Assembly (NCBI GenBank): GCA_031284265.1
Contig: JAITAG010000038.1
Location: 1 to 33,273 of the forward strand
Length of the DNA: 33,273 nt
Origin: Puniceicoccales bacterium
GTDB lineage: Bacteria > Verrucomicrobiota > Verrucomicrobiia > Opitutales > LL51
Direction: 5' to 3'
Part shown: in pieces, positions 1 to 33,273 of the stretch
Numbering within the stretch: position 1 is the first letter of the stretch
Layout of the letters: every line of letters starts with the position of its first letter
Notes under the pieces: model-generated
Told to the model about the DNA's origin: nothing
The model's database searches: none
The model's input: only the letters and a program-made list of their open reading frames with translations
Made by a program: the position numbers and the translations under genes

Positions 1-31
1 ATTGGCGAATCGTTTCAAAGCTCGGTGGCAT

Positions 32-57
32 AGGGTGGGAGCAGGCGACATGTTCAA
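32..57 (+). repeat. Diverged copy of the GGGTGGGAGC...CATGT repeat
   Basis: This segment carries AGGGTGGGAGC, then CGACATGT and TCAA, the same core seen in the copies at 2728-2800, 2878-2950 and 10970-11032. The upstream half (positions 1-31) no longer resembles the other copies. It lies at the window edge, so its full extent is unknown. The rest of the gap before the tRNA (58-294) is AT-rich, and I see no convincing gene in it. Confidence 0.55.
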
Positions 58-294
58 ATCCGAGGTATTTTTTTAGTTTGATTTCGCCTATCAGTACGTT
101 TCGGACTAACCCGAATATCTCAACCTACCCCACATGGTCTCCGTTTCGATCCTAATAATACGGGAAGCCATAGGAAAATATATCCTGAATCTGTCTTTTC
201 AAAACACTCTAAGAATAAATAAAGCGACCAAAGCAAAAAAACTCCACCATATCGTCCACCGAAAAAATTAACCTTAGTTTCCGTTCCTTTTATC

Positions 295-324
295 TTGCTC
301 TCATTCATTTTTTTTTTCTATTCA
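295..324 (+). promoter_or_regulatory. Possible sigma-70 promoter for tRNA-Gln and lolD
   Basis: TTGCTC (295-300) and TATTCA (319-324) are separated by 18 nt. A start about 7 nt downstream would fall just before the tRNA at 336. Both boxes deviate from consensus and the region is T-rich, so this is only a plausible match. Confidence 0.3.
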
Positions 325-335
325 CAAATCGATTT

Positions 336-409
336 TGCTTGATGGTGTAATGGTAGCACAACTGATTTTGGTTCAGTTTGTCTAGGTTCGAATCCTGGTC
401 AAGCAGCCA
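336..409 (+). tRNA. tRNA-Gln (anticodon TTG)
   Basis: The cloverleaf can be drawn by eye. The acceptor arms TGCTTGA and TCAAGCA pair fully. The D arm is GTG...CAC with the usual GGTA loop. The anticodon stem ACTGA/TCAGT encloses the loop TTTTGGT, giving anticodon TTG. The T arm CTAGG/CCTGG flanks TTCGAAT. The discriminator base is G and the CCA end is encoded (407-409). The lolD start codon follows after only 6 nt, so the two are probably on one transcript. Confidence 0.95.
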
Positions 410-415
410 AGTTGT

Positions 416-1111
416 ATGCCTCACCTATCCCCTATCGTCTCCTTAGAAAATATTTCCCAACAATTCCATTCCCCAGACGGTCAAATTGTTTCCGTCCTAC
501 AAAATATCTTCTTCGCAATCGAACCAAACCAAACAGTTAGTATTAGTGGCGAATCCGGCTCAGGAAAATCTACACTACTCCATCTCATTGGCGGTCTCGA
601 TGTCCCCTCATCCGGCTCCATCCTCTGGAAAGGAAAATATACCTCAGGACTGTCCATCGATCAACTCGCCGCACAACGCCAAAGTTTCATGGGATTTATT
701 TTCCAAAATCCTAATCTCATTCCCGAATTAACGGTCCTAGAAAATATTCTCCTTCCTATCCGTATCGCCGGAAAAAATTTACAACACTACTTGCCCCGAT
801 CCGTAGACCTCCTCCATCAACTCCATATCCATAAACAAACTAAACAAATTCCTGAAAAATTGTCCGGAGGTGAACGGCAACGGGTCGCCATCGCCCGTGC
901 CCTTATACTCAATCCAGAACTCATCGTCGCCGATGAACCTACCGGAAATCTAGATGAAAAAAATGCTAATATAACCATCGAACTTCTGCTAAATCTCTGC
1001 CAAAAATATCACTCCGCCCTAATCCTCGTTACCCATAATATAACCCTTGCACAAAAAATGCAGCAATCCTTTGTTCTAAAATCAGGACGCCTAAAAGCTG
1101 TACACCTTTAA
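416..1111 (+). CDS. lolD: ABC transporter ATP-binding protein, LolD-like
   Basis: This is a 231-residue ABC ATPase of the LolD/MacB class. In LolCDE it powers release of lipoproteins from the inner membrane to LolA. Visible motifs are Walker [10 protein letters not shown] (45-53), a Q-loop glutamine near 97, the signature [15 protein letters not shown] (from 149) and Walker [13 protein letters not shown] (169-180). The PTGNLD wording is typical of the LolD/MacB/FtsE branch. The ATG at 416 is the only reasonable start, because the next in-frame ATG is at residue 92, beyond Walker A. It lies 6 nt after the CCA of tRNA-Gln with no Shine-Dalgarno in the gap, so the mRNA may gain its 5' end by tRNA processing. 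No LolC/LolE permease gene is adjacent, so the exact exporter partner is inferred; a MacB-like role is the main alternative. Confidence 0.85.
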
Positions 1112-1120
1112 AATCCCTGC

Positions 1121-1408
1121 CCAGAGGGCTCTGCCCTCTGGACTCCCGCCAGGGGATGGTTGTCTAAGGGCTCCTCGCCCTTAGAATCTCCGCCAGGGGA
1201 TCCATCCCCTGGACCGGGGTTCCGGGCCTTGCCCCGGGCTGGCCTGATTTTTTGGCCGACGCGCTGCGCATCGCGCAGCGCTTCGGCCAGGGTAAAATAA
1301 AGTTTTTGACCTTACGGCCAATCCATGCGAAAATTTCGCATGAATTGGCCGTTAAAGAGGTCAAGGAACCATGTTCCTTGCGGGAGTCCAGAGGACGGAG
1401 CCCTTTGG
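1121..1408 (+). repeat. GC-rich composite palindromic element, copy A
   Basis: This fills the gap between lolD and the convergent tRNA-Leu. It is a chain of hairpins: CCAGAGGGC/GCCCTCTGG (1121-1141), CTAAGGGC/GCCCTTAG, CCAGGGGAT/ATCCCCTGG, a long GC stem around GCGCTGCGC/GCGCAGCGC, an arm centred on ATGCGAAA/TTTCGCAT (about 1324-1342) inside CGGCCAAT/ATTGGCCG, then GGAAC/GTTCC. The outer 29 bp (1121-1149 and 1380-1408) form inverted repeats with three mismatches. Its GC content is far above that of lolD. The family recurs at 4761, 8121, 13091, 14774, 16105, 17169, 30606 and 32142. No ORF inside is credible. Confidence 0.9.
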
Positions 1409-1424
1409 AAAAAAGCAAAAAGGG

Positions 1425-1505
1425 TGCTCGGAGAGGGATTCGAACCCTCATACCTTGCGGCACCAGATCCTAAGTCTGGCGTGTCTACCGTTCCACCACC
1501 CGAGC
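1425..1505 (-). tRNA. tRNA-Leu (anticodon TAG)
   Basis: Read on the minus strand, the acceptor arms are GCTCGGG and TCCGAGC with one G-T pair. The anticodon stem CCAGA/TCTGG holds loop CTTAGGA, giving anticodon TAG. A variable arm of about 12 nt (TGCCGCAAGGTA) marks the class II leucine type. The T arm GAGGG/CCCTC flanks TTCGAAT. The discriminator is A, but the following bases are CCC, so CCA must be added by the nucleotidyltransferase, unlike the nearby tRNA-Gln. A T-run follows on this strand. The end of palindromic element copy A lies 16 nt beyond its 3' end. Confidence 0.93.
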
Positions 1506-1707
1506 CTATTCTTTAAACGCGCAGCTCTCCGAAGGTATTGCTACTTCCGGCGATGTCGACTAAATTTTTCAAAAAATTAACTTAGGGGGTGTTTTGTGAA
1601 TATATATTTTCGGATCAACCTTTTTTTTAGAATTTGTTCTATTTATAAAAAATATTTCACTTTCACATAAGAAAAACTACTACTTATTAATTTTTATGTT
1701 TTATTGC

Positions 1708-1737
1708 TTGCATTGGGTATTGCTTTTTTTGTATAAT
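1708..1737 (+). promoter_or_regulatory. Sigma-70-like promoter for the SPFH gene
   Basis: TTGCAT (1708-1713) and a perfect TATAAT (1732-1737) are separated by 18 nt. Transcription would begin near 1744, only about 11 nt before the ATG at 1755. The GGGGG of the ribosome-binding site directly follows the -10 box. The upstream stretch 1506-1707 is AT-rich and shows no gene. Confidence 0.65.
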
Positions 1738-1754
1738 GGGGGCAGAAAAAATTT

Positions 1755-2654
1755 ATGGAAACATTATTGATTTTATTAATTATAGCGGGTGTTATATTAT
1801 TTTCGAGTGTATTTACGGTTGAGCAGCAGACCTGTGCTGTCATCGAACGCTTTGGAAAATTTCATCGGATTGCTAATCCCGGCTTGAATATTCTTATTCC
1901 AATTATTGATCAAATTCGGCTGCGTCTATCGCTAAAAATTTGCCAGCTCGATGTAAATATTGAGACCAAAACCCAGGATAACGTATTTATTAATTTACTT
2001 GTTTCGGTTCAATATCGCATTTTGCTCGATAAAATTTACGAAGCGTTTTATATGCTACAGAATCCGACGAAACAAATTGAAGCGTTTGTTTTCGACGTTG
2101 TTCGGGCGCAAGTTCCCAAGATTTTACTCGATGATGTCTTTGAAAGAAAAGACGACATTGCCAATGCGGTGAAGTCAGAATTATCCGATGTGATGGCGGA
2201 ATTCGGTTATGAAATTGTTAAGGCACTTGTAACGGATATTTCGCCGGCAAATAATGTCAAAGCGGCGATGAATGAAATCAATGCGGCACAGCGTGTACGC
2301 GTTGCGGCTACGGAGAAAGGTGAAGCGGAAAAGATACTCAAGGTAAAGCAGGCAGAGGCGGAAGCGGAGGCAAGTGTTTTACACGGAAAGGGCCTTGCTG
2401 GACAACGTCACGCCATCGTTTCGGGTTTGAAAGATTCCGTTGAAGAATTTATACGCCAAGTTCCCGGGCTTTCTCAGAAAGATGTCATGGAAATGGTACT
2501 CCTGATTCAGTATATCGATACACTCAAAGAAATTGCCGGATCATCGAAGTCAAATGTCATTTTTGTTCCCAATTCGCCCGGAAATGTCGCCGATTTAGCC
2601 AGTCAGTTACGCGAATCGATTATTATCGGTCAACAAATGAATAAGATGGAATAA
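1755..2654 (+). CDS. SPFH/band-7 (stomatin/paraslipin-like) membrane protein
   Basis: This 299-residue protein begins with one hydrophobic segment (about residues 3-20, LLILLIIAGVILFSSVF), followed by the SPFH start VEQQTCAVIERFGKFHRIANPGLN. The SPFH/PHB domain covers roughly residues 22-190. An Ala/Glu-rich helical stretch follows (RVRVAATEKGEAEKILKVKQAEAEAEASV, about 180-210, the stomatin coiled-coil region), then a C-terminal oligomerisation segment. Length and order match QmcA/paraslipin proteins, which form large inner-membrane oligomers and often act with NfeD or FtsH-type partners. No nfeD-like gene is adjacent. The ATG is preceded by GGGGGCAG. A hairpin with strong stems follows the gene at 2684-2706. 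The family is clear, but the cellular role is not known. Confidence 0.9.
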   Translation: METLLILLIIAGVILFSSVFTVEQQTCAVIERFGKFHRIANPGLNILIPIIDQIRLRLSLKICQLDVNIETKTQDNVFINLLVSVQYRILLDKIYEAFYMLQNPTKQIEAFVFDVVRAQVPKILLDDVFERKDDIANAVKSELSDVMAEFGYEIVKALVTDISPANNVKAAMNEINAAQRVRVAATEKGEAEKILKVKQAEAEAEASVLHGKGLAGQRHAIVSGLKDSVEEFIRQVPGLSQKDVMEMVLLIQYIDTLKEIAGSSKSNVIFVPNSPGNVADLASQLRESIIIGQQMNKME

Positions 2655-2683
2655 AAAATTTCCCGAAAAACCATCCATCCAAA

Positions 2684-2706
2684 GGGAGGGTCTCAATGAC
2701 CCTCCC
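2684..2706 (+). terminator. Hairpin terminator-like site after the SPFH gene
   Basis: GGGAGGGTC (2684-2692) and GACCCTCCC (2698-2706) pair perfectly across a 5-nt TCAAT loop, 30 nt after the SPFH stop codon. The downstream sequence is GATAAAATTCG, not a strong U-tract, so termination efficiency is uncertain. Confidence 0.6.
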
Positions 2707-2727
2707 GATAAAATTCGTTAAGTTTTT

Positions 2728-2800
2728 AAAATCGCTTGACAGCTATTCCGTTAGCAGCAAGGCTAGGGGTAGAGGGTGGGAGCGAACGACATGTCAAAAA
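2728..2800 (+). repeat. 73-bp direct repeat, first copy
   Basis: This copy is identical, base for base over 73 nt, to 2878-2950. It contains TTGACA near one end and TGTCAA near the other, an inverted hexamer pair about 60 bp apart, with the core AGAGGGTGGGAGCG before CGACATGT. The two copies are offset by exactly 150 bp. The remaining sequence in the 2655-3035 gap is AT-rich and I see no gene in it. Confidence 0.9.
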
Positions 2801-2877
2801 AACGCAGCCTGTAGCTTATATGAATTTTACTTTTAATGGGTCCGTAGTTGTAAATTATATTTTGGCGTTAAGGATCG

Positions 2878-2950
2878 AAAATCGCTTGACAGCTATTCCG
2901 TTAGCAGCAAGGCTAGGGGTAGAGGGTGGGAGCGAACGACATGTCAAAAA
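2878..2950 (+). repeat. 73-bp direct repeat, second copy
   Basis: This is a perfect repeat of 2728-2800. It lies between the convergent SPFH gene and mnmE. The 77 bp separating the two copies have no counterpart elsewhere in the window. More diverged relatives lie at 32-57 and 10970-11032. Confidence 0.9.
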
Positions 2951-3035
2951 TATAAAACACTTACTTTTTTAAGATTTTCTGAAAAATTGTCAATATTTTA
3001 TTCCATTTATTGATCAATCAAAGGGCTTTAAGGAC

Positions 3036-4382
3036 CTATTTTCCTACACAAAATTGATGAAAAATTTTCCCAAGCATTTCTTCGGTATTGTATTGGCCTG
3101 TAATATAGCCTAAAGTTTCCAGAGCGAATCGTAGATCGCTAGCGCATAATTCGTAGGATTGCTGATTATTAAGGATATTTTTTGCGGAAGAGATCGAATC
3201 ATGAACCGTTTGAAAAATTTCCCGATGGCGCTCATTAATAGCGATCGTTATTTCCTGTGGCAGGAGCACATTTTCTCGAATTTTGCCTGCAACAGCTGAT
3301 TTTAAAGTATCAAGGCCCATGTCGTATTGAGCGGAAATGAATACTTGCGGAAAAATTTTTAGTTCCATCTGAAGATGAGGAGATAGATTTTTGGGAAGGT
3401 CTATTTTATTGAGAACGAGGATACACACTTTTTTTTGAAGTTCTGCTATTATTTTTTCTTCAAGGGGTATGGGATTGCTTTGATCCACAACGATTAAACA
3501 AAGATCTGCGATACGGATATTTTCTATCGTTTTTTTTATACCTAGTCGCTCAATTTCGTCGTCTGTGATGCGCAATCCGGCTGTGTCGATAATTTTTACT
3601 AAAAATCCTTCAATGCTAATATTCTCGCTGATAAAATCGCGTGTTGTTCCCGGAATATCGCTTACCAATGCCCGTTCTTCATTCAACAAGGCATTGAGTA
3701 AGCGACTTTTTCCGGCATTGGGATGGCCAACAATGGCCACCGAAATGCCATGAAGCAACGTTTTTCGAAATTTATGGCTATCAATAATTTTTTCGATTTC
3801 ACTTAACATTTCGTCTAATTTGTTCAAAATTTTGCCATCAAATTCGAAATCTTCGTCGACAAAATCGATGTACACCTCGATTTTCGCCAATAGTGAAAGT
3901 AGAATTTCACTAAGATGAAAAATTTTTTCACTGAGTATTCCTTGTAACTGTTTCTGCGAAACTTCGAGCGCATTTTCACTGGTTGCGTGGATGACATCCA
4001 ATACCGCTTCTGCTTGGCAGAGATCGATTTTATGATTCAGATAAGCGCGCTTTGTAAATTCTCCTGGTTCGGCTATGCGACATCCAGAAAGTTGAAGGTC
4101 CTCGATAATCGAACGAATAATCAACGGATTACCATGGCAGTCGATTTCCATGGAATCTTCCCCCGTATAGGAACGTTCGGCGAAAAAAAATAGTACGATA
4201 ACTTGGTCGAGAATTTTTCCCAAAACCGTTCTGTAGTTCGCTAGAAATACGGAACGAGAACCCGGATTTTCTTTTCCGAAGTGTTTTCCAATCAATATTT
4301 GTGTTAACGGTCCACTCACACGAATCTTCGCAATGGCAGACACGCCAAACGGTGTGGCTAGGGCGACAATTGTGTCAGGCAT
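3036..4382 (-). CDS. mnmE: tRNA uridine-5-carboxymethylaminomethyl modification GTPase MnmE
   Basis: This 448-residue protein has full family length. The N-terminal folate-binding domain starts with DTIVALATPFGVSAIAKIRVSG and includes SYTGEDSMEIDCHG and EPGEFTKRAYLNHKIDL. The inserted G domain shows G1 GHPNAGKS (219-226), the G2/switch motif GTTRD (245-249), DTAGLR (266-271) and NKIDLP. The C-terminus ends in FCVGK, matching the family C-x-G-K motif, whose cysteine is needed for modification. With MnmG, MnmE modifies the wobble uridine of several tRNAs; mnmG is not in the window. The gene starts 8 nt after infA, so the two probably share an operon. Identification is secure. Confidence 0.97.
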   Translation of the reverse strand: MPDTIVALATPFGVSAIAKIRVSGPLTQILIGKHFGKENPGSRSVFLANYRTVLGKILDQVIVLFFFAERSYTGEDSMEIDCHGNPLIIRSIIEDLQLSGCRIAEPGEFTKRAYLNHKIDLCQAEAVLDVIHATSENALEVSQKQLQGILSEKIFHLSEILLSLLAKIEVYIDFVDEDFEFDGKILNKLDEMLSEIEKIIDSHKFRKTLLHGISVAIVGHPNAGKSRLLNALLNEERALVSDIPGTTRDFISENISIEGFLVKIIDTAGLRITDDEIERLGIKKTIENIRIADLCLIVVDQSNPIPLEEKIIAELQKKVCILVLNKIDLPKNLSPHLQMELKIFPQVFISAQYDMGLDTLKSAVAGKIRENVLLPQEITIAINERHREIFQTVHDSISSAKNILNNQQSYELCASDLRFALETLGYITGQYNTEEMLGKIFHQFCVGK

Positions 4383-4390
4383 GGACAGAA

Positions 4391-4666
4391 TTAGCGAGAG
4401 GAACGACGCGGTCCAAAACTGTGTATGGGTGTATTTTTGTGGACTACTGCATTTTTGAGTCGAAAAGTAATGCGCGCTCTTTCGAGGTCGTGGGGACTCA
4501 TTTCCATCCGTACGCGGTCGCCTACCGCAAGGCGAATGAAATTTTTGCGCAATTTCCCTGAAATGTGGGCTAGCACGTGGTACCCATTCTCAAGCTCTAC
4601 CCGAAACATCGTTCCGGGTAGCACGGCAATTACTTTTCCTGTTACTTCAATGCAATCATCGGCCAT
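4391..4666 (-). CDS. infA: Translation initiation factor IF-1
   Basis: This 91-residue protein has the single S1-like OB domain of IF-1. [57 protein letters not shown] and the closing ARITFRLK are the standard landmarks. IF-1 binds the 30S A site during initiation. Typical IF-1 ends near residue 72; here about 19 more residues follow, rich in Arg, Lys and His (ending FGPRRSSR), a basic C-terminal extension. The mnmE gene begins 8 nt downstream. A -10-like TATTAT lies 9 nt before the ATG, leaving almost no leader. The call is secure; the role of the tail is unknown. Confidence 0.95.
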
Positions 4667-4760
4667 AAATAAACAATAATACTAAAATAATGTTCGCTAG
4701 TCTCTAAAAATTTTATCCCCGTGTCAACACTATTCGTAAATTTTTCCAAAAATTATGAGG

Positions 4761-5090
4761 CCCTGCCCAAGGGCTGCGCGCCCTTGGATCCCCGCCAGGG
4801 GATCCGGGCCTATTCCCCGGGCGATTCCGGGGAATAGGCCCGAAGGGCCCAAAGGGCCCGCCCGCGGCTTCGCCGCGGGCGGGCCCTTTTTTTGGCCGAA
4901 GCGCTGCGCGTTGCGCAGCGCCTCGGCCAAAGGAAAAGTTTTAAACTACCCCTGCGGCCTAGTCAGGCGAAGAATTCGCCTGGCTAGACCGCAAAAGGAG
5001 GTCAAGGAGTCACGGACTCCTTGCGGGAGTCCAGAGGGCGGAGCCCTTTGGGCAAACCTCCTTGCGGGGTCATGGGGCAGAACCCCATGG
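4761..5090 (+). repeat. GC-rich composite palindromic element, copy B
   Basis: This fills the gap between infA and the 3' end of dxs (both minus strand). Hairpins in order are CCAAGGGC/GCCCTTGG, GGGCCTATTCCCCGG/CCGGGGAATAGGCCC, a near-perfect stem GCCCGCCCGCGG/CCGCGGGCGGGC followed by seven T, GGCCGAAGCGCTGCGC with its partner, then the second type of arm, GGCGAA/TTCGCC inside GCGG...CCGC, GGAGTC/GACTCC and CATGGGG/CCCCATG. The last 21 bp lie inside dxs and supply its stop codon. The large ORFs that run through it are GC-driven and lack protein character. Confidence 0.9.
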
Positions 5091-6899
5091 CGTCAGCCAA
5101 TCATTTTCAATTTTCATGGCAATGTCATCTACTGTTAAATGGAACATTTTTTCGAGATCCTCATTGCTTGAAGCATGGGGAATAAAGCAATCCGGCCAAG
5201 CAAAAATATGTAAATCAATAGCAATATTTTCCCGTGCAAAAAATTCAGCAATCGCACTTCCAAATCCACCCGCTTCGACATGATTCTCCAATGTGTAAAT
5301 CCTTTTACAATTCTGAGCACATGTGCGCAACATAATTTCATCCAATGGCTTTATAAAACGGGCATTAATAATTGTAAAAGCATAATAGGGCAATTTCCTA
5401 GCAACGGCCATTGCAACGGAAACGCTATCCCCTAAGGCTATCATGCAAATATCTTTTCCACGCTGAATCGTTTCACTTTGTCCTAGTACCACACCAGCGC
5501 AACAATTGCGACGATTCACCGTCTGAACTGCCGCGCCACGAGGATAGCGAATGCAACAGGGAACATGAAAATGAATCGCTGCCTCAAGCATTTTACATAG
5601 CTCATCGCCATCCTTTGGCTGCATAATGACGAGATGGGGAATGTTTCGCAAAAAAGCAATATCAAAGAGTCCATGGTGAGTCGGACCGTCATGGGCACAT
5701 AAGCCCGCCCGGTCGATGGCTATAATGATGGGTAAGTTTTGCAACGCAATATCGTGAAAAATATTGTCGAACGCACGCTGTAAAAAAGTGGAATAAATCG
5801 CACATACGGGCAATAATCCGGCCTTTGCGAGCCCCGCCGCAAACGTTACAGCGTGGCCTTCGGCAATCCCTACATCAAAAAACCGCTCCGGGAACTTTTG
5901 CTGAAAAAGATCGAGTCCCGTTCCCTGCGCCATCGCCGCCGTAATCGCTACAATTTGCGGATTTTTTTCCGCTAAATCGCATAGGGCTTGCCCTAAAATT
6001 TGGGAATATCCCACGAAATGCTGCCGATCGGATGTAATGCCATGAGTTTTCTCGGGACAATGTTCCGCGTTCGAATCGCCATGGCCTTTTTTCGTCTTGA
6101 CATGCAAAAGAAGAGGACGCTTACTTCGTTTACAAAATTTTAAAGCATCGACAAGATCCGTTATACTATGCCCATCGATGGGCCCGATGTAACGCAAGCC
6201 GTAGTACTCAAAAAACGAAGACGGCAGTAAAAATGCCTTGATTAGACGTTTAGCATGGGATAATAAATGAATAAATGGATTGCCAAGCGGTAATTTTCGC
6301 AAGCTATGTTTTAAGAAATTTTTAAAGCGATTATAAGTATTGCTGCACATGATCCCATTGAGATAGCGTGCAATAGAACCCACATTCTTCGCAATTGCGT
6401 AGCCATTATCATTCAACACGACAATTAGACGCGTTTTCCCGATATGATTGAGTGCTTCAAGGGTCAGTCCGTTAGTTAATGACGCATCACCAATAACGGC
6501 AATAACGTGGTAATTTTGACGTAATCGATCCCGCGCCACGGCCATACCTAACGCGCTGGATAGGGCCGTTCCCGCGTGGCCACAATAAAATACATCGTGG
6601 GGACTTTCATGGGGCGAAGTAAATCCGGAAAGACCACCCGTTTGGCGGAGGGTTGAAAATCGATCCCGACGACCGGTGAGGATTTTATGGGCGTAACATT
6701 GATGGGAAACGTCGAAAATAATTTTATCTTTCGGTGAATCAAAAACCTCATGAAACGCAATCGATAGCTCAACAACCCCGAGATTGGATGCCAAATGTCC
6801 CCCATTCGTTTCGGTGATTTCCTGAATCAAATTGCGGATATTTCGAGCCATCTCAGCATATTTCAAATTTTTTTCTCTTTGATTAAAAAGTTTTCCCAT
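5070..6899 (-). CDS. dxs: 1-deoxy-D-xylulose-5-phosphate synthase
   Basis: This 609-residue thiamine-diphosphate enzyme condenses pyruvate and glyceraldehyde 3-phosphate, the first step of the MEP isoprenoid pathway. Landmarks are LASNLGVVELSIAFHEVFD, HKILTGRRDRFSTLRQ (71-86), CGHAGTALSSALGMA (106-120), the ThDP-binding motif GDASLTNG...LNDN (137-165), IDGHSITDL, the catalytic-Glu motif GIAEGHAVTFAAGLA, YSTFLQRAFDNIFHD and DRAGLCAHDGPTHHG. Several usual residues differ: DVSHQ for DVGHQ, GHAGT for GHSST, and AEGHA for AEQHA. These are probably clade variants, because the catalytic Glu and the following His remain. The last eight residues (LTPWGSAP) and the stop are encoded by palindromic element copy B. 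ispF of the same pathway lies at 30936-31415. Confidence 0.93.
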   Translation of the reverse strand: MGKLFNQREKNLKYAEMARNIRNLIQEITETNGGHLASNLGVVELSIAFHEVFDSPKDKIIFDVSHQCYAHKILTGRRDRFSTLRQTGGLSGFTSPHESPHDVFYCGHAGTALSSALGMAVARDRLRQNYHVIAVIGDASLTNGLTLEALNHIGKTRLIVVLNDNGYAIAKNVGSIARYLNGIMCSNTYNRFKNFLKHSLRKLPLGNPFIHLLSHAKRLIKAFLLPSSFFEYYGLRYIGPIDGHSITDLVDALKFCKRSKRPLLLHVKTKKGHGDSNAEHCPEKTHGITSDRQHFVGYSQILGQALCDLAEKNPQIVAITAAMAQGTGLDLFQQKFPERFFDVGIAEGHAVTFAAGLAKAGLLPVCAIYSTFLQRAFDNIFHDIALQNLPIIIAIDRAGLCAHDGPTHHGLFDIAFLRNIPHLVIMQPKDGDELCKMLEAAIHFHVPCCIRYPRGAAVQTVNRRNCCAGVVLGQSETIQRGKDICMIALGDSVSVAMAVARKLPYYAFTIINARFIKPLDEIMLRTCAQNCKRIYTLENHVEAGGFGSAIAEFFARENIAIDLHIFAWPDCFIPHASSNEDLEKMFHLTVDDIAMKIENDWLTPWGSAP

Positions 6900-6922
6900 G
6901 ACGCTCTTAGGACAATTAAACT

Positions 6923-6952
6923 ACCATAAAACTTAATCTTTTCTCACAACAA
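6923..6952 (-). promoter_or_regulatory. Possible dxs promoter
   Basis: On the minus strand TTGTTG (6952-6947) and TATGGT (6928-6923) are separated by 18 nt, 23 nt before the dxs ATG. Matches to consensus are partial. Confidence 0.3.
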
Positions 6953-7064
6953 ATCCAAGGAAAATATTTTCGTCTACGATTTTTTTAAAAAGAATTAAAA
7001 AAACAGCTTGACATGGTAAAAATTTTAAACGACGGTGGGATCGTTATCAATAATAAGGAAAAAA

Positions 7065-8111
7065 ATGAAAAATAAATATACAAAAAAATTATTAATGGGA
7101 ACGACATTTTTGTCATTCGGGTTATATTTCAGTATGGGTCAGGCGCTTTTTTCAAGACAACCTCTAACGCATATACGATCACTGAATGACGTTGGGCAAA
7201 AAAGACTACTTTGGGAAGACCCATCCCAATTCTGGAAAAAACCAACCCAATGTGAGTTTATCATTCAATTTACTGAAACCTCGCCTGCATTGATACGCAA
7301 TCAATTGTTGGATGCCGTTCAAAGTAAAAAACCAGTTAAAGTCCTGGAGATTTTACTTTTGAATCGCATTTCTCCTTGTCTGGAGGATGTTAGTCTCTTC
7401 CTTCACATTGCCATTATGAACAATGATTTTCTTACTTTGGCTGCACTTGTGTCCGCAGAATATTTCGACGAATCAGGATTAAAAAAACCACTCTGTAATA
7501 TCAATTATGTGCATGAAGAAATGACACCACTTATGAGGGCAACGAAACTTGGTCGCATAGAAATGGTCAATCATCTTATAAAGGAAGGCGCCGATCTATT
7601 CCAAGTATCGACCAAGGGAACAATCCTACATTTCGCTACTCGTTTGGGCGATATTGAGTTAACAATGAAAATAATACAAAAAATAAATGATAAACACTCA
7701 TTGGTGGAGAATCCCAACAATGGTAATCCCAACAACGGTAATCCCAATAATGGTAATCCCAATAATGGTAATCCCAATAATGGTAATCCCCACAATGAGA
7801 GAAAACAGTTTCTTAATCGCGTAGATCAAAATGGTAAAACAATTTTCCTCGTCGCATGTGAAAATTTTTTAAAACACAAACTTTCACCTACGCTGTTGAG
7901 TTACATCCTTTTTTGGTGGAATGACTACGATTTTAAAAACGATATTAAACAAGAACAATTCTTTGAAATTATTAAAGAAATCCTGAGTAAATTAAAAGCT
8001 GATCAAAAATGGTACAACCTTCGTAAGAATTTCCCTATGGACAAAAAAACGCGAGAAGATCTCATCGCGATATTATATAAAATGCTTGAACATATGTGTA
8101 ATACCCTATAA
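7065..8111 (+). CDS. Exported ankyrin-like repeat protein with NPNNG tandem repeats
   Basis: A 348-residue protein is predicted from the ATG at 7065, preceded by AAGGAAA; an in-frame GTG at 7035 lacks a ribosome-binding site. The N-terminus (MKNKYTKKLLMGTTFLSFGLYFSMGQALF) has a basic start and hydrophobic core typical of a signal peptide. Around residues 160-215, TPLMRATKLGRIEMVNHLIKEGAD and TILHFATRLGDIELTMKII fit the ankyrin TPLxxAxxxGxxxxVxxLLxxGA pattern, and DQNGKTIFLVACEN may be a third repeat. Five NPNNG units plus a degenerate NPHNE sit between the second and third ankyrin units. The rest is helical, Lys-rich and unrecognised. Ankyrin proteins often mediate protein-protein contacts, including with hosts, but a host role is inference only. 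The gene stands alone between the divergent dxs and the convergent frr. Confidence 0.7.
   Translation: MKNKYTKKLLMGTTFLSFGLYFSMGQALFSRQPLTHIRSLNDVGQKRLLWEDPSQFWKKPTQCEFIIQFTETSPALIRNQLLDAVQSKKPVKVLEILLLNRISPCLEDVSLFLHIAIMNNDFLTLAALVSAEYFDESGLKKPLCNINYVHEEMTPLMRATKLGRIEMVNHLIKEGADLFQVSTKGTILHFATRLGDIELTMKIIQKINDKHSLVENPNNGNPNNGNPNNGNPNNGNPNNGNPHNERKQFLNRVDQNGKTIFLVACENFLKHKLSPTLLSYILFWWNDYDFKNDIKQEQFFEIIKEILSKLKADQKWYNLRKNFPMDKKTREDLIAILYKMLEHMCNTL
7710..7799 (+). repeat. 15-bp coding tandem repeat (NPNNG x5 plus one degenerate unit)
   Basis: The 15-bp unit AATCCCAAYAAYGGT occurs five times in frame (7710-7784), followed by AATCCCCACAATGAG. The third to fifth units are identical and the first two carry silent C/T changes, suggesting recent slippage. 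Copy number may differ between strains. Confidence 0.95.
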
Positions 8112-8120
8112 AATCCCCAT

Positions 8121-8464
8121 CAGAAGGCCCTGCCCTCTGGACTCCCAACAGGGGATGGTTGCCCAATGGCTACTCGCCCTTGGATCCCCGCCAGGGGATC
8201 CATCCCCTGGACCGGGGTTCCGGGCCTTGTCCCCGGGCATCGCCCGGGGACAAGGCCCGAAGGGCCCAAAGGGCCCGCCCGCGGCGAAGCCGCGGGCGGC
8301 CTGACTTTTTTGCCTTGGCGCTGCGCGCTGCGCAGCGCCAAGGCAAAGGTAAGTAAAGTTTTTGACCTTACGGCCAATTCATGGGAAAATTTCCCATGGA
8401 TTGGCCGTTAAAAAGGTCAAGGAACCATGTTCCTTGCGGGAGTCCAGAGGGCGGAGCCCTCTGG
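8121..8464 (+). repeat. GC-rich composite palindromic element, copy C
   Basis: This fills the gap between the convergent ankyrin-like gene and frr. It has the same module order as copy A, plus the GGGCCC...CCGCGGGCGG block seen in B. Its long arm is centred on ATGGGAAA/TTTCCCAT (about 8380-8398), where copy A has ATGCGAAA/TTTCGCAT; both strands of the stem have changed together. The right end is GCGGGAGTCCAGAGGG...CCCTCTGG, six bases from the frr stop codon. No credible gene lies inside. Confidence 0.9.
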
Positions 8465-8470
8465 GGTTAC

Positions 8471-9031
8471 TTACACTTTTAGCAAATCTTTTTCCTTAGT
8501 TTCGAGGAGCTTTTGAATTTCGCCGTTAGCATTATCGGTTAATTTTTGGATTTCTTTTTCGGTGCGTTTGAGATCATCCTCGCTAATGACGGCATCTTTT
8601 TGCAATTTTTTAAACATTTCGAGAATATCGCGACGAATCGCACGGATAGCGATGCGACCTTCTTCGGCCATGGAATTGGCGACTTTGACAAGCTCTTTGC
8701 GGCGTTCGCCGCTCATTTCGGGGATAGTACAGCGAATCAAAGTTCCTTGGGCAACGGGAGTTAGTCCAATATTGGCGATTAGGATTGCTTTTTCGATAGG
8801 TTGGACGGAGGATTTATCCCAGGGTTGAATTTGAATAGTTCTCGCATCGGGCGTTGTAATCGCGGCAATTTCGCGGATGCGCATACTTGATCCGTAGACA
8901 TCGGCGACAAGATTTTCTATCATTGTCGTCGATGCTTTACCCGTATGAAGTGAAGAAAGCTCACTTTGGGTATGGGCTACGGTTTTATCCATGGTTACTT
9001 TAAGTTCCTTTAAAATTTTTTCGATGTCCAT
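8471..9031 (-). CDS. frr: Ribosome recycling factor
   Basis: A 186-residue protein starting MDIEKILKELKVTMDKTVAHTQSELSSLHTGKAS, with the expected RRF landmarks: TPDARTIQIQPWDKSSVQPIEKAI in domain II and IPEMSGERRKELVKVANSMAEEGRIAIRAIRRD in the helical domain. The Arg-rich GERRKELVK region matches the conserved RRF surface. RRF with EF-G splits post-termination ribosomes. The frame stays open upstream to 9169, but those 46 codons overlap pyrH and are not RRF-like. The ATG at 9031 gives the standard length and falls 1 nt after the pyrH stop, the usual pyrH-frr coupling. Palindromic element copy C begins just past its stop. Confidence 0.97.
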   Translation of the reverse strand: MDIEKILKELKVTMDKTVAHTQSELSSLHTGKASTTMIENLVADVYGSSMRIREIAAITTPDARTIQIQPWDKSSVQPIEKAILIANIGLTPVAQGTLIRCTIPEMSGERRKELVKVANSMAEEGRIAIRAIRRDILEMFKKLQKDAVISEDDLKRTEKEIQKLTDNANGEIQKLLETKEKDLLKV

Positions 9032-9032
9032 G

Positions 9033-9758
9033 TTAAAAATTTCCAATAAAAGTTCCCAGAGATGGATTTTGTACCGCTCCAACGATGGCGTTATCTCGTT
9101 GTCCGGAGAAAACGCGGATTGGAATATTATTTTCCATACAGAGGATGAATGCGGTAAGATCCATGACATTCAAATTTTTTTCGAGTACCGTTCGATAGGA
9201 CAGGCGATCAAGTCTTTGAGCATGTATATTTTTATGAGGATCGCAATCATAGACGCCATCGACTGTTGTCGCTTTAAGTAAGATATCGGCATGTAGCTCG
9301 CAGGCTCGGAGAGCTGCCGCGGAATCCGTTGAGAAAAATGGATTACCCGTACCGCAGCAGAAGATAACAATTCTTTTTAATTTTAAGGCTAGTTCCGCAG
9401 TATGGATGGAAAAATGATCTGCGATACCTTCGATAGCAATGGAACTTTGGATGATCGCGTCGATGCCGTAGGATTCTAGGGAACTTCGCAAGGCTATGGC
9501 ATTAATTGTCGTTGCGAGCATACCCATTTTGTCCGCATCAATGCGCATAAATCCAGAATTACGGCCATGGCAGACCTGGCCTCGAAAAATATTACCGCCC
9601 CCAATAACGATGGCAAGCTCTATTCCGAGAGCATGTACGGCAATGATTTGTTGAATAAGCGAATCCAGTAGCCTGCGATCTATGGTGATTGCTGAAGCGT
9701 TTTTTCGGAGCAATTCTCCGCTAACCTTTAGAACAATTCTTTTATAGAGCGGACCCAC
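9033..9758 (-). CDS. pyrH: UMP kinase
   Basis: This 241-residue amino-acid-kinase-fold enzyme phosphorylates UMP to UDP. Visible landmarks are YKRIVLKVSGELL at the N-terminus (phosphate-binding KxSGE), AIVIGGGNIFRG (about 50-60), DADKMGMLATTINAIAL, GTGNPFFSTDSAAALRACELHADILLKAT and VDGVYDCDPHKN, with MDLTAFILCMENNIPIRVF near the end. The start is GTG. frr follows after 1 nt. The usual upstream neighbour tsf is absent; an unknown gene ends 40 nt upstream instead. Confidence 0.97.
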   Translation of the reverse strand: MGPLYKRIVLKVSGELLRKNASAITIDRRLLDSLIQQIIAVHALGIELAIVIGGGNIFRGQVCHGRNSGFMRIDADKMGMLATTINAIALRSSLESYGIDAIIQSSIAIEGIADHFSIHTAELALKLKRIVIFCCGTGNPFFSTDSAAALRACELHADILLKATTVDGVYDCDPHKNIHAQRLDRLSYRTVLEKNLNVMDLTAFILCMENNIPIRVFSGQRDNAIVGAVQNPSLGTFIGNF

Positions 9759-9798
9759 GTTTTAGGAATAGAGCAAATTTTTAGAGTGGGTCAATCCT

Positions 9799-10794
9799 TT
9801 ACTCTGCCTGGGTAGTGGCCAAATTTTCCTCCAACTCCTCTTGAGCATAATATTGCTCATCACGTTTCGCCGCTTGCAGGGCTTCCGGAGCGACGGGTAG
9901 TGCCTGTGGTAGAACCTCGACGGGCGTTCCCACTGTTTCATTGGAAGGTGATCCATATTCCGGAACAACTTCTGGAACTACAGAAGAAGCTTCGTTGACT
10001 TCAGCTGTATCCGCAGATGAAAATTTGGCTTCAAATTCTACCAATTGTGCATTATAGGCCGCTGTACGCACGTTTTCCGGTACAACGAAGAGGGCTTCTC
10101 TAAACGAATCGGCATCGAATTTGATAGGGAATTGTGTCTTTTGCATCAATGCGACGGCGGCCTGTTGAAATTGGGCTTGTTTTTCCGTAGAAAGTGAAAG
10201 CATATTCTGGGCTGTGCGTCCAAAAAGATGAATATACGCATCTTGTGCGGTTTCCCTAATGTCATCGATTCCATTTTCATTTGCATGAGCAATGTTGGTC
10301 GTGATTTGGAAATTCAACTCCTGATCTTGGTCAGACGTGGAGGAATTGACGTTGTCAAAAAATTTCCTTTGGGCTTCTCCGGTCAATTGTGAAAGGTGTT
10401 TCGATATTTCCGAAAACGTTTCCCGACTTTCACGAACCATGGAATAGTCACTATTGCGATGCTTCGCGAGATTTGAGACGGCATCCATAAGAAGCGATTG
10501 CCCTTTTTCGGAAAGTACTTCGGGATGCTGAGCCAATTGATGAGTGAGGCCACTGGCTAGGTGTAATTCCTGGGATGTCGTCGATTTTCCAGTAATATCA
10601 TTGAAAAAACATTCCATTGTCCGATCATCCACCTTTTCACCATTTTGAACCGATGCCGCAATACGCAGCTTTAGTGCCTCGAAATCTTCCGCCTTCGACG
10701 TTTGCTTAGCGCCGTAGGGGAAATTTTTCTGGAGGTCAATTTTCCCATCCCGAAGTCGACTCACATTATCCATGTTATTTTTATGAGTATCCAT
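9799..10794 (-). CDS. Hypothetical helical protein upstream of pyrH
   Basis: I do not recognise this protein. It has about 331 residues from the ATG at 10794; a TTG four codons upstream is the alternative. It has no signal peptide or membrane segment. The first 240 residues are hydrophilic, rich in Gln, Glu, Asn and Ser, and appear mostly helical (for example LHLASGLTHQLAQHPEVLSEKGQ and EKQAQFQQAAVALMQKTQ). The last 80 residues are low-complexity, rich in Pro, Val and Glu (SSVVPEVVPEYGSPS, VEVLPQALPVAPEAL), ending acidic. It precedes pyrH-frr by 40 nt on the same strand, so co-transcription is likely and it takes the position tsf often holds; it has no EF-Ts signature. A -10-like TATAAC lies 14 nt before the ATG. 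Confidence 0.65.
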   Translation of the reverse strand: MDTHKNNMDNVSRLRDGKIDLQKNFPYGAKQTSKAEDFEALKLRIAASVQNGEKVDDRTMECFFNDITGKSTTSQELHLASGLTHQLAQHPEVLSEKGQSLLMDAVSNLAKHRNSDYSMVRESRETFSEISKHLSQLTGEAQRKFFDNVNSSTSDQDQELNFQITTNIAHANENGIDDIRETAQDAYIHLFGRTAQNMLSLSTEKQAQFQQAAVALMQKTQFPIKFDADSFREALFVVPENVRTAAYNAQLVEFEAKFSSADTAEVNEASSVVPEVVPEYGSPSNETVGTPVEVLPQALPVAPEALQAAKRDEQYYAQEELEENLATTQAE

Positions 10795-10808
10795 ATCGAG
10801 GAGCAATT

Positions 10809-10836
10809 GTTATAATTTTCGTAAAATTTGCAACAA
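10809..10836 (-). promoter_or_regulatory. Possible promoter for the unknown gene-pyrH-frr run
   Basis: On the minus strand TTGTTG (10836-10831) and TATAAC (10814-10809) are 16 nt apart. The predicted start lies about 7 nt before the ATG at 10794, leaving little room for a ribosome-binding site, and none is visible. Confidence 0.4.
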
Positions 10837-10969
10837 AAAAATAAAAGTTTTTCCGGGTGCTCTTTTTATAACAAATTTATAAAATCATGGCTATTTCACT
10901 GGCATCCGTTCATTCCCTAATGATGGGGAACTCAATGGAATGACGACTAAAGCTCTGAGAAGAACAAAC

Positions 10970-11032
10970 TTGACAGCGGTTGAAAGTACGGCAAGGCTGA
11001 AAGGTAGAGGGTGGGAGCGAGCGTCATGTTTA
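10970..11032 (+). repeat. Diverged copy of the 73-bp repeat family
   Basis: TTGACAGC at the left, GCAAGGCT in the middle and GGTAGAGGGTGGGAGCGA near the right match 2728-2800, ending GTCATGTTTA instead of GACATGTCAA. Relative to the 2.7-kb copies it has a single-base insertion after GCAAGGCT, which would break any shared reading frame, so the conservation is at DNA or RNA level rather than protein. It lies between the unknown gene and the 3' end of the phosphohexomutase gene. Confidence 0.75.
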
Positions 11033-11077
11033 CGGCTCGGCACTGTTTTTTATTCCCCACTTTTGCCAGGTTATGTT

Positions 11078-13024
11078 TCAACGACTTTTTAAGGCGCGTT
11101 GGTCGGCATCTTTTTGGAGACATTGTTTAATAATGGCCATAGTTTCCGCGGTTTCTTTCGTGCTATCCTCGATGGAAGTCGTTACCGGGACATTGCCAAA
11201 TATGTAGAATTTAATTTTAGGTTCCGTACCGCTACCGCGAAGGGCATAGCGGTAACCATTATCGAGGTCAACCACAAAGAAATCCTGTTTCGGAATGCGT
11301 TTACCATCGGGATCGAAAATTTCATCCTTACTGAAATCCGTAATGCGAATAATGTGGAAATGGCCGAGTATTGTCGGTGGATTTTTTTGATAGGATTCGA
11401 GAATATTTTTAATTTTTCCCGCTCCCAATGCGCCTTCATAATAAATATTTAGCTGTGTTTCGCCGTAGTAGCCATATTTCCGATAAATTTCATTGCGAAA
11501 ATCGATGAGTGTTTTACCGAATTTTTTCAACGTAGTGAGTATTTCGCAAACCATTACCGTTGCTCCATTGGCATCCTTATCGCGCGTATTGTTACTCGCG
11601 AGATAGCCGTAACTCTCTTCCCCACCCATTACAAAAAATGTGCTGTGTTTCAATAATAATTCGCGGCGCTTTTCAGCGGATGTATGGACATAGTCAAAGG
11701 AAGGGAGGTTGAGTTTTTCGAGACGATTTTGGAGTAGTGTTTCATAGTCGTTCAATTTCTCGCCGATCCATTTGAAACCCGTCAGCGTATTAATAACCTT
11801 TACGCCATGGGCTTCGGCGATTTTATCCTGGAGCGGAGAAGTTACAAAAGTCTTAATAAATGTGACATGTGGGGAACCTTCCGGGGGAATCCAGCCCAGC
11901 GCTTTCATCTGGGATAGGCGGAATTCTAGGAGTAACGCACCGGTCAAATTACCCGTAAATTTTTCAAAAACTCCCTCCCGATTGCGCACACCGATGGCGA
12001 TACGGTCCCCATCGGGATCGGTGGCGATAATGAGTTCCGCATCGACGCTGTTCGCTTTTTTGATGGCGAGATCAAAGACCTCAAAATTTTCCGGATTGGG
12101 TGATTTTACCGTTGGAAAGCGTGGATCATGGACCATTTGTTCCGAAACAAAGTGAGCACGAATGCCAAGTTGTTGAAATACGGGAACCATAATGATATCG
12201 CCGGTACCATGTACGGGCGTAAAAACAATATTAATCGGCAATTCTCGAAAGATATTGGCATCAAAAAGATTGGAGACCACTTCCCCAATGTAACTTTTAT
12301 CGGCCGCTCCATCGAAATGTTCGATAGGTGAATTATTTCTCGCAATCGATTCCAAAATTTGTACGGCTTCTTGCAGCGACGTTCGGTTAAAATTTTCGAT
12401 AATCTTTGAAGCGTGGGGTTCGACTACCTGCCCCCCATCCTTGAAATAGACTTTGTAGCCATTATCATGGGCAGGATTATGGCTCGCCGTAATCACGATA
12501 CCTGCAATGGCCTGAAATTGACGTACCGAAAAACTGAGCTGGGGCGTCGAACGTGGACCGTCGAAAACGATCGCTTTCCCGCCTAAATTATTCCAAATTT
12601 TTGCCGTAATTTGAGAGAAATGCTCAGAAAAATGGCGAACGTCATGGGCAATAATCAGTTTGAGTGTCCCATCGGATTGCGTTTTACAATAGCGAAAAAA
12701 GGCAATCGTCGCGCGGGCAATATTGAAATCGTTCAGATAGGCACTGCCAATGGCGGCGTGTTCGGGAGCATCGAAAGGCGACCCATGACCCCGTTCAGCC
12801 TGAGTAATCCTTTCGGCAATCGTTCGACTGCGCATACCACCCGTTCCAAATTCTAAATTTTTGAAAAATCTATTGTTGAGCTCTTCCCAATTACCCCCTT
12901 CTATAAGCTCCCCTATCGCCGCTTTTCCCCATTCCGGTAAGTATCTAAACCACTTTTTGCAATTTTCAACCGTCTGTGATAGTAGTAACCCTTCTCCTAA
13001 CGCATTCCGTAAAGCTTTCTCCAT
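11078..13024 (-). CDS. Phosphoglucomutase/phosphomannomutase family enzyme
   Basis: This 648-residue alpha-D-phosphohexomutase interconverts sugar 1- and 6-phosphates. Landmarks are NLEFGTGGMRSR (about 57-68, N-terminal substrate contact), the phosphoserine loop VITASHNPAHDNGYKVYF (about 176-193), the Mg-binding ATDPDGDRIAIG, sugar-binding GGEESYGY and the C-terminal phosphate loop RGSGTEPKIKFYI. The length and the FGTGGMR start fit the long PgcA-type phosphoglucomutases rather than the short ManB/GlmM group. Products would feed glycogen, LPS or other envelope sugars; the exact substrate cannot be read from the sequence. It is transcribed alone, with a -10-like TATTAT 8 nt before its ATG. Confidence 0.92.
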   Translation of the reverse strand: MEKALRNALGEGLLLSQTVENCKKWFRYLPEWGKAAIGELIEGGNWEELNNRFFKNLEFGTGGMRSRTIAERITQAERGHGSPFDAPEHAAIGSAYLNDFNIARATIAFFRYCKTQSDGTLKLIIAHDVRHFSEHFSQITAKIWNNLGGKAIVFDGPRSTPQLSFSVRQFQAIAGIVITASHNPAHDNGYKVYFKDGGQVVEPHASKIIENFNRTSLQEAVQILESIARNNSPIEHFDGAADKSYIGEVVSNLFDANIFRELPINIVFTPVHGTGDIIMVPVFQQLGIRAHFVSEQMVHDPRFPTVKSPNPENFEVFDLAIKKANSVDAELIIATDPDGDRIAIGVRNREGVFEKFTGNLTGALLLEFRLSQMKALGWIPPEGSPHVTFIKTFVTSPLQDKIAEAHGVKVINTLTGFKWIGEKLNDYETLLQNRLEKLNLPSFDYVHTSAEKRRELLLKHSTFFVMGGEESYGYLASNNTRDKDANGATVMVCEILTTLKKFGKTLIDFRNEIYRKYGYYGETQLNIYYEGALGAGKIKNILESYQKNPPTILGHFHIIRITDFSKDEIFDPDGKRIPKQDFFVVDLDNGYRYALRGSGTEPKIKFYIFGNVPVTTSIEDSTKETAETMAIIKQCLQKDADQRALKSR

Positions 13025-13032
13025 GCTTTGCT

Positions 13033-13060
13033 ATAATATCCAAAACTTACTTCATTTAAA
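13033..13060 (-). promoter_or_regulatory. Possible promoter for the phosphohexomutase gene, nearly leaderless
   Basis: On the minus strand TTTAAA (13060-13055) and TATTAT (13038-13033) are 16 nt apart. Only 8 nt separate the -10 box from the ATG, so transcription would begin at or within one or two bases of the start codon. Confidence 0.4.
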
Positions 13061-13090
13061 GACAAAAGTAGAGCTCCACCCTCTGACTTA

Positions 13091-13430
13091 CCATGGGGCT
13101 CCGCCCCATGGCCCCGCAAGGAGGTTTATCCAGAGGGCTCTGCCCTCTGGACTCCCGCAAGGAGTCACGGACTCCTTGACCTCTTTTGCGGCCCAGCCAA
13201 GCGAATTCTTCGCCCGGCTGGGCCGCGGGTAAGTTTAAAATTTTCCTTTGCCGAAGCGCTGCGCGTTGCGCAGTGCCTCGGCAAAAAGGTCAGGCCGCCC
13301 GCGGCGAAGCCGCGGGCGTTGCCCGGGGACAAGGCCCGGAACCCCGGTCCAGGGGATGGATCCCCTGGCGGGGATTCTAAGGGCGCGCAGCCCTTGTGCT
13401 GCCCAGAGGGCTCCGCCCTCTGGGCAGCAC
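13091..13430 (-). repeat. GC-rich composite palindromic element, copy D (reverse orientation)
   Basis: This lies between the divergent phosphohexomutase and prepilin-like genes, so here it separates two gene starts. Module order is reversed relative to copies A-C: CCATGGGGC/GCCCCATGG first, then CCAGAGGGC/GCCCTCTGG, GGAGTC/GACTCC, the second-type arm GCGAATTC/GAATTCTTCGC region, the CGAAGCGCTGCGC block, the CCGCGG block and finally a perfect 16-bp stem with a 3-nt loop at 13396-13430 (GTGCTGCCCAGAGGGC and its complement). No credible gene lies inside. Confidence 0.9.
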
Positions 13431-13482
13431 AATGTGTAATAAACATTTGCCAAGGCATAGAATAATTTCAACATGGGACTAA

Positions 13483-14091
13483 GTGGAAAAAAAAGTTAGC
13501 AGTTTCACGCTAGTCGAATTGGTAATGGTAATCGCATTAGTATCGGTATTTTTATTTTTTTTAGTAAGATTGAATGTTACGGCGGGCGATGAAAACCATC
13601 GGATTAAGACGGCCGTATTATTGCTTACGTCGAGTTTTGATAGTGTGCGTGGGCAAGCGATTGCAGATAATACTTACGTGAAAATTTTCATCGATACATC
13701 ATCGGATTTGAAATTTCGTCGGCTAGCGATTATGAAAAAAACGAGAAATACTTGGAAAACGGAGCATGAAATTGTACTTCCGGAACGGACGTTTATATTA
13801 TCGCGTAGCGATTTTTCAGCATATCTGGATAATGCGGATTTGTCCGCATATGTTTATGTCGAAGAAGAGGTCATTTTACAGGGAGAAAGTATCGGTGGTT
13901 ATGGTTTCATTTTCGATCCGGAGGGACATTTATCTAATGCGAAAGTAGCAATTTTAGGGATCGGGTATGGTACAAAAGTCGGTGATGATATAAAGATAAA
14001 AAAAGATATTAATATTTGCGGATTACTCATTACGGCAATGGGTAGTGGAGTAATATTGGAATCAAAAAGTGCGATAAAAGAGGCGATATGA
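13483..14091 (+). CDS. Prepilin-like protein (GspH-type minor pseudopilin)
   Basis: A 202-residue protein from a GTG start, preceded by GGGA. The N-terminus MEKKVSSFTLVELVMVIALVSVFLFFLV is a class III prepilin signal: a short basic leader, then FTLVELV with the conserved Glu at mature position 5, then a hydrophobic helix. The residue before the cleavage site is Ser, not the usual Gly; prepilin peptidases can tolerate some small residues there. The soluble part has alternating beta segments, as in GspH pseudopilins, but no firm signature. Its stop overlaps the next prepilin-like gene by 4 nt (ATGA), so the pair is translationally coupled. It probably serves the T2SS/pilus machine encoded at 22887-30598. 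Confidence 0.75.
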   Translation: MEKKVSSFTLVELVMVIALVSVFLFFLVRLNVTAGDENHRIKTAVLLLTSSFDSVRGQAIADNTYVKIFIDTSSDLKFRRLAIMKKTRNTWKTEHEIVLPERTFILSRSDFSAYLDNADLSAYVYVEEEVILQGESIGGYGFIFDPEGHLSNAKVAILGIGYGTKVGDDIKIKKDINICGLLITAMGSGVILESKSAIKEAI

Positions 14092-14765
14092 GACGGGGAT
14101 TTTCCTTATTGGAAGTAGTTTTAGCGATTGGAATTCTCGGCCTTTCGCTGCCAATACTGTTGACACATATGGCGGAAAATACGGGTAAAATGGAAAAGCG
14201 GATGCAGGAAATATTCGTTGCCAACACGGGAAAAAATGTGCAAAATGTTTTGAACGCGGTCACTAAAGCGCCGATATTAGATGCTAACAATCAGGCTTAC
14301 TGTGGCTACCAGGACGGAGTTTTTATGATAGCGAATGCGGCAACTGGCTTCGATGGAATCATTTTTGTATTGGTTCGAAAAGCGGTGGAGAATGTAATCA
14401 ATGGGGGTGTTAGTGAAACGACCTACGCGCTCTATCCTTGGGACAGTCAAAACCAGAAACCGCGCCTGACGCTACAGTCCGCCGCGGTGAAACAATACAT
14501 CGTCGCCGTCAGCCTGGGAACAATCGCATTGATCAATAAGGTCGTATTAGGAGATATTTTGGCTATGCAAGAGGGAGTAGCGAAAGCAAAAGCCTCCTGG
14601 GCTTATGCCTCTGTGTCCGAAAGTAGTTATGGACATAATAAGGAATATGGAGCGGCGCAAATTTTTGAATATACCTCCCATGTCAATAAAAATTATATCA
14701 ATTCCATTGCCGGAAATGATGCCATCGCCCAAAACTATGCCCAGGAACATTTGTCTGGAAAATAA
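14088..14765 (+). CDS. Prepilin-like protein (GspI/PilV-type)
   Basis: A 225-residue protein beginning MRRGFSLLEVVLAIGILGLSLPILLTHM: a three-residue basic leader, Gly before the cleavage site, FSLLEVV with Glu at mature position 5, and a hydrophobic helix. The FSLLEVVLAI...LPIL style resembles GspI/PilV minor pilins. The rest has no recognised domain. It overlaps the upstream GspH-like gene by ATGA, and palindromic element copy E starts just after its stop codon. The likely role is priming or forming the tip of a pseudopilus, inferred from the N-terminus and pairing only. Confidence 0.75.
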   Translation: MRRGFSLLEVVLAIGILGLSLPILLTHMAENTGKMEKRMQEIFVANTGKNVQNVLNAVTKAPILDANNQAYCGYQDGVFMIANAATGFDGIIFVLVRKAVENVINGGVSETTYALYPWDSQNQKPRLTLQSAAVKQYIVAVSLGTIALINKVVLGDILAMQEGVAKAKASWAYASVSESSYGHNKEYGAAQIFEYTSHVNKNYINSIAGNDAIAQNYAQEHLSGK

Positions 14766-14773
14766 GTCGCCAA

Positions 14774-15000
14774 GCCCAGAGGGCCCCGTGACCCCGCAAG
14801 GAACATTGTTCCTTGACCTTTTTATCGGCCAAACCATGGGAAATTTTCCCATGGTTTGGCCGTAAGGGGCGAAAAATATCATTTTCTGGCCCCGCCCGCG
14901 GCTTCGCCGCGGGCGGGCCCGGGCCCTTCGGGCCAGGGGATGGATCCCCTGGCGGGGATTCTAAGGGCGCGCAGCCCTTAGACAACCATCCCCTGACGGG
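14774..15000 (-). repeat. GC-rich composite palindromic element, copy E (reverse orientation)
   Basis: A shorter reverse-oriented copy between the second prepilin gene and hldA. It keeps GGAAC/GTTCC, the arm CGGCCAAACCATGGGAAA with its complement (about 14827-14865), the CCGCCCGCGG/CCGCGGGCGG stem, CCAGGGGAT/ATCCCCTGG and CTAAGGGC/GCCCTTAG, but lacks the GCGCTGCGC block. The following 15001-15149 is AT-rich. A possible -10 (TATGAT) lies 8 nt before the hldA ATG. Confidence 0.88.
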
Positions 15001-15149
15001 AGGAAAGCTAAACAAAAATAAATTGACAATGATGAAAGGATGAATCAGGATGTAGAAACATGGAAAACATCACACTTAACGTTGGCGTGTGGATTATTTA
15101 TTTTTTATTAAAAATATATTTGTAATATCTAAAAATATGATATGGGCGA

Positions 15150-16118
15150 ATGAAAGCATTAGAAAATTTATTAGAGCGCATTAGAAAATTGAAGATACTT
15201 GTGATTGGAGATTTGATGCTCGATCGCTATATTTTTGGTGATGCCAACCGCATTTCTCCGGAGGCGCCGGTTCCCATCGTTGATGTGGAACAAGAAAAAG
15301 AAACCCTGGGTGCGGCAGCAAATGTAGCATTAAACCTATGCTCCATTGGTACCGATGTAGAAGTTTTGGGAAGTTTTGGGTTTGATATACCAGGCGAGCG
15401 TCTAAAGCATCTGCTTCTGGCCTATGGAATTAAATTTGATCCCAGTTGTCAACAAAAAAATGTGAAGACAATCCTCAAAACGCGCGTAGTTGTCCGTAAT
15501 CAACAGCTATGCCGCCTCGACATCGAGGATTTGCCAAAAAAATATACCTTAGAACAAAACGCGTATTTGGAAAAATTATTAGCCAAAATTGATCGCTACG
15601 ACGGAATTATTTTTTCAAACTATGCCAAAGGGACTATTACGCAACCGATAGCTGATCGGGTAATTACTGCGGCACAACGCCACGGAATTGTTACAGCGGC
15701 TGATCCGAAACCAAAAAGTGGCATTCGATTCACGGGAATTGATCTCCTTAAACCTAATAAATCGGAGGCATTTGAAATGGTAAGGACAAAAAATTCCCGT
15801 TTCGATGTCAGTGATATCTGCCGTAACATCTTCGCTGAATACCAACCGAAGTATTTAGTGGTCACGCTGGGACAAGATGGCATGTTGGTTGCAAAAAATG
15901 GTGAAATCATTGAGCAAATTACAAGTAATGCGCGGGAAATTTTTGATGTATCGGGTGCCGGTGATACGGCGATTGCATTTTTGACGGCAGCTTTAGCGGC
16001 ACGTGGATCAATTGTAAATGCAGCAAAGTTAGCAAACTTTGCTGCAGGAATTGTTGTCGGAAAAATTGGAACCGCAACTGCTACCGTTGAAGAAATTTTA
16101 AAGGCTGCACGCCCTTAG
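15150..16118 (+). CDS. hldA: D-glycero-beta-D-manno-heptose-7-phosphate kinase (HldE N-domain type)
   Basis: This 322-residue PfkB/ribokinase-family protein matches the kinase half of HldE. Motifs are VIGDLMLDRYIFGDANRISPEAPVPIVD (18-45), LGAAANVALNLCSIG (53-67), SNYAKGTI, DPKPKSG, LLKPNKSEA, VTLGQDGM and the catalytic DVSGAGDTAIAF (266-277, with D272 as catalytic base). It phosphorylates heptose 7-phosphate at C1 in ADP-heptose synthesis for LPS core. The cytidylyltransferase-like domain found in fused HldE is absent, so a separate HldC is expected elsewhere. The last codons and stop (AARP) fall in a module of the palindromic element, and the 3' end overlaps the convergent exchanger-like gene by 38 nt. 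Confidence 0.92.
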   Translation: MKALENLLERIRKLKILVIGDLMLDRYIFGDANRISPEAPVPIVDVEQEKETLGAAANVALNLCSIGTDVEVLGSFGFDIPGERLKHLLLAYGIKFDPSCQQKNVKTILKTRVVVRNQQLCRLDIEDLPKKYTLEQNAYLEKLLAKIDRYDGIIFSNYAKGTITQPIADRVITAAQRHGIVTAADPKPKSGIRFTGIDLLKPNKSEAFEMVRTKNSRFDVSDICRNIFAEYQPKYLVVTLGQDGMLVAKNGEIIEQITSNAREIFDVSGAGDTAIAFLTAALAARGSIVNAAKLANFAAGIVVGKIGTATATVEEILKAARP

Positions 16119-17100
16119 AATTCCCATTAGGGAATGCTGCCCAGAAGGCTCTGCCCTCTGAATAAATGGAAAAGGAAAAAGCACAGATAAACACAACAAA
16201 AAGTACCAGTCCTTCGAGGCGATTAATTTTGCGTCTTGTCACAAAAAAGCACCCCATTAAAATCGTTAGAAAGACCAAAAAAGGAATGCTAGTACGGCAG
16301 AGCTCTGTACTAACCGGTATGGGGTGAATGAGTGCACAGCTGCCCGTGATCATTAAGCTATTAAAAATATTGGATCCAATGATATTGCCGGTACAAATCG
16401 CACCATGGCCGCGCAATGCGGCTACCAATGAAATGACGATTTCGGGAAAACTTGTACCCACGGCGACGATGGTAAATCCGATTAATGCATCGGACCATCC
16501 CAACGCATGGGCTATTTTAACGCTAGCGTTAATGACAAGTTGTGCGCCTGAAAATAAAAGTAAAAGCCCAAAAATAAAGAGACTTAGCGCTTTCTCTAAA
16601 TCGATTTCCAGGCTTATTTTTGAGTTAACATTTTCTTCCTCATTTTCACATCGATCTTTTTTACAAATAAAATAGAGGTACAAAACGTTTATGGCGATAA
16701 AAATTATTCCCAGATGAAATTCTATGGGAATAAGAATTGCACAGATTCCAAAGTAACCGGTAATGAAACATAGAAAAGGAATTTCGATTTTAATGATGTG
16801 GGAAGTAATGGTAAAAGGTTTTATGAGGGCGACGAGGCCACCGGCTAGGCCAATATTGACGAGATTACTGCCGATGACATTTCCAACAACGATCTCGGGA
16901 TGACGGTCCAATGTGGCGATGAGTGAAGTAACTAGTTCCGGTGCAGAAGTCGAAATCGCAACGATAGTCATCCCGATAACAAACTGGCTGATGCCAAAGT
17001 GAATAGCCATGGCACTAGCCCCACGACAAACAAAATCCCCACCATAAGCAAGTAAAATAAAACCTAAAACTGTAAAAAAAACAATCTCCCACATATCCAT
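16081..17100 (-). CDS. Calcium/sodium antiporter-family membrane protein (YrbG-like)
   Basis: A 339-residue, multi-spanning CaCA-family protein. The two inverted alpha repeats are clear: GMTIVAISTSAPELVTS (43-59) and GFTIVAVGTSFPEIVIS (near 205), each with the ion-binding Ser/Thr-Pro-Glu pattern and followed by GNVIGSNLVN and GNIIGSNIFN. A charged loop (KKDRCENEEENVNSK) separates the two halves. Such proteins exchange Na+ or H+ for Ca2+ across the inner membrane. The last 20 or so residues (GRAFWAAFPNGNSKGVQ and beyond) look foreign: they are encoded by palindromic fragment F and then antisense to the hldA 3' end. The gene is flanked by copy G upstream. Confidence 0.9.
   Translation of the reverse strand: MDMWEIVFFTVLGFILLAYGGDFVCRGASAMAIHFGISQFVIGMTIVAISTSAPELVTSLIATLDRHPEIVVGNVIGSNLVNIGLAGGLVALIKPFTITSHIIKIEIPFLCFITGYFGICAILIPIEFHLGIIFIAINVLYLYFICKKDRCENEEENVNSKISLEIDLEKALSLFIFGLLLLFSGAQLVINASVKIAHALGWSDALIGFTIVAVGTSFPEIVISLVAALRGHGAICTGNIIGSNIFNSLMITGSCALIHPIPVSTELCRTSIPFLVFLTILMGCFFVTRRKINRLEGLVLFVVFICAFSFSIYSEGRAFWAAFPNGNSKGVQPLKFLQR
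16105..16160 (+). repeat. Fragment of the GC-rich palindromic element, copy F
   Basis: CACGCCCTTAGAATTCCC and CCCAGAAGGCTCTGCCCTCTG match the first two modules of the long element in swapped order, without the long arms. The fragment covers the convergent 3' ends of hldA and the exchanger-like gene and contributes codons to both. Confidence 0.75.
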
Positions 17101-17168
17101 ATGAGTGTTGTAAAAAGTCAGCTATTTGCAATTCTTAATATTCTTGCCTTTTTCCTAAGTTTTTTTCT

Positions 17169-17550
17169 GAGGCTCTGCCTCATGCCCCACTAAGCGATGC
17201 TGCTCAATGGATCCCCGCTAGGGGATGGTTGTCCAGAGGGCCCTGCCCTCTGGACAACCAGGGGATCCATCCCCTGGACCGGGGTTTCGGGCCTTGCCCA
17301 CGGGCAACGCCAGGGGACAAGGCCCGAAGGGCCCAAAGGGCCCGCCCGCGGCGAAGCCGCGGGCGGCCTGACCTTCTTGCCGAAGCGCCGCGCAGCGCCC
17401 CGGCAAAGGAAAAATTTAAACTACCTCCGCGGCCCAGCCGGGCGAAGAATTCGCTTGGCTGGGCCGCAAAAGGAGGTCAAGAAGTCTGCGACTCCTTGCG
17501 GGGTATGGGACCGGAGCCCCATGGCAGCTGCCCAAGGGCTGCGCCCTCTT
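17169..17550 (+). repeat. GC-rich composite palindromic element, copy G
   Basis: This forward copy fills most of the gap between the 5' end of the exchanger-like gene and the 3' end of rng. It adds a perfect stem TTGTCCAGAGGGC/GCCCTCTGGACAA (17230-17259 region) nested inside the usual chain. It has the second-type arm GGCGAA/TTCGC inside GCGGCCCAGCC/GGCTGGGCCGC. The right end (GGGCTGCGCCCTC) stops 2 nt before the rng stop codon. Several long GC-biased ORFs cross it and are not credible genes. Confidence 0.9.
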
Positions 17551-17551
17551 T

Positions 17552-19258
17552 TCATTTTAATTCTGAATTGTTATCGAAATCAACTATTTTAAAGTTTTCG
17601 ACATGAAATACGGGATCAGCTCGGAAAATTAGTTTAATTTGTAATGCAGCTTCCATTTCAAGCAGTTGTGGTTCATAGTTACTGCGCAGGTATTCGAGCA
17701 CGGTTGGGTGCAAATAAACCCGTATCTTGCTTAAGCAATTTCCATATTTTCTCACAATGCTGACCAATTTTCGGTAAATTTCGATACTGACCGTGCGCGC
17801 TGATTTGACAAAACTGCGTCCGCTGCAATAGTGGCAAGTTGCCCGCATATCGCGAACCGTACTTTGGGAATGTCGTTGGCGTGAAATTTGCATTAAGCCA
17901 AAGGCTGATAGCGGTAAAATTTGTGTCCGTTCCGCATCATTTTTCAATAGATCGCACATCAAATCATAGAGTTTACGTCGATCCCGGGGATTTTTCATGT
18001 CGATAAAATCGACGATGATCAAGCCACCCAGATTACGCAATTTGATTTGGCGATCGATCTCTTTAGCCGCTTCGATATTGACCTGGTAGAGAAAATTTTT
18101 ACCCCGATCCTCCTCATCGCGGTTGCGATGGCTGCCCGTATTGACATCGATTGCTGTAAAAGCCTCCACTTCGTCGATGACAATTTCGCCGCCGGACGGC
18201 AGGGCTACGTGGCGCATAAATGTCTGGTCAATTTGGCGATCCACATTAAATCGCTCAAATACGGAAATTGCATCCGAATAGTATTGAATTTTCGACTTCG
18301 AACGTCTCGAAATTTTTTCGACCAACTCCAATATTCGCTCATAGGTTGCCTCATCGTCGACGATGACCCGATCGATCTCCTCCGTTAGAAAATCTCGCAC
18401 CGACGATTCAATTAGATCCGGTTCCTGGTACAAAAGCGCCACTTTGTTCTTATTTTTATTTTGTTGGTCTAAAATTGCCTGCCACTTTTGGAGCAGCATA
18501 TGTAAATCGCGGACAAAGTAGCGGATTTTTTTCCCTTCACCGGCCGTGCGAATGATGATACCCATGCTCTCGGGAATGGTCAATTTTTCTAGAATTTTTT
18601 TCAATCGCTGGCGTTCTTTTTTATCTTCAATCTTTTTCGATACGCCGCACTCTCCCGCGTAGGGCATTAAAACGATGAAGCGTCCCGGTAGCGCAATATT
18701 GGTCGTAACGCGTGGTCCCTTAGTCCCGATCTGTTCCTTAATGACCTGGACCATAATTTCCGATTTAACGGGATAAATGCTTGGAATTTTATCGGCTGTC
18801 AACGGTTTAGTTTTCGTAGAACGGGTACTGCGCACCACTTCGATACCCGAATCCATTGCAGCCGGTAACGCATCCCAGTAATGTAAAAAAGCATTCTTTT
18901 CCATGCCGATATCTACAAAAGCGGCCTTCAATCCGCCTTCAAAATTTTGAATTTTTCCATTAAAGATAGCGCCTACCCTATTGACCCGATCGTTGTACTC
19001 CACCGTAAATTCTTTCAATAATCCATCCTCTAAAAGGGCTACCCGGCGTTCCAAAGGATTGGCACTTATTACGATTTCCCGAAACACTTTCGTCCCCACA
19101 GTTAACTTTTTAAGGATACGTTGTAAAAGTGGTTGTTCCCGTTCCCGTTCCTTCGAGGACTTTTTGAGCACCGACTTATCGGGCATTTTCCCGAATTCTT
19201 CCGCGGGAACTTCTTTCAACGATTCTAAAATTTCTTCTTCTTGTTTAAAATGATCCAT
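17552..19258 (-). CDS. rng: Ribonuclease E/G family endoribonuclease
   Basis: About 568 residues from the ATG at 19258, which follows the rodA stop by 1 nt and has GTGAG 7 nt upstream; a GTG at 19270 would overlap rodA. The N-terminal 50 residues are charged. Then come the REIVISANPLERRVALLEDGLLKEF start of RNase G, the embedded S1 domain (GAIFNGKIQNFEGGLKAAFVDIGMEKNAFLH), the catalytic Mg-binding aspartates in FTAIDVNTGS and IIVDFIDM, GLMQISRQR and the zinc-link CHYCSGRS. It processes 16S rRNA 5' ends and degrades mRNA in related bacteria. It lacks the long C-terminal degradosome scaffold of RNase E, so RNase G is the better name. It is the last gene of the atp-rodA run. Confidence 0.93.
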   Translation of the reverse strand: MDHFKQEEEILESLKEVPAEEFGKMPDKSVLKKSSKEREREQPLLQRILKKLTVGTKVFREIVISANPLERRVALLEDGLLKEFTVEYNDRVNRVGAIFNGKIQNFEGGLKAAFVDIGMEKNAFLHYWDALPAAMDSGIEVVRSTRSTKTKPLTADKIPSIYPVKSEIMVQVIKEQIGTKGPRVTTNIALPGRFIVLMPYAGECGVSKKIEDKKERQRLKKILEKLTIPESMGIIIRTAGEGKKIRYFVRDLHMLLQKWQAILDQQNKNKNKVALLYQEPDLIESSVRDFLTEEIDRVIVDDEATYERILELVEKISRRSKSKIQYYSDAISVFERFNVDRQIDQTFMRHVALPSGGEIVIDEVEAFTAIDVNTGSHRNRDEEDRGKNFLYQVNIEAAKEIDRQIKLRNLGGLIIVDFIDMKNPRDRRKLYDLMCDLLKNDAERTQILPLSAFGLMQISRQRHSQSTVRDMRATCHYCSGRSFVKSARTVSIEIYRKLVSIVRKYGNCLSKIRVYLHPTVLEYLRSNYEPQLLEMEAALQIKLIFRADPVFHVENFKIVDFDNNSELK

Positions 19259-19259
19259 A

Positions 19260-20540
19260 CTAATACTCACTTCTAAAACGGTATATGCTCTGTACGATTC
19301 CCTGTAGCAGGCAACATATCACCATAAACGACCCACCATAGCTGATAAACGGCAGTGGGATTCCTGTAATGGGCATAATGCCGAGGGTCATCCCCACATT
19401 GACGCAGACATGGGTGAGGAATAGCACACTAATACCCACCGCTAATAGTAGTCCAAAACAATCCCGTGCCATGCATCCAATACGTAATCCATTCGCCATC
19501 ATGATCGCATAAATCAATAACACACACATACTCCCGATAAATCCATATTCTTCCGCGATAACCGAGAAAATAAAATCATTCGTTGCCACGGATCGGGGTA
19601 GGTAACCCAATTGGGCTTGAGTTCCCTTCCCCTGGCCTTTTCCCGCCATACCTCCGGAACCCACTGCAATCAATGATTGCCTCAGATTCCAACTGATACC
19701 GACGCCCTGGGGATCGACGATATCCGGCGCTACAAACGAAATAATTCGATTTCTCTGGTAATCTTTGAGAGGTAATAAAGAAATTTTTTCAAATTGTCCA
19801 ATGGAAGTTTGTGGATTAAGCTGATGTCGATCCAAAAATAAATGATAGGCATAGGTATCCCAGGCTACAAGACCGCCCAGAAGTAGGAGCACGGATAGGA
19901 TGCTGATAAAAAATTTATTGGGCACTTCTGAAATGAAGAGTAAGGCAAATGCAATGGGTAAGAAGGGTAATGCGGATCCCAGGTCGGGCTGCAGTACAAT
20001 GAGCACCACGGGAATGCCAAAGACGAGAAGTATGCTGCCGATGGCTTGGAGTGACTCTTTGAGTTTTCCGATCTTCGAGCGGGCGAGTATGCTGGCGCCC
20101 ATGACAAGCGTTCCCAATTTTGCGATTTCCGAAGGCTGAACCACGATTCCCCCTATTTTTAGCCAACGGGTTGCGCCGAAGTGTCGCCATCCGAGCGGTG
20201 TAAAAATGCACAGCAGGAGCGCCACACTGAAAAAATAAATCCAATGGCTATTTTTTAGGAATAGTTTATAGTCCGTGAATGCCATTCCGAAATAGAGCGG
20301 CATGCCCAATGCTGCCCAAACGATCTGGCTCCTCCATTGGGTATTCAGGTGATAATTTTGTGCCGAACGGATTGCCAAAATGCCGACGATGATCAGTGAG
20401 AGCATACAAATCGGCACAATCGGATCAAAGCCGATTCCGCTTTTTTTCTCAAAAAATGACGCAACCCAGGCTCTAACCCGGCGCCTAATCCCAAATATAA
20501 CCCTTACGGCCACGGTAACATTCCGTTGCGCGTTCAACAA
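19260..20540 (-). CDS. rodA: Rod-shape-determining SEDS glycosyltransferase RodA
   Basis: This multi-pass SEDS protein of up to 426 residues polymerises peptidoglycan strands with a PBP2 partner during elongation. Landmarks are GATRWLKIGGIVVQPSEIAKLG, VVLIVLQPDLGSALPF, the large periplasmic loop with DPQGVGISWNLRQSLIAVGSGG and GKGTQAQLGYLPRSVATNDFIFSVIAEEYGFIG, and GIPLPFISYGGS near the end. The start is unclear: the open frame begins TTG-TTG, a GTG lies at 20513, no ATG precedes the first membrane segment, and no ribosome-binding site is obvious. It begins 12 nt after atpH and ends 1 nt before rng, so it sits inside the ATP synthase transcription unit. No mreC, mreD or pbp2 gene is adjacent. 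Confidence 0.92.
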   Translation of the reverse strand: MLNAQRNVTVAVRVIFGIRRRVRAWVASFFEKKSGIGFDPIVPICMLSLIIVGILAIRSAQNYHLNTQWRSQIVWAALGMPLYFGMAFTDYKLFLKNSHWIYFFSVALLLCIFTPLGWRHFGATRWLKIGGIVVQPSEIAKLGTLVMGASILARSKIGKLKESLQAIGSILLVFGIPVVLIVLQPDLGSALPFLPIAFALLFISEVPNKFFISILSVLLLLGGLVAWDTYAYHLFLDRHQLNPQTSIGQFEKISLLPLKDYQRNRIISFVAPDIVDPQGVGISWNLRQSLIAVGSGGMAGKGQGKGTQAQLGYLPRSVATNDFIFSVIAEEYGFIGSMCVLLIYAIMMANGLRIGCMARDCFGLLLAVGISVLFLTHVCVNVGMTLGIMPITGIPLPFISYGGSFMVICCLLQGIVQSIYRFRSEY

Positions 20541-20552
20541 TAAAAAACAGTC

Positions 20553-20930
20553 CTAGCTACAAAGTGCCGAAAGATCGCCGCGAATGGAACGCTCCCAAAT
20601 ACAATCGCCAACGGAAATTCTCAGGCCTGCGATCAATGCCCTATTCTCTGTCGTTTCGAGCCTTAATTTCCGCTGCATATGCCGTTCCATGAAACGTTGA
20701 ATGGAAATAAAATCACCTCCATCGACATATTCGATGCTTAACCGAAAGCGATGGCACTCGTTTTCTAAGAAATGGAGATATTTTCGCTGCAATGAACGGC
20801 GTACGGTTTCCGCAAATTCCGCCATTAATTCGGCGATGGCCCGCACGCGGGATAAGTCAATCTCCGCTCCATCAAAGGAGAGTTGAGCTAACTTTTTAGC
20901 CAGAGTGGTGACTTTTTTTTTCGATAGCAT
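20553..20930 (-). CDS. atpH: ATP synthase F1 delta subunit, short form
   Basis: This 125-residue protein sits where the delta gene is expected, 2 nt after atpF. Its C-terminus GLRISVGDCIWERSIRGDLSAL matches the delta ending (G-x-x-I-x-x-G-D...D-x-S-x-x-x-x-L). Typical delta is about 175-180 residues with a helical N-terminal domain that binds the top of alpha; here about 50 residues are missing from that part, and only a short helical region precedes the conserved end. Delta joins F1 to the b-subunit stalk. I infer a genuine but shortened delta; decay of the N-terminal domain is the alternative. Next downstream is rodA, not atpA. Confidence 0.75.
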   Translation of the reverse strand: MLSKKKVTTLAKKLAQLSFDGAEIDLSRVRAIAELMAEFAETVRRSLQRKYLHFLENECHRFRLSIEYVDGGDFISIQRFMERHMQRKLRLETTENRALIAGLRISVGDCIWERSIRGDLSALCS

Positions 20931-20932
20931 TT

Positions 20933-21436
20933 CTACAACTGTAACACGGCTTCATCCCAATAGCGCGTCCGTTCTTCGGCGGAGAGCTCTCGGGCTAGAA
21001 CCTTTGCGGCCACATCGGCAACCAACTCCTTTACTTCACCCTTGAGATCGGCCATCATTTTGTTTTTCTCATCGGCGATATTCTGTTTAGCCGAAGCGAT
21101 CATTTGTTGCGTGAGCCGTTCAATCTCTGCCCTCTGTTGGTCGGCGTAATCCTTGGCCTGTCGCTTTGCATCCTCAATAATTTGCCGCGCCTCTTCCCGA
21201 GCCTGTGTCAATTGTTCCCGGACCGTCACATCGGACTGGGCCAATCGTTCCCGCATCTCCTCCGCATAGCGCAATCCACTCTCAATTTTTGCCCGTCGTT
21301 CCTCCATCGTTTTCAAAATGGGCTTAAAGGCAAAGTAATAGAGTATTCCCACGACGCAGAGAAAGTTCAGCGACTGAATGAGTAAAAGCTGCCAATGTAC
21401 ACCAAAATTTTCTAGAACATCGGTCAGTGCATCCAT
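20933..21436 (-). CDS. atpF: ATP synthase F0 subunit b
   Basis: About 167 residues from the ATG at 21436, which has GGGGA 7 nt upstream; a GTG at 21472 extends the frame but has no ribosome-binding site. A single N-terminal membrane helix (HWQLLLIQSLNFLCVVGILYYFAF) is followed by KPILKTMEERRAKIESGLRYAEEMRERLAQ and a long charged helix, ending in LVADVAAKVLARELS. This is the peripheral-stalk b subunit that holds F1 through delta. Only one b-type gene is present, so the stalk is probably a b2 homodimer. Confidence 0.93.
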   Translation of the reverse strand: MDALTDVLENFGVHWQLLLIQSLNFLCVVGILYYFAFKPILKTMEERRAKIESGLRYAEEMRERLAQSDVTVREQLTQAREEARQIIEDAKRQAKDYADQQRAEIERLTQQMIASAKQNIADEKNKMMADLKGEVKELVADVAAKVLARELSAEERTRYWDEAVLQL

Positions 21437-21481
21437 TACTGTCCCCAAAATAACTGTTTCTATTTCGAACACGATTTCAAA

Positions 21482-21694
21482 TTATTTGGCAAAGAATAAC
21501 GCGTAGAAAGCAACCGCTTCCGCCAGCGCCATGCCTACTATGGACTGTACGAGGATTTTCCCCGAAGCACCCGGATTTCGAGAAAGACCTTCAACGGCTT
21601 TCGAACCGATCATTCCTACGCCCAGCGCTGCGAATGCACACCCCAGCGCACCCACTAACCCGGTGTTTGTAATTTCTGCAATAAAACTTAGCAT
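21482..21694 (-). CDS. atpE: ATP synthase F0 subunit c
   Basis: This 70-residue hairpin protein has two hydrophobic helices joined by a polar loop (SRNPGASGK, the family R-N/Q-P motif). The ion-carrying carboxylate is Glu59 in GMALAEAVAFYALFF. The surroundings lack the Glu-Ser/Thr and upstream Gln pattern of Na+-type rings, so proton coupling is more likely (inference). A strong AAGGAGAT lies 5 nt before the ATG, fitting the high copy number of c in the ring. It follows atpB by 22 nt. Confidence 0.97.
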   Translation of the reverse strand: MLSFIAEITNTGLVGALGCAFAALGVGMIGSKAVEGLSRNPGASGKILVQSIVGMALAEAVAFYALFFAK

Positions 21695-21716
21695 AATTCA
21701 TCTCCTTAAAACTGGA

Positions 21717-22694
21717 TTAACTTCCTTCCACAACTTTTTCCTCTCCTTCGCCGTGGTTACAGATCAAGCCGATATATACCGCGACAAGTAATGTAAAGAC
21801 AAAAGCCTGGACCAAGCTAACTAAAAATTCTAAAAAATAAAAAGGCAACGGTAAAAGATAACCCAACTTACTCATTATCCCGTTGAATCCTACCGCAATC
21901 CGTGGCGAATAGGAGGCTAACATGGCATAAAAATCTGTATCCACTAAACCGCCCAATGTTAGAAATTCACTCATCTCATACATGTTATGCAGGAGATTTT
22001 CTCCGCCGAAAACATTGCCGAAAAGGCGGAAAGAAAGGGAAATGATGCGGAATAAAATCGATAGACATTCCACCAATCCGACGCCAAAAAAGATGAACAA
22101 TAACATTCCGTAAACCACACCGCTGACCTCATTTTTATCGGCCCTGTTACCGAAAATGTGTTGGTAAAGACCGCCCCATCCCACGCTTTTTATGCAGCAA
22201 TAACCCCAGGCTACCGTCGCCATTACTGCCAGGGCCAGTGTCGCGTTCAAATCCGCATTCATGGGGCGAAAAATACTCCGCAAGTGGCCTTCCCGACCCC
22301 ATCCAATGGAGCCAATACCGGGGAATAGGCCGCTCAAATTCTGGATAAGGATGAAGATAAAATAGCCCATGAGTAGGGGTAAAATTTTAGAGAACAGATG
22401 CCGTCCCACGATCGGCTCTAAAATGCCGCCGATGCCTTCTATCATACCTTCGATGCAAGCCTGTCCCGCATGGGGAACAATTTCCACTCCCTTGTGCACC
22501 ACAAAACGTACGATAAGCGCAATGGCTATGGAAATCAGCGCACTAGTCAGTAAGGAATTGGTTAAATAGCTCCCCATTCCACTGTCTGCAATAAGAGATT
22601 CCGCCTTCGGCGATACCCCTGCCCCTCCGGCCCATGTATGCGCACTTCCCCAAAAATAAAGGGTAAGCCCAGTGAACTGAACACGCCGTACCAT
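21717..22694 (-). CDS. atpB: ATP synthase F0 subunit a
   Basis: This 325-residue membrane protein forms the proton half-channels beside the c ring. The essential arginine is Arg223 in ISLSFRLFGNVFGGE. MNADLNATLALAVM and LVSLVQAFVFTLLVAVYIG are the other conserved helices. The first 25 residues (RRVQFTGLTLYFWGSAHTWAGG) look like a cleavable leader, as in some other long a subunits. It heads the run atpB-E-F-H-rodA-rng. A good promoter sits so close that the leader would be about 7 nt, and no ribosome-binding site is visible. No atpI precedes it. Confidence 0.95.
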   Translation of the reverse strand: MVRRVQFTGLTLYFWGSAHTWAGGAGVSPKAESLIADSGMGSYLTNSLLTSALISIAIALIVRFVVHKGVEIVPHAGQACIEGMIEGIGGILEPIVGRHLFSKILPLLMGYFIFILIQNLSGLFPGIGSIGWGREGHLRSIFRPMNADLNATLALAVMATVAWGYCCIKSVGWGGLYQHIFGNRADKNEVSGVVYGMLLFIFFGVGLVECLSILFRIISLSFRLFGNVFGGENLLHNMYEMSEFLTLGGLVDTDFYAMLASYSPRIAVGFNGIMSKLGYLLPLPFYFLEFLVSLVQAFVFTLLVAVYIGLICNHGEGEEKVVEGS

Positions 22695-22707
22695 TTAATC
22701 TGGATAT

Positions 22708-22737
22708 ATTGTATATTGCTTTTTCGGGAAGTGTCAA
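22708..22737 (-). promoter_or_regulatory. Sigma-70 promoter of the atpB operon
   Basis: On the minus strand a perfect TTGACA (22737-22732) is followed after 18 nt by TACAAT (22713-22708); TATACA two bases upstream is an alternative -10. The expected start is near 22701, about 7 nt before the atpB ATG. The divergent gene at 22887 has only weak promoter-like sequence. Confidence 0.7.
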
Positions 22738-22886
22738 AGCGAAATAAAATATTTTTTTTGATCCTCACTTTTTTGATCTTTGAAATTTGACTTCATTTTC
22801 ATCGCAACGCCTCGGTTTTTTATAAAAAAATAAAAAAACATATTTTCGTTTACTTTTCAATTTTTTTCACTAGAAACACAGTTCAG

Positions 22887-23951
22887 ATGAAATTTTGCAA
22901 GAGTTTCACGCAAAAGCAATCGGGAAGCATTATCATCGTGGTTTTCATAGTGATAGCTTTCTGTACGCTCATTTTGGAAATGTTCCTTGAAAGTGTACTG
23001 GATAATGCGAAATACCGCCAACAGATGCTATGTCTCGTGAAACTAAAAGTCGAGGCCTATTCTATCCTTGATCTCGTGCTATTCCATTTATGGGAATATA
23101 AAAAAAATCAAAGCGTCGACAAAAGAGGTGGCGGCGGTACCGTAAAAAAGGGAGAGAATAAACTTATTTTTGACGCCAACATTCTGGCTCTCCCAAATCC
23201 CACTGTCCCATTAGACTCATTAATTGCTCCCTACATTATAGAGAGAATTGCTTCGAAATTATCCTTCTCCGCTCTACCCAATGGATTTCCCAGTATTCAG
23301 CAAATCCCCGCCTCCAATAAATTTCAACATGGTGATCTCACTGTTCAATGCGATGTTGAAGATCTCAGTGCCCGAATTCCTATGAGCAACCTATTTAATA
23401 AGACGGCCAAAGGCTTGGTGATAGAAACGCTAGATAGATTGCCCTCAAATTACGATAAATTCAAAAACAACATCAAAGATTTCATTAGGAATGACAATAC
23501 ATTTACAAAATGGTCGACTGTGGAATTTGTGGCATTATCTGGAGATTCATCCGGCGGGAAGAGTCATCAAACATTTGACGTGGAACCGCTAAAAGAATGG
23601 TTTATCGTGGAACCCTATATCGTCAATGCTATCGTAAAAAAAGATAAACCATTCAAAATCAATCTATTAACCGCACCGACGAAAATTTTAGAGGCCATTT
23701 CCCATTCTCATGGGAATCTCAAAATACCTGACTCAAGGCAATTCAATGACAAGGAATATGATCCCCTTATTTCCAATGGAGGAGTTCTCGAACTATACTG
23801 TTCCAAGGAAATACAATTTTTTACAGTCAAGGTTTGCGTTTCAACAAGTACGGGGAACTCACATATCATTCGTTGTATTTGCGATGCCACAAGTAATCCA
23901 ATACGCAACCAGCGTTTACCGTTTAACATTATCAAAATTGAGGAATTTTAA
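22887..23951 (+). CDS. GspK-like minor pseudopilin
   Basis: A 354-residue protein opening MKFCKSFTQKQSGSIIIVVFIVIAFCTLILEM: a basic leader, Gly before a predicted prepilin cleavage site, then a hydrophobic helix without the usual Glu at position 5, which is typical of GspK. The size and large soluble part (CDVEDLSARIPMSNLFNKT, resembling the GspK D-x-x-x-x-x-N phrase) also fit. GspK caps the pseudopilus with GspI and GspJ. It heads a plus-strand run; the next start codon is 2 nt after its stop. An internal glycine run (RGGGGT) near residue 80 is low complexity. Confidence 0.7.
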   Translation: MKFCKSFTQKQSGSIIIVVFIVIAFCTLILEMFLESVLDNAKYRQQMLCLVKLKVEAYSILDLVLFHLWEYKKNQSVDKRGGGGTVKKGENKLIFDANILALPNPTVPLDSLIAPYIIERIASKLSFSALPNGFPSIQQIPASNKFQHGDLTVQCDVEDLSARIPMSNLFNKTAKGLVIETLDRLPSNYDKFKNNIKDFIRNDNTFTKWSTVEFVALSGDSSGGKSHQTFDVEPLKEWFIVEPYIVNAIVKKDKPFKINLLTAPTKILEAISHSHGNLKIPDSRQFNDKEYDPLISNGGVLELYCSKEIQFFTVKVCVSTSTGNSHIIRCICDATSNPIRNQRLPFNIIKIEEF

Positions 23952-23953
23952 TC

Positions 23954-25051
23954 ATGGGAACTTTATTTGAAAATTTTTCTTCTTGGAAAGAAGAGCGCCA
24001 ACTCGCCAAATCCGAGCATGTCTGCATCGTTCCTTCGGATCTCTGCTTCATGAGTACCTGTCCCCTTCCGGAGGGAAGACTCAACGCTTCTCTTATTGAA
24101 AATGTTGCCGCCCTCGCCTTAGAATCTTCGAGTCCGTTCCCGCTGAATGAAATTTTTTGGGGCTACTTTATCGACGGCAATACGTCGACGATCCATATCT
24201 TTTCCGCCCTAAAAAATCGCCTAAAAGCGATTGATGGGGAGGCCGAATTCGCCGCCTACATTTTACCGGATTTTTTCCTCGCCATCGTTGCCTCCTCGAT
24301 CGTGAAAGCCATCCTCAAATATCAGGATTACGTAACCATTTTCGAAAAGACGGTAACCAATAGCATCAACCTTACCCCGATTACCGCATCGGATGAAAAG
24401 GAAAGTTTACTGCCCGTTTTCGAACTCATCGAAGTCGTATCGATTACGGAATTCGGCCTCACCGTTCGCTTTACGCATAGGGAAAACGCCTCGAGCGATC
24501 CCGTGGAACACATTCACGATTTTTCATTTTCCAATCCAGCCATCATGGCTGCCAATATGCAAAATCTTGAATTAAAAAAAAGGCAAATAAAAAATAAAAT
24601 AACGACCCATATTGCCCTCTACATGGCGATCGCGGCGAGCGCGCTTATCGCAATCGGATTATGCGGTTTTTTTCAATTGCGTTGGCTTTCACTTTGTGAA
24701 AATCGTTTTGCCCAGAGACTGGCTTCCCGGGACGAGCAAGTAAAACAAATTCAACAAAAAGAAGATCGCGCTCACGAACTGGATCTCTTCTCCAATAAGA
24801 AACATGCCTATTTTCGCGGACTCAATAAAATTAACGAATTGCGTCCCGAGTCCATATTGTTTCATTCAATCTATGCTTCCGAAGGAGAAAATTTTGAAAT
24901 TAAAGGTTCCGCTCAAAATCTTGCCGAACTCAATAAATTTGAAAAAATTCTCAACGAATCTTCTCTTTTTAAGGTGGTCAAAATTGAAGATAAGAGTAAC
25001 CAGGACGACCTCATCAACTTTTCACTTTTCTTAACTTTCGAAAAACTATGA
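23954..25051 (+). CDS. GspL-like assembly platform protein (PilM/PilN-type)
   Basis: A 365-residue protein with one membrane helix near residues 217-240 (HIALYMAIAASALIAIGLCGFF). The preceding cytoplasmic part (1-200) opens HVCIVPSDLCFMSTCPLP and resembles the actin-like PilM/GspL fold in placing short beta segments around ALALESSSPFPLNEIFWGYF. After the helix comes a coiled stretch (NRFAQRLASRDEQVKQIQQ), then a PilN-like ferredoxin-type end: INELRPESILFHSIYASEGENFEIKG and FKVVKIEDKS...FSLFLTFEK. GspL links the GspE ATPase to the inner-membrane platform. The stop overlaps the next gene by ATGA. No GspL catalytic-type motif exists to confirm it, so the call rests on layout and position. Confidence 0.7.
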   Translation: MGTLFENFSSWKEERQLAKSEHVCIVPSDLCFMSTCPLPEGRLNASLIENVAALALESSSPFPLNEIFWGYFIDGNTSTIHIFSALKNRLKAIDGEAEFAAYILPDFFLAIVASSIVKAILKYQDYVTIFEKTVTNSINLTPITASDEKESLLPVFELIEVVSITEFGLTVRFTHRENASSDPVEHIHDFSFSNPAIMAANMQNLELKKRQIKNKITTHIALYMAIAASALIAIGLCGFFQLRWLSLCENRFAQRLASRDEQVKQIQQKEDRAHELDLFSNKKHAYFRGLNKINELRPESILFHSIYASEGENFEIKGSAQNLAELNKFEKILNESSLFKVVKIEDKSNQDDLINFSLFLTFEKL

Positions 25052-25674
25052 AGAAAATTTCAAAATTAAAGTCATTTTTTTTCCTGTTGCATAAAAATGA
25101 GTGCCTCATAATCGCAAGTACTTTAGCGGCCATTGCCATTGGCATTACCTGGCATAATGTAACCATTTGGAAGGCCTATAATGCCACCAAGGCGAAAAAT
25201 ATTGGTAAGCAAATGGAGCAAGATTCATGGTTAGCCCGGGAAAATGAAATTAATGAACGCTTCCGTTCCATTATTGATGAAATTCTCCATCGCGATAAAA
25301 TCGATCAGCCCAAGCTAATGGCAATCGTTGGCGATGCGGCCAAACGTCTCTCGCTCAAGTACAGCGTTAGCATGCCCGAATCGGAAAATGGCAAATTTTT
25401 TTCCTTCAACAAAATTTCCGTTGATTTGAGGGGGGTTCGCTTTTCCGATATCTTACAATTTGATAAGATTATTGAAATGCCCGATTCCAATCTCTGTATC
25501 GACAACATGGAATTGATCATGCATGGGAAATCACTTTCGGCCAAGATCGGCATTTCGGCACTGGATATCAAGGCCGATAGCGACGTCGATAAAATTGTAG
25601 CTAAAATTTTAGAAGCGCATCAGTTAGATGAAAAATTGATCAAATGGAATGGTCGCAATAATTTATTAGAATAA
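25048..25674 (+). CDS. GspM/PilO-like assembly platform protein
   Basis: A 208-residue bitopic protein: a basic start, one membrane helix (about 18-36, ECLIIASTLAAIAIGITW), a helical stretch (AYNATKAKNIGKQMEQDSW), then a small alpha-beta domain (KFFSFNKISVDLRGVRFSDILQFDKII and NLCIDNMELIMHGKSLSAKIGISAL). This is the GspM/PilO layout, and the gene overlaps the GspL-like gene by ATGA, as expected for partners that form a heterodimer. Sequence identity in this family is always low, so position carries much of the weight. Confidence 0.7.
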   Translation: MKKISKLKSFFFLLHKNECLIIASTLAAIAIGITWHNVTIWKAYNATKAKNIGKQMEQDSWLARENEINERFRSIIDEILHRDKIDQPKLMAIVGDAAKRLSLKYSVSMPESENGKFFSFNKISVDLRGVRFSDILQFDKIIEMPDSNLCIDNMELIMHGKSLSAKIGISALDIKADSDVDKIVAKILEAHQLDEKLIKWNGRNNLLE

Positions 25675-25702
25675 TATGTTTTTTTGATTAAAAAGGATGG
25701 TT

Positions 25703-28288
25703 ATGAAAAAAGGAAAATGTTTAATATTTGGATTACTGCCGTTGGCGGTATCGGCGACAATGCTTGATACGGCCGTGCAGCAGAATGATGATGTCCTGAA
25801 ACAGACGGAAGCGAACAATACCACTGGCAGTTTCGGAACTAATGAAGCCGGTGTGGTGGAGCAACTGGTCTTAAAAAGTGCCGATCCGCGAGAGGTCATT
25901 GGCATTTTAGAACAGCTAACGGGACGGACGGCTTTAATGGAGCAAAAATTACCGACGACAAAACTCTCCATCGAGGTTCAAGAACCCATTTCCCGCCAAG
26001 AAGCGATTGCCGCCATTGAGAGTGTGCTGAGTTTAAATGGTATCGCCATCGTCGATATGGGCGAAAAATTCATGAAAGCGGTTACGTCAAAATCGGCCAT
26101 TACCCAATCGCCCGATATTCTCGAGGAATCGTTACTAGCCTATGCGCCCAATCAGAAAATATTTTCGAAGTTTTTTAAACTCAACTACCTGGACGTAACG
26201 GAATTTCAAAAACTAATAAAGCCACTTTTAACGCCTGGTTCATCAAATTCCATCCTATTTGCGTCATCAAATTCCATTTTTATTACGGATACGATGGCCA
26301 ATTTGCAGAGCATCGAAAATTTGATCAGACGTACGGATACGCCTATTAAAATGGTTGAATCGATCAATTTTTTCCCACTTAACAATGTTAAAGCATCAGC
26401 CGTGGCTAAGAAATTTGAACAGCTAAAACGGGGTGCCCTAAAAAAATATCTCATCAATACGACGGTCGATTTCGATGACTCTAGCAATCAGCTCATCGTC
26501 ATAACACCCCAGGAAAATTTTTCCACCATAGCCGATATAGCGAAACAGTTGGACAATAGGTGTGAACTATTATTGCGATCCGAAGTCATTCGCATTAAAC
26601 ACGGGGATGCGAAAAAAATTACCGATATCGTTTCCGGAATCATCAAGGAACAGAGAAGTCGCATTGAAAAAGAAAATAAAATGGCCTTTGAACGCCAACA
26701 GGCCCAAATGACGGCCCAGGGCAGTTTGGCCAATGCTCTAGCTCAGGCAGCCAGTGGTTCCCGCAGTAACCAGCAAATCAGTAACAGCTACAGCGATTTT
26801 ATCGCTTCGCAACAGCTCCCCGGAGGCGGCGAATTAGGCGAAGAGCAGGCGGCACAGTTTTCGGCAAATTTAACGCTATCTTCCGATGAAAGGAGCAATT
26901 CGATCATCATCTACGGTACGGCATCCGATCTAGCCCAGGTCAGAAATTTAATCGCCAATTTGGACGTCCTTCTCGATCAAGTCCGCATCGAGGTCATCGT
27001 CGCCCAAATCACTTTGAGTGAAGGTCAACAGAGTGGTATGGAATCCCTAGGTCTAGGATATAACCAGGCGGAACATTATAACCCTTATACGGGTACAAAG
27101 GAGACAGTACTCGCAGGTGCCGGTAAGGACGGAGCGGATAAGACGCTCACACATCGATATGGTGCCAAGCCCTATGATGTCAATTTTAGGGCCAGTTTCG
27201 GTGAAAAAAGCAGTTTAGGATCGCTTGCGGGAACCCTTAAAAACTTCGCCCTGGCTACCATTTTCCAAAAGGCCAAGACGGATTCCAATATTAAGATCCT
27301 TTCTACACCTACTCTCGTCACCACCCATAACCGAAAGGCAAACTTTAAAATCGGTGAAGAGCGTCCATTCGTCGATTCCACTACCCAGAGCGATGACAAA
27401 GACGCCAAGGAAAGAGTTGCGCTTATTTACAAACATGTCGGACTGGAACTCACCGTAACGCCACTCATCGGGAGCAACGGGATCATCCAAATGGAAATCG
27501 AACAAAAAATTTCCAAATATGATGGGGATGGCAATGCGGGAAGCATACAGGCACCGATTATCTCAGACAAACAAATCAATTCTTTTATCAGCGTAGCCAA
27601 TGGCGATGTCATCGTCCTCGCCGGGTTTAAGGAAAAAGAAGATTCCAAATCCGGAGGAAAATTATTTCTCCTCGGCGATATACCGATTCTCGGCGACGCA
27701 TTATTCACATCGCGGAAACGGGAAGAAAAGACTAGGGAACTGATCGTTTTCATCAAACCGACGATTATTCTACATCCCCAGGAAGAAGCCGCCTATCTCG
27801 ATAAGCGGCTCGAAGTGACCAACTTTAAGGAAGACATTGCCCACTATAAGGCAACGGGCGATTTTCCGAAGGGTGAACCCTTTCCGAAAGATACCATTTT
27901 TGGCCTCAATGCACAGGAAATGGATAAAAACGCCAAACAAAAAAGGGAATTGAAAAAGAAGAGTAAACAGTCTAACCTAAATCCACCCACTGAACATCGC
28001 CATCGCCGTCGCCACCGTTCCAAAAATATTCCAACAATGGCCGCGCAGAATGAAGCTGTTTCCTTTGAATTACCAGAGGATGAAGACTTCGTCGCCGAAT
28101 CGGAAATCAATACAATACCCACACCAACGGCGGAAGAAACACTCGCCGATGATGCCGATGAAACACTGGATTTAACCCCGGAACCGGAATTCATCTTTGA
28201 AGAAGAAAATATTGCCGAAAGTAAGGATAGGGCTAAAGTTACGCCGTTTACAAGAAAAAATCGTCTTCGAAGAAGGCGTCAGGTATAA
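25703..28288 (+). CDS. gspD: Type II secretion / type IV pilus secretin GspD
   Basis: About 861 residues from the ATG at 25703; an ATG two codons earlier lies too close to the AAGGA. A signal peptide (KGKCLIFGLLPLAVSATM) comes first. N0 is about 55-130, N1 155-215 (FFKLNYLDVTEFQKLIKPLL), N2 222-286 and N3 295-422, with a Gln/Ser/Ala-rich insertion at 330-390. The secretin core spans about 425-695: VRIEVIVAQITLSEGQ, KILSTPTLVTTHNRKANFKIGEERPF, VGLELTVTPLI, ANGDVIVLAGFKEKED, LLGDIPILGDALF and ELIVFIKPTIILHP. A 160-residue tail follows with His/Arg clusters, an acidic middle and a basic end (RKNRLRRRR). It forms the outer-membrane gate. The tail is longer than the usual S-domain and looks unrelated to it. 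No pilotin gene is adjacent. Confidence 0.93.
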   Translation: MKKGKCLIFGLLPLAVSATMLDTAVQQNDDVLKQTEANNTTGSFGTNEAGVVEQLVLKSADPREVIGILEQLTGRTALMEQKLPTTKLSIEVQEPISRQEAIAAIESVLSLNGIAIVDMGEKFMKAVTSKSAITQSPDILEESLLAYAPNQKIFSKFFKLNYLDVTEFQKLIKPLLTPGSSNSILFASSNSIFITDTMANLQSIENLIRRTDTPIKMVESINFFPLNNVKASAVAKKFEQLKRGALKKYLINTTVDFDDSSNQLIVITPQENFSTIADIAKQLDNRCELLLRSEVIRIKHGDAKKITDIVSGIIKEQRSRIEKENKMAFERQQAQMTAQGSLANALAQAASGSRSNQQISNSYSDFIASQQLPGGGELGEEQAAQFSANLTLSSDERSNSIIIYGTASDLAQVRNLIANLDVLLDQVRIEVIVAQITLSEGQQSGMESLGLGYNQAEHYNPYTGTKETVLAGAGKDGADKTLTHRYGAKPYDVNFRASFGEKSSLGSLAGTLKNFALATIFQKAKTDSNIKILSTPTLVTTHNRKANFKIGEERPFVDSTTQSDDKDAKERVALIYKHVGLELTVTPLIGSNGIIQMEIEQKISKYDGDGNAGSIQAPIISDKQINSFISVANGDVIVLAGFKEKEDSKSGGKLFLLGDIPILGDALFTSRKREEKTRELIVFIKPTIILHPQEEAAYLDKRLEVTNFKEDIAHYKATGDFPKGEPFPKDTIFGLNAQEMDKNAKQKRELKKKSKQSNLNPPTEHRHRRRHRSKNIPTMAAQNEAVSFELPEDEDFVAESEINTIPTPTAEETLADDADETLDLTPEPEFIFEEENIAESKDRAKVTPFTRKNRLRRRRQV

Positions 28289-28312
28289 TCGATAAATATG
28301 AAAGGAATCACC

Positions 28313-28888
28313 ATGAAAAATAGTACGAAAAATTTTTTCTTCGGTGTGGTTTTATGGGGCAGTTATTCCTTGGGAATCGTCAAACCTGCGCAAGGGACTG
28401 ATTTTAAGTCCCTACAGGAAAGGTCTCCCTTTGGCGATACGCCCAAACCTGAATCGAAACCACAACAATCTACTCCCAAGGTATCGACACCTTCCGCATC
28501 ATCACCTCCCCCTAAAAAACCCGACATGAAGCTGGGATTCACGGGATATATGAGAATAGGTAACCAAAATTATTATTCGATCCACGATAAAACAACGAAG
28601 GATGAGGTCCATACAATTTTAATTTCTGGAAAATCCTCCCCATTGGGATATGTTCCCGGCAAATTTGACGCGGGAAAAGGAACTTTAGAAGTTAAAGTCA
28701 ATGGCTATAATTATCCCTGTCACATAGGGGAAGAAGAAAAGAAAACTAATAATAGTACGCCATCAACCCCGGCACAACCGGCTTACAATGATCCATTGCC
28801 CCAAACGGGTTATCCAGCTTCCGGTCCTAACGACGACTACTATGACTACTGGGATTGGGATGATTGGGACGATTGGGACGAGGATTGA
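28313..28888 (+). CDS. Exported protein between gspD and gspE, possible GspC/PilP-like
   Basis: About 191 residues from the ATG at 28313, which has AAAGGA 7 nt upstream; an ATG at 28298 is in frame. A hydrophobic N-terminus (NFFFGVVLWGSYSLGIV) is a signal peptide or anchor. A Pro/Ser/Lys linker follows (about 45-72, with PKPESKPQQSTPK), then a compact beta-rich domain: LGFTGYMRIGNQNYYSIHD, VHTILISGK and TLEVKVNGYNYPCHIGE. The C-terminus is acidic and aromatic (DDYYDYWDWDDWDDWDED). Anchor, linker and small beta domain is the layout of GspC and PilP, which connect the platform to the secretin, and no other gspC candidate is in the operon. I cannot confirm it from motifs; it could also be a clade-specific accessory lipoprotein-like factor. 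Confidence 0.55.
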   Translation: MKNSTKNFFFGVVLWGSYSLGIVKPAQGTDFKSLQERSPFGDTPKPESKPQQSTPKVSTPSASSPPPKKPDMKLGFTGYMRIGNQNYYSIHDKTTKDEVHTILISGKSSPLGYVPGKFDAGKGTLEVKVNGYNYPCHIGEEEKKTNNSTPSTPAQPAYNDPLPQTGYPASGPNDDYYDYWDWDDWDDWDED

Positions 28889-28930
28889 TAGGGCGAGGAA
28901 AATGTATTTTTAACCTTAATTTAAAATGAT

Positions 28931-30598
28931 ATGGAAAATTTAGATAGAGTACTCGCAACGGTTGATCCCGCTCTGCCCACGGCAATTGCCACCAATCATA
29001 TCGATAAAAAAATCGAGATCCTCGCCGAAAAATTGGCGCGTACACAACTTGATGCCTACGAATGGCTAGCTAGCATATGCGGCTTCCCTTTTGTCCAAAA
29101 ATTCACAGTATCCAAGGAAATTACAAAAATTCTCCCGGAAAAATTGCTCCTAGAATATGTGTGTTTGCCCATTGATCGGGAAGATGGCCGCCAGGGACTC
29201 GTTTTCGGCTGGATTCCTGATGCAACCATGAAAAAATGGATCAAGGCCTCTTCAAATATCGATTTTGTCTATTGTTTGGGACCCATCCAAGAAATCCGTA
29301 AAGTAATCAATGAGCGCTTTGGCGTCGGTGCAGGGAGTTTTGCAGATACCGATGGTAACGAAGGACTCGTCGCAAAGATTGAAACAATACAGGAAGATGA
29401 AGACGCGGTCGTAATCAAGTTCGTCAACGAACTCGTCAAACAGGCCCTCGCCGATCGCGCAACGGATATCCATTTCGAACCTCAAAAAAAATCGCTTCAA
29501 ATCCGCTATCGCATCGATGGTGCCCTGGTCCCCGTCAGTTTACCCCCCAATCTCGTCCTCTACCAGGCAGCAATCATTTCACGCCTAAAAATTATGGCCA
29601 AGCTCAATATCTCGGAAAAACGCCGCCCACAGGACGGCCGTATCGCCTTCCGCTCCGGAGACACTTCCATCGATATCCGCGTATCTACTCTGCCTATCGC
29701 CTACGGTGAAAGTGTCAGTCTGCGCCTATTAAATTTAAGTGAAGCCCCCGTCGAACTCGAAGGCATGGGCCTAGGCCAAAAACAATTGGAACAAATCGTC
29801 AATGCAATCTCCCGGCCCCACGGCATCGTCCTCGTTACTGGCCCCACCGGATCCGGTAAATCAACCATGCTTAATGCCTGTATCCATAAAATTCGTAGCC
29901 CGGAAATCCGTATCATTACCGTTGAAGACCCAGTAGAATATGAAATCGCCGGTATCAATCAGTGCCAGGTTCAATCGGATATCGGTATGACCTTCGCCAG
30001 CGCACTGCGCTCCATACTGCGCCAGGACCCCGATGTCATCATGATCGGCGAAATCCGTGACGCCGAAACAGCCGATATCGCCATTCGCGCCTCCATTACC
30101 GGTCATATGGTCCTCAGTACCTTACATACCAACGATTCGGCAGGTGCCGTTTCCCGCCTCTGTGACATGGGCCTAGAACCCTTTCTCCTCGCCTCATCCC
30201 TACAACTGGTTCTCGCCCAACGTCTGGTAAGAAAAATTTGTCCGCATTGCGCAAAAAAAGCAAACTATACTCCAGATGAATTGGAGTACGCGCTGCGAGC
30301 TTTGCGCGTCGACCCAATCCAAGAGTTAGCTCATATCGATAAAATTATGGTCGGTACTGGTTGCGATAAGTGTAAAAATGGGTACAAAGGAAGAATCGCC
30401 GTCCATGAAGTGTTGGTCATTAGTGATAAAACCCAACAGGCAATTATTAAAAATGCCCCCGCCAGAGAAATCCGAACCATAGCACTCGAAGAGGGAATGC
30501 AGACATTACAAGCCTGTGCCTGGGAACATGTTAAAAAAGGTAGAACAACCCTTGAGGAAATTATGCAGTTCGCCGATAAAAATAATATGGAAGACTAA
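28931..30598 (+). CDS. gspE: T2SS/pilus assembly ATPase GspE (PilB-like)
   Basis: This 555-residue hexameric motor ATPase drives pseudopilus or pilus growth. The N-terminal T2SSE domain covers about 35-135. Walker A is GPTGSGKST (304-312), the Asp box is around ITVEDPVEYEIAGINQCQV (329-347), Walker B is VIMIGEIRDAETADIAIRAS (369-388) and the His box is GHMVLSTLHTNDS (391-403). Two CxxC pairs (Cys437/440 in CPHC, Cys478/481 in CDKC) form the zinc site of GspE/PilB. It closes the run that starts at 22887. No gspF, gspG or prepilin peptidase gene follows; element copy H begins just after its stop. Confidence 0.95.
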   Translation: MENLDRVLATVDPALPTAIATNHIDKKIEILAEKLARTQLDAYEWLASICGFPFVQKFTVSKEITKILPEKLLLEYVCLPIDREDGRQGLVFGWIPDATMKKWIKASSNIDFVYCLGPIQEIRKVINERFGVGAGSFADTDGNEGLVAKIETIQEDEDAVVIKFVNELVKQALADRATDIHFEPQKKSLQIRYRIDGALVPVSLPPNLVLYQAAIISRLKIMAKLNISEKRRPQDGRIAFRSGDTSIDIRVSTLPIAYGESVSLRLLNLSEAPVELEGMGLGQKQLEQIVNAISRPHGIVLVTGPTGSGKSTMLNACIHKIRSPEIRIITVEDPVEYEIAGINQCQVQSDIGMTFASALRSILRQDPDVIMIGEIRDAETADIAIRASITGHMVLSTLHTNDSAGAVSRLCDMGLEPFLLASSLQLVLAQRLVRKICPHCAKKANYTPDELEYALRALRVDPIQELAHIDKIMVGTGCDKCKNGYKGRIAVHEVLVISDKTQQAIIKNAPAREIRTIALEEGMQTLQACAWEHVKKGRTTLEEIMQFADKNNMED

Positions 30599-30605
30599 AG
30601 ACTCC

Positions 30606-30930
30606 TCAACCCCTTAGAATCCCCGCCAGGGGATCCATCCCCTGGACCGGAGTTCCGGGCCTTGTCCCCGGGCAACGCCCGGGGAATAGGCCCGAAGGGC
30701 CCAAAGGGCCCGCCCTCGGCGAAGCCGCGGGCGGCCTGACCTTTTTGCCGAAGCGCTGCGCAACGCGTAGCGCCTCGGCAAAGGAAAAATTTAAACTACC
30801 CCTGCGGCCCAGCCGGGCGAAGAATTCGCCTGGCTGGGCCGCAAAAGAGGTCAAGGAACCATGTTACTTGCGGGGTATGGGGCGGCGCCCCATGGCAGGC
30901 TTGCCCAGAGGGCGGAGTCCTCTGGGCAAA
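30606..30930 (+). repeat. GC-rich composite palindromic element, copy H
   Basis: This forward copy fills the gap between the convergent gspE and ispF. It starts inside the CCTTAGAATCCCCGCCAGG module, so the CCAGAGGGC terminus is missing. It then runs through the GGGCCC...CCGCGG block, the CGAAGCGCTGCGC block, the second-type arm (GGCGAAGAATTCGCC inside GCGGCCCAGCC/GGCTGGGCCGC), ATGGGGC/GCCCCAT and GCCCAGAGG...CCTCTGGGC, ending beside the ispF stop codon. Confidence 0.9.
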
Positions 30931-30935
30931 CTTAA

Positions 30936-31415
30936 TTATTTGCTCAACAGGCAAACTGCGTGGCAAGCGATAGCTTTTTTAGCACCAATATCGTCGAGAC
31001 CTTCGTTAGTTGTCGCTTTGACACCGATCCGATCCTTTGAAAGTCGCAATAATTTAGCTAAATTATTGCGCATTAAGTGAATGTATGGCGCCAGTTGCGG
31101 TTCCTGAGCGATGATTGTGCAATCGACATTTTCAACTTTGTAACCATGGTACAAAATTTCATTTTCGTAAATATTACGCAATATTTCCGTTGAAGCTATA
31201 TCGGTTGTTTTTTTATCTGTGTCGGGATAAAATTGACCGATATCGGGAAGAGCTAAGGCTCCAAGAAGCGCATCGGTTATCGCATGGCAAAGGCAATCCG
31301 CATCAGAATGGCCGAACAAACCACGTTCAAATGGAACTTGAACGCCTCCCAAAATTAATGCTCGCCCCATAACGAGGCAGTGAATATCATAGCCATGGCC
31401 GATTTTCAACTCCAT
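30936..31415 (-). CDS. ispF: 2-C-methyl-D-erythritol 2,4-cyclodiphosphate synthase
   Basis: A 159-residue trimeric enzyme of the MEP isoprenoid pathway. Its metal ligands are visible as Asp10 and His12 in IGHGYDIH and His44 in GHSDADCLCHAITDALLGA. PDIGQFYPDTD and IGVKATTNEGLDDIG are the other conserved blocks. It converts CDP-ME 2-phosphate to MEcPP with release of CMP. Its start overlaps the 3' end of the pseudouridine-synthase-like gene by 10 nt, so the two are coupled. The pathway entry enzyme dxs is also in this window, some 24 kb away; ispD is not seen. Confidence 0.96.
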   Translation of the reverse strand: MELKIGHGYDIHCLVMGRALILGGVQVPFERGLFGHSDADCLCHAITDALLGALALPDIGQFYPDTDKKTTDIASTEILRNIYENEILYHGYKVENVDCTIIAQEPQLAPYIHLMRNNLAKLLRLSKDRIGVKATTNEGLDDIGAKKAIACHAVCLLSK

Positions 31416-32122
31416 TTTTTGATGATTTTTAACATTGTCACGAATTTACTAGTTAAGGCAGACACCATTTTTATATTACTCCCGCCGTAAAAAAAATCAA
31501 TTTCAGATAAATAAATACAAACTGCAGGATACAGCGGCGTTAAAATTCCTTTGCGATTCGATTTCACTTTAGATTTAAAATCAGATAAAAAAGGTACAGG
31601 AATTTTGTTATAAACATCTTCGCCCAAAATCTTTATACCCACTTCATGGGCGTGGAGACGAATCTGATGTTTACGTAAAAAATTCGTTTCAGCGGACCAC
31701 AGGGTAAATTGTTTCAGTATTTCAATTTTTCTAAAAATAGTTTGTGTTTTTTTTCCTGTTGTATGAGAAATGACCATACAGTCTCGTTCGCGATGCTGCG
31801 CAATTGGCAAATCGCAAATGATTTCCTCAGGTAAATCGATGTCGCTCTGTGCAAATACGGTAAAATAAAAAGCTATTTTTCCTGAGCCATATATATTTCT
31901 TAAACTTTTATAAAAGTGTTTGTTTTTTGCGCATAAAATGATGCCACTTAGTTCTAGATCAAGATCGTAGATCGGCGAAAATGAAAAAAACTTTGCCATG
32001 AATAAAGCACCGGTTTCGATACCGATCGGCTTCTCAATTGCGCAATAATCTGTAAAATCAATAATAGTCCCTGATGAAAAATGATAATCCAATATCGCCC
32101 TAAATATGATCTTGATCCTCAA
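31406..32122 (-). CDS. RluA-family pseudouridine synthase, divergent
   Basis: Up to 238 residues. Three RluA landmarks can be aligned by eye: an N-terminal CAIEKPIGIETG (family v-v-x-K-P-x-G), PIYDLDLELSGIILCAKNK (family HRLDxxTSGlll.Ak), placing Asp55 at the catalytic aspartate, and NFLRKHQIRLHAHEVGIKILGEDVY (family GRtHQIRvHl...ghpi.GD..Y). The usual His-Arg before Leu-Asp are Tyr-Asp here, and the GRT before HQIR is Leu-Arg-Lys, so this is a diverged member. Substrate RNA is unknown. The open frame begins with TTG at 32122; a TTG at 32092 has AGGG 5 nt upstream and may be the true start. ispF overlaps its end. Confidence 0.65.
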   Translation of the reverse strand: MRIKIIFRAILDYHFSSGTIIDFTDYCAIEKPIGIETGALFMAKFFSFSPIYDLDLELSGIILCAKNKHFYKSLRNIYGSGKIAFYFTVFAQSDIDLPEEIICDLPIAQHRERDCMVISHTTGKKTQTIFRKIEILKQFTLWSAETNFLRKHQIRLHAHEVGIKILGEDVYNKIPVPFLSDFKSKVKSNRKGILTPLYPAVCIYLSEIDFFYGGSNIKMVSALTSKFVTMLKIIKKWS

Positions 32123-32141
32123 AAGACAATAATATTTGTAA

Positions 32142-32500
32142 CCAGAGAGCTCTGCCCTCTGGACTCCCGCAAGGAGTCACGGACTCCTTGACCTCTTTTA
32201 ACGGCCAAACCATGCGAAATTTTCGCATAGTTCGGCCGTAGAAGGTAAACCCCGCCTGGCGCAAAGCGCCGGGCGGGAGTTTATTTCTTAATTCCTCTGG
32301 CCGAGCCGATGTGTAACACACATCGGCTCGGCCCAAAAATAGTCTTAATTAAAAAAGTCTGCCTCGCCGCGGGCAGGGCCTTTAGGGTCCCTTCGGGCTT
32401 TCCATCTGGCGATGCCAGATGGAAAGCCCGTAATCTCGGTCCAGGGGGTGGGCCCCTGGCGGGGACTCCTAATGGCGATGAACCCTTAGGGGGTATTGCT
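32142..32500 (-). repeat. GC-rich composite palindromic element, copy I (reverse orientation)
   Basis: This reverse-oriented copy lies between the pseudouridine-synthase-like gene and the last pseudopilin gene. It combines GGAGTC/GACTCC (otherwise paired with the second-type arm) with the first-type arm CGGCCAAACCATGCGAAA and its partner (32211-32229 centre), so it is a mosaic. It also has hairpins not seen elsewhere: CGGGCGGG with its CCCGCCTGGCG partner, GGCCGAGCCGATGTGT/ACACATCGGCTCGGCC (16 bp perfect, about 32300-32335) and GGGCTTTCCATCTGGC/GCCAGATGGAAAGCCC (16 bp perfect, 32396-32429). No gene is credible inside. Confidence 0.85.
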
Positions 32501-32520
32501 GGACTTTTTTTCTTATCAAT

Positions 32521-33273
32521 CTATCCTTCTCCATAACCCCATGTAATCAGGTTGGAATTTTCTCCTTTATATATATTTCGGTGGCCGCAGGTAATTTCGG
32601 AGTTATGCGGAACGGCATAGCGGATATCGTTTGTATAGCCCGATTGATCCCACTTTAAAAATTTCGCCGGTCTACTACCGTCAAACCAGGTAACATGCCC
32701 GTCGCAATAGACCACGTAACCGCCCTTACTGCCATAGAGTCCCGCTTTTTCGTCCCAGGTACCGTCAATACAAAGGCCACGGGTAAAGGCCAACGGCGTC
32801 GTATCCAGTGGAACATTCGAAATCGGTCCATGGGCAATGAAGCAATAACTAATAAGAGACCACCCCGAAAACAAAGCATTGTCAACATTACTCAATATGC
32901 CATCGGTCCATTTAATTTTCCCTGAGCTGCTATCGAGCTCACAGATTGTTTCCTTTAAAATTTTTGGGGCATATTTATCGCCCGGAGAAATCCAAACGTA
33001 GGGATCATTGAGAACCATATCCGAAATGTTACTCTTATCATATCCAGCTAACTGCTGCATAATTTCCGAGATAAAAAAATCTCCTCCATCTCCTTCACCA
33101 ATAGTCCAGCCGCGGTTGATGACGCATTCCTTCCAGGCTTCGGCAATTTTTTTGAGATTGGAGACGTCTTTTACTTTCTGCGCGCTTAACTTTATGGCAC
33201 TCATCGCCGGTAACAGTATGGCCAGTAAAATACCGATGATGGAAATAGTGAAAACAATTTCAACTAGAGTGAA
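32521..33273 (-). CDS. Pseudopilin with H-X9-DG-type domain, 5' end beyond the window
   Basis: The frame is open to the window edge, so the gene is 5'-partial. The first visible codons read FTLVEIVFTISIIGILLAILLPAM, a prepilin helix with Glu at mature position 5, so only the leader and cleavage-site Gly are missing. The later ATG at 33204 lies after this helix and is not the start. The soluble part of about 225 residues includes GGYVVYCDGHVTWFDG, which matches the DGHV/H-X9-DG motif of prepilin-like proteins abundant in Planctomycetes and Verrucomicrobia. It ends NSNLITWGYGEG. Function is unknown: either a GspG-like pseudopilin or one of the expanded surface-filament families. It is about 2 kb from gspE but on the opposite strand. 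Confidence 0.8.
   Translation of the reverse strand, partial: FTLVEIVFTISIIGILLAILLPAMSAIKLSAQKVKDVSNLKKIAEAWKECVINRGWTIGEGDGGDFFISEIMQQLAGYDKSNISDMVLNDPYVWISPGDKYAPKILKETICELDSSSGKIKWTDGILSNVDNALFSGWSLISYCFIAHGPISNVPLDTTPLAFTRGLCIDGTWDEKAGLYGSKGGYVVYCDGHVTWFDGSRPAKFLKWDQSGYTNDIRYAVPHNSEITCGHRNIYKGENSNLITWGYGEG

Follow-up and report, generated by a model that had tools for sequence, protein, structure and literature searches.

A dispersed family of chained hairpins with conserved ends lies at breaks of gene order in reduced-genome Puniceicoccales

Results

Hairpin chains in the gene gaps of the window

The window, by which we mean the whole 33,273-nucleotide stretch of DNA that was analysed, is part of contig C16 of a MAG of 0.956 Mb (71 contigs, 82.5% complete), hereafter the own genome. 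By RNase E/G comparison, its closest named relatives are MAGs labelled Puniceicoccales bacterium, with 87–91% protein identity, and our genus set comprises 12 reduced-genome Puniceicoccales MAGs, the own genome included, with a completeness of 64–93%. Judging from isolate codes, the small genome and taxonomy, this tiny-genome bacterium and its relatives are probably termite-gut symbionts, and the group may stand near the 'Nucleococcus cluster' of protist symbionts (PMC8204192).

The window holds eight chained-hairpin copies and one fragment. An earlier note, made from the letters of the sequence alone, had placed nine repeat copies here, and our analysis bears out all nine, along with their hairpins and the occurrence of both orientations. 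They are listed below, with the modules of the chain numbered m1 to m10.

1117..1413, + strand: copy A, m1 to m10 with inner m4/m5 partly deleted; an ABC-transporter stop (1111) on one side and tRNA-Leu (1423–1505, − strand) on the other
4756..5095, + strand: copy B, m2 to m10; its last hairpin (5057–5095) extends into the 3′ end of dxs (stop 5070, − strand), so that the last few residues before this stop are element-encoded
8116..8465, + strand: copy C, full chain m1 to m10; flanked by the ankyrin-gene stop (8111) and the RRF stop (8471, − strand)
13086..13435, − strand: copy D, between the divergently transcribed pgm (start 13024, − strand) and a gene at 13483 (+ strand)
14775..15002, − strand: copy E, a shortened chain; a stop codon (14765) lies 9 nt before it
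16099..16160, + strand: fragment F, consisting of m2 plus an outer hairpin, where the 3′ ends of pfkB and a Na/Ca exchanger gene overlap
17161..17549, + strand: copy G, 2 nt from the RNase E/G stop (17552, − strand); relatives have hairpin chains in the same gap
30597..30930, + strand: copy H, between the convergent stops of a T2SSE-type ATPase gene (30598) and a gene at 30936 (− strand)
32136..32515, − strand: copy I, with divergent m4 and m6 plus one additional hairpin; flanked by a pseudouridine synthase-like gene (31406–32122, − strand) and the stop of a gene at 32521 (− strand)

The copies in the window are 228–389 nt long, near the 230–380 bp given earlier, but copies elsewhere in the own genome reach ~740 nt. 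Their GC content is 54–65% against 44% for the window, as had been noted, with the short fragment (46%) as the exception. The 29-bp inverted termini described for copy A pair at 26 of 29 positions, but this outermost hairpin is present only in some copies. We found 51 strong hairpins in the window and seven chains of at least three, compared with 1–2 hairpins and no such chain in locally shuffled sequence.

The statement that nearly every long gap is filled by the element was too strong, as the gaps near 2655–3035 and 10807–11077 are occupied by another repeat that is shorter. This second dispersed repeat (core GGTAGAGGGTGGGAGCGAnCGnCATGT, ~65–85 nt) occurs in the window at 27–53, 2716–2800, 2866–2950 and 10963–11029, carries TTGACA...TGTCAA at its ends in one form, numbers at least 14 copies in 319 kb of own-genome DNA and is also found in relatives. 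There is also a tandem 15-bp repeat, AATCCCAATAATGGT, at 7695–7812 inside the ankyrin-repeat gene (7035–8111), where it codes for a short repeated peptide.

The median distance of a copy is 6 nt to a stop codon and 65 nt to a start codon, and copies occupy 19 tandem, 10 convergent and 6 divergent gaps (n = 35). The short distance to stop codons follows from the compactness of the genome, in which the median length of element-free tandem gaps is 15 nt. A fixed orientation relative to genes is ruled out by splits of 22:18 and 17:14. Copies lie in gene gaps and at most touch gene ends, as at dxs, and no in-frame insertion within reading frames was seen, in a test that is weak because our gene caller dropped reading frames lying mostly within elements.

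The unit has two conserved ends and a species-specific interior

Thirty-four full-length own-genome copies can be aligned in a single order of ~10 modules, in agreement with the conserved hairpin order first proposed, each chain consisting of ~6–10 different hairpins in that fixed order. The unit can be written as an outer hairpin m2, a ATCCCCGC linker and hairpin m3 at the 5′ end, followed by an inner hairpin chain, and then hairpin m8, a GCGGGGT linker and the outer hairpin m9 at the 3′ end. Each conserved end is therefore made of two hairpins and a linker, and the interior is a species-specific run of long hairpins between them. Across relatives, the constant 5′ end reads CTAAGGGCnnnnnGCCCTTAG - aATCCCCGC - CCAGGGGATCCATCCCCTGG and the constant 3′ end GAGGTCAAGGAGTCnnnGACTCCTTG - CGGGGT - ATGGGGCnnnGCCCCAT. 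The ATCCCCGC and GCGGGGT linkers are complementary, so that a single branched fold can surround the inner hairpins, and it is through these linkers only that the constant ends pair with each other.

Using profile HMMs of the ends, we detected 97 units that have both ends, correctly ordered, the inner lengths being species-typical. The ends share 73–88% identity between genomes. The inner parts share 32–74% between genomes versus 65–86% inside one genome, with 52% for a shuffled inner control. Further outer hairpins may follow one another at either end, and entire units also occur in tandem; the longest array spans 1.55 kb and holds ~5 units with 38 consecutive hairpins (L199:2489–4042, from G004:C10).

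Stems covary and the loops of inner hairpins invert

In 33 copies, standard pairs make up 91.9% of pair cells, and pairing falls to at most 49% when the partner is slid. Cells with a double change number 129 versus 45 in shuffles, a value reached in 0 of 500 shuffles; since the copies are related, the shuffles alone are no proof of structure, whereas the slid control is clear. In the long inner hairpins the loop is found in both senses (m5, TTC in 22 and GAA in 13; m6, ATC/GAT and GTT/AAC). One sense is kept by m3 (TCCA in 32 of 32), by m9 and by the outermost pair, and the outer loops are oriented so that they mirror each other at the two ends. A freely inverted loop would be easier to explain by events at DNA hairpins than by an RNA function. 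The earlier reader could name no matching element, and the family is indeed dispersed, modular and palindromic with a REP/BIME-like look: at gathering thresholds, the Rfam 15 covariance models matched only two tRNAs in the window and no element.

Among the class genomes searched, the family was found only in one genus

The own genome contains at least 101 5′ ends and at least 119 3′ ends by the end models, so that the family extends well beyond the window. It is present in 10 of the 12 genomes of the genus. With at most 150 candidates scored per genome, all counts are lower bounds. At least 50 of both end types occur in each of G001, G004, G007, G008, G009 and G010, and ends are few in G003 (at least 16 5′ and 18 3′), G006 (at least 2 and 5) and G011 (0 and at least 9). 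In G002 and G005, neither end model gave an end among the candidates scored. No 3′ ends were found in the sister genus, and a 5′-end search of the other 285 genomes of the class gave none among the few candidates scored per genome under stricter filters. Within the 286 class genomes searched, the family was thus found only in this genus. Copy C had no match in a plasmid collection, nor did the exact m3 palindrome in viral contigs.

We estimate that elements make up ~4% of the own genome (119 × ~330 nt); the share is 6.3% in the own-genome stretches sampled, which were partly picked for carrying elements. Many own-genome contigs end within an element (C1, C34, C40, C41, C44, C66, C68, C70 and others), and two contig ends have exactly 119 nt in common, indicating that the family probably limits the assembly and is undercounted.

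Copies share sites between species and sequence within genomes

Downstream of RRF and RNase E/G, and upstream of pgm, most relatives carry a hairpin chain in the same orientation, with a sequence that differs by species. Orthologous gene ends in relatives carry an element in 24 of 53 cases where the own end bears one, versus 4 of 169 for other ends; in stretches picked regardless of elements, the counts are 11 of 29 versus 1 of 123. Orientation is the same in 18 of 21 of these cases. Identical placement in all relatives had been suggested as an argument against mobility. We found placement to be neither random nor identical, gene ends and orientation being shared while some relatives have a decayed copy or none; after RRF, for example, the copy is decayed in G004 and no element is present in G001, G002, G003 and G005.

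A tree of the copies nevertheless groups them by genome, with 5 label changes where the minimum is 4 and shuffled labels give 24.6. Copies resemble other copies of their own genome more than they do their orthologues, and orthologous copies are hardly closer to each other than to the other copies of that species. The combination of the same sites and the same orientation with a species-wide sequence points to concerted evolution of dispersed repeats, or to repeated replacement in place by newer copies.

Gene order is seldom conserved across the elements

Stable gene order and few repeats are common in host-restricted bacteria with reduced genomes. In this genus, based on simple in-house gene calls and a partial sampling of the genomes, the adjacent gene is retained in 7 of 154 cases (5%) across element gaps, versus 220 of 568 (39%) across element-free gaps of at least 40 nt and 450 of 639 (70%) across shorter element-free gaps. 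For stretches picked regardless of elements, the counts are 2 of 23 across elements versus 54 of 61 (element-free) and 53 of 54 (short gaps), and for convergent and divergent gaps alone 0 of 15 with an element versus 27 of 36 without. An earlier count of element gaps against element-free gaps of at least 40 nt gave a Fisher p of 3.5e-13, which is only indicative as tests across genomes are interdependent.

On contig C68 of G008, the genes on the two sides of every element are distant from each other in the own genome or lie there on separate contigs. Copies H and I enclose a two-gene block that has elements on both sides in G008 too, but next to other neighbours. Because copies within contigs can be told apart at k = 119, a value to which the contig names of the relatives point, false assembly joins are unlikely. 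Gene order in related species is thus nearly always broken at elements, which suggests that the element drives chromosome reshuffling. Elements could instead sit at sites that tolerate rearrangement anyway, and the element-free gap control makes this less likely.

Transposases and insertion marks

The earlier note had proposed a search for a REP-associated tyrosine transposase (RAYT) or another transposase with matching ends. A Y1 transposase (PF01797) was found in none of the 12 genus genomes, which are MAGs of 64–93% completeness, and five control genomes were positive. IS110 was likewise absent from the 12 genomes, and neither DDE_Tnp_1 nor RVT_1 was found in the own genome. Elsewhere in the genus, DDE_Tnp_1 has one clear match in G009 and one broken and two sub-threshold matches in G008, and RVT_1 a sub-threshold fragment in G003. 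As mobilisers in the own genome, all four families were rejected, none having been found there.

No target-site duplication was detected, the longest flanking direct repeat averaging 3.75 nt versus 3.99 nt for shuffled partners, although old or recombined copies could have lost one. A GTAG or CGTC tag stands at the foot of 1 of 312 hairpins. The earlier reading is thus supported only in part: a dispersed, modular palindromic family is present, but no tested transposase in the own genome, no target duplication and practically no REP tags go with it. With RAYT absent, the other tested families missing from the own genome and placement shared, current transposition is not supported, and inheritance with recombination is.

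Discussion

Origin and maintenance of the repeat

We consider it probable that the family is a vertically inherited, non-coding hairpin-chain repeat that is homogenised within each genome, and that ectopic recombination through its copies shuffles gene blocks. Most copies would go back to an ancestor within the genus and would have stayed at the gene ends where they lie today. Between copies, ectopic exchange that depends on RecA would have two effects: gene conversion would keep the copies of one genome alike and so produce a version of each species' own, and crossovers would join the flanks of different copies, such that gene blocks are reshuffled with each gene keeping its own half-element in the same orientation. 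Arm complementarity may be kept at the DNA level, by arm-to-arm conversion or by a switch of template where hairpins are extruded, and the same events would turn round the loops of the long inner hairpins. The repeat itself may be selfish or neutral. That orthologous ends keep their orientation (18:3), although orientation relative to genes is random (22:18), counts for this inheritance model. The species-specific sequence could also come from whole-genome replacement by a newly spreading version. A RecA gene was found in the own genome, and a search of carrier MAGs G004 and G009 (91–93% complete) found it in neither; if this absence is real, exchange there would need another route.

A species-specific sequence would likewise be expected from an active non-autonomous transposable element of REPIN/MITE type that is mobilised in trans by a transposase recognising the hairpin ends and has invaded each species separately. 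The high copy number, the conserved ends around a free interior, the oriented and mirrored outer loops and the absence from some relatives would all fit. We nevertheless regard this as unlikely, given that orientation is kept at orthologous gene ends, which is unexpected from independent insertions, that no target-site duplication was seen, and that the searches for Y1_Tnp and IS110 (12 genomes) and for DDE_Tnp_1 and RVT_1 (own genome) found none, in MAGs that are incomplete. A functional RNA element, acting as a bidirectional terminator or as a 3′-end mRNA stabiliser after stop codons, as has been proposed for REPs, would account for the strong covariation as selection on RNA folding, and for the very stable predicted folds and the proximity to stop codons. 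This proximity is already explained by the compact genome, however, and 6 of 35 copies lie in divergent gaps, orientation to genes is random, loops invert freely, decayed copies exist, many gene ends have no copy and the family went undetected in two genomes of the genus, so an RNA role appears distinctly improbable. Selection for spacing of a chromosome-organising site, a BIME-like target for gyrase or a nucleoid protein, would suit the conserved ends and the 50–130 copies in most carrier genomes; with 2–18 copies, or none, in closely related genomes of about the same size, we give it very little weight.

Returning to an inherited and recombining repeat, a wider picture can be offered only tentatively. 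The chromosome of this genus might consist of gene blocks bounded by ~100 hairpin-chain joints in a genome that is apparently poor in insertion sequences, with recombination and hairpin-driven correction of the arms sufficing, in place of any transposase, to keep and homogenise the repeat, and with gene order turning over mainly at the joints. Ten carriers and two non-carriers within one genus make repeat-driven rearrangement, concerted evolution of dispersed copies and persistence without a transposase testable.

Comparison with known systems

No description of this hairpin-chain element was found in the literature searched, and we class it as a new family among the palindromic interspersed repeats of bacteria, set apart from REP/REPIN and Rickettsia palindromic elements by their tested defining features and from MITEs by the missing target duplications. 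Bacterial MITEs (Correia/NEMIS, RUP, ERIC, Bcr1) are non-coding, 70–300 bp long and have inverted ends, with terminal inverted repeats of 15–30 bp. Our element is similarly non-coding and adjoins genes, with an outermost inverted pair in some copies only, but its ends are hairpins rather than insertion-sequence-like inverted repeats, and no target duplication or matching transposase was found among the families tested. Rickettsia palindromic elements insert in frame within reading frames and carry a CGTC terminal tag, whereas here the location is the gene gap and a CGTC/GTAG tag is practically missing from the hairpins.

REPs are 20–40 bp long, bear a GTAG or CGTC tag and are often accompanied by a RAYT gene, and some populations have long been inherited (PMC3733652, PMC3116915). 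Like REP, BIME and REPIN sequences, the present copies are dispersed extragenic palindromes that often follow genes and form mosaic clusters; unlike REP/REPIN, they are ordered chains and not single 20–40 bp palindromes, with the tag in a single hairpin of the 312 and no Y1 transposase found. Nearest in architecture, and likened by architecture alone, is BOX of Streptococcus pneumoniae and S. suis, a modular composite repeat of ~70–640 bp with ends boxA and boxC and variable inner modules (PMC3049150). Both have conserved ends round a variable interior, form stem-loops and are dispersed between genes. In the hairpin-chain element, in contrast, all modules are GC-rich hairpins, the interior differs from species to species, the stems show covariation and flipping, and gene order is broken at the copies.

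Mitochondrial genomes offer further parallels. In cryptophytes, hairpin elements have been proposed to explain extensive gene-order shuffling (PMC5910586), so that they too are tied to gene shuffling; they are mitochondrial and their role is only proposed, whereas the association of the hairpin chains was counted against element-free gaps. Nearest in behaviour are the GC clusters of yeast mitochondria, which are ~40 nt long and insert at an AG target (PMC4478555; Dieckmann and Gandy 1987 cited therein). They share with our element the GC-rich palindromic hairpins in AT-rich intergenic DNA, the merger and shuffling of hairpin units and probably the association with homologous recombination, which in our case would account for the gene-order breaks. 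The hairpin chains differ in being ordered chains of 230–740 nt, in lying on a bacterial chromosome and in having no detectable target duplication. As is thought for the mitochondrial GC clusters, a dispersed palindromic repeat here appears to make gene order fluid while leaving the blocks intact.
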